Assembly (NCBI GenBank): GCA_009778785.1
Contig: WRFN01000002.1
Location: 62,001 to 126,000 of the forward strand
Length of the DNA: 64,000 nucleotides
From: Betaproteobacteria bacterium
Lineage (GTDB): Bacteria; Pseudomonadota; Gammaproteobacteria; Burkholderiales; Casimicrobiaceae
Direction: 5' to 3'
A program made the translations under genes and the position numbers. The first letter of the stretch is position 1. Each line of letters begins with the position of its first letter. Below, piece after piece: positions 1-64,000 of the stretch. The notes under the pieces were generated by a model. It saw only the letters and a list, made by a program, of their open reading frames with translations. It searched no databases and was not told the origin of the DNA.

Positions 1-1679
1 AGTGTTTGCAAATGCGCGTAATCGATTCTGGTATCGACCGATTCCGTCCAGTGCTTGTCGAGAAACGGTTTCCAGTTGGCCGTGTTCGACGTTTTGTAGT
101 TGGACAGAATCGTACCGTTGGTGTGCTCGCCGCGATCAAGCGCTTCGCGATACGTTTGCACCATCTTGTCGGCTTCACCCGCCTCAATCACGCCCGCTTG
201 TTCGAGCCGTTCGGCGTAGAGCTTGCGCGTTCCCGGGTGGGCGTTGATCTTCTTGTACATCAGCGGCTGCGTCACCATCGGCTCATCGGCCTCGTTGTGG
301 CCCAGCTTGCGGAAGCACACCAGATCGATGAAAACGTCTTTGTTGAATTTCTTGCGGAACGCCAGCGCCAGTTCAATCGCGAATAAACAAATTTCGGGAT
401 CGTCGCCATTGACGTGAAAAATCGGCGCTTCAATCATCTTGGCGACGTCGGTGCAATACGTCGTGCCGCGCGTGTCGCGCGGGTCGGACGTGGTGAAGCC
501 GATCTGGTTGTTGACCACGATGTGCATGGTGCCGCCGGTGGTATAACCGCGCGTCTGCGCCATGTTCAACACTTCCTGATTGACGCCTTGACCGGCCAGC
601 GCCGCGTCGCCGTGAATCAGCACCGGCAACACTTTGTCGCCGGTCAAATCGCCGCGCCGCCGTTGCCGCGCGCGCGTCGCGCCCTGCACCACCGGATTGA
701 CGATTTCGAGATGCGACGGGTTGAACGCCAACGACAAATGCACCGGCCCGCCGGGGGTGGTGACGTTCGACGAAAAACCTTTGTGATACTTGACGTCACC
801 GGCCAGCAGATCGAGCGACGTTTTGCCTTCAAATTCGCTGAACAGTTCGGATGGCATCTTGCCCATCGTGTTGACCAGCACATTGAGCCGCGAACGGTGT
901 GCCATGCCAATCAACACTTCCTGAAAGCCGGTCGCGCCCGCTTGCTGAATCAGATGGTCGAGCATCGGCGACAACGATTCGCCACCCTCGCCCGAAAACC
1001 GTTTCTGGCCGACGTAGCGGGTGTGCAGATAACGCTCCAGCGTTTCGGCAGCGGTCAACCGTTCCAGAATGAAACGACGCTTCGTCGTGTCGATCTCGGG
1101 ACGCCCGCGCACCGTTTCCAGTTGCTCGCGCAACCATTCGCGCTGCTCGGTGTCGGTGATGTACATGAACTCGACGCCGATCGTGCGGCAATAGGTATCC
1201 TTCAACAACTTCAGAATGTCTTTGAGCTTGGCGCGCGACGCCGAATGCAGCGAACCGGTTGCAAATTCGGTTTCCATGTCGGCCTGAGTAAACCCGTACG
1301 CGCCCGGATCAAGCTCCGGCAACAACGCCGAAGACTGGCGTCGCAGCGGGTCGAGATCGGCTTGCTGCACGCCGAGAATCCGGTAGCGACTGATCAACAA
1401 CTGTACCGCCGCTTGCTTGCTGTCGTGCCCGCCGACGGCGGGCGCGGCGGCAGCCTGCCGCAACGGCGCTTTCGCCAGTTGCTCGAAAGCGCGCACGATC
1501 GGCGCGTGCGGCACGTCGCGAACGCCACCGCGCAACTGCCTGAAATAGTCATTCCACTCCTCGCTGACCGACGATGGGTCTTCGAGGTAGCGTTCGTACT
1601 GTTCTTCGATAAACGGGGCATTGCCTCCGAACAATGCACTGCTGGACAAACTTTCTTTCATACTTCCGGTGTGGCTCAT
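1..1679 (-). CDS. sucA: 2-oxoglutarate dehydrogenase E1 component (partial, C-terminus runs off window)
   Basis: Hand translation of the minus strand from ATG at 1679 gives MSHTGSMKESLSSSALFGGNAPFIEEQYERYLEDPSSVSEEWNDYFRQL... with typical E1 motifs (VEFMYITD, GMAHRSRLNVLVN, HGDAALAGQG, NNQIGFTT, GHNEADEP). It is absent from the ORF track because it has no stop in the window. Confidence 0.95.
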   Translation of the reverse strand, partial: MSHTGSMKESLSSSALFGGNAPFIEEQYERYLEDPSSVSEEWNDYFRQLRGGVRDVPHAPIVRAFEQLAKAPLRQAAAAPAVGGHDSKQAAVQLLISRYRILGVQQADLDPLRRQSSALLPELDPGAYGFTQADMETEFATGSLHSASRAKLKDILKLLKDTYCRTIGVEFMYITDTEQREWLREQLETVRGRPEIDTTKRRFILERLTAAETLERYLHTRYVGQKRFSGEGGESLSPMLDHLIQQAGATGFQEVLIGMAHRSRLNVLVNTMGKMPSELFSEFEGKTSLDLLAGDVKYHKGFSSNVTTPGGPVHLSLAFNPSHLEIVNPVVQGATRARQRRRGDLTGDKVLPVLIHGDAALAGQGVNQEVLNMAQTRGYTTGGTMHIVVNNQIGFTTSDPRDTRGTTYCTDVAKMIEAPIFHVNGDDPEICLFAIELALAFRKKFNKDVFIDLVCFRKLGHNEADEPMVTQPLMYKKINAHPGTRKLYAERLEQAGVIEAGEADKMVQTYREALDRGEHTNGTILSNYKTSNTANWKPFLDKHWTESVDTRIDYAHLQT

Positions 1680-1719
1680 TTTTTCCTCTGGCTCATTGTT
1701 CGGAGATGCCCCACGTCGA

Positions 1720-3012
1720 TCAACTCTTGACGTGGCGATGTTTCTCGCCGATGTAGCGCTGACGCGGGCGACCGATTTTGTATTCAGGATCGGAAATCAT
1801 TTCGTTCAGTTGCGCGATCCAGCCGACGGTTCGCGCCAACGCGAAAATCGCGGTGAACAGTTGCGTCGGAATCCCGATGGCTTTTTGAACGATGCCCGAA
1901 TAGAAATCGACGTTCGGATACAATTTGCGCTTGACGAAGTAATCGTCTTCCAACGCGATTTTTTCCAGCGTCATCGCCAGCTTGAACTGGGGATCGTTGG
2001 TCAGGCCGAGTTCGTTGAGCACTTCGTGGCAGGTTTCGCGCATCAGCTTGGCGCGCGGGTCGTAGTTCTTGTAAACGCGGTGACCGAAGCCCATCAAGCG
2101 AACGCCGGAGTTCTTGTCTTTGACCTTGTCGATGAAGTCGCCGATTTTTTCAGCGCCGCCTTGCGCCTGAATCTCGTCCAGCATCCGGAGGCAAGCCTCG
2201 TTGGCACCGCCGTGCGCGGGACCCCACAAACACGCCACACCGGCAGCGATAGCCGCAATCGGGTTGGTGCCGGAAGACGCGCACAAGCGCACGGTGGAAG
2301 TTGAAGCGTTTTGTTCGTGATCGGCGTGCAGCGTCAGAATACGGTCGAACGCGCGTTCGATCACGTTGTTGACTTTGTACGGCTCGCACGGCGTCGCAAA
2401 CATCATCCGCAGGAAATTACCCGCGTACGACAGGCTGTTGTCAGGATACACGGTCGGTTCGCCGATCGAATACTTGTAAGCCATCGCCACCAGCATCGGC
2501 ATCTTGGAAATCAGCCGGATCGCCGTGATCTCGCGCGTCTTGGCGTCGAGCAAATCCATCGAGTCCGGATAAAAAGCCGACATCGCGCCGACCAGCCCGG
2601 TCAGCACCGCCATCGGGTGCGCATCACGGCGGAAGCCGCGCATGAAAAAGTGCATTTGCTCATGTACCATCGTGTGACGCATGACCGTTTGCGTGAATTT
2701 TTCGTTCTGCTCTTTGGTCGGCAGTTGACCGTAAATCAGCAGTTGACAAACTTGGAGGAAATCGCAGTGATGAGCCAAATCATCAATCGGGTAACCGCGA
2801 TAGAGCAACTCGCCTTTGTCGCCGTCAATGTAGGTGATGGTCGAACCGCACGACGCTGTTGAAAGAAACCCCGGGTCGTAAGTAAATTTGCCGGTTTTTC
2901 CGTACAACGTTCTGATGTCGATCACGTCCGGGCCGAGGCTGGCTTCAAACATCGGCAGCGTAAGCGCAGGAGAACCGTCTGAAAACGAAATGGTCGCAGT
3001 CTTTTCCGTCAT
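1720..3012 (-). CDS. gltA: citrate synthase (type II, GltA)
   Basis: ORF 1720..3027; start [10 protein letters not shown] at 3012. Motifs [47 protein letters not shown]. Confidence 0.96.
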
Positions 3013-3280
3013 GGCCTTTCCTTTCAAGGTAGTCAGTTAAAAATAGCCTTTTATTGTAAGCAAGATCGGGGATGGTGTCACGCCTGACTTGCTGCTTCAT
3101 TGATATTGCTTAAACCGCTAGAAACCCTACTATCAGAATACAAAAGCCCCTATGCCAAGTACAGTTTTTAATAAATCCTTTACAGTAAGGGGTTAGCGGC
3201 CTACTATTGAACTTTTTCGCCGTTCCCGGCGTTCCCGCTTTTCGGTCATCATCATTTTTTTGAATCAAGGAGTGCTTCAA

Positions 3281-4267
3281 ATGAAAAAACCTGTTCGCGT
3301 TAGTGTTACTGGAGCCGCCGGTCAAATCGGCTACAGCCTGCTGTTCAGAATTGCTTCCGGCGAAATGCTGGGGCCCGATCAACCGGTCATCCTGCAACTG
3401 CTCGAGTTGCCGATGGAAAAACCGCAGGCCGCCCTGAAAGGCGTGATGATGGAACTGGAAGATTGCGCCTTCCCGTTGCTCGCCGGCATGGAAGGCTTCG
3501 GCGACCCCAAAGAAGCGTTCCGCGACACCGAGATTGCCCTTCTGGTCGGCGCCAGACCGCGCGGCCCGGGCATGGAGCGCAGCGATCTGCTCCAGGAAAA
3601 CGCTAAAATTTTCACCGCTCAGGGCAAAGCGCTCGACGCGGTTGCCAACCGTAACGTCAAAGTGCTGGTGGTCGGCAACCCGGCCAACACCAACGCCTAC
3701 ATCGCGATGAAGTCGGCGCCATCGTTGCCGAGAAAAAATTTCACGGCGATGTTGCGGCTCGACCATAACCGCGCGTTGGCACAACTGGCGCTGAAAGCCG
3801 GCGTCGCCGTCGCCGACATTCAGAAACTCACCGTCTGGGGCAACCACTCGCCAACGATGTACGCCGATTACCGTTTCGCCACCGTCGGCGGCACCTCGCT
3901 CAAGGACAAAATTCACGACGACGCCTGGAACCGCGACGTTTTCCTGCCGACCGTCGGCAAGCGCGGCGCCGCGATCATCAACGCCCGTGGCGTTTCGAGC
4001 GCTGCTTCCGCTGCCAATGCCGCCATCGACCACATCCGCGACTGGGTGCTCGGCACCAATGGCCACTGGGTCACGATGGGCATTCCGTCGGACGGCCAGT
4101 ACGGCATTCCGAAAGACGTGATGTTCGGCTTCCCGGTCACCTGCGCCAACGGCGAATACCGGCTCGTGCCTGATCTGCCGATCGACGAGTTTTCCAAAGA
4201 GCGCATCGCCGTCACGCTGAAAGAGCTTGAAGAAGAGCGCGCCGCCATCGCTTCGATGTTAGGCTAA
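3281..4267 (+). CDS. mdh: malate dehydrogenase
   Basis: [31 protein letters not shown]...; Rossmann motif [32 protein letters not shown]. Confidence 0.96.
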
Positions 4268-4292
4268 CCCCGTCGCACTGAAAGGATCAAAG

Positions 4293-6890
4293 ATGCTAGA
4301 GGCTTATCGCCAACACGCCGCCGAACGCGCGGCTTTGGGAATCCCGCCGCTGCCGCTCTCCAAAGAGCAGACCGTGGCGCTGGTGCAGTTGTTGCAGAAA
4401 CCGCCTGCCGGTGAAGAAGCGTTTTTGCTGGAAATGCTGACGAATCGCGTGCCTGCCGGCGTCGATGACGCAGCGCAGGTCAAAGCGGAATTTCTCGCCA
4501 AAATCACCCGCAAGGAAGTAAGCAGCCCGCTCGTTTCGCGCGCCAAGGCCACCGAACTGCTGGGTACGATGCTCGGCGGCTACAATGTAAAACCGCTGAT
4601 CGACTTGCTCGGCGACGCCGAAGTCGGCGCGATTGCCGCCAATGCGCTCAAATCCACGCTGCTGATGTTTGATTACTTCCACGACGTGCGCGAGTTGGCC
4701 GAGAAAGGCAACACCAATGCCCGTACCGTGCTGCAATCGTGGGCGGACGCGGAATGGTTCACTTCGCGCCCGGAAGTGCCTGAAAAACTCAAAGTCACCG
4801 TGTTCAAAGTCACCGGCGAAACTAACACCGATGATCTTTCCCCTGCTCCGGACGCTTGGTCGCGCCCCGATATTCCGTTGCATGCGCTGGCCATGTTGAA
4901 AAATCCGCGCTCCGGCATCAACGCCGATCAGCCCGGCGCGCGCGGCCCGATCAAACAGATTGAAGCCCTGAAAGCGAAAGGCCATCCGGTCGCCTATGTC
5001 GGCGATGTCGTCGGCACCGGCTCCTCGCGTAAATCGGCCACCAACTCGGTATTGTGGTGGACGGGCAATGATATCCCATTCGTGCCGAACAAGCGTTTCG
5101 GCGGTGTTTGCCTCGGCGGCAAGATTGCGCCGATCTTTTTCAACACTCAAGAAGACGCCGGCGCGTTGCCAATCGAAATCGACGTAACGCAAATGGACAT
5201 GGGCGATGAAATCGAACTTCTCATCGACCGCCAAAAAGCAAACGTCAAAGTCATGAAGAACGGCGTCGTGATTGCCGAGACCGCGCTGAAAACGCCGGTG
5301 CTGCTCGACGAAGTGCGGGCCGGCGGCCGCATTCCGCTCATCATCGGGCGCGGCCTGACCACCAAGGCGCGTGAAGCGCTGAAGCTGCCGCCCTCGACCC
5401 TCTTTCGTTTGCCGCAAGCGCCGAAAGATTCCGGCAAAGGATTTTCGCTGGCGCAGAAAATGGTGGGACGCGCCTGCGGCCTACCCGAAGGCAAAGGCAT
5501 GCGCCCCGGCACTTATTGCGAGCCGCGCATGACTTCGGTCGGATCACAAGATACAACCGGCCCGATGACACGCGACGAATTGAAAGACCTCGCCTGTCTG
5601 GGTTTCTCCGCTGATCTGGTGATGCAGTCCTTCTGCCACACCGCCGCTTATCCGAAACCCGTCGATGTCAAAACGCATCGCACCCTGCCGTCCTTCTTCT
5701 CCACGCGCGGCGGCATCGCGTTGCGCCCGGGCGACGGCGTCATTCATAGCTGGCTCAACCGCTTCCTGCTCCCCGACACCGTCGGCACCGGCGGCGATTC
5801 GCACACCCGTTTCCCGATCGGAATTTCATTCCCTGCCGGCTCGGGCCTCGTCGCGTTCGCTGCGGCCACCGGCGTGATGCCGCTCGACATGCCCGAATCA
5901 GTGCTCGTGCGCTTCAAGGGCAAGATGCAGGAAGGCATTACTCTGCGCGATTTGGTCAATGCGATTCCGTACTACGCGATCAAAGCCGGCCTGCTGACCG
6001 TAGCCAAGCAAGGAAAGAAAAACATCTTCTCCGGTCGCATCCTCGAAATTGAAGGCCTGCCCGATCTGAAAGTGGAACAAGCGTTTGAACTGACCGACGC
6101 TTCCGCCGAGCGCTCCGCCGCCGGTTGCACCGTGCGGCTTTCCAAAGAGCCGATCATCGAATATCTGCGCTCCAACATCGTGCTGATGAAGTGGATGATT
6201 GCCAACGGCTACGAAGACAAACGCACCCTCGCGCGCCGGATCAAAGCGATGGAAACATGGATCGCCAATCCGCAATTGCTGACAGCGGACGCCGACGCCG
6301 AATACGCGGCAGTGATCGACATCGACATGAGCGAAATCAAAGAACCGATCCTTGCTTGTCCGAACGATCCGGACGATGTGAAACTGCTCTCCGAAGTCGC
6401 CGGCGACAAGATCGACGAAGTGTTCATCGGCTCGTGCATGACCAACATCGGCCACTTCCGCGCCGCCGGTAAAGTGCTCGACGGCAAGAACGACATTTCA
6501 ACGCGCCTCTGGATCGCGCCGCCGACCAAAATGGATGCGATGATCCTGCGCGAAGAAGGCTATTACAGCGTGCTCGGCACTTCCGGCGCGCGCATGGAAA
6601 TGCCCGGCTGTTCGTTGTGCATGGGCAATCAAGCGCAGATACGCAAAGGCTCGACAGCGATCTCGACCTCCACCCGCAACTTTCCCAACCGCCTCGGCAT
6701 CGACACCCGCGTCTATCTCGGCTCCGCCGAGCTTGCCGCTGTCTGTGCGCTGATGGGCAAGATTCCGAGCAAAGCGGAGTACCTCGCGCAAGTCGGTATC
6801 GTGAATCAAAAGGCAGCGGACATTTACCGCTACATGAACTTCGACCAGATCAAGGAATTCGCCGACACAGCGAAGACCGTTACGGTTTGA
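4293..6890 (+). CDS. acnB: aconitate hydratase B (bifunctional aconitase 2)
   Basis: 865 aa; AcnB N-terminal HEAT-like region, [62 protein letters not shown]. Confidence 0.96.
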
Positions 6891-6934
6891 GAGGCATCGT
6901 CAGAGATTATCCTGCTGAGACAGTAACTACCAAG

Positions 6935-6967
6935 CGGCAATCACACTGGTGTGGTTGCCGTTTTTTT
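6935..6967 (+). terminator. intrinsic terminator downstream of acnB
   Basis: CGGCAA-TCACACTGGTGTGG-TTGCCG followed by TTTTTTT. Confidence 0.8.
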
Positions 6968-7017
6968 ATGTCGAAAGAGATAGGGTAGGTTGCGGCCTGC
7001 GTTCGTTGCGTTCGGGT

Positions 7018-8310
7018 TCATTGCAACTCGCGCAAACCCAGTTGAGCCTGCCGCCGGATTTCCGGGTTGTCATTCTGGGCGGCCGCTTTCGTGTACCACT
7101 GAATGGCTTGTTGCTTGTCCTGAGCCACGCCCAAACCCTTTTTGTACATAAAACCCAGATTCTTTTGTGCAATGGAATAACCCTGCTCCGCCGCCTTGCG
7201 ATACCACGATGCAGCCTGCGCATAGTCTTGGGCGACGCCTCTCCCATCGTAGTACATGGCGCCAAGATTATTTTGCGCTGCAGCAACGCCTTGCTCCGCC
7301 GCCTTCCGATACCAATAGGCAGCCTGTTGCATGTCTGGCGCCACGCCGTCCCCAATATCGTACATATAGCCGAGATAGCTTTGCACGTCGTCATTGCCTT
7401 GGTCTGCCGCCTTGCGCAACCAGAATACGGCGTGTGTGTTGTCTTGGGCGATACCGTCTCCCCTTTTGTACATATAGCCAAGATTTCTTTGCGCGGCGGC
7501 GTCTCCTTGTTCCGCTGCCTTGCGATACCAGAATGCGGCTTGTTTCTTGTCTTGCGCCACGCCTTGTCCTACGTCATACATTGAGGCAAGATTATTTTGC
7601 GCAGCGGCATTACCTTGTTCCGCCGCCTTGCGCAGCCAGAATATGGCTTGCGCGTCGTCCCGGGCTACGCCTTGTCCCTCTTTGTACATATAGCCAAGAT
7701 TGCTTTGCGCGGCAGCATGGCCTTGATCTGCCGCCTTGCTAAACCAAAATGCGGCCTGTGCATAATCCCGGGCTACGCCTTGTCCATCCCGGTACATGAT
7801 GCCAAGATTGCTTTGCGCGATGGCATTCCCCAACTCCGCCGCCTTGCTCCACCAAAATATAGCCTGCGCGTCGTCTTGGGCTACCCCTTTTCCATCGTAG
7901 TACATTGCGCCAAGATTCTTTTGGGCAAGAGCATTGCCTTGTTCCGCTGCTTTGCGATACCAGAATACCGCCTGTTTTTCATCCCTGGCAATACCTTTCC
8001 CACTGCCATACATTACGGCCAGATCATTCTGAGCCATACTATGATTCTGCTCCGCTGCTTTGCGATACCAATATACGGCCTGTTTCTTGTCTTGCGCCAC
8101 GCCTCGCCCCGCGTCGTACATGATGGCAAGCCGATATTGCGCCTCGGCATTGCCGGACTGCGCCAGTTTGAAAATGGCATCTTGGGTGAGGCGGGAAATT
8201 TTTGCATTACCGCTCGATGCCTCGACGGCATCGGATGGAGTATCAGCGGCATCGACCAGCATTGGCTGACATAGCGCTAACACAACACAGAAGATGATTG
8301 GGAATTTCAT
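7018..8310 (-). CDS. secreted Sel1-like (SLR/TPR) repeat protein
   Basis: Start MKFPIIFCVVLALCQPMLVDA (signal peptide-like) at 8310; about ten tandem 36-aa repeats of the form GNAxAQxNLGxMYxxGxGVAxDxxQAxxWxRKAAEQ. Confidence 0.93.
   Translation of the reverse strand: MKFPIIFCVVLALCQPMLVDAADTPSDAVEASSGNAKISRLTQDAIFKLAQSGNAEAQYRLAIMYDAGRGVAQDKKQAVYWYRKAAEQNHSMAQNDLAVMYGSGKGIARDEKQAVFWYRKAAEQGNALAQKNLGAMYYDGKGVAQDDAQAIFWWSKAAELGNAIAQSNLGIMYRDGQGVARDYAQAAFWFSKAADQGHAAAQSNLGYMYKEGQGVARDDAQAIFWLRKAAEQGNAAAQNNLASMYDVGQGVAQDKKQAAFWYRKAAEQGDAAAQRNLGYMYKRGDGIAQDNTHAVFWLRKAADQGNDDVQSYLGYMYDIGDGVAPDMQQAAYWYRKAAEQGVAAAQNNLGAMYYDGRGVAQDYAQAASWYRKAAEQGYSIAQKNLGFMYKKGLGVAQDKQQAIQWYTKAAAQNDNPEIRRQAQLGLRELQ
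7030..8160 (-). repeat. tandem ~108-bp coding repeats (Sel1 units)
   Basis: About ten in-frame 36-codon units visible in the translation and as repeated words (e.g. CTTGCGATACCAG, AAGATT(G/C)TTTTG). Confidence 0.85.
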
Positions 8311-8680
8311 AGTCAGTTTCAGACAGACGGATATTATCGTTCTTATTATAGTTTGTTTGCCTTCATTGTCGGGCGCGTTGGCAGTCGGCCAAATGATCCG
8401 CCAAGCTTTTGCTGTTACCAAATATCATCCATCATACGACTAACCCAAGTTTCGCAGGCAAAGCATCGCCGCGCGCAGAGTGATCATGCTTATGATTATA
8501 GAATGGTTCGATGTCGTCGAGCAAATCAGCACGACATCTTTCGCCCTTCGACTTACTCAGGACGAACGGTTCCTTGATTGTAATTCCGTGTTAACCTTGA
8601 ACCATCATCTTGTTGAAAGAGCTCTGAAACATCGGAATAATACGTTCTCGCTGAGTTTTTCTCCTTGAGCCGCTGCATCC

Positions 8681-9718
8681 ATGATCCCCCGTTTTTTTCT
8701 TCTCCTTGTCTGCTCACTGGTAGCTTACCTGCCGCTATCGCTCATGGCGGCAAAGCCTCCCGCTGCTTCCGCGAATGCCGCCACGAACGATTACAGCCAG
8801 CGCCCCGAAGTGCGCGCCTGGGCAACCGAGTTCGCCAGCAAAGAAGGGATAGACGTTGACTTTCTGTTCTACACGTTGAAAAGCGCCAAGACCGAACCCC
8901 GCATTCTTGATCTGATGGACGCGCCGGTGAAAGCGCCGCCGCTGTGGCTTGAATACGCGCCGCGTTTTCTCAACGAAGATCGCATCGGCGGCGGCGTTGA
9001 TTTTTCACTCGCCAACGCAACGACGTTGACGCGCGCGCAGGCTTACTTCGGGGTGCCGCCCGAAATCGTCACCGCCGTCATCGGCGTCGAAACGCACTAC
9101 GGGCGACAAGTCGGCAAGTTTCGCATCCTCGACGCGCTCACCACGCTGGCGTTCGATTACCCGCGTCGCGCCGATTATTTTCGCGTCGAGCTGGAATCGT
9201 TTTTTTTGTTGGCGCTCGATAACAATTTTCCGCTGACCGAGCCGAAGGGTTCTTACGCCGGCGCAATGGGCATTTGCCAATTCATGCCGCGAAGTTACCG
9301 CCACTACGCGGTCGATTTCGATTTCGATGGCCGCGTCGATCTCTGGAATACCGCCGACGCCATCGGCAGCATCGCATTTTATCTGGAAGAACACGGTTGG
9401 CAACCCAACGCGCCGATTTTGACGCCGTTGCAGCTTTCACCGGAAACGATAGAAGTGGTCGCGCCCCTTCTCAACAACGGCCTGAGCGACCCGCAGCCGC
9501 TGAAAGCCTGGCGCGCGCTGGGCGTTAACCCTGCCAGCGCCTTCGACGATAACACTGCGGTCAGCGTGTTGATGCTCGACGCCGACTCCGGCCCTGCGTA
9601 TTACCTCGCGCATGATAACTTCCGAGTGATCCTGCGCTACAACAAAAGCCGCCTTTACGCCGCCGCCGTGACTTTTCTGGCGGAAGAAATCAAAGCGCGG
9701 GCGAACAAAACGCAGTAG
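8681..9718 (+). CDS. mltB: lytic murein transglycosylase B
   Basis: Signal peptide-like N-terminus; GVPPEIVTAVIGVETHYGRQVGKFRILDALTTLAFDYPRRADYFR, GSYAGAMGICQFMPRSYRHYAVDFDFDGRVDLW. Confidence 0.95.
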   Translation: MIPRFFLLLVCSLVAYLPLSLMAAKPPAASANAATNDYSQRPEVRAWATEFASKEGIDVDFLFYTLKSAKTEPRILDLMDAPVKAPPLWLEYAPRFLNEDRIGGGVDFSLANATTLTRAQAYFGVPPEIVTAVIGVETHYGRQVGKFRILDALTTLAFDYPRRADYFRVELESFFLLALDNNFPLTEPKGSYAGAMGICQFMPRSYRHYAVDFDFDGRVDLWNTADAIGSIAFYLEEHGWQPNAPILTPLQLSPETIEVVAPLLNNGLSDPQPLKAWRALGVNPASAFDDNTAVSVLMLDADSGPAYYLAHDNFRVILRYNKSRLYAAAVTFLAEEIKARANKTQ

Positions 9719-9835
9719 AAAACATCACAACCTCTCGCCTGCTTTCGTGGGCACCTCCTTTCAAAAGGAGGCTTTTCGTCATCATTATTCTTCATTATTT
9801 TATTGCGGGCAGCAGAATGTTGCCCCTACAAAACG

Positions 9836-9870
9836 ATCGAGGCGCAACGGTTTGGCCGTTGCGCCTCGAT
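9836..9870. terminator. long perfect hairpin between convergent genes mltB(+) and DUF3300 gene(-)
   Basis: ATCGAGGCGCAACGG-TTTGG-CCGTTGCGCCTCGAT, 15-bp perfect stem; no long T-tract. Confidence 0.6.
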
Positions 9871-9912
9871 GTTATTCACGCCTTGATATTGGCTTGGGTG
9901 TTGGCAGCGCGC

Positions 9913-11238
9913 TTATCGTCCTCTACCGCCACCACCGCCGCCGCTGTGACCACCACCTCCGCCACCGCCGCCGCCGAATCCTCCTCCACCACCGTAGTTA
10001 CCTCCGCCTCCGCCACCGTAGTTACCGCCGCCGCCACCACCGCCCGACCATTGCGGACCACTGCCGGAGTTACCGCCCGATCCTGCCGCTTGTCCGCCGG
10101 ATGGGCGAGCGCCGCCACTGGCTGCGCCACCCTGATGCTGTCCACCACTATTCGGCGCTGCCGCCGGACGAGTATTGGCGTTGCCCGGCGCAACATTACC
10201 AGGTCTGCCTGAAGCGCCGGGTCTGCCCGCAGGCGCCGTTCCGGGTCGATTCGTTTGGTGCTGCTGCGAGTTGTATCCCGGAGCCGTCCCGTAATTCGGT
10301 CTCGGCGCTGTCGGCCGTACGACATGCGGGGAGTACGGCGGGCGCCGATAGTGACCGCCGACAGGCGCCGAGTAAACCGGCGCCGGACGCCGCCAGGAAC
10401 CGCGCGGCCCCATCATCGGCGGCGGCGAGCGGTAATAGGAGCGATAGAGCGGCGCATTGATCGTAATCATGCCGAAGCCCCAGTTAAAGCCGCCCCACAG
10501 CGCCACCGACGGGTAAAAGCCGACGCCCCAGTAAAATCCGGCGGTAAACGTCATGCCGTACGGAGGCCCCCAGTAAACGGGGAGCGACGGCCACCACCAA
10601 GTTCCGTACACCACTCTGGGGTCGTACACCGGCACATAAACCACCTGCGGCGATGCCGGCGCAATCGTGATGTATTGGGTTTGGCTGTTCGGGTCTGTGT
10701 CATAGCTCACGACCTGCTTGTCGTTGCTCGTCAATGACCCGTAAGCGGACGCTCTTTGCCGCAGCACTTGCACGCTCGCCATCACGCGCGGCTGATCGGC
10801 AATGACTGCCTGCCCCAAATCCTGCATCCAACGCGGCTCGTCGTTCATGTATTGCAATACCTGCGGCACCGTCGTCAGCGATTTGACGCTCGGGTCCCAA
10901 TCGAATGCGGCCAGCGCGTCCTGCAACGCCTGCCCGCCCAAATTGGCGTTGTCGCGCTGCCAACGGGCGGCTTCGATGACGTCCATCGGGTACGTCGCCG
11001 CCATCAGCACTTGCGCCAGCAGCGCGTCGGGATACAGCGCGATCGGCGCCAGCAAGCCGTCGAGCACTTCCTGCGAAATTTCCGCCGGCTGCGTCGCCGC
11101 TGCCGGGTTCGCCGTATCGTAAACGTCCTGCGCCCTGACCGGCGACGCCGACAACAAACAGCCTGCCGTCGCAACGATCAACGCGCCCCGACAACCGGCC
11201 GATATTTTAGATGTAAAAAACGAAAGTTGTGATTTCAT
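9913..11238 (-). CDS. DUF3300-like secreted protein with Gly-rich C-terminus
   Basis: MKSQLSFFTSKISAGCRGALIVATAGCLLSASPVRAQD..., QEVLDGLLAPIALYPDALLAQVLMAATYPMDVIEAARW (DUF3300-like), tail GGGGGGGNYGGGGGGNYGGGGGFGGGG... Confidence 0.88.
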   Translation of the reverse strand: MKSQLSFFTSKISAGCRGALIVATAGCLLSASPVRAQDVYDTANPAAATQPAEISQEVLDGLLAPIALYPDALLAQVLMAATYPMDVIEAARWQRDNANLGGQALQDALAAFDWDPSVKSLTTVPQVLQYMNDEPRWMQDLGQAVIADQPRVMASVQVLRQRASAYGSLTSNDKQVVSYDTDPNSQTQYITIAPASPQVVYVPVYDPRVVYGTWWWPSLPVYWGPPYGMTFTAGFYWGVGFYPSVALWGGFNWGFGMITINAPLYRSYYRSPPPMMGPRGSWRRPAPVYSAPVGGHYRRPPYSPHVVRPTAPRPNYGTAPGYNSQQHQTNRPGTAPAGRPGASGRPGNVAPGNANTRPAAAPNSGGQHQGGAASGGARPSGGQAAGSGGNSGSGPQWSGGGGGGGNYGGGGGGNYGGGGGFGGGGGGGGGHSGGGGGGRGR

Positions 11239-11352
11239 AAAACCTCCCATCGATGCCATTCGACATGAGGCCATGATATACGTAATTCAAGAAGCAGAGC
11301 TAAAGCGAATGTTTAGATGTGTCACGCTGACTAACGATTGTTTACCGAAGCC

Positions 11353-12042
11353 TTACACAACGTCGGCTTTCTCTGGATACGCACACAAGTCGGCGACGAC
11401 GCATTCCGAACAGCGCGGCCGCCGCGCTGTGCACACGTAACGCCCGTGCAGAATCAGCCAGTGATGCGCGTGTTGGCGAAACGCCGTCGGCACGTTTTTC
11501 AGCAACGCTTGCTCGACCTCGAGTACGTTTTTGCCCGCCGCCAAACCCGTCCGGTTGGCGACACGGAAAATGTGCGTGTCCACCGCGATGGTCGGCTCGC
11601 CGAAAGCGACGTTCAAAACGACGTTGGCGGTTTTGCGGCCGACGCCCGGCAACTTTTCCAGCGCCTCGCGCGACGGCGGTACCCTGCCCCCATGCTCGCG
11701 CAACAACTGCTCGCACAGGCCGATGATGTGCCGCGCCTTGCTGCGAAACAAACCGATCGTCTGAATGTATGGAATCAAACCCTCTTCGCCGAGCGCCAGC
11801 ATTTTCTCCGGCGTGTTTGCTGCCTTGAACAATCGCGCCGTTGCCTTGTTGACGCTCTTGTCGGTGGCTTGCGCCGACAGCACCACGGCCACCAGCAACT
11901 CGAACGGGCTGCGGTAATCGAGTTCCGTTGACGGATTCGGATCCGCCGCCGCCAGGCGCTCAAAAAAACGGCGACGGCGAGCAGGCGTCATCGCGGGAGA
12001 TTGTGCAGAAGAAGTTGAAGAAGAGGGTTTCTTGGTTGCCAT
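11353..12042 (-). CDS. nth: endonuclease III
   Basis: SPFELLVAVVLSAQATDKSVNKATARLF, LPGVGRKTANVVLNVAFGEPTIAVDTHIFRVANRTGLA, 4Fe-4S cysteines near the C-terminus. Confidence 0.95.
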   Translation of the reverse strand: MATKKPSSSTSSAQSPAMTPARRRRFFERLAAADPNPSTELDYRSPFELLVAVVLSAQATDKSVNKATARLFKAANTPEKMLALGEEGLIPYIQTIGLFRSKARHIIGLCEQLLREHGGRVPPSREALEKLPGVGRKTANVVLNVAFGEPTIAVDTHIFRVANRTGLAAGKNVLEVEQALLKNVPTAFRQHAHHWLILHGRYVCTARRPRCSECVVADLCAYPEKADVV

Positions 12043-12170
12043 CGTCAGCTTTCGTCAAGGAAACGCTTGTTTATCCTCCGATCGCCCCGATCTTGTCGAA
12101 GGGCAAAAGGCAAATCGTTTGGGGCTTCGGCAGCCCCAGTCCGAACAGTTGAGAATTTTTCAGCACTTCA

Positions 12171-12836
12171 TCAGCTTTTATCAACATCGCGGCGCGCTCG
12201 ATGCTGCATGCGCCGCGCCCGCGCCGTCGCCAGCGCTTCGGCAATCGTGCGCTGACGCGCTTCCGGCGTTTCGGTTGACGTCTGCTCTGCGTGATTTTGT
12301 TTGGCACTGTTTTGCTTCGAGTGGCGTCGCGCTGCCGACTTTACCAACCGCGTCAAACGCGCACGGTAACGATGCCGCGCCGCTGCCGCATCGTCGTTTG
12401 ACCAAACCCTGCCTGCAGGTTCCATCACTATGCAGTCCACCGGACACGTCGGCACGCACAACCCGCAGCCCGAGCAAAGCCTCGGCAACACCGCATGCAA
12501 CCATTTCGGCGCGCCGATCAGCGCATCGAGCGGGCACGCCCGCAGGCAACGCGCGCAACCGATACACGCTTCCTCGATCACGCGCGCGCATTGCAAAACT
12601 TCGTCGTCAAACACCGCCCCCGGCAACACCGACGCATCGCACATCGCCGCCAACTGCTCCGCCAGCACTCGCCCGCCCGGCGCGCAACGGTCGGGCGTCG
12701 TCAGCCGCGCCGCCAACGCCTGCGCGTAATGCGCGCAGTCCGGCTGCCCGCAGCGCTCACATTGGTATTGCGGCAACCGTTTGTCGAGTGCGTCGGCAAA
12801 GCCGGAAAGCGTCAGAGGCGTGATTTTTTTCTGCAT
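12171..12836 (-). CDS. RnfB/RsxB-like electron transport ferredoxin
   Basis: Fe-S domain LPQYQCERCGQPDCAHYAQAL; two 4Fe-4S motifs CIGCARCLRACP and CSGCGLCVPTCP; adjacent to nth. Confidence 0.85.
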   Translation of the reverse strand: MQKKITPLTLSGFADALDKRLPQYQCERCGQPDCAHYAQALAARLTTPDRCAPGGRVLAEQLAAMCDASVLPGAVFDDEVLQCARVIEEACIGCARCLRACPLDALIGAPKWLHAVLPRLCSGCGLCVPTCPVDCIVMEPAGRVWSNDDAAAARHRYRARLTRLVKSAARRHSKQNSAKQNHAEQTSTETPEARQRTIAEALATARARRMQHRARRDVDKS

Positions 12837-12883
12837 CGGATTATTTTATCGCAGGGGCGACATTCTGGAGAAGAATTGAATAA

Positions 12884-12903
12884 GGGCGCATCACGAAGCG
12901 CCC
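12884..12903 (-). terminator. possible terminator hairpin in the region 3' of the MFS gene
   Basis: GGGCGC-TTCGTGAT-GCGCCC then TTATTC on the minus strand. Confidence 0.4.
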
Positions 12904-12951
12904 CGACGAAAGAATGAGATTTGATGGGCAAGTTCCCCTGCGAAATTCTGA

Positions 12952-14271
12952 TTACCCCGCCTGCCACGACGCCTGCGTCGCTTGCGCTTTCTTGAAATCG
13001 AGCGCCCAAGTGGCGATCAGTCCGATCACCGCGGTCACGATCAAATAATAAGCAGGCGCCATCAGGTGACCGCCTTTCAGCAAGTAGGTCAGGTAGAGCG
13101 GCGCCAATCCGCCGAACAACGCGCCGCCGAGGTTGAACGACAGCGACAAGCCGGTGGAACGAATGCGCACCGGGAAAAGTTCGGCCATTGATGCCGGCAT
13201 CGGCCCCCAGAAGAAGCTCATGCCGACGGCCAGCGAGCATTGAATCAGAATCATCGCCGCCAGCGACCGGCTCTCCAGCAGGTTCGTAAACAACGGATAC
13301 ACCACCAGCGCGTAAGCGACAATCGCCGCGAACAATACCGGCTTGCGGCCGATGCGATCCGAAACGTAACCGGCGACAGGACACAGCACGAGCAGAATGA
13401 GGCAAGCGAGGAAGGTACTCCACTGCACTTCACCCAGCGTCAAACCCAACTGTTTGACGCCGAAGATCGGCAGGTAAATGATGACAACGTAGGACGCGGC
13501 GGCGCCGACGACGATCAGGCCGAAGCCGCACATCATCTCTTTCGGGAAACGTTTCAGCACTTCGATCAACGGCGAGCGAATTGGCTTCGGTTGCAACCTC
13601 AACGCTTCGGCAAATTCCGGCGATTCGCCGACGCGCCGACGAAGGTAGAAACCTACCGGCCCAATTAGAATACCGAGCAGAAACGGCACCCGCCAGCCCC
13701 AGCTTTCCAGCGCTTCCGGCGACAAGCCTTGCGTCAGCAAAAACGCCGACAGCGAACCGAGGCTGAACGCCAAGCCTTGCGACGACATTTGCCAACTGCC
13801 GTACAAGCCGCGTCGATGTTTCGGCGAGAACTCGATCAACATCGACACTGCGCCGGAAAATTCGCCGCCCATCGAAAAACCTTGAATCAAGCGCGCCAGC
13901 ACGATCAAAATCGGCGCGGCGATACCGATGACGGCGTAAGGCGGTATCAGCCCGATCATGCCGGTGCCGAGCGCCATCAACAACACCGTCAGACTCAACG
14001 CTTTTTTACGCCCGACAATGTCGGTGTACATGCCGAGCAGAATACCGCCGATCGGTCGCAGCACGAACGCCGTGCCGAACACCGCCACCGTTGCCATGAT
14101 GGAATTGATGTCGTTGACCGCCGGAAAGAAGACTTTCGCAATCACGACGGCGAACATGCCGTAGATGGCGAAATCGAAAAACTCGAACGCATTGCCGAGC
14201 ACCGCCGCGATCACGGCGCGACGACGAACGGCAGGAGAGATGGTTGGTGTGTTATCGGTTTGAACTGACAT
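12952..14271 (-). CDS. MFS transporter, metabolite:H+ symporter (ProP-like) family
   Basis: Start MSVQTDNTPTISPAVRRRAVIAAVLGNAFEFFDFAIYGMFA; RPIGGILLGMYTDIVGRKKAL; IQGFSMGGEFSGA; multiple TM segments. Confidence 0.9.
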   Translation of the reverse strand: MSVQTDNTPTISPAVRRRAVIAAVLGNAFEFFDFAIYGMFAVVIAKVFFPAVNDINSIMATVAVFGTAFVLRPIGGILLGMYTDIVGRKKALSLTVLLMALGTGMIGLIPPYAVIGIAAPILIVLARLIQGFSMGGEFSGAVSMLIEFSPKHRRGLYGSWQMSSQGLAFSLGSLSAFLLTQGLSPEALESWGWRVPFLLGILIGPVGFYLRRRVGESPEFAEALRLQPKPIRSPLIEVLKRFPKEMMCGFGLIVVGAAASYVVIIYLPIFGVKQLGLTLGEVQWSTFLACLILLVLCPVAGYVSDRIGRKPVLFAAIVAYALVVYPLFTNLLESRSLAAMILIQCSLAVGMSFFWGPMPASMAELFPVRIRSTGLSLSFNLGGALFGGLAPLYLTYLLKGGHLMAPAYYLIVTAVIGLIATWALDFKKAQATQASWQAG

Positions 14272-14322
14272 GGTACCCCGTTGATATATTGTCTTTATAA
14301 AGTTGGAACAGTAAAAAATATC

Positions 14323-14344
14323 GGGGCGGATTTTCATCCGCCCC
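14323..14344 (-). terminator. terminator hairpin 3' of the SPFH gene
   Basis: Minus strand GGGGCGGA-TGAAAA-TCCGCCCC then GATATTTTTTA. Confidence 0.65.
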
Positions 14345-14367
14345 ATAACCAAACATCCGTTGGCGCC

Positions 14368-15297
14368 CTACCCTTTTTTCACGACAGTGGTCGCCGCCGC
14401 GATCAAGCCGGCCATATCCGACAAGTTGGACGGCACGATGAGGGTGTTGCCGGTCTTGGCGAGATTGGCAAACGCTTCGATGTATTGTCCCGCCACTTGC
14501 AGGTTCAGCGCTTGCATGCCGCCTTCGCTGTTGGTCGCCGCGCCGATCTGGCGCAACGCCGTTGCCGTCGCATCCGCCTTGGCGAGAATCGCCGCCGCTT
14601 CGCCTTGAGCACGGTTGATCGCCGCTTGTTTATCGCCTTCCGATTCGGCAATCTGCGCTTCGCGCATCCCCATCGCCAGATTGATTTGCTCCTGCTTCTT
14701 GCCTTCGGAGGTGGCGATGACCGCGCGCTTCTCGCGCTCGGCGGTGATCTGTTGTTGCATCGCCCGCAGAATTTCCTTCGGCGGCGTCAAATCCTTGATC
14801 TCGTAACGCAACACTTTGACGCCCCAGCTTGCCGCTGCTTCGTCGAGCGCGTTGACGACGGTGGCGTTGATCTGATCGCGTTCTTCAAACGTGCGGTCGA
14901 GTTCCATCCGACCAATCACCGAACGCAAGGTGGTTTGCGCCAGCTGCGAAATGGCGATCACGTAATTCGACGAACCGTAAGACGCGAGCTTGGCATCGGT
15001 CACTTGAAAATACAAAATACCGTCCACCTGCAACTGCGTGTTGTCGCGCGTGATACAAATTTGCGACGGCACATCGAGCGGAATTTCGCGCAAGTCGTGA
15101 CGGTACGCCACACGGTCAACCATGGGGATCAGGAAATTCAGCCCCGGTTGCATCACTTCATGAAAACGACCCAGCCGTTCGACGATGTACGCCCGCTGCT
15201 GCGGGACGATCAAAATCATCTTGATAATCAGCACCACAACCACAATAAGAAACACCAACCCGATAAGATTGACGATATTCATAGGCATGATGTCCAT
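14368..15297 (-). CDS. SPFH/stomatin-like membrane protease-associated protein (QmcA/paraslipin)
   Basis: MDIMPMNIVNLIGLVFLIVVVVLIIKMILIVPQQRAYIVERLGRFHEVMQPGLNFLIPMVDRVAYRHDLREIPLDVPSQICITRDN; SPFH architecture with coiled coil. Confidence 0.93.
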   Translation of the reverse strand: MDIMPMNIVNLIGLVFLIVVVVLIIKMILIVPQQRAYIVERLGRFHEVMQPGLNFLIPMVDRVAYRHDLREIPLDVPSQICITRDNTQLQVDGILYFQVTDAKLASYGSSNYVIAISQLAQTTLRSVIGRMELDRTFEERDQINATVVNALDEAAASWGVKVLRYEIKDLTPPKEILRAMQQQITAEREKRAVIATSEGKKQEQINLAMGMREAQIAESEGDKQAAINRAQGEAAAILAKADATATALRQIGAATNSEGGMQALNLQVAGQYIEAFANLAKTGNTLIVPSNLSDMAGLIAAATTVVKKG

Positions 15298-15340
15298 CAA
15301 AAACTCCTCTGTCAAAAACGAATAAAAAAACGATAGCGCA

Positions 15341-15769
15341 TCAGCGCGGCACGCTCAACGGATTTTCACCCAGCACCAGCACCGAACCGCGAACTTCGAC
15401 GATAATCATGCTGTCGCGCCGCGGCGTTTCCGGCGTTGCCGCAATGGCATCCCACCAGGAGCCACGATAAGTCACCCGCGCCGAGCCGTCGTCGTTCCAG
15501 TTCACCACTTGCACCCTTTGGCCGACATCAAACGCTTCCTGTTTCTGCGGTTTACCGCCGCCTTTGTGATGCCAGTAATACGCCGCGCCGCAACCGATGA
15601 CGCCCGCGACGCCCGCCGTAAACACTTGCCAGAAGAAACTGCCTCCCAACCAACCAACCACACCGGCAATGAGCGCCGCCACGGCCAGCGCCAGCAGATA
15701 AAACGTTCCGACCGTCATCTCAATACCGGCCAGTATCAGCGCCAATACCCACCAGACCCATCCCGGCAT
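15341..15769 (-). CDS. NfeD family membrane protein
   Basis: 142 aa starting MPGWVWWVLALILAGIEMTVGTFYLLALAVAALIAGVVGWLGG; C-terminal OB-like WNDDGSARVTYRGSWWDA; paired with the SPFH gene. Confidence 0.9.
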   Translation of the reverse strand: MPGWVWWVLALILAGIEMTVGTFYLLALAVAALIAGVVGWLGGSFFWQVFTAGVAGVIGCGAAYYWHHKGGGKPQKQEAFDVGQRVQVVNWNDDGSARVTYRGSWWDAIAATPETPRRDSMIIVEVRGSVLVLGENPLSVPR

Positions 15770-15879
15770 ATGCGTTCTCCTTTGTGTCAGGTTCACCGAC
15801 ATTATCATAGCAGTTTTAGCGCCACACTGAACAATTCCCACCATTCGGGCTGGCCTGTGGAAGCCCATACAAATATGCT

Positions 15880-15910
15880 TTCGCCCTTCGGCAAGCTCAG
15901 GGCGAACGGG
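15880..15910. repeat. dispersed intergenic repeat (family A) copy
   Basis: TTCGCCCTTCGGCAAGCTCAGGGCGAACGGG; related copies at 8541-8573, 12084-12107, 29264-29299, 33821-33893, 38474-38504, 44761-44794, 49583-49640. Confidence 0.8.
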
Positions 15911-15935
15911 TGAATCGGATTGTCGCCTGTCTGCA

Positions 15936-16871
15936 TCACCCGTCGCCCTGCAAATTTTTCGGCAGCGGGAATGACACTTTTTCGATAGTCCCCTCGCATT
16001 CTCGCACCTCGTCAGCGCCCAGCGCCCGCAGGCTTGCCGCCACCTCGCGCACCAGCGCTTCCGGCGCCGAAGCTCCCGCCGTGATGCCAATGCAACGTTT
16101 GCCGTCGAACCATTCGGGCTGCAACTCGGCAGCGCAGTCTATCCGGTAGGCGGCAATGCCACGACGCTCCGCCGCTTCGCGCAGCCGGTTCGAGTTGGAA
16201 CTGTTGCGACTGCCGACGACGATCAACACGTCCACTTCTTTCGCCAGCGCGCGCACCGCATTCTGGCGATTCTGAGTAGCGTAACAAATGTCTTCCTTCT
16301 TCGGCGCCAGGATTTTGGGGAAACATCGGGTCAACGCTTCGACGATTTGCGCCGCATCGTCCTGCGATAACGTGGTTTGCGTCACATAACCGAGTTTCTC
16401 CGGATTCCGCACTTGCAAACGCTCGACATCGGCCACTGTTTCGACCAGATGAATCGGGCTGGAGCCCTCGCATTGCCCCATCGTGCCTTCGACTTCCGGA
16501 TGTCCGGCATGGCCGATCATCACGATCTCGATGCCAGCTTGCGCCATCCGGTTGACTTCGATGTGCACCTTGGTCACCAGCGGACAAGTCGCATCGTACA
16601 CCGTCAGCCTGCGTTGCGCCGCTTCCTCGTAAACCTGTTTCGGTGTGCCGTGCGCGCTGAAAATCACCGTCGCGCCGTCGGGCACCGCATCGAGCGACTC
16701 GACGAAAATCACGCCTTGCGCTTTCAACCGCTCGACCACGAAAGTGTTGTGCACGACTTCGTGACGCACGTAAACCGGCGTTCCGACGCGCTTCAAAACT
16801 TCCTCGACGATGGTGATGGCGCGATCCACACCGGCGCAAAACCCGCGAGGATTGGCGAGCAGAATTTTCAT
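15936..16871 (-). CDS. ispH: 4-hydroxy-3-methylbut-2-enyl diphosphate reductase
   Basis: [93 protein letters not shown]. Confidence 0.97.
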
Positions 16872-16895
16872 TCGACTTTGTTCATCGCGTATTTT

Positions 16896-17444
16896 TCATC
16901 GCACAGAGTGGTGACGTTCATCGTCTTCATACACCGCGCGTCGGCGTTGCCGCAAGCCGTCGAGAATCAACAAGACCGCACCGACGGTAATCGCACTGTC
17001 GGCAATGTTGAACGCTGGATAAGACCATTGCTGATAGTGAAACAACAAAAAGTCGATCACCCGTCCCATCTCGATCCTGTCCCACATATTGCCCAGCGCG
17101 CCGCCGATAATCAGCACCAGCGCCAAACTGAATTGACGACCGCCGCCGCGCAGCAGCAACCACAAAAGTCCCAGACAAACCACCACCGTGATGATCACGA
17201 AAAACGTTCGTTGCCAACCGCCGGCGCCCGCCAGAAAGCTGAACGCCGCGCCGCTGTTGAACGTCAGAATCAAACTGAAAAACGAAGTAATCGGTCTGAT
17301 TTCGCCGCTATAAAAATTTTCAAACACCCATAATTTGGTCAAACGGTCGAGCACGATCACCAGCGCGCTGACCAGCAACCACCCGCCTTTGCGCCAATCG
17401 TAATGCGCGTCCTTCGACCACGGCGCGACGATTCTCTCAGGCAT
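16896..17444 (-). CDS. lspA: lipoprotein signal peptidase
   Basis: Start [79 protein letters not shown]. Confidence 0.95.
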
Positions 17445-20289
17445 AACGACGCGCCTCGCCTTCACCGAACAAGTTGTCAACGCAACGCCCGCACAACGTC
17501 GGATGCGACGGGTCGCGACCAAGATCGTACCGCCAGTGCCAGCAGCGCTCACACTTGACGCCGGCCGATGGCGCCACTTCAATGCGCAATTCGTCGCCCT
17601 TGACGATGCGAGCCGCCGACGTGATCAACACAAAGCGCACATCGTCGCCGAGCGTTTCAAACAGCGCGTAGTCGTCCGCCGTCAGTGTCAACATCACTTC
17701 CGCTTGCAACGACGAACCGATGCCGCCCGCCACGCGCAGCGTCTCCAACTCCTTCAACACCAACGCACGCATTGCCAGCAAGCGCTGCCATTTCTCCAGC
17801 AACTGCGGCGCTTTATCAACGTCGGGGAACGAATCTTCCCAGCGACGCACGAACACCGTCGGGTCTTCGGGGTGAACAATGCGCCAGGCTTCTTCCACCG
17901 TGAACGACAGAATCGGCGCCATCAGTTTCAACAACAAATCACGAATGTGATAGAGCGCTGTTTGCGCCGAGCGCCGAGCCAGACTCGTTTTACCGGTAGT
18001 GTAGAGTCGGTCTTTCAACACGTCGAGATAAAAGCCGCCCAGTTCTTCCGAGCAATACGTTTGCACTTTCTGCACCGCCGAATGAAAATCGTACTGCGCG
18101 TAGTCTTCGCGCAAGCTCGCCAGCAACACCCCCGCTTTCGCCAGCGCGTAGCGATCCATCTCGAACATCGAAGCCACCGGCACGGCGTCGCGCGTCACAT
18201 CGAAATCGGAAGTGTTGCCCATCAGAAAACAAAACGTGTTGCGAATGCGGCGATAACTTTCGACCACGCGCTTCAAAATCTCGTCGGAAATCGACAGCTC
18301 GCCCGAATAATCGGTTGCCGCCGTCCACAGCCGCAGAATTTCAGCGCCCAGCGTGTCGCCGACTTTTTGCGGCGACACCGTATTGCCGCGCGACTTCGAC
18401 ATCTTGTAGCCGTTAGCATCAACGGTGAAACCGTGCGTCAGCAAACTCTTGTAAGGCGGCACGCCGTTCATCATCGACGACACCAGCAACGACGAATGAA
18501 ACCAGCCGCGATGTTGGTCGGAACCTTCGAGATACATGTCCGCCGGAAAGCGCGTTTTGGCGCCGTGCGAACCCAGCCCCAACTCGCGTCCCTGCGGGCC
18601 GCCCATCACAGTTTGATGGGTCGAGCCGGAATCGAACCAGACATCGAGCGTATCGGTCAGTTTGCGGTATTGTTTTTCATCAACACCGAAATCGGCCGAG
18701 GTCGCTTCATACCACGACTCGATACCGCGCTCTTCGATCATCTTCGCCGCTTTCTCCAGCAGCGCCAACGAGTCGGGATGCAACTCGTCGGTTTGGCGAT
18801 CCACGAAGAACGGCAACGGCACGCCCCACTGCCGCTGTCTCGACAGCGTCCAGTCGGGACGATTGGCGATCATCGCCTGCAAGCGCGCTTTGCCCCAAGC
18901 CGGATAAAAGCGCGTCGCTTCGATTCCGGCCAACGCCGTTTCGCGCAAAGTTTTTTTCGGCTTCGTACCCTGAAAGCCGGGCGTTTCATCCATTCCGGCA
19001 AACCATTGCTGCGTTGCCCGATACACCACCGGCGATTTGTGCCGCCAGCAGTGCATGTAGCTGTGCGTGAATTTTTCAGTGTGCAACAAGGCGCCGACTT
19101 CGCGCAGCTTCTCGACAATTTTCGGATTGGCGTCCCAAATCATCAGCCCGCCGAAAAACGGTAACGCCGCGTCGTACTTGCCGTTGCCCTGCACCGGATT
19201 GAGAATCGCCTCGTCCTTCATGCCGTACTTGCGACAGCTTTGGAAATCTTCGATGCCGTAAGCGGGCGCGCTGTGAACGACGCCGGTACCGGCATCGAGC
19301 GTGACGTATTCGGCAAGATAAACCGGCGAAGCGCGATCGTAAAACGGATGACGAAACGCCAAATGTTCGAGCGCCGCACCTTTCGCCGTCGCCACCACAT
19401 TGCCGGTCAAGCCATAGCGTTTCAAACACGCTTCCACCAAATCCTGCGCCAGAATCAAATGCTTGTCCGGCGTTTTGACCAACGCGTAAACCAGGTCGGG
19501 GTGCGCGTTGAGCGCCTGGTTCGACGGAATCGTCCACGGTGTTGTCGTCCAGATCACCGCCTGAATCGCGCCCTCCGGCGCTTGCTTCAATCCGAACGCT
19601 TGCGCCAGACGCGCGCGCTCGCTGTCCGGTAACGTAAACCCGACGTCGATAGCGCTGTCGGTGCGATCTTCGTATTCGACTTCCGCTTCGGCCAGCGCGC
19701 TGTTGCAATCGAAACACCAGTTCACCGGCTTCAAGCTGCGATAAAGATAACCCTTCTTCAAAACTTCGCCGAGTGCGCGCACTTCATCGGCCTCGTTGCG
19801 AAACGCCATCGTGGTGTAAAAATCGTTCCAGTCGCCGAGCACGCCGAGTCGCCGAAAACCTTCGCGCTGTTTGGCGATTTGTTCTTTGGCGTAAGCGCGA
19901 CACAAACGCTGCGTTTCCGCCGTTGACAAATGTTTGCCGTGCGTTTTTTCGATTTGCACTTCAATCGGCATGCCGTGACAGTCCCAGCCCGGCACATACG
20001 GCGCGTCGAAGCCCGCCATCGTTTTACTCTTGACGATGATGTCTTTCAAAATCTTGTTGACCGCGTGGCCGATGTGAATGTCGCCGTTAGCGTAAGGCGG
20101 GCCGTCGTGCAAAATGAACAAAGGTCGCTGCTGTTCGGCGCACACCGCCCGTATCGCTTCGTAGATTTTCTTTTCTTGCCACTCGGCCACCCAGAGCGGT
20201 TCGCGTTGCGCCAGATTGCCGCGCATCGGAAACGGCGTTTCCGGTAGATTCAGGGTGGCGCGGTAATCATCTTTCTTCGGTTCTGACAT
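17437..20289 (-). CDS. ileS: isoleucyl-tRNA synthetase
   Basis: Start [79 protein letters not shown]-terminal Zn finger CERCWHWR...CGRCVDN. Confidence 0.98.
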
Positions 20290-20299
20290 CGTTGTCTTT

Positions 20300-21073
20300 C
20301 TATTGATTAGTGGACGGGGATGTAGCCCCATCTTTCGCTGATTCGCATTCAGGAATACGTCTTAGTGAAATACGAATTTTGCTATCTTTTACTTTCGGCC
20401 TGCTCTTAAAAAGAAAAAACGCACCTACAATGCTTGCTCCTACAAAGAACAATATTACTATTACAGCTAAATGCTTTTTTATAAAATCATCGACAGCACC
20501 GTTGTAATAAATAACATCAAGGGCGCTTTGAACAAATAGAAGCACCCAAAAAATACAAACATAAAGAGAAACCGTGTGATCTATTTTCGTGACTGAATAT
20601 CTTTTATAAACGCTTTTGCCTTTCTTTTTTCTCTCTTTTAGTTCAATAGTTGATTTAAATAGCCGTCCCTTGCCAAGTGCAAACTCCTCAAATATATCGA
20701 CCTGCTTCTCCCAATTTTCTTGCCAAAATTTACTCCCTTCTCCCACCAAGCGCCACGCAAGAGATGCCAAAAAACCAAGACAACTAATTGCCAAAGTGGA
20801 AAAAAGATTGCCTTTTGATGTTACTCCATAAGCGACAAACAACGCGCCAACCAATACCCAAAAATAAGCGGCTCTTTTCCAATAAAGTTCTATTTCGAAA
20901 TTTCTCATGGCAAGAGCAATCTTGAAAGCTTTCTTCTTTTTCTTTTCACAAGAAAACTCTCCTAAATATTCATCAAGAGAAGCCTTCTCCTTTTCTTCAT
21001 AAGGATAGCTGGGTGTATTACCCCGCGTCGGGGCCGCCGTCGAAGAAGTTTTATCCTCAGCAGGGCATGCCAT
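20300..21073 (-). CDS. AT-rich membrane protein of unknown function (possibly RipA-like), inserted between ribF and ileS
   Basis: Start [15 protein letters not shown]; four predicted TM stretches in two pairs ([68 protein letters not shown]); clearly lower GC than its neighbours. Confidence 0.7.
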
Positions 21074-21075
21074 TC

Positions 21076-22017
21076 TCAAACTCCTTGAAAACATTTGGCA
21101 AAAACACTTTTGGCGTAAACGCAGTCCGCTTCAATTTGCTTCGTCAGCGCCGCCATATCGGCAAAACGCTTTTCGTCGCGCAGCTTTTCGGCGAACGCCA
21201 CTTCGATCCGCCGCCCATACACGTCTTCGTTGAAATCGAACACATGCACTTCCAGCACCAACTTGTTTCCGCCGGTCTTGACCGACGGGCGCACGCCGAG
21301 GTTCGCCACGCCTTCACGAACGACTCCCAGTCCGTGCACGCGCACTGCGAATACGCCGGACAACGGCGGTGTAAACATCAACGGCACATTCATCGTCGGG
21401 AAACCGATCGCGCGACCGCGCGCGTCACCGTGCGACACTCGCCCCGCAATCGCGTAAGGCCGCCCCAGCAAACGCTCGGCGAGCGCAAAATCAGCCGTCG
21501 CCAACGCTTGCCGAATAGCGGTGGACGATACGCGCGCGCCGTCCATTTCAATCACCCCCATTGTCTCCAGCGTGAAGGCATTGGAACGCGCCCGCAAAAA
21601 ATCCGGATGCCCCGCCCGATTCTTGCCGAAACGGGCATCGTGGCCGATCAACAACCAGCGCACCTTCAGCCGCCGTTCCAGCAGATCGCCGACGAACGTC
21701 TCCGCTTCCATCTCCGCAAACCGCGCGTCGAAACGCATCAGGTAAATGCGGGCGATGCCGATCTCGGCGATGCGCTCGAGCCGAGTTCGCAACGGCAGCA
21801 ATCGCATCGGCGTTGACGTCGGCGCAAAATGCTCGTGCGCCATCGGCTCGAAAGTCATCACCGCCGGAACGAGATCGAGATCGCTTGCCGCTTCGACCAC
21901 GCGTCGCAGCATCGCCTGATGTCCCCGATGCACGCCGTCGAAATGTCCCAGCGCCAGCGCCACCGCCTGCCTGCTCGGATGATTAGGCGGAGTACGAATG
22001 ATTTTCACGGGGTTCAT
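21076..22017 (-). CDS. ribF: bifunctional riboflavin kinase/FAD synthetase
   Basis: Start MNPVKIIRTPPNHPSRQAVALALGHFDGVHRGHQAML; LIGHDARFGKNRAGHPDFL; GRVSHGDARGRAIGFPTMNV. Confidence 0.96.
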   Translation of the reverse strand: MNPVKIIRTPPNHPSRQAVALALGHFDGVHRGHQAMLRRVVEAASDLDLVPAVMTFEPMAHEHFAPTSTPMRLLPLRTRLERIAEIGIARIYLMRFDARFAEMEAETFVGDLLERRLKVRWLLIGHDARFGKNRAGHPDFLRARSNAFTLETMGVIEMDGARVSSTAIRQALATADFALAERLLGRPYAIAGRVSHGDARGRAIGFPTMNVPLMFTPPLSGVFAVRVHGLGVVREGVANLGVRPSVKTGGNKLVLEVHVFDFNEDVYGRRIEVAFAEKLRDEKRFADMAALTKQIEADCVYAKSVFAKCFQGV

Positions 22018-22212
22018 GCCACGTTTACTGTGTCTTCTCATTGCGGCGGCATTTCCTGGGGATGCGCTGAACAAGCCGCCGTACCGCCGACGCCTAAAAG
22101 GAGAGATTTTATCTCAATTTTGCCTCAGAAAATGCTGTTTTACTCCGTTCGTCCGAGTGAACAGCACATTACAAAGGGCTCAGCCCGAACGGTGAGAAAC
22201 GGATCAATGCGC

Positions 22213-22231
22213 GGGCGGCAGAATGCCGCCC
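22213..22231. repeat. dispersed palindromic repeat (family B) copy
   Basis: GGGCGGCAGAATGCCGCCC(CTAC), identical core to 49303-49321. Confidence 0.8.
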
Positions 22232-22302
22232 CTACAACACTACAACACGGGCTCCGCCCAAACAATGAGAAATGATTCGGCATTTCGTCAGGAAATGTGC
22301 AC

Positions 22303-22334
22303 AAAAAACGGGCGCATCGTCACGACACGCCCGC
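22303..22334 (-). terminator. terminator 3' of the RND efflux operon
   Basis: Minus strand CGGGCG-TGTCGTGACGATG-CGCCCG-TTTTTTG. Confidence 0.75.
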
Positions 22335-22353
22335 TGTTGTGACCGAATTCCTG

Positions 22354-23829
22354 TCAGGGCTTGGCCGACTTATCGTTTTTTTGCTCGACCGGATATTCTT
22401 TCTGGTCGATGCCGCCGCCCAGCGATTTGTACAACGCCACCTGATTCGTCTGCTTGGCATACTGCACGCTGACCCAGCCGAGGCTGGCGGAATACATCGC
22501 GCGCTGCGCGTCGAGGACGTTCAAATAGCTGTCCACCCCTTTTTCGTAGCGGGCGGTCGCCAGATTGAAGGTGGCGGTCGTCGCTTCCAGCAAGGCTTTT
22601 TGCGCGGCCACTTGCTCGTCGATAGTGCCGCGTTGCGCCAGTGCGTCCGCCACTTCGCTGAACGCGATTTGAATGGCTTTTTCGTACTGCGCGACGGCGA
22701 TGTCGCGGTCGGTGTTGGAGACTTCGAGGTTAGCAAGGTTGCGGCCTGTATCGAAAATCGGCAAATTGATTTGCGGCGCGAACATCCACACGCCCGAGCC
22801 GCCCTTGAACAATCCCGACAGCGAAGCGCTGGCCGTTCCGGCGGAAGTGGTCAAACTGATGGACGGGAAGAACGCCGCCCGCGCCGCGCCGATGTTGGCG
22901 TTGGCCGCTTTCAACTGATGTTCGGCGGCGAGCACGTCGGGGCGTTGCAGCAACACCGTGGACGGCACATCACCGGCAGTCAAATGAATCGTCGTGCCGA
23001 GATCGTCCATCTTGTCGGAGGACAACCATTCCGGCAAGGCCGGCGCACCGAGCAGCAGGAACAACGCGTTCTCGTCGCGCGCAACCGATGTGGTGTAATT
23101 CGCCATATCAACGCGCGCCATCTCGACACTGGTTTGCGCTTGCCGCAAATCCAGTTCGGAAGCAATGCCCTGCTCGTAGCGCACCCGGATCAAATCATAC
23201 GACTGCTGTTGGCTCTTCAAGGTTTCCTGTGCCACTTGCAACCGTTGACGGTCGGCAAGCCAAGCCAGATATGCGTTGGCCACGCCCGACACCAGACTGA
23301 TCTGAGCGCTGCGCCAGGCTTCTTCCGTCGAGAAGTACAACTCCAGCGCCTGCTCGTTCAAGCTGCGCACGCGACCAAAGAAATCCAGCTCGTAGTTGGC
23401 GATACCGGCCGTCACCCCGTATTGGTGCGAAATCATTTCTACGCCGGTCGTGCTCAAATCATGGGGAATCCGCTGCGCCGTTTCACTGGCGCCGAGGCCG
23501 ATGGTCGGCAACAAATCGGCGCGCTGAATCCGGTACATCGCTTGGGCGCGCTGAATGTTGAGCGCCGCCACCCGCAAATCGCGGTTGTTCGCCAGTGCCG
23601 TTTCAATCAACTGTTGCAAACGCGGGTCGGTGAAAAATTCGCGCCAGCCGATATCCATCGCTTGTTGGCCGTCCTTGCCGACATCTGCGGCGCGATACGC
23701 CGCGCCGCTCGGCCATTGCGTCGTCACTGGCGCTTGCGGTCGTTCGTAGTTGGGGATCAGCGTACAGCCGCCCAGCAGCAACACGGCCATCGCCAGCGAC
23801 AAGGTTTTCGGTTTCATTATTCGATTCAT
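22354..23829 (-). CDS. RND efflux outer membrane lipoprotein (OprM/NodT family)
   Basis: Lipobox LLLGGCTLIPNYERPQAPV; DIGWREFFTDPRLQQLIETALANNRDLRVAALNIQRAQAMYRIQRADLLPTIGL. Confidence 0.94.
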   Translation of the reverse strand: MNRIMKPKTLSLAMAVLLLGGCTLIPNYERPQAPVTTQWPSGAAYRAADVGKDGQQAMDIGWREFFTDPRLQQLIETALANNRDLRVAALNIQRAQAMYRIQRADLLPTIGLGASETAQRIPHDLSTTGVEMISHQYGVTAGIANYELDFFGRVRSLNEQALELYFSTEEAWRSAQISLVSGVANAYLAWLADRQRLQVAQETLKSQQQSYDLIRVRYEQGIASELDLRQAQTSVEMARVDMANYTTSVARDENALFLLLGAPALPEWLSSDKMDDLGTTIHLTAGDVPSTVLLQRPDVLAAEHQLKAANANIGAARAAFFPSISLTTSAGTASASLSGLFKGGSGVWMFAPQINLPIFDTGRNLANLEVSNTDRDIAVAQYEKAIQIAFSEVADALAQRGTIDEQVAAQKALLEATTATFNLATARYEKGVDSYLNVLDAQRAMYSASLGWVSVQYAKQTNQVALYKSLGGGIDQKEYPVEQKNDKSAKP

Positions 23830-23830
23830 C

Positions 23831-26800
23831 TCAGTGTTCCTCCGCGACCGGAGTCGGCGTCGCTGGTTTGTCTTTGTATTTGTACTTAAAGATGCTGCGC
23901 ACCACGACGAAGAACACCGGGATCAGGAAGATACCGAGGAAGACCGTCGAGAACAGGCCGCCGGCCACGCCGGTGCCGATCACGTTCTGGCCGCCGGAAC
24001 CGGCGCCGGTATTCATCGCCAGCGGCAACACGCCGAAGCCGAAGGCGAACGAAGTCATCAAGATCGGCCGCAGCCGCAAGTGCACCGCTTCCAGCGTCGC
24101 ATCAATCAAGGCTTTGCCGCGTTCTTGCGCGCTCTTGGCAAATTCGACGATCAAAATTGCGTTCTTCGCCGACAGCCCGATGATGGTCAACAGGCCGACC
24201 TGAAAATAAACGTCGTTGGTGAAGTGGCGCGACATCACGGCAAGCAGCATCCCGATCACGCCCAACGGCACCACCAGCACGATGGACAACGGAATCGCCC
24301 AGCTTTCATACAAAGCCGCGAGACAGAGGAACACCACCATGATCGACAGCGCGTAGAGCAGCGGCGCTTTCGCTCCGGCGAGACGTTCCTGAAACGAGAT
24401 GCCCGCCCATTCGTGACCGACGCCCGACGGCAACTGGGAAGCGAGTTTTTCCATCGTCGCCATCGCGGTGCCCGAGCTTTGACCCGGCACCGGTTCACCC
24501 TGAATTTCGACAGCGGGAACACCGTTGAAACGCTCGAGGCGCGGCGAGCCGTATTCCCAGCGCGTCGAAGTGAACGTCGAGAATGGCACCATTTGTCCCT
24601 GATTGTTGCGGGTGTACCAGTCCTTGATATTTTCCGGCAACATCCGGTTGGCCGCTTCCGATTGAACGTAAACACGCTTCACCCGGCCTTTGTCGAGAAA
24701 GTCGTTGACGTAGTAACCGCCCCAAGCCGCCGACAGTGTGTTATTGATGTCACCTTGGCTCAAGCCCAAGGCCTGCGCTTTGGCGTGATCGATGTCAATC
24801 TGCAACTGCGTCGTATCGTTCAAGCCGTTATGGCGCACGCGTGTCAGAATTCCGGTGTTCGGCGGCTGATAAACTGTGCCCAGCAACTGATCGCGCGCCT
24901 GCATCAGCTTGTCGTGACCCAGGCCGGCGCGGTCTTGCAAATACATATCGAAACCCGAGGCGCGTCCCAATTCGGTGATGGCCGGCGGCAGAATGATAAA
25001 GACCTGACCGTCGCGAATTTCATTCATCCGTGGCTGCGCTCGCGCCATAATGGCCTTGACGGAGAGCCTGCCCTGCTTTTGCAGGAACAAGTTTTTCACT
25101 TTGGTAAAGAAGGGGTCGGCGCGCACTTCCCAATCTCTCATGCGGATGAAAAGCATGCCTGTGTTTTGTCCGTTACCGGCAAAGCTGTAACCGGCCACGC
25201 CCATCGTTGCCTGTACGGCTTCCTTCTCCTCTTCGAGAAAATATTTTTCAACCTGTTCGAGAACCTTGATGGTGCGCTCTTTGGCAACGCCGGAGGGCAA
25301 CTGCACCTGCACCATCAAAACGCCCTGATCTTCATCGGGCAAAAAGGATTTCGGCAAATGCAAAAACGAGAAGGCGACGGCAGCGATGATCCCAAGATAA
25401 ACAAGCATGGCGATGAACGGCACTTTCAGAACGTAGGCGACGATTCGCTGGTAACGCTCGGTGAACGCCTTGAAAGTGCGGTTGAACCAGCCGAAGAAGC
25501 CGCGCTTCTCGTGCTTGTCGCCTTCGTGAATCGGTTTGATGATGGTCGCGCACCAGGCCGGCGTCAACACAATCGCCACCGTCAGCGAAATCACCAGCGC
25601 CGAAACCAGCGTGATCGAGAACTGCCGATAAATCACCCCGGTCGCGCCGCCGAAAAACGCCATCGGCACCAGCACCGCGCACAACACCATCACGATGCCG
25701 ACCAGCGCGCCGGTGATTTGGTTCATCGATTTCTTGGCGGCGTCGTGCGGCGATAACCCTTCCTCGGTCATGATCCGCTCGACGTTTTCGACGACGACGA
25801 TGGCGTCGTCCACCAGCAACCCGATTGCCAGCACCAACGCAAAGAGCGTCAACATATTGATCGAGTAGCCGAAAGCCGACAACGCTCCCATCGTTCCGAG
25901 CAGCACCACCGGCACCGCCAGCATGGGCACCAGCGTCGCTCGCAAGCTCTGCAAAAAGAGCAACATCACGAGGAACACCAGTCCGATAGCGATCAACAGC
26001 GTTTTCACCACTTCTTTGACTGCCGCTTTGACGAACGGCGTCGTGTCATAGGGATAAACGGCTTTGATCCCCGGCGGGAAATACTGCGCCAATTCGTCGA
26101 TCTTGGCCTTGACCCGATCTGCCGTGTCCAGCGCGTTGGCGCCGGAGGCCAGATTGATCGCAAGCCCTGTGGCCGGGTTGCCGTTATAGCGCGCGGAAAC
26201 GTCGTAGTTCTGTGCGCCGATTTCGATTCGCGCCACGTCCTTCAAAAGAACTTGCGAGCCATCCTGCGCTACCCGCAACAGAATTTTCTCGAACTGATCG
26301 ACAGTTTGCAAACGACTTTGCGCCGTCACCGTCGCATTGATTTGTTGCCCTTCTACCGCCGGCGTGCCGCCCAGTTGGCCGACCGACACTTGCGTGTTCT
26401 GATCCTGAATCGCGCCGATGACATCGGTCGGCGTGATGTTGTATTTGACCATACGAGCAGGATCGAGCCAGATACGCATCGCGTAAGCGCCGCCGAACTG
26501 CGTCACGTCGCCGACGCCGTCGATACGGCTGATCGGGTCCATGATATTGGTGGCCACATAGTCGCCGAGATCGTAGCCGGTCATGCTGTGATCGGGCGAA
26601 TAAAAGCCCGCGATCATCAGGAAGGACGGCGACGCTTTCTTGACATACACGCCTTGCCGCTGCACTTCATCCGGCAACAGCGGCATCGCCGCCTGTAATT
26701 TGTTCTGCACCTGAACCTGCGCAATGTCGGGGTTGGTGCCGGTGTCGAAAGTCAGCAGCACGACAGCGTTGCCGTAGAAATCGCTGGTAGCCGACATGTA

Positions 26801-27034
26801 CAACAAATGGTCAAGCCCCTTCATCTGCTGCTCGATCACCTGCGTGACGGAATCTTCCACCGTTTTCGCCGACGCGCCGAGGTAATTGGTGTTCACCTGA
26901 ATCGTCGGCGGCGCGATACTGGGATATTGCGCCACCGGCAAGGTGAAGATCGACAGCCCGCCCGCCAGCGAGATGATAATGGCGATCACCCATGCAAAAA
27001 TCGGGCGCTCAATGAAAAAATGAGAAATGGACAT
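23831..27034 (-). CDS. RND multidrug efflux permease (AcrB/MexB, HAE1 family)
   Basis: 1067 aa; [80 protein letters not shown]. Confidence 0.97.
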
Positions 27035-27049
27035 GCGACAAACTCCTGA

Positions 27050-28276
27050 TTATTTTTTCGCAGCGTCGGCTTTGGCATTTCCGGCAGGCGCAGCTTGAGA
27101 TTGTCCCGCCGGTGGCGTTGCCGCCGCATTGTCCTTGCCCATCTGCCCTGCCGGTACCGGCTTGACCGTCACATTCGGCGAGGCCAGCCGTTGCGCGCCT
27201 TCGACGACGAGTTTCTCGCCGACTTTGATGCCCGAAGTCACCAGCCAGTCGTTGCCGATATCACGATCCACCGTAATGTTGCGACGCTCGATCTTGTTGT
27301 CGGCCGTCACCACGAGAACCAGCGGCACGCCTTTCTGGTCGCGCGTGACGGCGGCTTGCGGAATAGTGATGGCCTGTTCGTTGACGCCTTCTTCCAAGAT
27401 GGCCCGCACATACATGCCGGGCAGCAAATCGTGTTTGGAATTCGGGAACACCGCGCGCAGTGTAATCATCCCCGTCGTCTGATCCACCGTCACGTCGGAA
27501 AATTCGAGTTTGCCTTCATGCGGATACATCCGGCCGTCTTCGAGCTTCAGTTTGACCTTCGCCTGATTCTTGCTGTCGGTTTTCAACACGCCGTTTTCGA
27601 TTTCCCGTTTCAGTCGCAACCATTCGACGCTCGATTGCGTCACGTCAACATAGATCGGATCAAGTTGTTGAATCCGGGTCAACGCCGTCGCCTGACTGGC
27701 CGTCACCAGCGCGCCCGGCGTGAAATCCGACTTGCTGATGCGCCCTGAGATCGGCGCCGTTACCTTGGTGTAATCGAGATTGATGCGCGCGTTTTCCACC
27801 GCCGCCTTGGCGCTTTCGACATCCGCCAGCGCCTGCTTGGAAGCAGCGTAAGCATCATCGTAATCCTGCTTGCTCACCGCGTTGATCTTGACCAGATCGC
27901 CGTAACGCTCGGCGCGCGATTGCACGCTCGCCTGATTGGCTTCGGCTTTCGCCAGCGCCGCCGCAGCGCTGTTATACGTCGCCTGATACGTCGCCGGATC
28001 GATCTGATAGAGCACCTCGTCGCGTTTGACGTCGCCGCCCTCCTTGAACAACCGCTTCAGAATGATACCGCCTACTTGCGGCCGCACTTCCGCCACCAAA
28101 TAAGGGTTGGTTCGCCCCGGCAGTTCGCTGGTCATCACAACCTTCCCTGTAGCAACCGTCACCACCCCGACTTCAACCGCCTGTGGCCCAGCTTGCTGAG
28201 GCGCGTCTTTGCTGCAACCTGCCAATGCCAACGCCGCCAGCACAAAGGTGCCGATTCTTATCGTCTGATACTGCAT
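27050..28276 (-). CDS. RND efflux periplasmic adaptor (AcrA/MexA)
   Basis: Start MQYQTIRIGTFVLAALALAGCSKDAPQQA (lipobox); EVRPQVGGIILKRLFKEGGDVKRDEVLYQIDPATYQATYNSA; VTAPISGRISKS. Confidence 0.95.
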   Translation of the reverse strand: MQYQTIRIGTFVLAALALAGCSKDAPQQAGPQAVEVGVVTVATGKVVMTSELPGRTNPYLVAEVRPQVGGIILKRLFKEGGDVKRDEVLYQIDPATYQATYNSAAAALAKAEANQASVQSRAERYGDLVKINAVSKQDYDDAYAASKQALADVESAKAAVENARINLDYTKVTAPISGRISKSDFTPGALVTASQATALTRIQQLDPIYVDVTQSSVEWLRLKREIENGVLKTDSKNQAKVKLKLEDGRMYPHEGKLEFSDVTVDQTTGMITLRAVFPNSKHDLLPGMYVRAILEEGVNEQAITIPQAAVTRDQKGVPLVLVVTADNKIERRNITVDRDIGNDWLVTSGIKVGEKLVVEGAQRLASPNVTVKPVPAGQMGKDNAAATPPAGQSQAAPAGNAKADAAKK

Positions 28277-28327
28277 GTTTGAAATCCTCACAGGTAATAG
28301 TGTCTTGTCCAACGATGAATTTTTAGA

Positions 28328-29077
28328 TCATTTCGCGCTGCGTTGGCATAAAGGCGAATTTTCGCTCCGATCCAGCAAATAGGCAACTTCTTCATTGATC
28401 GCGTCCCGAATGATGTTTCGCGCCGTTTCGTCGAGCGTTTTCCAGCCGAGATAGCGCGTTACCGTCGCGCGCTCGCGCTCAAAAGAAAGCATTTTTCCGA
28501 GCAACAACACCGCTTGCAGTCTGACCGAAATCGACTGCGCCGGAAGCTGCTGAATACATCCGATCAGTTCCGCCAGAATGTCGAGAAAACGACCAAAGCA
28601 AGCATCGTAAAGCCGATCAAACGCCTTCGTCGGATTCGCCTTCTCGCGGACAACGAACCACGCCCATTCGTGCCCTTGTTTTTTCTTGACCAGCATCCCG
28701 TCCAACCACTCGCTACACAAGCGCTGCAACAAAGCAACGGCTTCCTGCGGCGACAAACTCCCGCTCTTGATGCCCCCGAGTTCCTCAGCCAGAAACACCT
28801 CGACCTTAGCCACTTTCTTGCCGAACTCCTGCGCGATGTAATCGGCGGCGGCCAGATAAAGATTTTCCTTGCCGCCGAAGTGATAAGCAATCGACGAAAT
28901 GTTCGTTCCGGCCAGCGCCGCAATGCGTCGCGTGCTGGCGCCTTCGAAGCCCTGCGAACCGAACACCGAAACCGCCGCTTGAATCAAACGCTGGCGCGTA
29001 TCATCCTGCGCTTTTTCGGAGAAAGACGCATGATCATGATAGTGGGTGCTCTGCTGCAGCTGGGCGCTTAAAGACAT
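28328..29077 (-). CDS. TetR/AcrR family regulator (likely local regulator of the RND operon)
   Basis: Start MSLSAQLQQSTHYHDHASFSEKAQDDTRQRLIQAAVSVFGSQGFEGASTRRIAALAGTNISSIAYHFGGKENLYLAA (TetR HTH); located directly upstream of the adaptor gene on the same strand. Confidence 0.92.
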   Translation of the reverse strand: MSLSAQLQQSTHYHDHASFSEKAQDDTRQRLIQAAVSVFGSQGFEGASTRRIAALAGTNISSIAYHFGGKENLYLAAADYIAQEFGKKVAKVEVFLAEELGGIKSGSLSPQEAVALLQRLCSEWLDGMLVKKKQGHEWAWFVVREKANPTKAFDRLYDACFGRFLDILAELIGCIQQLPAQSISVRLQAVLLLGKMLSFERERATVTRYLGWKTLDETARNIIRDAINEEVAYLLDRSENSPLCQRSAK

Positions 29078-29338
29078 CCGAGCAAAATAATGGGAAACCG
29101 CGAGGAGGTCAATCAATCGATTGATTTATGTGTAACGAGGCGTAAGTCTTTTCCCTGAAGAGCAGGGTTTTCCATCGGTTCATGTGATGAAATGTACATC
29201 TTTGATACTTTGTTCACCTTTTATGCTCCCTTCGTTCTGGATACTCCGCTCGTCCTTTGATATTCCGTTCGTTCTGAGCCTGTCGAAGAGTGAAGGGCGT
29301 ATTAACGACTCATTACAAAGTTTTTCATAAGGCGCCTT

Positions 29339-29974
29339 TCATTTTTCATGACCTTGTTTGAGCCATTTCGTAATCGGCGCCCACTGCTCCCAATCCTGTT
29401 TTCCTCTCGACGGCGGCAGGTCAAACAGCGTCAAGCCGTCGCGCGCGCAATACACGTACACTTGCGTTTCGCGCAGATGCGCAATCAGCGGAAACTCGAA
29501 ACCGTAAAGAAACTCGTCGAGTTCTTGCGCGCTGCGGGTTCGCGCGTCCACCCGCATCGCCACCAGCGCGACGGCGAGTTTTTGTTCGCGCACCGCCTTG
29601 TATTCATTCACGGCGTCGAGAAACGCTTGCGTCGCTTCCATGTCGAAGGCCGACGGCGACAGCGGCACCAGCAAGTGATCCGCCTGTCGAACAAAATCGC
29701 GCAGACGCTCGCCGTGCAATCCGGCGGGGGTGTCGATCACCCGCCAGGCAAAGCCCTGCTCGCGCGCTTCCTTGCGCCCCGTGCCGGGCTTGAGCGCTTC
29801 GATTTTCGGAAACAGCGGCGGGCGTCGCGCCAGCCAACTGGAGGCCGAGCGCTGCGGGTCTTCGTCCTGCAACGCCACCCGATGACGACGACCGGCAAAC
29901 CAGCCCGCCGCCTGAGTTGCCAGTGTCGTTTTTCCGCTGCCGCCTTTGGCATTAGCTACCAGTAAGGTACGCAT
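29339..29974 (-). CDS. ParA/MinD-like P-loop ATPase (orphan)
   Basis: Deviant Walker A MRTLLVANAKGGSGKTTLATQAAGWFA; RVIDTPAGLHG; no parB nearby. Confidence 0.85.
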   Translation of the reverse strand: MRTLLVANAKGGSGKTTLATQAAGWFAGRRHRVALQDEDPQRSASSWLARRPPLFPKIEALKPGTGRKEAREQGFAWRVIDTPAGLHGERLRDFVRQADHLLVPLSPSAFDMEATQAFLDAVNEYKAVREQKLAVALVAMRVDARTRSAQELDEFLYGFEFPLIAHLRETQVYVYCARDGLTLFDLPPSRGKQDWEQWAPITKWLKQGHEK

Positions 29975-30090
29975 AAATCCTCCGAAGCAAGATTGACGTT
30001 ACCATATTACGACAAAATGCGGCTGCCGTGCGATTGGCGTGCGTCCTTCCTTTGTGTCATAGCGCGGGCAATCGACTACAATCCGCCCCC

Positions 30091-31047
30091 ATGAACGAAC
30101 TTTCTCCCAGCCCTACCCCCGCCAAAACGCGCGACCCGCGCCGCGTTGAATTCGAGGCCAACAAACTCAAGAAACGACTGCGCCGTCTGGTCGGCCAGGC
30201 GATTGCCGATTTCTCGATGATCGAAGCCGGAGATCGGGTGATGGTTTGCCTGTCCGGCGGCAAGGACAGCCACGCGCTACTCGACATTCTGCTGTCGCTG
30301 AAAGCGCGTGCGCCGGTAGCGTTTGAAGTGATCGCCGTCAACCTCGATCAGAAGCAGCCGGGTTTCCCGCCCGATGTTCTGCCGCGTTACCTCGCCGAAC
30401 TCGGTGTGCCTTACCGCATCGTCGAGCAAGACACTTACAGCATCGTCAAGCGGGTGATTCCCGAAGGCGGCACGATGTGCTCGCTGTGCTCGCGGCTGCG
30501 TCGTGGTGTGCTCTACCGCGTTGCCAACGAATTGGGCGCCACCAAAATTGCGCTCGGCCATCACCGCGACGATTTGCTGGCAACGTTTTTTCTCAATCTC
30601 TTTTTTGCCGCCCGCGTCAAAACCATGCCCCCCAAGCTGCGCTCGGACGACAACCAACACGTCGTGATCCGGCCGCTGGCGTATGTGCGCGAACGCGATT
30701 TGATTCGCTACGCCGACTTGAGGCAGTTTCCGATCATTCCCTGCAACCTGTGCGGCTCACAACAACATTTGCAACGAAAACAGGTTTCGCTGATGTTGCG
30801 CGAGTGGGAGAAAAAATTTCCGGGGCGTCTCGATTCCATTTTTGGCGCGATGGGACATCTCGTGCCTTCGCACCTGATGGATCGGCAATGGTTCGACTTC
30901 GATCAACTGAGACCGCGACACCCCGACGCCGCCACGCGACCGGAAGATGCCCGCGAGCCGTTGCCGGAACTCGACGAAGACGATTTCGGCAATGTGCTGG
31001 ACACTTTCACAGAAACAACGCCGGTGACGCTGATCGAGCGAGATTAG
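30091..31047 (+). CDS. ttcA: tRNA 2-thiocytidine biosynthesis protein
   Basis: PP-loop [58 protein letters not shown]. Confidence 0.95.
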
Positions 31048-31154
31048 AGCGGCTTGACGCTACAGCTCCCCCCTTGAAGCCGCCGAGTATCGCAGAACGG
31101 CGCAGAAACAGGGCGAGGGGTTATGTGTTGGGGTTCGCTACACTCATCACCAAC

Positions 31155-31781
31155 CTACGCCACCGTCTCCGCCACCCGATACGCCCGCACCACCGCTTCG
31201 CGCGCGGCCATCCGCGCTTTCCATTTTGCGAGGTTCGGGAATTCGTCGAGGTTTTGTCCCTGCTTGTCGGGAAGAATCCACGGATAACACGCCATGTCCG
31301 CAATCGTGTACTCGCCGACAATGTAATTGCGGTCTTGCAGTTGCTTATCGAGCACACCGTAAAGCCGCGTCGTTTCTTTGGTGTAGCGCTCAATGCCGTA
31401 GGGTACTTGCTCCGGCGCGTAGTGACGGAAATGGTGGTTCTGTCCGAGCATCGGCCCCAGCCCGGCCATTTGCCAGAAAAGCCATTGGATGCAAGCGTTA
31501 CGCCCGCGCAAATCCTGCGGGATGAAACGTTTGGTTTTGTCCGCCAGATACAGCAGAATCGCGCCCGATTCAAACAACGCGACGGGCGCGCCGCCGTCGG
31601 CAGGCGCGTGATCGACGATGGCCGGCATCCGGTTGTTCGGCGCGATTTTGAGAAACGCCGGATCGAATTGCTCGCCTTTGCCGATGTTGACCGGCTTGAC
31701 GCGATACGTCAATCCCGCTTCTTCCATGAAAATGGTCATCTTGTGACCGTTCGGTGTCGGCCAGTAATAAAGGTCAATCAT
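31155..31781 (-). CDS. glutathione S-transferase family protein (YfcG/YghU-like)
   Basis: MIDLYYWPTPNGHKMTIFMEEAGLTYRVKPVNIGKGEQFDPAFLKIAPNNRMPAIVDH; FESGAILLYLADK; FWQMAGLGPMLGQNHHF. Confidence 0.92.
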   Translation of the reverse strand: MIDLYYWPTPNGHKMTIFMEEAGLTYRVKPVNIGKGEQFDPAFLKIAPNNRMPAIVDHAPADGGAPVALFESGAILLYLADKTKRFIPQDLRGRNACIQWLFWQMAGLGPMLGQNHHFRHYAPEQVPYGIERYTKETTRLYGVLDKQLQDRNYIVGEYTIADMACYPWILPDKQGQNLDEFPNLAKWKARMAAREAVVRAYRVAETVA

Positions 31782-31810
31782 GATGAAGCTCCTTCCTCAC
31801 AAAATTCATC

Positions 31811-33007
31811 CTATAGCGTTGTCGGTCGGCGCACGCGAATCACCGTCAAAACCGTCAACATCAATACAAAGGCAATGACCATGTAAGCGCTCTGCCCCGC
31901 CTGATGGTCGAGCAACTTGCCGAACAACAGCGGCGCCAGCGCTGCGCCGATGTCCATGCCCGAATAGACGAAACCATAAACGCGCCCCGCCGCGCCTCTG
32001 GGCGCAACGCTGCGCACGAGCATGTCACGCGACGGCCCGATGGCGCCGATGGAAAATCCGATCAAGGCAAAACACGTCAACAACAACCACGGCGAGGAGG
32101 TGATGAAAAAAATGGAGGACGCCAGTAGCGCCGCCACTATCAGCCCGCCTGCCGCCACCCGCGTGTGATGCGATGTATGGGTGGCGATCACGCCGCCGAC
32201 CAGCACGCCGACAACGCCCGCCGACGAATACGTGGCCACCGCTATCGCCGCCAGTTTCAGCGTCAGCGAAAAACTCTCATTGAGGATCGACGGCGTCGAA
32301 AAGGAAATGCCGTTACCGGCGAAGGTTTGCAATACGAAAAACAAGAAGCACATCACGGTGACCATCTGCCACCAACTCGCCGCCGGTTTCGCCGCGCCTT
32401 TTTCGGAAACGATTTTGTGCGCCCTCTCCGAGTTCAACAACTGTTGTTGCGAAATCACCAGCGCCAACACCAGCAAGCCGATACCTCCCATCACCATCAA
32501 AGAGAACTGCCAACTGAAATGCACCGCCAGCGCCAGACTCGTGACCGGCGCCAGCGCGAAACCCACCGTACCGACGGCGCCGTGAACCGCGTAAGCGTAA
32601 CCGAGATGATGTTCTTTGATGTTGGCGTTCAACACCGCGAAATCGCACGGATGAAACGTGCCATTGCCGACGCCCATCAGCACCGCCAGCACATAAAGCA
32701 CGATGAGATTCGGCGCCATCGCGCAAGCCAGCGTTCCGCCGGCGAGCAGGAAAAGACCGGCGATCAATACCGGCCGCGCGCCGATACGATCAACCGCGAA
32801 GCCGACCAAAAATTGTGAAGTGCTGCTGGCAATGAAAAACAGAGTCGTCATGAAACCCAGCGCCGTCCACGACACATCGAAATCCTTGTACAACAACGGG
32901 AACAGCGGCGGAATCGCCAGTTGCAGAAAATGAGAAACGCCGTGCGCCAGACTGATCGTTCCGGTCAAACGAACATCCTGTGTGCGCAACGCCGCGACAA
33001 GAGACAT
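31811..33007 (-). CDS. MFS transporter
   Basis: Start MSLVAALRTQDVRLTGTISLAHGVSHFLQLAIPPLFPLLYKDFDVSWTALGFMTTLFFIASSTSQFLVGFAVDRIGARPVLIAG; multi-TM. Confidence 0.88.
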   Translation of the reverse strand: MSLVAALRTQDVRLTGTISLAHGVSHFLQLAIPPLFPLLYKDFDVSWTALGFMTTLFFIASSTSQFLVGFAVDRIGARPVLIAGLFLLAGGTLACAMAPNLIVLYVLAVLMGVGNGTFHPCDFAVLNANIKEHHLGYAYAVHGAVGTVGFALAPVTSLALAVHFSWQFSLMVMGGIGLLVLALVISQQQLLNSERAHKIVSEKGAAKPAASWWQMVTVMCFLFFVLQTFAGNGISFSTPSILNESFSLTLKLAAIAVATYSSAGVVGVLVGGVIATHTSHHTRVAAGGLIVAALLASSIFFITSSPWLLLTCFALIGFSIGAIGPSRDMLVRSVAPRGAAGRVYGFVYSGMDIGAALAPLLFGKLLDHQAGQSAYMVIAFVLMLTVLTVIRVRRPTTL

Positions 33008-33011
33008 GATT

Positions 33012-33695
33012 CTATTCCTGCACCGGCAACACGCGCGCCAAAAACGCGCCGACATCGCGCAATTCCTGCTCGGTGGCCGAATGCGGCATCGAATACATGT
33101 GCCATTCGACCTTGTAGTGATGCGCCAGCAAAGCGTCACGCGACATCTCGCCCCATTGCGGCAACACCACCGGGTCCATCGTACCGTGCGCCATGAAAAT
33201 CGGCGTTTGAAGATTGGCGACGCTGACTTCTGCTCGCAGCGTTTCGGGACTGAGCAGATACGTTGACAACGCCACAATCCCCGCCAGTCGTTTCCGATGC
33301 CGTAGCCCCACATGCAGCGCCACCGCGCCGCCTTGCGAAAAGCCCGCCAGAACGATTCGCGACGGCGGCACCCCGCGCTCGACCTCGTGATTCAGCAACG
33401 CCTCAATGTGCGCCTGCGAAACACGCATCCCGTCGAGATCGGAACGCTCGCTCAAATTGTCGCCGACGACATCGTACCAGGCGCGCATCCGGTAACCCTG
33501 ATTGATCGTGATCGGCATCATCGGCGCATTCGGAAACAGAAAGCGAAAACGCACCGACGGCGGCAATTCCAACGCGCCTACCTCCGACGCCCAGCCGTTG
33601 CCGTTATCGCCGAGACCATGCATCCAGATCACTGCCGCGTCCGGCTGCGGATGGGTTTCGACTTCAACGAAAGAAAGTAGCGTCGGCGCGGTCAT
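33012..33695 (-). CDS. carboxylesterase (phospholipase/carboxylesterase family)
   Basis: MTAPTLLSFVEVETHPQPDAAVIWMHGLGDNGNGWASEV; nucleophile elbow GFSQGGAVAL; HGTMDPVV. Confidence 0.93.
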   Translation of the reverse strand: MTAPTLLSFVEVETHPQPDAAVIWMHGLGDNGNGWASEVGALELPPSVRFRFLFPNAPMMPITINQGYRMRAWYDVVGDNLSERSDLDGMRVSQAHIEALLNHEVERGVPPSRIVLAGFSQGGAVALHVGLRHRKRLAGIVALSTYLLSPETLRAEVSVANLQTPIFMAHGTMDPVVLPQWGEMSRDALLAHHYKVEWHMYSMPHSATEQELRDVGAFLARVLPVQE

Positions 33696-33906
33696 GGAAG
33701 ACTCCTGTAAAGAGTCTATTGTATCCATTCAATCGACGGTGTACAGCACCTCTTATCTCTTTCCTGCGAGAAGAAAGGGAAAAGGTTCCGGCGAACGCAA
33801 CGCGACAACGAGGCTGATTGATTCCGTTCGTCCTGAGCGAGCCGGTGAACGGAACATCGCTGCAAAGCTTCGACAAGCTCAGCCTGAACAGTGTTTTGTC
33901 GACGTA

Positions 33907-33926
33907 GGGGCGGCATTTTGCCGCCC
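33907..33926. repeat. dispersed palindromic repeat (family B) copy, inverted orientation
   Basis: GTAGGGGCGGCATTTTGCCGCCC. Confidence 0.75.
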
Positions 33927-33982
33927 GTCGTTTGTTTTTCGACAAATGTCCTTCGACAATCTCAGAGTAAATGAAACTTACC

Positions 33983-34011
33983 CAAAAAAGGCTGCGCTTA
34001 CCACGCAGCCC
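33983..34011 (-). terminator. terminator 3' of the flavocytochrome gene pair
   Basis: Minus strand GGCTGCG-TGGTAAG-CGCAGCC-TTTTTTGGG. Confidence 0.8.
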
Positions 34012-34036
34012 TCTTTGGTAAACGGTTTTACCATCG

Positions 34037-35485
34037 TCAGGCTTTGGCTGTTTTGGCCGCTTTGGCGTAAGCGGCGGCTTCGGCGCCGGCGATGCGGCCA
34101 AAGGTGATGGTTTCCGAGATCGAGTTGCCGCCCAGCCGATTGGCGCCGTGAACGCCGCCGGTGACTTCTCCGGCGCCGTACAAACCCGGAATCGGTTGCT
34201 CGTCTTTCGCGCGCAGCGCCCGCGTTTTGGTGTCGATTTTGACGCCGCCCATCGTGTAGTGAATCCCCGGCCGAATTTCAATCGCGATGAACTTGGCCGC
34301 TTGAATCGGACGCGGCATGTCGGCGCGCTCGAAGGCTTCGTCTTTTTTCGCCGCCTGATATTCGTTGTATTTCTTGATCGTCGCCGCCAGCGCGTCGCCG
34401 TCGGTGATTCCGCACGCTTTCGCCAATGCTTGCGGCGTTTCGCCTTCCTTGACCAGTTCGAGATGGTAGTAACCTTCGATTTGTTTCAGGCTCTTGCGAA
34501 TTTCCTGATCGAGAATCAGGAAGGCGCTCTTGCCGGTTTGTTGCAGCACCGCCGCCGAGGCTTTGTCGCGCGTCGTCAATTCGTTGACAAAACGCTTGCC
34601 TTCGCGGTTGACCAGAATCGCGCCGTTGCCGCGCACCGCTTCGGTGATCAGAATTTTGCTGCCCGCCGCTTGCGTCGGATGAATCTGGATTTGCTCCATA
34701 TCAATCAGCTTGGCGCCCACCGCCACAGCCAGATCAAGGCCGTCGCCGGTCGCGCCCGGTTGATTGGTGCTGGAAAATCCGGCGTATTCGGGGCGGTACT
34801 TGACGACGCGCTCATGGTTGGCGGAAAAGCCGCCGCTCGCCAACACGATAGTCGGCGCTTGAATTTTGTATTTGCGACCGTTGCGATCTTCGACTTCGAT
34901 GCCGACCACTTTGCCTTGCTTGTCGCTCAGAATTTTCAGCGCTTTGGAACCGGTGCGCACATCGATGTTGCGCTTGATCGCGTTCTGCCGCAGCGTATGC
35001 ACCAGATTGTGGCCGACGGCTTCGCCGCCGACGGGGCGATGGGTGCGGTTGACGCTGGCGCCCGCCATCCGACCCAAATCGGTCATATCGGCGCCAACCG
35101 ACAACAGAAAGTCGATGGAAGCGGACGAGTTCTTGGCGAGAATTTCAACCAGTTGCGGGTTGTTCTTGTTCTGGCCGCCTTTCATCGTGTCGTCGAACAT
35201 GATTTTCCAGTTGTCTTCGACACCTTTTTTCTTTTGTATCACCGTTTCCGCCGCGTTCATGCCGCCCGCCGATAATTGCGTGTTGCCGCCGGTGATCGGC
35301 ATTTTTTCCAGCACGATCACTTTCGCGCCCAAGTCGAACGCGGTGAGCGCGGCCACCAATCCGGCGCCGCCCGAACCGACCACCACCACATCGGCGCTGT
35401 CGTCCTGATGTTTTGCCAAAGTCAGCGGACTCTTTGCCAGCAGCGTTGCCACTGCGCCCATTTTCAATACGTCACGTCGATCCAT
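34037..35485 (-). CDS. flavocytochrome c-type fumarate reductase flavoprotein subunit (Tat-exported)
   Basis: N-terminal MDRRDVLKMGAVATLLAKSPLTLA (twin-Arg-like); DVVVVGSGGAGLVAALTAFDLGAKVIVLEKMPITGGNTQLSAGGMNAAET; HYTMGGVKIDTKTRAL, GLYGAGEVTGGVHGANRLGGNSISETITFGRIAG. Confidence 0.93.
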   Translation of the reverse strand: MDRRDVLKMGAVATLLAKSPLTLAKHQDDSADVVVVGSGGAGLVAALTAFDLGAKVIVLEKMPITGGNTQLSAGGMNAAETVIQKKKGVEDNWKIMFDDTMKGGQNKNNPQLVEILAKNSSASIDFLLSVGADMTDLGRMAGASVNRTHRPVGGEAVGHNLVHTLRQNAIKRNIDVRTGSKALKILSDKQGKVVGIEVEDRNGRKYKIQAPTIVLASGGFSANHERVVKYRPEYAGFSSTNQPGATGDGLDLAVAVGAKLIDMEQIQIHPTQAAGSKILITEAVRGNGAILVNREGKRFVNELTTRDKASAAVLQQTGKSAFLILDQEIRKSLKQIEGYYHLELVKEGETPQALAKACGITDGDALAATIKKYNEYQAAKKDEAFERADMPRPIQAAKFIAIEIRPGIHYTMGGVKIDTKTRALRAKDEQPIPGLYGAGEVTGGVHGANRLGGNSISETITFGRIAGAEAAAYAKAAKTAKA

Positions 35486-35502
35486 GATTTTTTCTCCTCC
35501 AC

Positions 35503-36003
35503 TTATTTCTTGGAAGCGGCTTTATCGGCTTTTGTGTCGGCGCCGCCGGGAATCGGCAGATCAAAACTGGTGTGGCAATACAAACAGTAAGCCTTCGATT
35601 CCTGATGCCCCTGATGGCACGTCGTGCAACCGATTTCCGGGCCGAGATGCGAGGCATGAACATTGATGTCCGGGTTCTTGCTTTTCTTCTTGCTGACCTC
35701 CGCCATCTTGTCGTAGCCGCCGTGGCACATCACACAACTGGCGTTGACTTTACTCGCGGTGTCGTCGGGAATCGGGTTGTCGCGGTGGCACGCCTGACAA
35801 TTCAGTTTCAACTTGTTGACGTGAATCCCCGCCAAATGTGTTTGAGTGGCAACGTCCGTCGTGGCCTTCTTGATTAACTCGGTATCAACGGCGTCCGGCT
35901 TCGTCTGCGTCGCCGCCAAACTCCATCCCGCCACCAACGCCAGCACCGCCGCCAACGCGAGAATGCCAAAGCGTCTCGTTACCTTCTGCATCTTGGAATA
36001 CAT
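35503..36003 (-). CDS. periplasmic tetraheme cytochrome c
   Basis: Start MYSKMQKVTRRFGILALAAVLALVAGWSLA; four CxxCH motifs (CQACH, CVMCH, CTTCH, CLYCH). Confidence 0.93.
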   Translation of the reverse strand: MYSKMQKVTRRFGILALAAVLALVAGWSLAATQTKPDAVDTELIKKATTDVATQTHLAGIHVNKLKLNCQACHRDNPIPDDTASKVNASCVMCHGGYDKMAEVSKKKSKNPDINVHASHLGPEIGCTTCHQGHQESKAYCLYCHTSFDLPIPGGADTKADKAASKK

Positions 36004-36160
36004 GCGAAACCTCCTGCTGTTAGCTCGACCTGAAAAGGCAACCGATGTTACCATCCACAAGTCTCATCATTATAAGAGGCTCCCGTTTCGTATGAGTTCC
36101 CGAAAGCGGATTTTGCATTAAATTACATACCGTTCCATCCGATTGCGATAAGCTTCGCTC

Positions 36161-37342
36161 ATGAATTATTTTTTCCTCATCATCATGCTCACTCTCCAGG
36201 CCGTTCTGGGGACTTATCTGGGTTGGCGTTGCCGCTGGGCGTTCGGAGGCATTCTGCCGTCGTGGCTCATGGCTTGGTACATTTTCTGGCCGATTGTCTT
36301 TTTGATCGTCGCCAGTTTTCCGCTGATTTATTTTCCCGCCCGCCGACTCGGCGTTGAACTGCCGTCGTGGTTGTTTTTCGCGACCGCCATCGTGTTCGGC
36401 GCGCTGGCGATGGCTTTTGCCACGACCCTGATCGTCGATGTGCTGGCGCTGATCGCTCGTCGCCTGCCCTTTCTGCAAAGCCTGTGCTCGCTCGTTCGCC
36501 AGCATCCGCACTACTTGGGATTTTTCGTCTTGGCGCTCGTCGTCGCGCAAGTCGGTTGGGGACTTTACAACGCTTACACGCCGCGCGAGACGTATTACGC
36601 GCTGACCGTTCACAAGCCGCTGAAAAATGGTGAGAAACAACTTCGCATCGTCCAACTTTCCGATCTACACATCAGCCGCTACAGTTCCGTGGCGCTGATG
36701 CAGGAAATGGTGGAGCGCGTCAACCGCTTGCAACCGGACATGATCGTTATCACCGGCGACATCATCGACAGCTCGGTCAAGCCTTACCTCGATCAAGACA
36801 TGCCGCGTCTTCTCAGCGGACTCAAAAGCCGATACGGAGTTTACGCGATTCTTGGCAACCACGAATATTTCGGCGAATCGCCGCAGCACGATGTCGATGC
36901 CTTCACCCGTTCCAACATGCGCGTTCTGCGCGACGACGTTCTTTACCTCGACCAACCGGGGATCACCCTGATCGGGCGCGACGATTGGGCGCGCGGCATT
37001 CGTGCATCGCCTTCGAGCGCTTTGCACGGACGCGCCACGCTGGCGGCGCTGGCAACGCGCGCCGATCCGGCCACGCCGTGGATTCTGCTCGACCACCAGC
37101 CGCGTGAAATCGACGAAGCCATCGCGCAAAAAGTGGATTTACAATTCTCCGGCCACACCCACAACGGCCAGTTTTTCCCGCTCAACCTCGTCGTCAAACT
37201 TTTCTACAAAAAAACATGGGGAATGTTGACGCAAGGGACTTATACTCTCATCGTCTCTTGCGGTTATGGTACTTGGGGGCCGCCGTTGCGACTCCCGGCT
37301 TACGCCGAAATCGTCGTTGCCGACGTTCACTTTCAACCTTGA
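36161..37342 (+). CDS. membrane-anchored metallophosphoesterase
   Basis: N-terminal TM segments; LRIVQLSDLHIS, VITGDIIDS, ILGNHEYF, FSGHTHNGQ. Confidence 0.93.
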   Translation: MNYFFLIIMLTLQAVLGTYLGWRCRWAFGGILPSWLMAWYIFWPIVFLIVASFPLIYFPARRLGVELPSWLFFATAIVFGALAMAFATTLIVDVLALIARRLPFLQSLCSLVRQHPHYLGFFVLALVVAQVGWGLYNAYTPRETYYALTVHKPLKNGEKQLRIVQLSDLHISRYSSVALMQEMVERVNRLQPDMIVITGDIIDSSVKPYLDQDMPRLLSGLKSRYGVYAILGNHEYFGESPQHDVDAFTRSNMRVLRDDVLYLDQPGITLIGRDDWARGIRASPSSALHGRATLAALATRADPATPWILLDHQPREIDEAIAQKVDLQFSGHTHNGQFFPLNLVVKLFYKKTWGMLTQGTYTLIVSCGYGTWGPPLRLPAYAEIVVADVHFQP

Positions 37343-37357
37343 TCCTTCAAAATCATT

Positions 37358-38404
37358 ATGCGCATCGAAACTGAAATCAAACTCGACTTCAAAGACGTTC
37401 TGATCCGTCCCAAACGCTCGACCCTCAACACCCGCTCAGAAGTTGACATCTCGCGAGAATTTTCCTTTCGCCACAACAAGCGTCCCTACCACGGCATTCC
37501 GGTTATCGCCGCCAACATGGACACCGTCGGCACTTTTGAAATGGCAAAAGCGCTGTCCCAACACCAGATGGTCACGGCGCTCCACAAACACTACGAAATT
37601 TCGCAATACGTCGAATTCTTCCGCGCCCTGCCGACGAGTAATGTCGTTTTCTACTCACTGGGAATCAGCGAACGAGACGAAGAAAAATTTCACCAAGTCA
37701 TGCAACAGTTGGGAACGATGTCGGCGATACGCCATGTGTGTGTCGATGCCGCCAACGGTTACACCGAAAAATTCGTCAGCTTCGTGCAGAAAATTCGCAG
37801 CGCCTATCCGGACATTGTGCTGATGGCCGGTAACGTCGTCACCGGCGAAATGACCGAAGAACTCATTCTGGCCGGCGCCGACATCGTCAAAGTCGGCATC
37901 GGGCCGGGCTCGGTGTGCACGACCCGAAAAATGACCGGCGTTGGTTATCCGCAACTGTCCGCCATCATCGAATGCGCCGACGCCGCGCACGGCCTCGAAG
38001 GGCACATCTGCGCCGACGGCGGCTGCACCACCGTCGGCGACATCGCTAAAGCGTTTGGCGGCGGCGCCGACTTCGTGATGATGGGAGGCATGTTCGCCGG
38101 ACACGACGAATGCGGTGGTGAAATCATCGTCCGCGACGAACAAAAATTCGTATGCTTCTACGGCATGAGCAGCAAAACCGCGATGGACAAATACGCCGGA
38201 GGCGTTGCTACCTATCGCGCCGCCGAAGGCAAAGAAGTTTTGATCCCCTACCGTGGCGCCGTCGAAAACACCGCACAGGAAATCCTCGGCGGCGTGCGCT
38301 CGGCCTGTACCTACGTCGGCGCTCGCCGGTTGCGCGAACTTTCCAAACGCACCACCTTTATCCGCGTCACCCAGCAACTCAACGAAGTTTTCGGGAAAAG
38401 TTGA
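37358..38404 (+). CDS. guaC: GMP reductase
   Basis: [113 protein letters not shown]. Confidence 0.96.
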
Positions 38405-38473
38405 TTGAGGAAACCTTCAATCATTCGGGCTGACCTAGAGCAAAACCGAAGGGTCGAAGCCCGCAGTTACACC

Positions 38474-38504
38474 GTTTACCCTTCGACAAGCTCAGGGCGA
38501 ACGA
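38474..38504. repeat. dispersed intergenic repeat (family A) copy
   Basis: CCGTTTACCCTTCGACAAGCTCAGGGCGAACGA. Confidence 0.8.
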
Positions 38505-38679
38505 CTTACTCATTGATCGTGACGCAGATTCGCAAGCGCGACCAGCTCTTGTTTTGATAGTTTCGCGTCAAACCGCAGCGTCCGCTCTGTGCAGGCGCTG
38601 GGGTTTGTCGGGATTCCGCTCCGGCGTGGCCGTTGCTGCTCTTGGCCGCCTTCACCTCACCTCAGTTTGCCCGTGTACC

Positions 38680-38845
38680 GCGCCTGGCGGACTGGTGACG
38701 GCAAGGGACTGCCGCGCGCGCCGCGAACCATGCTCGCGGCGTACTCTTGAAGCCGGACGAAGGCCCGCGGGTGGGCCAGCTACATCGGCTGGGCGGGTTG
38801 TGAAAGAACGGTTCTTCAGTACTTAGCGCGATCGCCAAGTATTGA
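38680..38845. other. dense cluster of consecutive short perfect hairpins, unexplained intergenic DNA
   Basis: In order: ACCGC..GCGG; GGCA-AGGGAC-TGCC; CCGCGA-ACCATGC-TCGCGG; GGCCC-GCGGGT-GGGCC; CCAGC-TACATCG-GCTGG; AAGAACGGTTCTT; TACTTaGCG-CGAT-CGCcAAGTA. Confidence 0.5.
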
Positions 38846-38909
38846 TTATAGGGTTCGGTTCATGGGTTGGTTGTCGAGTTTCGTAGGTTTGGTTCCACTA
38901 CCATCCATA

Positions 38910-39251
38910 TCACACAGATTTTAGTTCATCAATACACGAAATGACTTCATCAATATTTTTTTTGAAAATTATATTAACTTCTTGAATTAATTCTGTTTTT
39001 GAAAAGGATTCTGTATTACCCAACTTAAATTTCACAATATTTCCATAGATCAATATGTCAATCGTTTCCGAATAGAAGCCATTAGATTGATCGCAATATT
39101 CACAATACAAGCGTTGGTCATCATCATCACGGGAAATTGACAAATAACCACCAATATCAGACCATTTTGTAAACAGCGAGATCAGTCCTTCGTCATCATC
39201 AATGATGACCTCAGAAATTTTAGCCTCAAAAGTTACTTGCATCCCGACCAC
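38910..39251 (-). CDS. candidate immunity protein for the adjacent RHS-CT toxin
   Basis: 113-aa acidic ORF ([46 protein letters not shown]...) overlapping the toxin stop; AT-rich; gene order toxin then small ORF is typical of polymorphic toxin loci. Confidence 0.6.
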
Positions 39252-39947
39252 CCCTTCCCACCTTTTTTGATGGTATTTAATTCTTCCCGGTTAAAAGTAA
39301 TTGATTTTCCGTTGTTGTTTACAACAAGTTCATCGAGATTAAGCGCGCGTCCCATTGTTTTGATATCGCCTTTACAGTACGGACAGGCTGATTGTCCCTC
39401 AATTGTAAGAATGCCACGTCCACCACTCAATCCAGCATTTTGAGCCTTTGTCATTGCTTCAATTTCTGCGTGCATATCTGCGGTATTGGTATTAGAACCC
39501 CTTAATCCAGGTGTGGTTTCACCTGATACCCTAGAAGATCGATCAGTAGGATTTGTGCCTGTAAAAACTTGCCCATTCATTTCAAACGTTGCGTCAACAA
39601 TAGCCCACCCCCACGGATCAATCCAAGCAATAGGATTGGGAGCGTAACTGCCAAGATTGCCCCCCCCCGCCAGTCCAATCGGATCAGGCGATACCCCCCC
39701 AATATCCGGGTCATAGTACCTGAACGTGTTGTAGTACAGCCCTGTGTCGCGGTCAAGGTACTGCCCCCTGAAACCGGATGAACTGCTCGGTCTGCTTGCT
39801 CCACGCGCTTTCTTCGTTAGCCGCCGTCAGCGGCAGCACCCGCAACGCCTCGCGCTCGGCAATAATTTTACTCCGATGTGCCTTCAGCCGCGCACGCGCC
39901 AGATAAATGTTGGCTAGCTGTTGAGTTGCAATGATTGTTCCCGGCAA
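39233..39947 (-). pseudogene. RHS-family polymorphic toxin C-terminal fragment with deaminase-like toxin domain (N-terminal RHS core missing, frameshifted)
   Basis: Minus strand: ...EQTEQ(F)IRFQG [+1 G at 39764-39768] [70 protein letters not shown]...MHAEIEAM...[24 protein letters not shown]...[14 protein letters not shown] hallmark followed by HAE...CxxC deaminase-type motifs. Confidence 0.85.
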
Positions 39948-40008
39948 TTCGGGACGCTGGAGGCTGGTAGTGCAGTGCCGCGTGAGAACTGATGATAAGC
40001 CAGAAGAT

Positions 40009-40084
40009 TGGCGTCCCCAGGGGGAGTCGAACCCCCGTTACCGCCGTGAAAGGGCGATGTCCTAGGCCTCTAGACGATGGGGAC
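40009..40084 (-). tRNA. tRNA-Glu (TTC)
   Basis: Minus strand GTCCCCATCGTCTAGAGGCCTAGGACATCGCCCTTTCACGGCGGTAACGGGGGTTCGACTCCCCCTGGGGACGCCA; anticodon TTC, encoded CCA. Confidence 0.97.
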
Positions 40085-40204
40085 CTGGACTTTTGCGACA
40101 ACTCAGGAAGGTTGGCCATCCCCGTTCGCAAAGGTTGTGAATTATAGCGAGTCAAGCGAAAAGACGCAAGGGCTTTTCATTGACACGATCAGATCATTAT
40201 ATGA

Positions 40205-40289
40205 TGGTACCGACGATGAGACTCGAACTCACACGGCTTTCGCCACTGCCCCCTCAAGACAGCGTGTCTACCAATTTCACCACGTCGGC
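40205..40289 (-). tRNA. tRNA-Leu (GAG)
   Basis: Minus strand GCCGACGTGGTGAAATTGGTAGACACGCTGTCTTGAGGGGGCAGTGGCGAAAGCCGTGTGAGTTCGAGTCTCATCGTCGGTACCA; long variable arm. Confidence 0.96.
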
Positions 40290-40325
40290 GTTGTTCGTTT
40301 TCAAGAGCGCGATTGTAGCGTTTTT

Positions 40326-40844
40326 TTACGACTTCGGCGCTGTCTTTCCTTTAGTTTTTTCCTGCGGCGACGATGTTGTCGGTGATGTTGCCGGCGTAGC
40401 GGGAACATCGTTAGCGGCGGGCGCTGCGCTAGTGGTTCCAGCAGCAGGAATGGCGCTGCTGGTAGTTGCTCCGGTAGCGGGTGCAACCGGAACGTCAGCA
40501 GGTTGTGCCGGTTTGGTTTCCGCCGGCGGCGTAGCCGATTGCTCTGCCGGTTGGGTAGTCGGCGCGACACGATCCATGATGCTGCCGCCGATGGTTCCGC
40601 CGGAATGTTGCGCGCTGTAGTAAGTCAGGCCGAGGCTCGTGACGAAGAAGACTGTCGCCAGCGCCGCCGTTGTCCGCGACAGAAAGTTGGCCGAGCCTGC
40701 CGAACCGAAAATGCTGCCGGAAGCGCCGCCGCCGAACGCCGCGCCCATGTCGGCGCCCTTGCCGTGCTGCATCAGCACAAAACCGCAAATCGCTATGGCG
40801 ACTATAATGTGTACAACCCACAAAACGTTTTCCAGATATCCCAT
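40326..40844 (-). CDS. secG: preprotein translocase subunit SecG with long Ala/Pro/Thr tail
   Basis: MGYLENVLWVVHIIVAIAICGFVLMQHGKGADMGAAFGGGASGSIFGSAGSANFLSRTTAALATVFFVTSLGLTYYS; downstream of tpiA. Confidence 0.95.
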   Translation of the reverse strand: MGYLENVLWVVHIIVAIAICGFVLMQHGKGADMGAAFGGGASGSIFGSAGSANFLSRTTAALATVFFVTSLGLTYYSAQHSGGTIGGSIMDRVAPTTQPAEQSATPPAETKPAQPADVPVAPATGATTSSAIPAAGTTSAAPAANDVPATPATSPTTSSPQEKTKGKTAPKS

Positions 40845-40856
40845 CTTTCACTCCAT

Positions 40857-41600
40857 TCAAGCCCGTGCGGCCTGAGCAATCTCTAAAAATTCTTCAGCGT
40901 TGAGCGATGCGCCACCTACCAGCGCGCCGTCAACGTTGGCAATGTTCAACAACGTCTTGGCGTTGCTCGCTTTGACGCTTCCGCCGTACAGCAAGCGGGC
41001 ATTCGCCGCGCCCGCCCGTTCCAGTTGTTCGCGCAGCAAGGCGTGAACCTCGCGCACGTCTTCTTCGCTCGCGGCCAAGCCGGTGCCGATCGCCCAGACC
41101 GGCTCGTAAGCAACGACCATATGACGCTTCGTTTCCGTTGAGACGTGAACCAGTACCGCCGCCAACTGCCGCGTCACCACTTGCGCCGTCTCCCCGCGTT
41201 CGCGCTCGGACAGTGTTTCGCCGACGCAAACGATGGGCGTGATTCCCGCCGCTGCCGCCGCCTGCACTTTGCGAGCAACGGTGGCATCGTCTTCGCCGTA
41301 AAGGCTGCGCCGTTCGGAGTGCCCGACGATAACGCAACTGCATCCGAAGTCGGTCAGCATCGCCGCCGACACTTCGCCGGTAAACGCGCCTTTGGCGTGT
41401 TCGCTGACGTTCTGCGCGCCCCAAGCGATGGCGCTGCCCTGCAACGCTTGTTGCGCTTGCGCCAGATACGGGAACGGCACGCACACCGCCAAAGCAACAT
41501 CGGATCGGCAACCCGCCTTCAGCGCGGCAAGGCGCGCGGCGTTTTCCTGCACACTGCCGTGCAGCTTCCAGTTTCCGACGATGTATTTGGCAGCAGCCAT
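40857..41600 (-). CDS. tpiA: triosephosphate isomerase
   Basis: MAAAKYIVGNWKLHGS; GAQNVSEHAKGAFTGEVSAAML; VIVGHSERR; AYEPVWAIGTGLAAS; LLYGGSVKASN. Confidence 0.97.
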   Translation of the reverse strand: MAAAKYIVGNWKLHGSVQENAARLAALKAGCRSDVALAVCVPFPYLAQAQQALQGSAIAWGAQNVSEHAKGAFTGEVSAAMLTDFGCSCVIVGHSERRSLYGEDDATVARKVQAAAAAGITPIVCVGETLSERERGETAQVVTRQLAAVLVHVSTETKRHMVVAYEPVWAIGTGLAASEEDVREVHALLREQLERAGAANARLLYGGSVKASNAKTLLNIANVDGALVGGASLNAEEFLEIAQAARA

Positions 41601-41850
41601 CAACCTTCCCGTTTCAGAAAACCAGATATTATACACACTGAACGTGGATCTACGCACTCTTAAGTGGGCGGGAAGTGTAGAGCCGCCCCCAAGAAACGGT
41701 TCAACAACCCTGAAAAACCACAACCCGTTGTTGTGGGCTAAGCCCTGTCGTCAACACTATTGACATATCTCGCCCTCTTGGTTATCTTCCTTCGCGTCAT
41801 GACAAAGGCTTTCGCCTTTGCGCTTTCGAGAAATTTCACAGAAGAGGAAG

Positions 41851-42396
41851 ATGATGTTGAGTGGTCGTTCTCGCGGTTTCACTCTGGTCGAGGCCGTGAT
41901 CATCTTGGCGCTGGTGGCGGGCGCGCTAACGATGGCGGTTCCGGCGATGAACAACTGGCTGACCAAAAGCCACCAGCACAATCTGGCCAATGCCATCGCC
42001 CACTCGATCTCTCGCGCCCGCACCGAGTCGATCAAGCGCAATAGCCGCGTCACCATCTGCATTTCTTCCGATCAACAAACTTGTACCCAAAGCGGCGACT
42101 GGGCACAAGGGTGGATCATCTTTTCCGACATCGGCAGCAGCCGCACGCTCGAAGCAGGCGACGAGATCATCTACTATGAATCGGGCGACACTTCGCATCG
42201 AATTACGGCAACCGGCAACCAGCACATCAAGAGCTATTCCTCATTCGTCAGTTCCGGCAAATCGCGACTATTGAGCGGCGCGCTGCAAGCGGGAACTATC
42301 ACGGTTTGCGCGCCGGGGCAAAACGCCACGACTGTCGTTCTGGCTGCCACCGGTCGCGTTACCGTCACATACACCACGACGCCGTGCAGTTCGTAA
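41851..42396 (+). CDS. GspH/FimT-type pseudopilin (orphan)
   Basis: Type IV prepilin motif RGFTLVEAVIILALVAGALTMAVPAMNNWL; RARTESIKRNSRVTICISSD...CTQSGDWAQGWIIF. Confidence 0.88.
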   Translation: MMLSGRSRGFTLVEAVIILALVAGALTMAVPAMNNWLTKSHQHNLANAIAHSISRARTESIKRNSRVTICISSDQQTCTQSGDWAQGWIIFSDIGSSRTLEAGDEIIYYESGDTSHRITATGNQHIKSYSSFVSSGKSRLLSGALQAGTITVCAPGQNATTVVLAATGRVTVTYTTTPCSS

Positions 42397-42506
42397 GAAA
42401 GCACGCCGCACCATGTATATTGCCGACGCCCCCAAAGAACTCAGCACCCCTTTGCAAAAAGCGAAAGAAGAAAAATCAGAGTAAAACTCTGGAACAAAAC
42501 TGCCAT

Positions 42507-42537
42507 AAAAAAACCAGAGCATCACTCTGGTTTTTTT
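42507..42537. terminator. bidirectional terminator between convergent fimT-like and NMO genes
   Basis: AAAAAAACCAGAG-CATCA-CTCTGGTTTTTTT. Confidence 0.85.
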
Positions 42538-42560
42538 GGATGAATCTCAAGCCATTGCCT

Positions 42561-43751
42561 TTACGCCGTCGGTTTCGCCGCTTCGGGCTTGATGCCCGTC
42601 AACAGGTATTCGATCAGGTCTTTCACCGGCCGCATCTCCGAGCCAAACGGCAACGACGACGCGCCACGGAAGAACAATCCTTTCATCTGGTCGCCGCGCA
42701 ACGCCGCCGCCAACTGAATGTCGATGCAAAACTGACCGATCTTGGCGATGCCGTCGCGCAACCCGCATTGCGACAGACAATCAAACTTCACTGAACAGCG
42801 CGGTTTTTTGTGCGCCGCCGCCGTCAGTTTTGGCAGGAATTTGAGGTAATTTTCGAGCCACGGGGTGCGCACCGCCCGCGCCGGCAGCCCGGCCACGCTG
42901 ATGAACTCCACCACCTCTTCAGGCTTGGCGTTGAGCAACACTTGCTTGAACGATTCCGCCGCGTCGCCTTCTTGCGTCACGGCAAACGCCGTTCCCAACT
43001 GCACGCCGGAAGCGCCCATATCCACCAGTTGCCGCACCCGATTGTGCGAGTTGATCCCGCCGGCCACGATCAGCGGTATGTCTTTTTCGCCGATGCCTTC
43101 GTTGCGGAAAAATTCATGCGTCGCCGGCAACACTTGTTCAAAATCAAAGCGCGGGTCGTTGAGGTCTTCCACTTTGGCCGCGCCCAGATGGCCGGCGGCA
43201 TAACGCGGATGTTCGATCACCACCGCATCGGGCAAGCGTCCCTTGCGCATCCATTTTTTGATCACCAGTTGAATCCCGCGCGCGTCCGACAAAATCGGAA
43301 TCAGGCCGATATTCGGTTTTTCGTCAACGAGGTCGGGCAGATCGAGCGGCAAGCCCGCGCCCATCACAATCGCGTCGGCGCCGCTGCGGCAGGATTGGCG
43401 AACGTAATTCGCGTATTCGGACACCGCTTTCATCACGTTAACCGCAATCATTCCTGCCCCTTGCGCGATTTTCTGCGCCGCCTTGATCTCACGATCGAGC
43501 GCGGTCAGGTTGGCTTCGTCCACCGTTTTCTTGTCGGCGTGCTGACTGACTTCCATCAAATCTTGGTGGCAACGCCGCAGATCGATACTGGCAATCGTTC
43601 CCATCGCGCCCAAGCTGGCAACCGTTCCCGCCAACCGATGCGCCGAGACGCCTACACCCATGCCGCCTTGAACGATCGGCAACAACTGACGACCTTTGAG
43701 CACCAAAGGCGACAAGTGATTCTCTATCATCTTTTTGAAGAGTTCATTCAT
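42561..43751 (-). CDS. NAD(P)H-dependent flavin oxidoreductase / nitronate monooxygenase family
   Basis: LPIVQGGMGVGVSAHRLAGTVASLGAMGTIAS; DAIVMGAGLPLDLPDL; LIVAGGINSHNRVRQLVDMGASGVQLGTAF. Confidence 0.9.
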   Translation of the reverse strand: MNELFKKMIENHLSPLVLKGRQLLPIVQGGMGVGVSAHRLAGTVASLGAMGTIASIDLRRCHQDLMEVSQHADKKTVDEANLTALDREIKAAQKIAQGAGMIAVNVMKAVSEYANYVRQSCRSGADAIVMGAGLPLDLPDLVDEKPNIGLIPILSDARGIQLVIKKWMRKGRLPDAVVIEHPRYAAGHLGAAKVEDLNDPRFDFEQVLPATHEFFRNEGIGEKDIPLIVAGGINSHNRVRQLVDMGASGVQLGTAFAVTQEGDAAESFKQVLLNAKPEEVVEFISVAGLPARAVRTPWLENYLKFLPKLTAAAHKKPRCSVKFDCLSQCGLRDGIAKIGQFCIDIQLAAALRGDQMKGLFFRGASSLPFGSEMRPVKDLIEYLLTGIKPEAAKPTA

Positions 43752-43920
43752 AGTGCGTTTACATTCTCGTCTTCGTTCGCGTTCTTGGCAAGAAGAATCA
43801 TCACCCCGAGACCCCCATTGCTTATTTTACCATAGTATTTCAGTAGGACTTTCTACCCGACCATTATCCGCCCGCCGACGTTATCATTGCCATCTGCGGA
43901 ACCAACCCAAACTCAAGTCC

Positions 43921-44757
43921 ATGCTCAGTTATCGCCACGCCTTCCATGCTGGAAACAATGCTGATGTGCTCAAGCACAGTGTTTTGATCGCCCTGCTGCG
44001 CCATTTCAACCAGAAAGAAACGCCCTATGCCTACATCGACACCCACGCCGGCGCCGGTCTTTACTCGCTGACCGAGGGTTATGCCACTAAAAACGGCGAA
44101 TTTCTCAACGGCATCGCCCGCCTCTGGGAGCGCGATGACCTGCCCGCGCCGCTGGCCGATTACCGCGACATGATCCGCGCTTTCAATCCGGATGGCGCGC
44201 TGCGTTTCTACCCCGGTTCGCCGCTGATTGCGCAACGAGTCATGCGAACAAGCGACAGGCTGCGCCTTTTCGAGTTGCACCCGACCGACTTTCAGTTGTT
44301 GACCGAACATTGCCGACCGATGAAACGTCAAGCGCAGGTACAAAAAACGGATGGTTTTGTCGGTCTCAGAGCCGTGCTGCCGCCGCCGTCGCGGCGCGGG
44401 CTTATTCTGATCGACCCTTCTTACGAGAATCGGGACGATTGCCGCCAAATCGTCGCCGCCGTGCGGGAGGGCTTGAAGCGCTTCGCCACCGGCGTTTTCG
44501 CCATCTGGTATCCCTGCTTACAGCGGCGAGACATCGACGAGCTACGCCGAAAGTTGCGGGCGCTGCCGATCAAGTGGCTCGACGTGACGCTCAACACCCG
44601 CCGCCCTGCCGCCGACGGTTTCGGCATGCACGGCAGCGGGCTGTTCATCATCAATCCGCCGTGGCAGTTGGACTCCCTGCTGCAACAATACCTGCCGTTC
44701 CTGACCAAGCTGCTGGCCGATGACGACAGCGCCCATTTCGCGCTGGAACAGGAATAG
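43921..44757 (+). CDS. rlmJ: 23S rRNA (adenine(2030)-N(6))-methyltransferase
   Basis: MLSYRHAFHAGNNADVLKHSVLIALLRHFNQKETPYAYIDTHAGAGLYSL; LILIDPSYE; GSGLFIINPPWQL. Confidence 0.95.
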   Translation: MLSYRHAFHAGNNADVLKHSVLIALLRHFNQKETPYAYIDTHAGAGLYSLTEGYATKNGEFLNGIARLWERDDLPAPLADYRDMIRAFNPDGALRFYPGSPLIAQRVMRTSDRLRLFELHPTDFQLLTEHCRPMKRQAQVQKTDGFVGLRAVLPPPSRRGLILIDPSYENRDDCRQIVAAVREGLKRFATGVFAIWYPCLQRRDIDELRRKLRALPIKWLDVTLNTRRPAADGFGMHGSGLFIINPPWQLDSLLQQYLPFLTKLLADDDSAHFALEQE

Positions 44758-44760
44758 GTT

Positions 44761-44794
44761 TGTTCCGTTCGCCCTGAGCTTGTCGAAGGGCAAA
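44761..44794. repeat. dispersed intergenic repeat (family A) copy
   Basis: TGTTCCGTTCGCCCTGAGCTTGTCGAAGGGCAAA, reverse complement of the other copies. Confidence 0.8.
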
Positions 44795-44845
44795 CCGAAG
44801 GGCAAACGCGAGCCGCCGCCGAAGCGACGGCTCATTTCGAGTGCG

Positions 44846-45619
44846 TCAAATACCGAGCTTGATCCGATAACGGTAAGCGTCGCCCCTGAAGGTCCCCTCG
44901 ACGTACTCCACCTGTTTGTTATCGGCAGAATAACTCGAACGCTTGAGCAACAAGCAGGGAATGGGCGACGCGAACCCGAAGGCTTCGGTTTCTTCTTTGG
45001 AACTGGTCACCGCTTCGATGGACTGTTGCGCCCACGTCAACCGCAAGTTGCAATGCTCACGCAGAAAATGGTAGGAAGAGCTTTCGCCCGACCAGCTTGC
45101 CAATTTCGGCGCTTGATCCAGATCGTACCAGGCAACCTCGCGCGACATCGGAATGCCGTCGGCCAAACGCAACCGCACCACCCGCAGAAACTCGGTCTCT
45201 GAGAAGCGATTGAAGATCGACGCCACAATGCGGTCGCTGACCACTTTGCGCTCGATCAAACGGGTGGAAGGCGTGCGCCCCAGTTCGCGCATCTCTTCGG
45301 TGAAGCCCTTGAGATCGTGCAGCACCGGCAAAACGCGCGGCACGCTTTGAACCACCGTGCCGCCGCGCCGCTCCTTGCTGAGCAACAAGCGCGAACGTCG
45401 TAATTCATCGTAGCAACGTTTGACTGTAGCGCGGCTGACGCCCAATGCATCGGCCAAGTCACGCTCGGAAGGCATACTGCTGCCGGCGGACAAAGTACCC
45501 GAACGCACCATTCCTTCTATCTGCTTTTGCAACTGCAAATAGTAGGGTTCGGAAATGTGATCATCCAGCCGTAGTTGTCCGAAAACCGAGGCGGCTGTGT
45601 TTTTTTTGATAGGCGACAT
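44846..45619 (-). CDS. GntR family (HutC/UTRA) transcriptional regulator
   Basis: EPYYLQLQKQIEGMVRSGTLSAGSSMPSERDLADALGVSRATVKRCYDELRRSRLLLSKERRGGTVVQ; UTRA-like C-terminus ending RGDAYRYRIKLGI. Confidence 0.92.
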   Translation of the reverse strand: MSPIKKNTAASVFGQLRLDDHISEPYYLQLQKQIEGMVRSGTLSAGSSMPSERDLADALGVSRATVKRCYDELRRSRLLLSKERRGGTVVQSVPRVLPVLHDLKGFTEEMRELGRTPSTRLIERKVVSDRIVASIFNRFSETEFLRVVRLRLADGIPMSREVAWYDLDQAPKLASWSGESSSYHFLREHCNLRLTWAQQSIEAVTSSKEETEAFGFASPIPCLLLKRSSYSADNKQVEYVEGTFRGDAYRYRIKLGI

Positions 45620-45936
45620 GCTGGCTATATCACTCCCTAAGGTTAAAAAAACGTCAGAACGGGTTATTAAAAAATGTATTGAATGAGTTGTTTATTGTAC
45701 AAGCAAAAATTAAAAATATCAGCCAGACAATACCAAACGCCAAAAAATTGCGCAACTTTTTCATAGAGGAAAACGGCTTATGTAGTGTTTCTATAAATTA
45801 GAAAACATACCAAAATAGAACCGTGATTTTTATGCGTCAGATCGTTTCACAACAGCCTCTGTCTCTGCGTTTGCGCGTGAGTGCTTCCCTAAAATGACCT
45901 CAAGCAAATTCTCGTTGTGGCATACCAGATTGAAAA

Positions 45937-45961
45937 AAAACAGACATAGTGTGTCTGTTTT
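45937..45961. terminator. terminator-like perfect hairpin in AT-rich intergenic region
   Basis: AAAACAGACA-TAGTG-TGTCTGTTTT. Confidence 0.55.
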
Positions 45962-46156
45962 GGCTTCAAAAAATGCTGCCCTTATTTGCCGTGTTCTTTT
46001 TCTGCAACAATCAAAATGTATTATCTCTTTGAAGTAATTACATAAATTTTACAAAGTCGGCCGCCCCCTCTATTTGGTTTCATTTTGGCTTGATTTTTGT
46101 GTCAAAATGTTTTAAAAAGATAAAAAAACTAAAGTGATCCAAAGCTAACAAAAAAT

Positions 46157-46177
46157 CCCCGTGATCCCTTCACGGGG
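46157..46177 (-). terminator. terminator on the 3' side of thiD
   Basis: Minus strand CCCCGTGA-AGGGA-TCACGGGG then ATTTTTTG. Confidence 0.65.
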
Positions 46178-46216
46178 TTGGCAAAACCAAATGCTGGCAA
46201 ATTTTTGGTTTTGCCA

Positions 46217-46260
46217 TCTGGACCCGTCCTCGTATCCCCCTGCGAGGACGGGAATCCAGA
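46217..46260. repeat. REP/MITE-like long palindrome
   Basis: TCTGGA-CCCGTCCTCG-TATCCCCCTG-CGAGGACGGG-AA-TCCAGA (10-bp plus 6-bp stems, 2-nt bulge). Confidence 0.6.
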
Positions 46261-46346
46261 AATTCATCCTTTCGATCACATAAAGAGAAGAAATAGCCTT
46301 GATTGGCGGAAAGCTCTCGATGTCCGATTTGCTATCCGATCCCTGC

Positions 46347-47153
46347 TCACCACCACTGGTGAAAGTGATGCAACGGGCCGATGCCGTGCCCGACGTTCAA
46401 GCGATCCGCCTGTTCCAGCGCCTGAGTCAACCAGTCTTTGGCATCGCGCACCGTCGTTTTCCAGTCCGGCCGTTGCGGGCGTAACGCCGCCAGCGCCGCC
46501 GACAGCGTACAGCCGGTGCCGTGTGTATGGCGCGTCGGAATGCGCGGCGCGGTGAAGCGCCATTCTTCCTCTGCCGTCAACAGCCAGTCGGGACTTTCGT
46601 CGGTTTCCAGATGACCGCCTTTCATCAGCACGGCCTTCACACCGAGCGCAAGCAAAGCGCGACCTTGTTCGCACATCGTCATTTCGTCGGTTGCCATGTT
46701 GACGCCGAGCAACGCCGCCGCTTCGGGAAGGTTCGGCGTCACCATATCGGCGAGCGGCAGCAGCATTTCGCGCAATGCTCGCACGGCTTCCGGCGCCAGT
46801 AACGCATCGCCGCTTTTTGCCACCATCACGGTATCAAGCACGAACACCGGCGGTTGATAGCGCGCCAAACTCGCCGCCACAGCTTCGATAATGGAAGCGT
46901 TTGTCAGCATGCCGCACTTGGCGCTGTCAATGCGCAAATCGCTGAAAACGGAATCGCACTGCGCCGTCACAAAATCTGGCGTCACCGGAAAAACGCCCTG
47001 CACGCCTTGCGTGTTCTGCGCCGTCAGCGCCGTAATCACCGATGCGCCATACACGCCCAGCGCCGAGAAGGTTTTGAGATCGGCTTGAATGCCGGCGCCG
47101 CCGCCGGAATCAGAACCGGCGATGGTCAACACGTTAAAAATTTTTTTCATCAT
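46347..47153 (-). CDS. thiD: hydroxymethylpyrimidine/phosphomethylpyrimidine kinase
   Basis: MMKKIFNVLTIAGSDSGGGAGIQADLKTFSALGVYGASVITALTAQNTQGVQGV; HGTGCTLSAALAA. Confidence 0.96.
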   Translation of the reverse strand: MMKKIFNVLTIAGSDSGGGAGIQADLKTFSALGVYGASVITALTAQNTQGVQGVFPVTPDFVTAQCDSVFSDLRIDSAKCGMLTNASIIEAVAASLARYQPPVFVLDTVMVAKSGDALLAPEAVRALREMLLPLADMVTPNLPEAAALLGVNMATDEMTMCEQGRALLALGVKAVLMKGGHLETDESPDWLLTAEEEWRFTAPRIPTRHTHGTGCTLSAALAALRPQRPDWKTTVRDAKDWLTQALEQADRLNVGHGIGPLHHFHQWW

Positions 47154-47338
47154 GGGATGATTTTACTACGGGGTTTGCAAGGGCGCTTCGCAGGGAATGA
47201 CGACAAACGAGATCGTCATTGGTTCCCGCTTCTTGCTTTCGCGATGACAGACTCAATGAGAATGATAAAAGCCCTTGACGCCTTCGCGTTTCTTGCGCAA
47301 AATCACTGAAATCCAAGGCGTTGGAGCCTCGGAAAAAA

Positions 47339-47430
47339 GTGACTCGGGGTGTCCGTCGGCGAACGTATGCGAGGGACTGAGAACAGACCCGCACCACCTG
47401 ATCTGGTTCATGCCAGCGTAGGGAGGTCAC
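47339..47430 (+). promoter_or_regulatory. TPP riboswitch (thi box) upstream of thiM
   Basis: GTGACTCGGGGTGTCC...GGGACTGAGAACAGACCCGCACCACCTGATCTGGTTCATGCCAGCGTAGGGAGGTCAC; conserved CUGAGA and ACCUGAUCUGGnUnAUGCCAGCGUAGGGA cores, P1 GTGAC/GTCAC. Confidence 0.95.
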
Positions 47431-47484
47431 AGCGTAATTCCTTCTGTGCCTCCTTTCAGGTAATTTATTTTTTGAGAGGATTGA

Positions 47485-48312
47485 ATGGCGCAACATCTTT
47501 CATTTCAAACCGCTGCCCGTTATCAGCAGCGTGTTCGCGCGACGGCGCCGCTCGTGCATTGCATGACCAACGAGGTAGTCACCAACTGGACAGCCAATGT
47601 GTTGTTGGCGGCGGGCGCGTCACCGGCGATGCTGGCCGACGCCTCGGAAGCCGAAGTGTTCGCGGCAATCGCTTCGGCGTTGCTCATCAATCTTGGCACC
47701 TTGCACGTCGCGCAAACACAAGCGATGACGGCGGCAGTTGATGCGACGCGACGTTCGGGGAAACCGTGGGTGCTCGATCCGGTGGCGGTCGGCGTGCTGC
47801 CGCTCCGTACCAGATTCTGTCACGACCTGCTCGGCGAAAAGCCGACCGTGATTCGCGGCAACCCCTCGGAAATTCTGGCGCTGGCCGGAGAAGCGTCAGA
47901 AGTGCGCGGCCCCGACAGCACGCAAGGCAGCGATGACGCGCTGACCGCAGCGGAACGCCTCGCGCGCGACGTGAAAACCATCGTCGCGGTGACCGGCGCA
48001 ACGGATTACATCACCGACGGAAAACGCACGATTCGCGTCGATAACGGCCATCCGCTGTTGCAGCGCGTCACCGGCACCGGCTGCGCGCTGTCGGCGCTGG
48101 TGGCGGCCTATGTGTCAACAGCGTCAAACGAAGCGGAAGTTTTGGAAGCCGCCGCCAGCGCTTGCGCGGTTTTCTCCGTCGCCGGTGAAGAAGCCGCGCA
48201 GCTTGCCCATCACAAAGGCCCCGGAAGTTTCGCCGTCTATCTGCTCGACGCACTGGCGACGCTCGATGAAGCCATCCTCGAAAGAAAAATGCAAAGGAGA
48301 ATGCAAAAATGA
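47485..48312 (+). CDS. thiM: hydroxyethylthiazole kinase
   Basis: APLVHCMTNEVVTNWTANVLLAAGASPAMLADASEAEVF; PWVLDPVAVGVLPLRT; VRGNPSEILALAG; TGTGCALSALVAAYV. Confidence 0.96.
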   Translation: MAQHLSFQTAARYQQRVRATAPLVHCMTNEVVTNWTANVLLAAGASPAMLADASEAEVFAAIASALLINLGTLHVAQTQAMTAAVDATRRSGKPWVLDPVAVGVLPLRTRFCHDLLGEKPTVIRGNPSEILALAGEASEVRGPDSTQGSDDALTAAERLARDVKTIVAVTGATDYITDGKRTIRVDNGHPLLQRVTGTGCALSALVAAYVSTASNEAEVLEAAASACAVFSVAGEEAAQLAHHKGPGSFAVYLLDALATLDEAILERKMQRRMQK

Positions 48313-48971
48313 ACGCTACCATTTCCCGCGCGACATTCGATTTGTCGCTCTATCTGGTGCTCGATCCCGACATGTGCGGAGGCATCGCCGGTATGGTGCG
48401 CGTCACCGAAGCCGCCCTCAACGGCGGCGTTACCGTTGTGCAACTGCGCGCGCAGGGCTGGCGCAAACGCGCGTTTTGGGACGCGGCGCGCATGCTGCAA
48501 CCGCTGTGCCGGTCACACCGCGTGCCGCTCATCATCAACGATCACGTTGACGTGGCGTTGGCGATAGATGCCGACGGCGTTCATATCGGCCAGAAAGATC
48601 TACCAGCGAATGAAGCGCGACGTTTGCTGGGCGATAAAAAAATTCTTGGCGTTTCGGTCTCGAACGCGCAAGAGTGGCGCGAGGTCGAAGCGGGCGCGGT
48701 GGACTACATCGGCGTCGGCCCCGTGTGGCTGACGGCCACCAAGCCCGAAGCCGGACCGGCGCTCGGCATCGACGGGTTGCGCGCGTTGCTGACGACGATG
48801 AAATCATCGACAACGACAATGCGAACGGTGGCCATCGGCGGCATCAACGTCAACAACGCGCGGAGCGTGATGGGTACGGGCGTCGATGGCATCGCGGTGG
48901 TGTCGGCCATTTGCGCCGGCGACGCGCCGGAAGAAGCGGCACGGGCGTTGTGCGAAGTGATTGGGGGATAG
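48309..48971 (+). CDS. thiE: thiamine phosphate synthase
   Basis: VTVVQLRAQGW, LIINDHVDVALAIDADGVHIGQKDLPANEARRLLGDKKILGVS, DYIGVGPVWLTATKPEAG, IAVVSAICAGD. Confidence 0.96.
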   Translation: MNATISRATFDLSLYLVLDPDMCGGIAGMVRVTEAALNGGVTVVQLRAQGWRKRAFWDAARMLQPLCRSHRVPLIINDHVDVALAIDADGVHIGQKDLPANEARRLLGDKKILGVSVSNAQEWREVEAGAVDYIGVGPVWLTATKPEAGPALGIDGLRALLTTMKSSTTTMRTVAIGGINVNNARSVMGTGVDGIAVVSAICAGDAPEEAARALCEVIGG

Positions 48972-49111
48972 AAGGCGCGGATCACGGATGGGCGCAATGA
49001 TCCATCATACATCTAGTTCACGGTTTCCCGATCCCCACGAACGGGCGGCTCTGCGTCTTTCCGCCGTCGTGACCGCAGAAAAAGATGACCTCTTTCTAAA
49101 AAAAAAGCAAA

Positions 49112-49241
49112 GGAAAAAAAACAAGAGAATGTAGCCGTGGAGGGGCGCGCACCCCGAGCTCGACTTGCGTCTTATCGGTTTCCCTCATTGGTTACCCTAC
49201 TTCCCGTCAGCGACCTCGCGACTTTCTGACGTCACGGCTAC
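49112..49241 (-). ncRNA. candidate structured non-coding RNA of unknown family
   Basis: Minus strand GTAGCCGTG [ACGTCAG..CTGACG..] GG-GTAA-CC, GG-GAAA-CC, GAC-GCAA-GTC, GGGG..CCCC, then CACGGCTAC, followed by ATTCTCTTGTTTTTTTTCC. GNRA-type loops and the T-tract both point to the minus strand. Confidence 0.5.
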
Positions 49242-49302
49242 AGCGCCAGACTACGACAATTGAAAAGGATTTGCAAGTGTCCACCATCGAAATCACCGAG
49301 CA

Positions 49303-49321
49303 GGGCGGCAGAATGCCGCCC
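49303..49321. repeat. dispersed palindromic repeat (family B) copy
   Basis: GGGCGGCAGAATGCCGCCC(CTAC); near-identical copies at 22213-22231, 33907-33926 and a variant at 9807-9825. Confidence 0.8.
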
Positions 49322-49750
49322 CTACGACCCCACCGCCGACAAATCCAGCCACCCCTCCTCTGGAGGGAAATTTCCCCTGTTGTCATTGCAAGCGAAGCAA
49401 CCGCAATAAAAACAAGGACAATGAAGCCGTCAGAGAATACCCAACCGATTTCTTCATGGAGAGTCCTTCATGTCGGCAGAAAACCGGAATCATTTTATAT
49501 CTTTTGCCGACGCCTACAACGGGGGAATAGGACAGATCGCGTCTGCCGGGGGTGCGTTGAACGGTTCTTAACCATTTGAATTAAGCCTGTCGAAGCCCCG
49601 AAATACCTCTTTCGTTCTTCGACAAAATCAGGGCGAATGGAATAAATTAGCCCTTGACAAAGGAAGCCTCTTCTATAGAATAAAATGGTTGTCATTGGCG
49701 CCTACGGCTGCCCCTTCACCCTATCATTTTTGTTCGATCAAGGAGACCGC

Positions 49751-50917
49751 ATGACTGCTACTAAGGAAGCTGCCACGCCGGCAGGTTTCAAACCCAAAAA
49801 ATCGGTGGCCCTTTCCGGCGTTGTCGCCGGCAACACGGCCTTGTGTACCGTCGGGCGTTCCGGCAACGATCTGCATTATCGCGGTTACGACATTTTGGAC
49901 ATCGCCGAAGTTTGCGAGTTCGAAGAAATCGCTTATCTGCTGGTGCATGAAAAGATGCCCACGGTGGCCGAATTGCGCGCCTACAAGAATCACCTCAAGT
50001 CCATGCGCGGCATTCCGGCCAGCGTCAAGGCGATTCTGGAAAACATTCCCGCCAGCGCTCACCCGATGGACGTGATGCGTACCGGCGCTTCGGCTTTAGG
50101 TTGTGTGCTCCCCGAAAAGGACGATCACAATCTGGCGGGCGCGCGCGACATCGCCGACCGTTTGATGGCATCGTTCGGTTCGATCCTGTTGTACTGGTAT
50201 CACTGGAGCACGAACGGCAAGCGGATCGACGTTGAAACGGACGATGATTCCATCGGCGGCCACTTCCTGCACTTGCTGCATGGTCGCAAACCGTCAGCGG
50301 AGTGGGTTCGCGCGATGCACACCTCGCTCATTCTGTACGCAGAGCACGAGTTCAACGCTTCCACTTTCACGTCGCGTGTGATTGCGGGAACGGGCAGCGA
50401 TATGTACTCGGCCATCTCCGGCGCGGTCGGCGCACTGCGCGGGCCGAAACACGGCGGCGCCAACGAAGTGGCTTTTGAAATCCAGAAGCGCTACGAAAAT
50501 CCCGATCAAGCCGAAGCGGACATTCGTCGTCGCGTCGAAGCCAAAGAAGTGGTGATCGGCTTCGGCCATCCGGTTTACACGGTGGGCGATCCGCGCAACG
50601 TGGTCATCAAAGGCGTGGCGAAACGTCTCTCCGACGAAGCCGGATCGACCCAGATGTACGACATTGCCGAGCGGCTCGAATCGGTGATGTGGGAAATCAA
50701 AAAGATGTTCCCCAATCTGGATTGGTTCAGCGCCGTGAGCTATCACATGATGGGTGTACCGACCTCGATGTTCACGCCGCTGTTCGTGATTTCGCGCACC
50801 AGCGGTTGGGCGGCGCACGTGATCGAGCAACGCATCGACAACAAGATCATTCGCCCGAGCGCTAATTACACCGGCCCTGAAAATCTGAAGGTTGTTCCCA
50901 TCGACAAACGGAAATGA
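49751..50917 (+). CDS. prpC: 2-methylcitrate synthase
   Basis: [98 protein letters not shown]. First gene of the methylcitrate cluster. Confidence 0.96.
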
Positions 50918-50989
50918 TCCGTTGTTGGAATGTCTCTCTGCCGGAGGCGACTTTGTCGCTTCCGGCAAAATTTTTTATTCTCACGCCTT

Positions 50990-53626
50990 ATGAATCACCT
51001 CTATCGCCAATCCCTCCCGGGCACTGATCTGGATTACTTCAACGCCCGTCAAGCCGTCAATGCCTTGCAACCGGGCGCGTGGGCCAAGCTGCCCTACACC
51101 GCTCGCGTGCATGCCGAAAACCTCGTGCGTTGCGCCGACCCCGTCCATTTAAACGATTATCTCACCCAACTGATCGAGCGTCGCCGCGATCTGGATTTTC
51201 CGTGGTTTCCGGTGCGCGTGGTGTGTCACGATATTCTGGGACAAACCGCGCTGGTGGACTTGGCCGGCCTGCGCGACGCCATCGCGGCGCAAGGCGGCGA
51301 CCCGGCGGCGGTGAATCCCGTCGTGCCGGTGCAACTCATCGTCGATCACTCGCTGGCCGTCGAGTGCGGCGGCTTTGATCCTGACGCCTTCCGAAAAAAT
51401 CGGGAGATCGAGGATCGCCGCAATGAAGACCGCTTCCACTTCATCGAGTGGACCAAGCGCGCTTTCGACAACGTGGATGTGATTCCGGCGGGCAACGGCA
51501 TCATGCACCAGATCAATCTGGAAAAAATGTCGCCGGTGGTTTATGTGCGCGACGGCGTGGCGTTCCCCGACACTTGCGTCGGCACCGACAGCCACACGCC
51601 ACACGTCGATGCGCTCGGCGTGATCGCCGTCGGCGTCGGCGGACTGGAAGCGGAAAACGTGATGCTGGGCCGCGCTTCGTGGATGCGGTTGCCCGACATT
51701 GTCGGCGTCGAACTGAGTGGTCGTCGTCAACCCGGCATCACCGCCACTGACGTGGTGCTGGCCTTGACCGAATTTTTGCGCCAACAAAAAGTAGTCGGTG
51801 CCTATGTCGAGTTCTACGGCGAAGGCGCCGGAAATTTATCGATCGGCGACCGCGCTACCATCTCCAACATGTGCCCGGAGTACGGCGCTACCGCCGCGCT
51901 GTTCTACATCGACTCGCAAACCATCGACTATCTGAAACTCACCGGTCGCAACGACGCGCAAGTGAAGCTGGTTGAGAACTACGCCAAAACCGCCGGTTTC
52001 TGGGCGAACGATCTCAAGACCGCGCAGTACGAGCGCGTGTTGAAGTTCGACCTCTCCACAGTGGTGCGCAACATGGCCGGTCCCTCGAACCCGCATCGGC
52101 GCTTGCCGACTTCGGCCTTGCGCGAGCGCGGCATCGCGGTGGATCTGGACAAGGCGCGCGCCGAAGAAGCGCAAGGCTTGCTGCCCGACGGCGCGGTCAT
52201 CATCGCCGCCATCACCAGTTGCACCAACACCAGCAACCCGCGCAACGTGATCGCCGCTGCGCTCCTGGCGCGCAACGCCAACGCGCGCGGACTGACGCGC
52301 AAGCCCTGGGTTAAAACGTCGTTAGCGCCCGGCTCGAAAACCGTCGATCTTTATCTGAAAGAAGCGAATCTGCTGGCCGATCTGGAAAAACTCGGCTTCG
52401 GCATCGTCGCCTTTGCCTGTACCACTTGCAACGGCATGAGCGGCGCGCTCGATCCGAAGATTCAGCAGGAGATTATCGCGCGCGATCTGTACGCCACCGC
52501 CGTGCTCTCCGGCAATCGCAATTTCGACGGCCGCATCCACCCGTACGCCAAACAAGCGTTTCTGGCCTCGCCGCCGCTGGTGGTGGCCTACGCCATCGCC
52601 GGCACCGTGCGCTTCGACATCGAACAAGATGTGCTGGGTACGGATGCGCAGGGCAAACCGGTGCGTTTGAAAGACATCTGGCCGACCGACGAAGAAATCG
52701 ACGCCATCGTCAAAGCGAGCGTCAAGCCCGAAATGTTCCGTCAGGTTTATGAGCCGATGTTTGCCGCGCGTGTTGACAGTGGCGCCGCGAGCAACGCCAA
52801 GGTCAGCCCGCAATACGACTGGCGACCGCAGTCCACCTACATCCGTCGTCCGCCGTACTGGGACACCGAAGGCATGGGCGCGCTGGCCGCCAATCCGCGC
52901 ACGCTCAAGGGCATGCGCCCGCTGGCTTTGCTGCCCGACAACATCACCACCGATCACCTCTCGCCCTCCAACGCCATCATGATGAACTCGGCGGCGGGCG
53001 AATACCTGCACAAGATGGGCTTGCCGGAGGAAGACTTCAATTCCTACGCCACCCATCGCGGCGATCATTTGACCGCGATGCGCGCCACCTTCGCCAATCC
53101 CACACTGAAAAACGAAATGGTGCGCAACGCCGACGGCAGCGTCAAAGCCGGTTCACTGGCGCGCGTCGAACCGGAAGGCCAAGTGGTGCGCATGTGGGAA
53201 GCGATTGAAACGTACCTGAACCGCAAGCAGCCGCTCATCGTGATTGCCGGAACGGATTACGGTCAGGGTTCCAGCCGCGACTGGGCCGCCAAAGGCGTCC
53301 GCCTCGCCGGCGTCGAGACAGTGGTGGCCGAAAGTTTCGAGCGCATTCACCGCACCAACTTGATCGGAATGGGCGTACTGCCTCTGGAGTTCAAGCCCGG
53401 TTCCAACCGATTGACGCTTCAACTCGACGGCACCGAAACCTACGATGTCGAAGGCGAATTGGCGCCGCGCGCTGAACTGACGCTGGCGGTTCATCGTCGA
53501 AACGGCAAGACTGAGCGCGTGCCGGTCATCTGCCGCCTCGATACCGCCGAGGAAGTTTCGGTCTATAAAGCCGGTGGCGTTCTGCAACGCTTCGCGCAGG
53601 ATTTTCTGGCCTCGGCAACGGCTTAA
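50990..53626 (+). CDS. acnD: Fe/S-dependent 2-methylisocitrate dehydratase
   Basis: MNHLYRQSLPGTDLDYFNARQAVNALQPGAWAKLPYTARVHAENLVRC; GTDSHTPHVDALGVIAVGVGGLEAENVMLGR; TSCTNTSNPRNVIAAALLARNA; followed by prpF. Confidence 0.96.
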   Translation: MNHLYRQSLPGTDLDYFNARQAVNALQPGAWAKLPYTARVHAENLVRCADPVHLNDYLTQLIERRRDLDFPWFPVRVVCHDILGQTALVDLAGLRDAIAAQGGDPAAVNPVVPVQLIVDHSLAVECGGFDPDAFRKNREIEDRRNEDRFHFIEWTKRAFDNVDVIPAGNGIMHQINLEKMSPVVYVRDGVAFPDTCVGTDSHTPHVDALGVIAVGVGGLEAENVMLGRASWMRLPDIVGVELSGRRQPGITATDVVLALTEFLRQQKVVGAYVEFYGEGAGNLSIGDRATISNMCPEYGATAALFYIDSQTIDYLKLTGRNDAQVKLVENYAKTAGFWANDLKTAQYERVLKFDLSTVVRNMAGPSNPHRRLPTSALRERGIAVDLDKARAEEAQGLLPDGAVIIAAITSCTNTSNPRNVIAAALLARNANARGLTRKPWVKTSLAPGSKTVDLYLKEANLLADLEKLGFGIVAFACTTCNGMSGALDPKIQQEIIARDLYATAVLSGNRNFDGRIHPYAKQAFLASPPLVVAYAIAGTVRFDIEQDVLGTDAQGKPVRLKDIWPTDEEIDAIVKASVKPEMFRQVYEPMFAARVDSGAASNAKVSPQYDWRPQSTYIRRPPYWDTEGMGALAANPRTLKGMRPLALLPDNITTDHLSPSNAIMMNSAAGEYLHKMGLPEEDFNSYATHRGDHLTAMRATFANPTLKNEMVRNADGSVKAGSLARVEPEGQVVRMWEAIETYLNRKQPLIVIAGTDYGQGSSRDWAAKGVRLAGVETVVAESFERIHRTNLIGMGVLPLEFKPGSNRLTLQLDGTETYDVEGELAPRAELTLAVHRRNGKTERVPVICRLDTAEEVSVYKAGGVLQRFAQDFLASATA

Positions 53627-53643
53627 ATAAAACAGGAGTCAAC

Positions 53644-54831
53644 ATGGCATTCCCTCCCCAGATCAAAATTCCCGCCACCTACATGCGCGGCGGCACCAGC
53701 AAGGGCGTCTTTTTCCGTTTGCAGGATTTGCCCGAACCGGCGCGTCAGCCTGGCGCTGCGCGCGATGCGCTGCTGATGCGCGTGGTCGGCAGTCCCGATC
53801 CCTATGGAAAACAAATCGACGGCATGGGCGGCGCGACTTCCAGCACCAGCAAGACGGTGATTCTCTCGAAAAGCGCGCGCCCCGATCACGATGTCGATTA
53901 TCTGTTCGGACAAGTCGCCATCGACAAAGCGCTGGTGGACTGGTCGGGCAACTGCGGCAATCTCTCTGCCGCTGTCGGCCCTTTTGCGATTGCCAACGGC
54001 CTGCTGCCGTCTGAGCGCATTCCGCGTGACGGATTGTGCACGGTGCGAATCTGGCAAGCCAACATCAACAAAACTATCATCGCTCATGTGCCGATCACGA
54101 ACGGTCAGGTGCAGGAAACCGGCGACTTTGAGCTCGACGGCGTCACCTTCCCCGCCGCTGAGGTACAACTGGAATTTCTCGATCCTGCCGACGAAGGCGA
54201 AGACGGCGGTTCCATGTTTCCCACCGGGCGACTGGTCGATGATCTGGAAGTGCCGAACGTGGGTACGTTCAAGGCCACGTTGATCAACGCCGGTATCCCG
54301 ACCATTTTTCTCAACGCACAAGACATCGGCTACACCGGAACCGAACTGCAAAGCGTCATCAATGGCGACAAAAAGGCGCTGGAGCGCTTTGAAACCATTC
54401 GGGCGTGGGGCGCTGTGAAGATGGGACTCATCAAGGACATCGCCGAAGCCGCCACGCGACAACACACGCCGAAAGTTGCCTTCGTCGCGCCGCCGCGAGA
54501 CTATGTGGCCTCCAGCGGCAAAGCGATTGCCGCGAGTGACGTGGATTTGCTGGTACGCGCCCTCTCGATGGGGCAACTGCATCACGCGATGATGGGTACG
54601 GCGGCGGTTGCCATCGGCACGGCGGCGGCGGTACCCGGTACACTCGTCAACCTCGCGGCGGGCGGCGGCACCCGCAACGCCGTTCGCTTCGGCCACCCTT
54701 CCGGCACGCTCAGAGTCGGCGCAGAAGTGAAGGAAGAAGGCGGCCAATGGGTCGTCACCAAAGTTCTGATGAGTCGCAACGCCCGCGTGCTGATGGAAGG
54801 CTTCGTGCGCATCCCTTACAACAGTTTTTAA
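53644..54831 (+). CDS. prpF: 2-methylaconitate cis-trans isomerase
   Basis: KIPATYMRGGTSKGVFFRLQDLPEPARQPGAARDALLMRVVGSPDPYGKQIDGMGGATSSTSKTVILS; DWSGNCGNLSAAVGPFAI. Confidence 0.96.
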   Translation: MAFPPQIKIPATYMRGGTSKGVFFRLQDLPEPARQPGAARDALLMRVVGSPDPYGKQIDGMGGATSSTSKTVILSKSARPDHDVDYLFGQVAIDKALVDWSGNCGNLSAAVGPFAIANGLLPSERIPRDGLCTVRIWQANINKTIIAHVPITNGQVQETGDFELDGVTFPAAEVQLEFLDPADEGEDGGSMFPTGRLVDDLEVPNVGTFKATLINAGIPTIFLNAQDIGYTGTELQSVINGDKKALERFETIRAWGAVKMGLIKDIAEAATRQHTPKVAFVAPPRDYVASSGKAIAASDVDLLVRALSMGQLHHAMMGTAAVAIGTAAAVPGTLVNLAAGGGTRNAVRFGHPSGTLRVGAEVKEEGGQWVVTKVLMSRNARVLMEGFVRIPYNSF

Positions 54832-54846
54832 TGATCTGAAAACACC

Positions 54847-55707
54847 ATGTCCACACGCAAACAACTCAAAGCCATCGTCGAAGCCCGTCGCGGCGCCATC
54901 GTTCCCGGCGCTTTCAACGCGCTCTCGGCCAAGATCATCGAAGACCTGGGCTTCGAGGCGATCTACGTCACCGGCGCCGGCGTCACCAACATGTGGTTCG
55001 CCATGCCCGATCAAGGCTTCATGGGACTGACCGACATCGCCGATCACACGGCGCGTATCCGCGATGCGGTCAGTCTGCCGCTGATCGTCGATGCCGACAC
55101 CGGCTTCGGCAACGCGCTGAACGTGCGCCACACCGTGCGCACGCTGGAACGCGCCGGCGCCGACTGCATCCAGTTTGAAGATCAAGTCGCGCCCAAACGG
55201 TGCGGCCACTTCTCAGGTAAGGAAGTAATCTCCACCGACGAAGCCGTCAGCAAAATCAAGGCAGCAGTCGATGCGCGGCGCGACGCCGACTTGATGATTA
55301 TGGCGCGCACCGATGCGTGTGCCACGCAGGGCTTCGAAGCGGCGATCGAACGCGCGCAAAAGTTCGCCGAAGCCGGCGCCGACATCCTGTTTGTCGAAGC
55401 CGTCACGAAGGCCGAAGAAGTGCGCGCGCTGCCCCAGCGTCTGTCGAAACCGCAACTGATGAACATGGTGATCGGCGGCCGCACCCCGATCTTCAACGCT
55501 ACCCAACTCGCCGAATTGGGCTACGGCATCGTTCTCTACGCCAACGCCGCGCTGCAAGGCGCTGTTGCCGGAATGCAGAAGGCGCTGACCGTGCTGCGCG
55601 ACGAGAAAGAAGTGCAGGAGTCCAGCGGCTTGGTTACGCCCTTCGCCGAACGCCAGCGACTGGTCAGCAAACCGGAATGGGATGCTTTGGAAAAAAAATA
55701 TACCTGA
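54847..55707 (+). CDS. prpB: 2-methylisocitrate lyase
   Basis: IVPGAFNALSAKIIEDLGFEAIYVTGAGVTNMWFAMPDQGFMGLTDIADH; LIVDADTGFGNALNVRHTVRTLERAGADCIQFEDQVAPKRCGHFSGKEVIS. Confidence 0.96.
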   Translation: MSTRKQLKAIVEARRGAIVPGAFNALSAKIIEDLGFEAIYVTGAGVTNMWFAMPDQGFMGLTDIADHTARIRDAVSLPLIVDADTGFGNALNVRHTVRTLERAGADCIQFEDQVAPKRCGHFSGKEVISTDEAVSKIKAAVDARRDADLMIMARTDACATQGFEAAIERAQKFAEAGADILFVEAVTKAEEVRALPQRLSKPQLMNMVIGGRTPIFNATQLAELGYGIVLYANAALQGAVAGMQKALTVLRDEKEVQESSGLVTPFAERQRLVSKPEWDALEKKYT

Positions 55708-55738
55708 TCTGTGGCTTGGATGTTGCTGGATTGTCATG

Positions 55739-55825
55739 TGGTGCCCGAGACCGGACTCGAACCGGTACAGCCTTGCGGCCGAGGGATTTTAAGTCCCTTG
55801 TGTCTACCTATTTCACCACCCGGGC
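55739..55825 (-). tRNA. tRNA-Leu (TAA)
   Basis: Minus strand GCCCGGGTGGTGAAATAGGTAGACACAAGGGACTTAAAATCCCTCGGCCGCAAGGCTGTACCGGTTCGAGTCCGGTCTCGGGCACCA. Confidence 0.97.
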
Positions 55826-55954
55826 GGGTTTGACAACAGATCGCAGCGCTTGTGATGGGTTTCGCTGACGCTCTATCAACGTCACGCTTTTTTATTATAC
55901 GTGATCGTCGGCGAAATAGCGCCGCGTCTCTGCCAAAGCAAGCAGCCTGCCCCA

Positions 55955-55989
55955 TAAAAAACGTCATCCCCGCCCAAGCGGAGATGACG
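55955..55989 (-). terminator. terminator 3' of ackA
   Basis: Minus strand CGTCATC-TCCGCTTGGGCGGG-GATGACG-TTTTTTATG. Confidence 0.8.
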
Positions 55990-56013
55990 CCCCAAACAAC
56001 TACCTCAAACCTC

Positions 56014-57207
56014 TTACAGCTTCGATACGATGTCTTTCGTGTCGCGCGCGATCACCAGCTCTTCGTTGGTCATCACCATCATGGAACGCACGGTCGCGCC
56101 ATCCGCTGAAAAGTCCATGCTCTTGCCGCGCTTGCTGTTTTTCTCCGAATCGATTTTCACGCCCAGATAGCCGAGATAAGCGCAAACTTTTTCGCGCAGC
56201 AGCGAGCTGTTTTCACCCAGTCCAGCAGTGAACACGACCGCGTCCACGCCGTTCATCGCAGCGGCGTAGCGACCGATGTAGCTCGCGACGCGGTAATAGT
56301 AGATTTCCAACGCTTCGTCGGCTTGCTCGTTGCCGTCCTGCTTCGCCTGAAAGATGTCTCTGAAGTCATTGGAGACGCCGGACAAGCCGAGCAGCCCCGA
56401 TTTCTTGTTGAACATGTCGATCACTTGCGGCGCGGTTAGTTTTTCCTTTTCCATCAGGTAGGGCACAATGGCAGCGTCGATGTCGCCAGTGCGGGTGCCC
56501 ATGACCAGCCCTTCCAGCGGCGTGAAGCCCATCGAGGTATCGACCGAGCGACCGTTTTCAATCGCGCAGATGCTGGCGCCGTTGCCCAAATGGCAAGTAA
56601 TGATTTTCAGCTTGTTGTATGGACGACCCAGCATTTCCGCCGCCTTCATCGACACATATTTGTGGCTGGTGCCGTGAAAGCCGTATTTGCGGATTTTGTA
56701 GGTGTCGTACAGTTTATGAGGAAGCGCGTACATGTACGCTTTTTTCGGCATGGTTTGATGAAACGCCGTGTCGAAAACGCCCACTTGCGGCACGCCGGGC
56801 AGATTCTTTTTGCTGGCGCGAATCCCGAGAAGGTTCGGCGGGTTGTGCAGCGGCGCCATGTCGGAGCAATCTTCGAGCGCCTTTTCCACCGCGTCGTTGA
56901 TCAACACGGAATCGCTGAAAAATTCACCGCCGTGTACCACACGATGCCCCACCGCAACGATCTCGTTGATGTTGGCAATCACGCCGTGTTCTTTGCTCAA
57001 CAGCGCATCCAGCATGACTTTGATGGCGGCGGTGTGATCCGGCATGGGAACATCGGAGATGAATTCCTCGGCGCCGCGTTCGTGTTTCAGACGACCGTCG
57101 ATGCCGATACGCTCACAGAGACCCTTGGCCAGCAAAGTCTCGTCATCCATGTTCAACAGTTGGTACTTCAATGAAGAACTGCCGCAGTTGACGACCAGAA
57201 TTTTCAT
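56014..57207 (-). CDS. ackA: acetate kinase
   Basis: MKILVVNCGSSSLKYQLLNMDDETLLAKGLCERIG; VGHRVVHGGEFFSDS; VFDTAFHQTMP; HGTSHKYVS; GMGFTPLEGLVMGTRTGDIDAA-like DTSMGFTPLEGLVMGTRTGDID. Confidence 0.97.
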   Translation of the reverse strand: MKILVVNCGSSSLKYQLLNMDDETLLAKGLCERIGIDGRLKHERGAEEFISDVPMPDHTAAIKVMLDALLSKEHGVIANINEIVAVGHRVVHGGEFFSDSVLINDAVEKALEDCSDMAPLHNPPNLLGIRASKKNLPGVPQVGVFDTAFHQTMPKKAYMYALPHKLYDTYKIRKYGFHGTSHKYVSMKAAEMLGRPYNKLKIITCHLGNGASICAIENGRSVDTSMGFTPLEGLVMGTRTGDIDAAIVPYLMEKEKLTAPQVIDMFNKKSGLLGLSGVSNDFRDIFQAKQDGNEQADEALEIYYYRVASYIGRYAAAMNGVDAVVFTAGLGENSSLLREKVCAYLGYLGVKIDSEKNSKRGKSMDFSADGATVRSMMVMTNEELVIARDTKDIVSKL

Positions 57208-57233
57208 ATTTAACGCCTCCTTGGTGGTGTTTG

Positions 57234-58229
57234 TTATAAGCCTTGCGCCTGCGCAGCGGTGATGATGATCACGCCCACAATGTCCTCAGCGGAACACCCG
57301 CGCGACAAATCATTGACCGGCTTGGCGATCCCCTGCGTCACCGGCCCGTAAGCCTTCGCTTTCGCCAGCCGCTCGGTCAGCTTGTAGCCGATATTACCCG
57401 AATCCAAGTCAGGGAACACCAACACGTTCGCTTTTCCAGCCACGGGGTTGCCGGGCGCTTTCCGCTCGCCGATGGACGGGATGATGGCCGCGTCCAACTG
57501 GAATTCGCCGTCCACCTTCAAATTCGGCGCGGCCGCCTTGACCAGCCGCACGGCTTCTGTCACCTTGTCCACGTCGCCGTGCTTGGCGCTGCCCATCGTC
57601 GAATGCGACAACAGCGCAACTACCGGCTCGGCTTTCACCAACTGCCGACACGATGTCGCGGCGCTCTGAGCGATCATCGACAGTTCTTCGGCGGTCGGAT
57701 TTTGCACCAGCGCGCAGTCCGAGAAGACGAACGTGCCGCCCTGCCCGTACTCGCAATCGGGAACAACCATGATGAAGCACGACGACACCAGCTTGATGCC
57801 CGGCGCCGTTTTCAGGATTTGCAGGCTGGGACGCAGCACATCCGCCGTAGCGTGAATCGCGCCCGACACCATCCCGTCGGCGATGCCTTCCTTCACCAGC
57901 ATCACGCCCAGATACATCGGATCTTCGCGTAGCAGCGCCGCCGCCTCTTTCACCGTCATTCCTTTGGATTTACGCAGCTCCGCCAGCTTCTCCGCCAACT
58001 CGCCCATGCGGCCATAAGTGGCCGGGTCGATAAACTCCGCGCCCTCCAGATTCAGGCCGGCGGCTTTTTCCGTGATGGCTTTGCGGTCGCCGATCAAGAT
58101 GATGCGCGCCAGTTTTTCCGCCAGCACCGTATGAGCGGCCTGCAAATTCCTCGGCTCAAAGGACTCCGGTAAAACGATTGTTTTCAAATCAGCCTTGGCG
58201 CGTTGCTTGATACTTTCGAGAAAATCCAT
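57234..58229 (-). CDS. pta: phosphate acetyltransferase
   Basis: MDFLESIKQRAKADLKTIVLPESFEPRNLQAAHTVLAEKLARIILIGD; DGMVSGAIHATADVLRPSLQILKTAPGIKLVSS; VLVFPDLDSGNIGYKLTERLAKAKAYGPVTQG. Confidence 0.95.
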   Translation of the reverse strand: MDFLESIKQRAKADLKTIVLPESFEPRNLQAAHTVLAEKLARIILIGDRKAITEKAAGLNLEGAEFIDPATYGRMGELAEKLAELRKSKGMTVKEAAALLREDPMYLGVMLVKEGIADGMVSGAIHATADVLRPSLQILKTAPGIKLVSSCFIMVVPDCEYGQGGTFVFSDCALVQNPTAEELSMIAQSAATSCRQLVKAEPVVALLSHSTMGSAKHGDVDKVTEAVRLVKAAAPNLKVDGEFQLDAAIIPSIGERKAPGNPVAGKANVLVFPDLDSGNIGYKLTERLAKAKAYGPVTQGIAKPVNDLSRGCSAEDIVGVIIITAAQAQGL

Positions 58230-58274
58230 GTTGTCGCTCCTTTCGTTTATTGAATATGGATCAATGGGTTGAAT

Positions 58275-58628
58275 TCAGTTCTTGCGGAAAACGATTCTCT
58301 GCGGAAAAATCCCGTCCGGGGCACAGGATGCCAGCGCCCTTTTCATTCGCCGCGTATGTTTGACGGTTGTACACCAGCCCTGTACGAAAATCAACCTCAC
58401 AGGCTTTGTGGGTACCGAATGCGACGACGACGCCATCCTCGGGCTGACGCAGCGAAACCCCAACACATCACCGTCACATGCCAGCAGATCGCCGCAAGGT
58501 TTTCGGAAAGAACCTTCCGCGTCGCTTTTCTTGTCTATTGCGATGATTTTGAATTTCTTGCCCAGCAGTCAGGTTATCGTCGCCCCTGCTGGCCCAAGAC
58601 CGATGATTGCAATATCGTAGGCGCTCAT
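58275..58628 (-). pseudogene. degraded FAD-dependent oxidoreductase (geranylgeranyl-reductase-like N-terminus)
   Basis: Minus strand from ATG 58628: MSAYDIAIIGLGPAGATIT*LLGKKFKIIAIDKKSDAEGSFRKPCGDLLACDGDV...; in-frame TGA at 58569-58571 after the GxGxxG motif, and no catalytic C-terminus. Confidence 0.7.
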
Positions 58629-58656
58629 GAATGCAGCTTGCTATCGAGCGCGTTCT

Positions 58657-59322
58657 TCAACTTTCCTTCTTCCCTTTCCTTTGGTCAAACACATTCATCT
58701 GTCCGCGCAACTTTTCCAGAAAACGCCGATGGCTCATCACCCAAACGACGGCCGGAATCACCGTCGGCAGGATCAACGAGCCGAACTGGTAGGCGAACGC
58801 CACGACTTCGCGTTGCAGCGATGAGAAGCCGACTTGTGACGCGATGAAAGGCCCCGCCGAAAAATTGACGTTCTTGAGAAAATCGGCAGTCACACCCCAA
58901 GCGATGAACGGCACGATCACGAGGTAGCCGATCAGCAGTTTTTTCCAGCCGCCCTTTTCACGTGCGGCGAGAACCAGCGCCGCCAGCATCGGCAAGCCGA
59001 ACGAGTACAGCAGCGCGTTGACTTCAACCGTAACGGCGGAGTTGTCGGCCATCGCTTCGCCCGGTCGCAGCGATGTCCAGAAAATCAGATTGCGCGACTC
59101 CATCGTGATGTGTTTCACCAGATCGTCGAAAGCCAGTTGGGTGAATGCTTGCGCCAACAGCTTGGCGGGAAAAATCAGAATCGGCGCCGCGAAATACCAG
59201 ATCACAAACATCAGCGGCAACCAAGCAAAAGTAATGAGCACGAAACGCAGTAACGGCGAACGCCCGCGTTTTTCAGTTTTTGGCGACGCTTCGGCTTTGG
59301 GCTGATTGTCTTCCGGCGACAT
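58657..59322 (-). CDS. exosortase H-associated membrane protein
   Basis: Multi-TM protein (PLLRFVLITFAWLPLMFVIWYFAAPILIFPAKLLAQ...) located directly downstream of exosortase H and co-directional. Confidence 0.75.
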   Translation of the reverse strand: MSPEDNQPKAEASPKTEKRGRSPLLRFVLITFAWLPLMFVIWYFAAPILIFPAKLLAQAFTQLAFDDLVKHITMESRNLIFWTSLRPGEAMADNSAVTVEVNALLYSFGLPMLAALVLAAREKGGWKKLLIGYLVIVPFIAWGVTADFLKNVNFSAGPFIASQVGFSSLQREVVAFAYQFGSLILPTVIPAVVWVMSHRRFLEKLRGQMNVFDQRKGKKES

Positions 59323-59331
59323 CGTGGGTTC

Positions 59332-59907
59332 CTACGCGAGTCCCGCAATTTGTGGCGCGGCTTGCGCTTCAGTTTTCACTGCGGCTTCTACAGGCGGCGC
59401 ACCACCGCCATCCTGATCGTTCGAGTTCTTCTCTCTGGGCAGCAACCGAATCCAGATCAGAAAAACAATCAGCACGTCGAGCATGATGAGCGCCTGCCAA
59501 ACGTAAAGGTGCGCCCAATCGAAGGCTTTCTGATTCCATTGCCCCAGATAAAACAGGCTGATCACGCGCACAATGTTCAGCGCTTGTACTGCCACGAAAC
59601 CACTGATGATACCGATGATTTTATTTTTCCACGGCGCCGGAAACGCCAGCATCGCCGCCACCAATACAATCGTTGCCTCGATGCCGTTGCAACCTCTTTC
59701 GATCGACACGCCGAAGCCGTTGGTGAGGCTGCGCATCACTTTCCCCGTCGCTTCGACATGGCTGTCGAACAAGGTGACGAGCCAGGTGGAGATTTGAGCC
59801 AGCGCGTTGGTCCACGGATCAACGAACCAGTTTTCCGCCCACGGCGTCAACTCCAACCCGAAAAGGACGGCAAGAATGATGACAAAGAGGATGAAAAAAC
59901 GCACCAT
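59332..59907 (-). CDS. xrtH: exosortase H
   Basis: Exosortase catalytic layout: Cys in ERGCNGIEATIVLVAAMLAFP, Arg in VQALNIVRVISLFYLGQ, His in FDWAHLYVWQALI; multi-TM. Confidence 0.88.
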   Translation of the reverse strand: MVRFFILFVIILAVLFGLELTPWAENWFVDPWTNALAQISTWLVTLFDSHVEATGKVMRSLTNGFGVSIERGCNGIEATIVLVAAMLAFPAPWKNKIIGIISGFVAVQALNIVRVISLFYLGQWNQKAFDWAHLYVWQALIMLDVLIVFLIWIRLLPREKNSNDQDGGGAPPVEAAVKTEAQAAPQIAGLA

Positions 59908-59929
59908 GAACGGATTCTATCATCAGGAA

Positions 59930-61447
59930 TCAGGCTCTCGTCAGCGGCGGATGGGAAGCAAAGTAACGCTTTATACCTCCGGCAATGGATTCGGCGAAGC
60001 GTTGTTGCTGCTTCGGATCGTTCAACTTGACTTCTTCTTCGGGGTTGGAGATGAACGCCGTTTCAACCAGAATCGACGGAATGTCCGGCGCTTTGAGCAC
60101 CGCAAATCCGGCCTGCTCCACCTCGCCTTTGTGCAGGGCGTTGTGCGTTCCCAGCGCGGTTAAAACCATCGAGCCGACCTTCAGGCTGTCGTTGATCTGC
60201 GCCGATTGCGACAAATCGAGCAAGGTTCGGGTAACGGCAACATCTTTGCTGTTGATGTCCATGCCGCCGACCAGATCGGCATTGTTTTCTTTTTGCGCCA
60301 ACCAGCGCGCTGCCGCCGAGGTGGCACCGCGCTCCGACAACGCGAACACTGAGGAACCGCGCGCGCGGATGTTGGTGAAAGCGTCCGCGTGAATCGACAC
60401 CATCAAATCGGCCTGCACCCGTCGCGCTTTTTCGACGCGCTGATGGAGCGGCACAAAAAAATCGCCGTCGCGCGTCAACACGGCGCGCATGTTCGGCTCG
60501 GCGTCGATCAATTTTTTGACGCGGCGAGCTATCGACAGCACCACGTTTTTTTCCATCGTTCGCCTTCGACCAATCGCGCCCGAATCCTCACCGCCGTGCC
60601 CGGGGTCCAGCATCACGATGATCGGCCTCGGCTTGGTCGGCGGCTTGGTCGGCGTTTTGCTCGGCGGCGGTTTTTTGCCGCCGGTGTTGGGCGATTTTTC
60701 GGGAATGGGCGGCGGCGTTTTCGGATGGACGGCGTCGGTTTTTCCCCCCGTTTTGTCGGCGGTTTTGCTCTTCGTGTCGCGCTTTTCATACTCGCGCACC
60801 AGCGCCAGCAACGCCTCGTCGTCGGCGTATTTCTGCTCCAGCGCCGACACGTTATCGTCGTTTTCAAATTCCTTGACCAGCATCAGCAACGGGTCGCGTC
60901 GCTCCACCGGATAAAGGTCGAGCACCAGACGGTAGCCGAACTGCGCCACCGGCTTGAGCGTAAAAAGTTTCGGATCGACCCGATCCTTGAGGTCAAGCAC
61001 CAGACGCAAAACATGGGCGTCGCGCTGCCCCAACCGAATGCCCAGAATGTAGGGATCGCTGTGCTGCAAAAGCGTTGGCAGCGCCTCCAGCCCGGGCGAC
61101 ATTTCAATGTTCTCGATATCGAGCACGAGCCGATAAGGCTCTTGCAACTGCGTCATCCGAAACGTCGGCAAGCGCGACGTTTCGATCACCAACCGGGTGT
61201 ATTCTTCGGAAGGCCACAAACGGGCAGAGGTAACCCTGTCGGTCGGCGGGGATTTCGGCAACGACGCGGGCGGCGGCGCTGGCGGTAGCGCTAGCGCGGG
61301 TTTCCCCACGGCAACGTAGGCCGTCGGCAGCAGCAGCCACCCCGACGCCAACAGCCCACCTCGCAACAAGCGACGGCGAACGATGGAGATGCGGCACTCT
61401 GGCATCACCACGAGCGTCGTTACACGGCCTTCATCGCGCTCAGACAT
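59930..61447 (-). CDS. amiC: N-acetylmuramoyl-L-alanine amidase (AMIN + Amidase_3)
   Basis: AMIN-like RLVIETSRLPTFRMTQLQEPYRLVLDIENIE; Amidase_3 IVMLDPGHGGEDSGAIGRR, VSIHADAFTN, VETAFISNPEEE. Confidence 0.93.
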   Translation of the reverse strand: MSERDEGRVTTLVVMPECRISIVRRRLLRGGLLASGWLLLPTAYVAVGKPALALPPAPPPASLPKSPPTDRVTSARLWPSEEYTRLVIETSRLPTFRMTQLQEPYRLVLDIENIEMSPGLEALPTLLQHSDPYILGIRLGQRDAHVLRLVLDLKDRVDPKLFTLKPVAQFGYRLVLDLYPVERRDPLLMLVKEFENDDNVSALEQKYADDEALLALVREYEKRDTKSKTADKTGGKTDAVHPKTPPPIPEKSPNTGGKKPPPSKTPTKPPTKPRPIIVMLDPGHGGEDSGAIGRRRTMEKNVVLSIARRVKKLIDAEPNMRAVLTRDGDFFVPLHQRVEKARRVQADLMVSIHADAFTNIRARGSSVFALSERGATSAAARWLAQKENNADLVGGMDINSKDVAVTRTLLDLSQSAQINDSLKVGSMVLTALGTHNALHKGEVEQAGFAVLKAPDIPSILVETAFISNPEEEVKLNDPKQQQRFAESIAGGIKRYFASHPPLTRA

Positions 61448-61911
61448 GCTGCTCCCGCTTCTGTGTGAGGGGCGATTCGCACTTGCCGCCCGACCGCCGA
61501 AACGTCGGAAGGTAGCGTCAAATGCACCGCCAGATCAACCGGCGGCAAACGGTCGCCCAATTTTTCAGGCCATTCGATCACGGCCACCGCGTCGTCCCGA
61601 AAATACTCCGAAAAGCCGCCGGACTCCCATTCCGCCGGGTCTTTAATCCTATAAAAATCAAAGTGATAAAAACATAAATGGAAGTTGATTCTTGAAAAAG
61701 AATACTCTTCCACCAGCGCATAACTGGGGCTTTTGACCGCGCCGGAAACCCCGAGTGCGCGCAACATGCCGCGCACCAGCGTTGTCTTTCCAGCGCCGAG
61801 ATCGCCGGACAGGGTGACCACCATCCCGCCCCGCAAATACGCCGCCAACCGCCCACCGAGCGATTCGGTAGCGGCGGCATCTTTCAAAATGGTTTCAAAC
61901 GGTTCCTGCAT
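61420..61911 (-). CDS. tsaE: tRNA threonylcarbamoyladenosine biosynthesis ATPase
   Basis: VTLSGDLGAGKTTLVRGMLRALGVSGAVKSPSYALVEEY; HFDFYRIKDPAEWESGGFSEYF; VIEWPEK. Confidence 0.95.
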   Translation of the reverse strand: MQEPFETILKDAAATESLGGRLAAYLRGGMVVTLSGDLGAGKTTLVRGMLRALGVSGAVKSPSYALVEEYSFSRINFHLCFYHFDFYRIKDPAEWESGGFSEYFRDDAVAVIEWPEKLGDRLPPVDLAVHLTLPSDVSAVGRQVRIAPHTEAGAACLSAMKAV

Positions 61912-61983
61912 TGGCTGTTTTCATCTCCCCGCGCAAGGATACAACAAACAGCGCTGCCAAAAACAGGGTTTTGTAAAACAAAA

Positions 61984-62009
61984 ACAAAGCGCCCCGAAGG
62001 GCGCTTTGT
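61984..62009 (-). terminator. terminator 3' of the dcuB-like gene
   Basis: ACAAAGCGCCC-CGAA-GGGCGCTTTGT; minus strand followed by TTTTGTTTT. Confidence 0.75.
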
Positions 62010-62032
62010 TTCTTGCTCACAACATCGCAAAT

Positions 62033-63352
62033 CTACAACACAATATCGGCGAGAATGAAACCGAACAGCGTCGAGAGTGCAATGGCCACCGTTCCCGGAA
62101 TGAAGAACGGATGGTTGAACACGTACTTGCCGATTCGCGTCGAGCCGGTATCGTCCATTTCCACCGCCGCCAGCAGCGTCGGATAGGTCGGCAACACGAA
62201 CAACGCCGACACCGCCGCGAACGACGCCACCAGCGTGACCGGCGCGGCGCCGACGGCAATCGCCAGCGGCATCAGCGCGCGAGCGGTCGCCGCTTGCGAG
62301 TAGAGCAGCATCGAGGCGAAGAACAACGCCACCGCCAACAACCACGGCTTGGTTTCCAGCACGCTGCCGGCCAATTCCTTGATTCCGGCTTCGTGCGCGT
62401 TAACGAAGGTCGTGCCCAACCAGGCGACGCCAAGGATACAAACGCAGGCGCTCATCCCGGATTTGAACGTCGAAGCGCTCAACACGTTGGCGGCTTCGAT
62501 CTTGCAAAAGAACGCAATCGCTGTCGCCGCGCTCAACATGAAGACGTAGATGGCGTGGTCACGCGACAGAATGATGCTTTCTTTCGGAATCAGGCCGACC
62601 TTGTCGCTGATTAGTGTGGCGTAAAGCATGACCATCAGAATCGCGAAGAGGAAGATCCAGACCGAGCGTTTGCCCATCTTCGTGACTTTGATGTTGCTGA
62701 CGCCGCGCATCACCACCAGCCCTTTGGCCAGACGTTCCTGATAAATCGGATCGTCTTTCAGTTCCTTGCCGAGGAAGTTGGTAAGGAAGGAGGTGAGAAT
62801 CACCGCCAGCAAGGTCGTCGGGATGCAGATCATCAGAATGTCAAGATAACCCACGCCCAACGGTTCCAGCACGCCGGAGAAGAACACCACCGCCGCCGAA
62901 ATTGGCGAAGCAGTGATGGCAATCTGCGACGCCACCACCGAAATCGACAGTGGTCGCGACGGTCGAACGCCCTGCTCCTTGGCGACTTCGGCGATCACCG
63001 GCAGCGTCGAAAACGCGGTGTGGCCGGTGCCCGCCATGACCGTCATGAAGTAGGTGATGATGGGCGCCAGATAGGTGATGTACTTCGGATGTTTGCGCAA
63101 AAGTTTTTCGGCAACCACCACCAGAAAGTCGATACCGCCCGCCACCTGCATGGCGCCGATGGCGGCAATCACCGACATGATCACCAGAATCACGTCGATC
63201 GGAATCGACCCCGGCTTGACGCCGATGATCGCCAGCACCAGTACGCCCAAACCGCCCGCGAAACCGATGCCGATACTTCCCAGTCGCGCGCCCAGAAAAA
63301 TGGCGCCTAAAACAATGACCAGTTGAAGGATGACCATATAATCCATAACCAT
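62033..63352 (-). CDS. anaerobic C4-dicarboxylate transporter (DcuA/DcuB family)
   Basis: GARLGSIGIGFAGGLGVLVLAIIGVKPGSIPIDVILVIMSVIAAIGAMQVAGGIDFLVVVAEKLLRKHPKYITYLAPIITYFMTVMAGTGHTAFSTLPVIAEVAKEQGVRPSRPLSISVVASQIAITASPISAAVV. Confidence 0.95.
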   Translation of the reverse strand: MVMDYMVILQLVIVLGAIFLGARLGSIGIGFAGGLGVLVLAIIGVKPGSIPIDVILVIMSVIAAIGAMQVAGGIDFLVVVAEKLLRKHPKYITYLAPIITYFMTVMAGTGHTAFSTLPVIAEVAKEQGVRPSRPLSISVVASQIAITASPISAAVVFFSGVLEPLGVGYLDILMICIPTTLLAVILTSFLTNFLGKELKDDPIYQERLAKGLVVMRGVSNIKVTKMGKRSVWIFLFAILMVMLYATLISDKVGLIPKESIILSRDHAIYVFMLSAATAIAFFCKIEAANVLSASTFKSGMSACVCILGVAWLGTTFVNAHEAGIKELAGSVLETKPWLLAVALFFASMLLYSQAATARALMPLAIAVGAAPVTLVASFAAVSALFVLPTYPTLLAAVEMDDTGSTRIGKYVFNHPFFIPGTVAIALSTLFGFILADIVL

Positions 63353-63363
63353 CTCCTCGTAAG

Positions 63364-64000
63364 TTAACTCTTGATGAACTGCGGATTGATCAGGTTATCA
63401 AACGAGAACACCTCATCCCATTTTTCTTGCGTGATCAATTTCCGCTCTTTCACGACGATTTCGTGAATCGACTTATTTTGTAAATACCCTTCCCGCGCAA
63501 TTTCCGCGCATCGTTTGTAACCGAGTATCGGGCTTAGTTGCGTGACGATGCCCAGCGAACCCAGCACCATCGCTTCGGTGCGTTTCGTGTTCGCCGTGAT
63601 GCCTTTCACGCAGTTTTCGGTCAGACTCTTGACCGCGTTCTGCATCGCGCTGATCGAGCTGAACAAGGCATAGCCGATCACCGGCTCCATCACGTTCAAC
63701 TGCAACTGGCCGGCCGACGCCGCCAGCGTGACGGTCAAATCCATGCCGATCACGAAGAAGCCGGTTTGATTGACCACTTCGGGGATTACCGGATTGACTT
63801 TGCCAGGCATGATCGACGAGCCCGGCTGCAACTGCGGCAAATTGATTTCGTTCAGGCCGCAGCGCGGGCCTGACGCCAGCAAACGCAAGTCGTTGCAGAT
63901 TTTGGTGAGCTTCACCGCCGTGCGCTTCAGCACGCCCGAAAGCTGCACATAAGCGCCGGTATCGGAAGTGGCTTCCACCAAATCGTGCGCCAAAACGAAT
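63364..64000 (-). CDS. aspA: aspartate ammonia-lyase (partial, N-terminus off window)
   Basis: Fumarase/aspartase signature GSSIMPGKVNPVIPEVVNQ; GYKRCAEIAREGYLQNKSIHEIVVKERKLITQEKWDEVFSFDNLINPQF; next to the dcu transporter. Confidence 0.92.
   Translation of the reverse strand, partial: FVLAHDLVEATSDTGAYVQLSGVLKRTAVKLTKICNDLRLLASGPRCGLNEINLPQLQPGSSIMPGKVNPVIPEVVNQTGFFVIGMDLTVTLAASAGQLQLNVMEPVIGYALFSSISAMQNAVKSLTENCVKGITANTKRTEAMVLGSLGIVTQLSPILGYKRCAEIAREGYLQNKSIHEIVVKERKLITQEKWDEVFSFDNLINPQFIKS

Follow-up and report, generated by a model that had tools for sequence, protein, structure and literature searches.

A conserved structured RNA of Mu-like phages, encoded antisense behind gpF, as a candidate antidote to a predicted virion-borne RNase

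We report that positions 49130-49242 (minus strand) of a 64,000-nucleotide stretch of Betaproteobacteria bacterium DNA (contig WRFN01000002.1; hereafter the window) constitute an ncRNA element of approximately 113 nt, referred to as W, which belongs to a family of conserved structured RNAs. Very likely, this is a genuine conserved RNA family of Mu-like phages, positioned antisense behind gpF, and W is best explained as an orphan copy of the small RNA gene of such phages. The association of the RNA with the MuF_C domain of gpF is computational and makes a functional link between the two likely, while a role as an RNA antidote is inferred and favoured only narrowly.

Results

Position and fold of the window RNA

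W was matched by the covariance model R1 with E=2.7e-29 (W itself is in the R1 training set) and, with E=1.6e-9, by an independent covariance model, R2, built only from other phages. The original prediction, made from the sequence alone, listed a closing stem and a series of hairpins, and these stems held, all on the minus strand and in the positions proposed for them. Specifically, the closing stem P1 (TGTAGCCGTG/CACGGCTACA; 5' strand 49233-49242, 3' strand 49130-49139) comprises 10 bp, i.e. one pair more than the 9 bp claimed, and shows compensatory changes in related copies. The P2 hairpin (49205-49231; CGTCAG/CTGACG, 49205-49210 paired with 49226-49231) has the conserved loop AAAGTCGC and is seen in two alignments (A4 and A9). 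GG-GTAA-CC and GAC-GCAA-GTC are likewise present on the minus strand of W, the latter as a tetraloop hairpin (49162-49171) within the P3/P4 region (49140-49186). The predicted GGGG-TGCGCG-CCCC hairpin is not part of the comparative structure; P3 (GAGGG/CCCTC, 49140-49144/49182-49186, minus strand; invariant in A9) pairs instead, leaving CGCG at 49146-49149 free to kiss CGCG at 49217-49220 in the P2 loop (CGCG:CGCG in W). P4 (49154-49157/49175-49178, minus strand) varies with compensation in A9.

The folding energy of W alone provided no support (z = +1.17 for the minus and +0.45 for the plus strand), and minimum free energy was dropped as evidence for W because it was not significant. Among the Rfam 15 covariance models none reached its gathering threshold for the window, L052 and L057 copies, in keeping with the original claim that the RNA belongs to no known Rfam family; the weak matches to fstAT, NPPA-AS1_1 and RAGATH-32, all far below threshold, were rejected. 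Integron attC, retron, hammerhead and twister elements were weighed from general knowledge only, and no matching core was seen. Whatever its function, the family is new; it lacks an Rfam match, and it was unreported in the literature that we searched, albeit not exhaustively. The folding energy of W is unremarkable and no Rfam family is available; the decisive evidence is the comparison of copies.

Covariation among copies

The window's own genome has four good copies, in which five pairs are compensated and 97.6% of the cells are paired; P1, for example, varies from TGTAGCCGTG/CACGGCTACA to GTGAACCGTG/CACGGTTCAC, and relatives of the same genus supply further variants. Pattern scans revealed copies in seven more phage or prophage loci, and R2 was generated from these seven only, with no sequence of the window's genus. 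Across the 33 pairs of the seven phage copies, including the proposed kissing pairs, 98.7% are paired and compensatory change affects 11 pairs, a level reached by 0/500 shuffles. R2 also matches the copies of the window's own genome, with E-values between 1e-8 and 2e-6, and it revealed additional copies on a Cupriavidus plasmid and in two further genomes of the class. Several copies have same-strand GNRA or UUCG loops. All seven phage copies have complementary but invariant kissing pairs (CGCC:GGCG), and kissing therefore remains a proposal and not a covariation result. The G-U versus A-C counts in three alignments (0:1, 5:1 and 5:4) barely favour the proposed strand.

The compact folded minus-strand RNA of the original prediction held on this comparative evidence, its transcription being predicted only, from promoter conservation; an absence of homologous intergenic copies with compensatory changes, which would have refuted it, was not encountered, as both copies and compensation were found. 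The pattern matches L049, L050, L055, L058-L061 and L063-L065 were unconfirmed by R1 and are considered to be chance matches, and a blastn match in Mycobacterium phage Kashi_RDG1 lies within genes and was unconfirmed by R2.

Location, promoter and phage origin

In the Mu-like prophages G002 and G003 the RNA fills the gap between gpF (MuF, PF04233) and gpG (Phage_tail_S, PF05069), and in the own-genome loci C1 and C14 it is likewise found behind gpF and ahead of gpG. The gpF stop codon is followed immediately by the RNA in G002, G003, C1, C14, L044, L048, L051, L052, L054 and L057, and in phages the RNA strand is antisense to the late operon. DNA methyltransferase genes were observed behind the RNA in L051, L054 and L073, before gpG where gpG is visible.

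A promoter-like site precedes W (49248-49276, minus strand) with a -10 element TAGTCT (49248-49253), a 17-bp spacer and a -35 element TTGCAA (49271-49276). Just ahead of P1, TAnnnT is present in 18/22 copies compared to 4.4 expected, and TTGnnn is often found 17 bp beyond it. On these computational grounds most copies own a sigma-70-like promoter; transcription as such is predicted only.

The 183 bp at 49127-49309 are 98.9% identical to a Mu-like phage viral contig (L044) and comprise the ncRNA, the promoter and the start of gpG, but no gpF. Over 114 nt W is identical to the L044 copy, which sits directly behind gpF, the same place as in the prophages. The gpG part is a remnant of a gpG-like virion gene, i.e. 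its first 11 codons (49277-49309, plus strand), and intact gpG homologues match Phage_tail_S (PF05069). The T-rich tract that the original prediction included in the RNA is outside the 183 bp and missing in the phage copy; this part of the prediction failed, and there is therefore no conserved terminator. The phage origin, the tie to a MuF_C nuclease-like domain and the tRNA-like layout were beyond what that prediction could see.

A second, degenerate ncRNA copy, W2 (48975-49077, minus strand; R1 E=4.4e-4, independent R2 E=1.3e-6), is placed directly behind the thiE stop, and its linker has a stretch of approximately 26 nt identical to the G002 prophage copy. Elsewhere in the window, a TPP riboswitch (47335-47441; Rfam, 66.6 bits) is located ahead of thiM, and the 24 bp at 49303-49326 (GGGCGGCAGAATGCCGCCCCTACG) are repeated exactly in the same genome (L014:8036-8059) as a separate dispersed repeat. 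Solo copies that have a promoter are W, C2, L074 and L076, and further solo copies that keep their promoter are likely to exist; it is possible that solo copies are mere decaying phage remnants. The L074 copy (L074:1-2230) borders a repeat array resembling a CRISPR array.

A DNA-level element with inverted ends, either MITE-like or a recombination site, could account for the perfect terminal inverted repeats and for the several copies per genome. We regard this as very unlikely, since the internal helices covary, a promoter precedes the RNA and the position is locked to gpF; no target-site duplication, as for a MITE, was seen.

The C-terminal domain of gpF

Phage_Mu_F (PF04233) was detected in proteins beside the RNA with E-values from 2.5e-17 to 2e-28 (four proteins), and the gpF proteins that adjoin the RNA share one kind of C-terminal domain. 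In the alignment of this domain (A12) a His, an Arg, a Lys and an Asn are invariant and NxxxT/S is present in most sequences; a His in a helix together with Ser/Thr near the C-terminus meets the criterion for MuF_C/PBECR domains. The Pfam cut-offs were not reached, with 15.0-17.0 bits versus 27.6 for PF18819 (MuF_C) and 18.1 bits versus 30 for PF18812 (PBECR3). A confident AlphaFold model of the domain (pLDDT 85) finds matches among phage minor-capsid and polyvalent "nuclease" proteins but none among solved structures in the PDB. The assignment as MuF_C/PBECR hence rests on weak profile matches, and RNase activity is a predicted property. An alignment of ten C-terminal domains was too diverse for a scan of the collection.

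In L073 a different head protein bears the tail end of the same C-terminal domain and is followed by the same RNA. At L014:7229-7534 the C-terminal domain of gpF is present once more, as an orphan beside a full gpF, a tandem duplication of a toxin-like module.

The Mu-MuF domain has been predicted to be an RNase of the BECR fold, probably active in orthologues where the active residues are intact, while Mu's own domain is inactive and probably RNA-binding; the MuF C-terminal domain is likely to be injected along with the virion (Iyer et al. 2017, PMC5512222). tRNA is a frequent substrate of BECR nucleases (PMC5512222), and immunity genes are usually situated directly behind the toxin domain (Jamet et al. 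2017, PMC5576092).

The RNA in phages chosen by protein

Phages were also chosen by protein and not by RNA. F and G are separated by 124 bp in Pseudomonas phage B3, and R2 finds the RNA antisense in this gap (E 2.9e-5); the annotated 33 aa hypothetical protein ORF34 (B3ORF34; L083:1624-1722) is encoded on the other strand from the RNA and is likely to be spurious. In the B3 relative JBD67, which has lost the His motif, F overlaps G and the RNA was not found. Among B3-like phages in viral contigs the RNA is present in 7/7 with the His-x-x-Arg motif and in 0/17 without it, and R2 confirms the RNA in L094. The motif is missing from Mu, D3112, JBD5 and Klebsiella and Shewanella phages, in which the F-G gap is small or absent and no RNA is seen; the conserved His/Arg is lost from the domain in Mu, D3112, JBD67 and others without the RNA.

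A second form of RNA, with unchanged place and strand, occurs in Pasteurellaceae Mu-like contigs; a strict pattern locates it in 65/71 loci (44 distinct copies, mostly 74-91 nt with ends set by script). This form has a canonical T-arm (CCTGTTCGAATCAGG), an acceptor-like stem and a promoter near consensus (TTGATT-17-TATAGT), and its alignment includes 76 compensated cells. In nine Burkholderiales genomes, where the choice was by protein only, all 13 MuF_C loci were judged by eye to have an antisense RNA with an upstream -10 element.

Overall, in a table of 108 loci scored with a preset pattern, the RNA was present in 77/81 motif-bearing loci and in 3/27 others. On inspection, the four motif-bearing exceptions (L127, L128, L166 and L172) have a more divergent tRNA-like RNA, and in the three RNA-bearing exceptions the motif differs at one residue; these exceptions were resolved after the fact. 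Approximately ten of the 77 loci had been located by way of the RNA and are hence not independent. Clustering at 60% identity resulted in 26 clusters (16/2 versus 1/7; Fisher p = 4e-4). In L197 and L199 (Burkholderiales) the RNA is present and the full His-x-x-Arg motif absent; the link between the RNA and the catalytic residues is therefore strong but not absolute.

Given its antisense location between F and G and its own promoter, the RNA could act in cis as an antisense regulator of the late mRNA, in its F-G part. This appears unlikely: compensatory changes keep the structure, which a perfectly complementary antisense RNA does not need, and the RNA is lost together with the active-site residues. 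In addition, other sequence or genes precede gpG in L051, L054 and many Pasteurellaceae contigs, and solo copies have no F-G target.

tRNA-like forms of the RNA

The L193 and L195-L198 RNAs have a tRNA T-arm, and the L199 RNA combines the family's P2 loop with a T-arm-like hairpin. In the tRNA-like forms the acceptor-like stem is 6-13 bp long, the D-loops are very short and a consistent anticodon loop is lacking, and in L142, L158, L161, L168 and L184 two such copies are in tandem behind one gpF. The window family did not meet the gathering score of the Rfam tRNA model (RF00005), and whether the tRNA-like and R2-type RNAs are homologous is not shown and we leave it undecided.

The Pasteurellaceae and Burkholderiales forms might alternatively be true phage tRNAs used in translation, with the window family as a degenerate relative. 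In its favour, the L198 RNA scores 32.1 bits (Rfam tRNA threshold 29; the sole RNA at the gpF position to pass) and ARAGORN assigns it the anticodon tcg. Against it, ARAGORN calls a tRNA at only two of the loci scanned (L172 and L198), and the variable stem lengths and the lack of a consistent anticodon loop do not fit; we consider this explanation very unlikely.

Discussion

The family, its structure, location, strand and promoter and its association with the domain are shown computationally. For its role we propose, as an inference, that the MuF head protein would carry the MuF_C/PBECR domain, a predicted metal-independent RNase, inside the virion, and that the RNA most likely binds and blocks this domain as an antidote or tRNA mimic. 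The RNA may adopt a four-way, tRNA-like layout with P1 as acceptor-like, P2 as D-arm-like, a variable hairpin and P3/P4 as T-arm-like elements, the P2 and P3 loops of the window family possibly kissing in a manner comparable to the D-loop/T-loop contact; such an antidote could compete for a nuclease site that takes tRNA. The interval between gpF and the RNA is too short to encode a protein. Its own promoter, independent of the late operon, could allow synthesis in lysogens while the late genes are silent, which fits an antidote because it would be needed there. The antidote would shield the producing and the lysogenic cell from own and incoming virions, and chromosomal solo copies such as W would be orphan immunity genes.

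A partner of MuF_C in another role, i.e. a virion RNA, a scaffold, a cofactor in head assembly or DNA injection, a guide or a substrate, is supported by the same RNA-domain association and by the RNA binding predicted for Mu's domain (Iyer et al., PMC5512222); the pRNA used in phi29 packaging is a model for a virion RNA. We find such a role unlikely, since phages with a degenerate domain (Mu, D3112) manage without the RNA and solo chromosomal copies with a promoter have no adjoining head protein.

Transcription, RNase activity, binding and immunity are all inferred, and the weak domain assignment, the imperfect motif rule and the lack of experimental data speak against the antidote reading; on balance we lean, by a small margin, towards an RNA that counteracts a virion-delivered RNase as antidote or tRNA mimic, rather than towards another role. 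A bolder reading, for which we see as much reason to doubt as to believe, is that Mu-like phages have a general, undescribed type of immunity in which antisense-encoded tRNA-mimic RNAs neutralise a virion-delivered RNase; the same joint claim, held with equal reserve, has these RNAs lost along with the active site of the nuclease and retained in bacteria as orphan antidotes. If true, the antidote reading would provide a partner for the widespread and functionally obscure MuF C-terminal domain and an RNA-based immunity for a polymorphic-toxin-like protein. For the long-known laboratory phage B3 the prediction is that the F-G gap is an RNA gene, on the strand opposite B3ORF34.

Comparison with known systems

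Structured RNAs in Mu-like phages are known, such as Mu-gpT-DE and other Rfam phage motifs, but none of these matches the window family. Resemblance to tRNA (RF00005) includes the T-arm (GGTTCGARTCC or GTTCGAATC), the cloverleaf order and, for most Pasteurellaceae copies, a size near that of tRNA, whereas the acceptor, D and anticodon arms are irregular in nearly all and the window family is without a tRNA match. The proposed neutralisation of an RNase by an RNA encoded next to it is shared with type III toxin-antitoxin systems (ToxIN-like). Type III RNAs are repeat arrays in front of the toxin, and the criterion of a same-strand tandem-repeat RNA in front of the toxin gene is not met: the phage RNA is antisense, behind the toxin domain, usually single-copy and four-way or tRNA-like, and a phage head protein carries the toxin-like domain as a fusion. 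The MuF polymorphic toxins (PMC5576092) and PBECR domains (PMC5512222) belong to the same protein family, and the RNA occupies the position expected of an immunity gene; however, where Jamet et al. (PMC5576092) look for small immunity ORFs, we find a structured antisense RNA.
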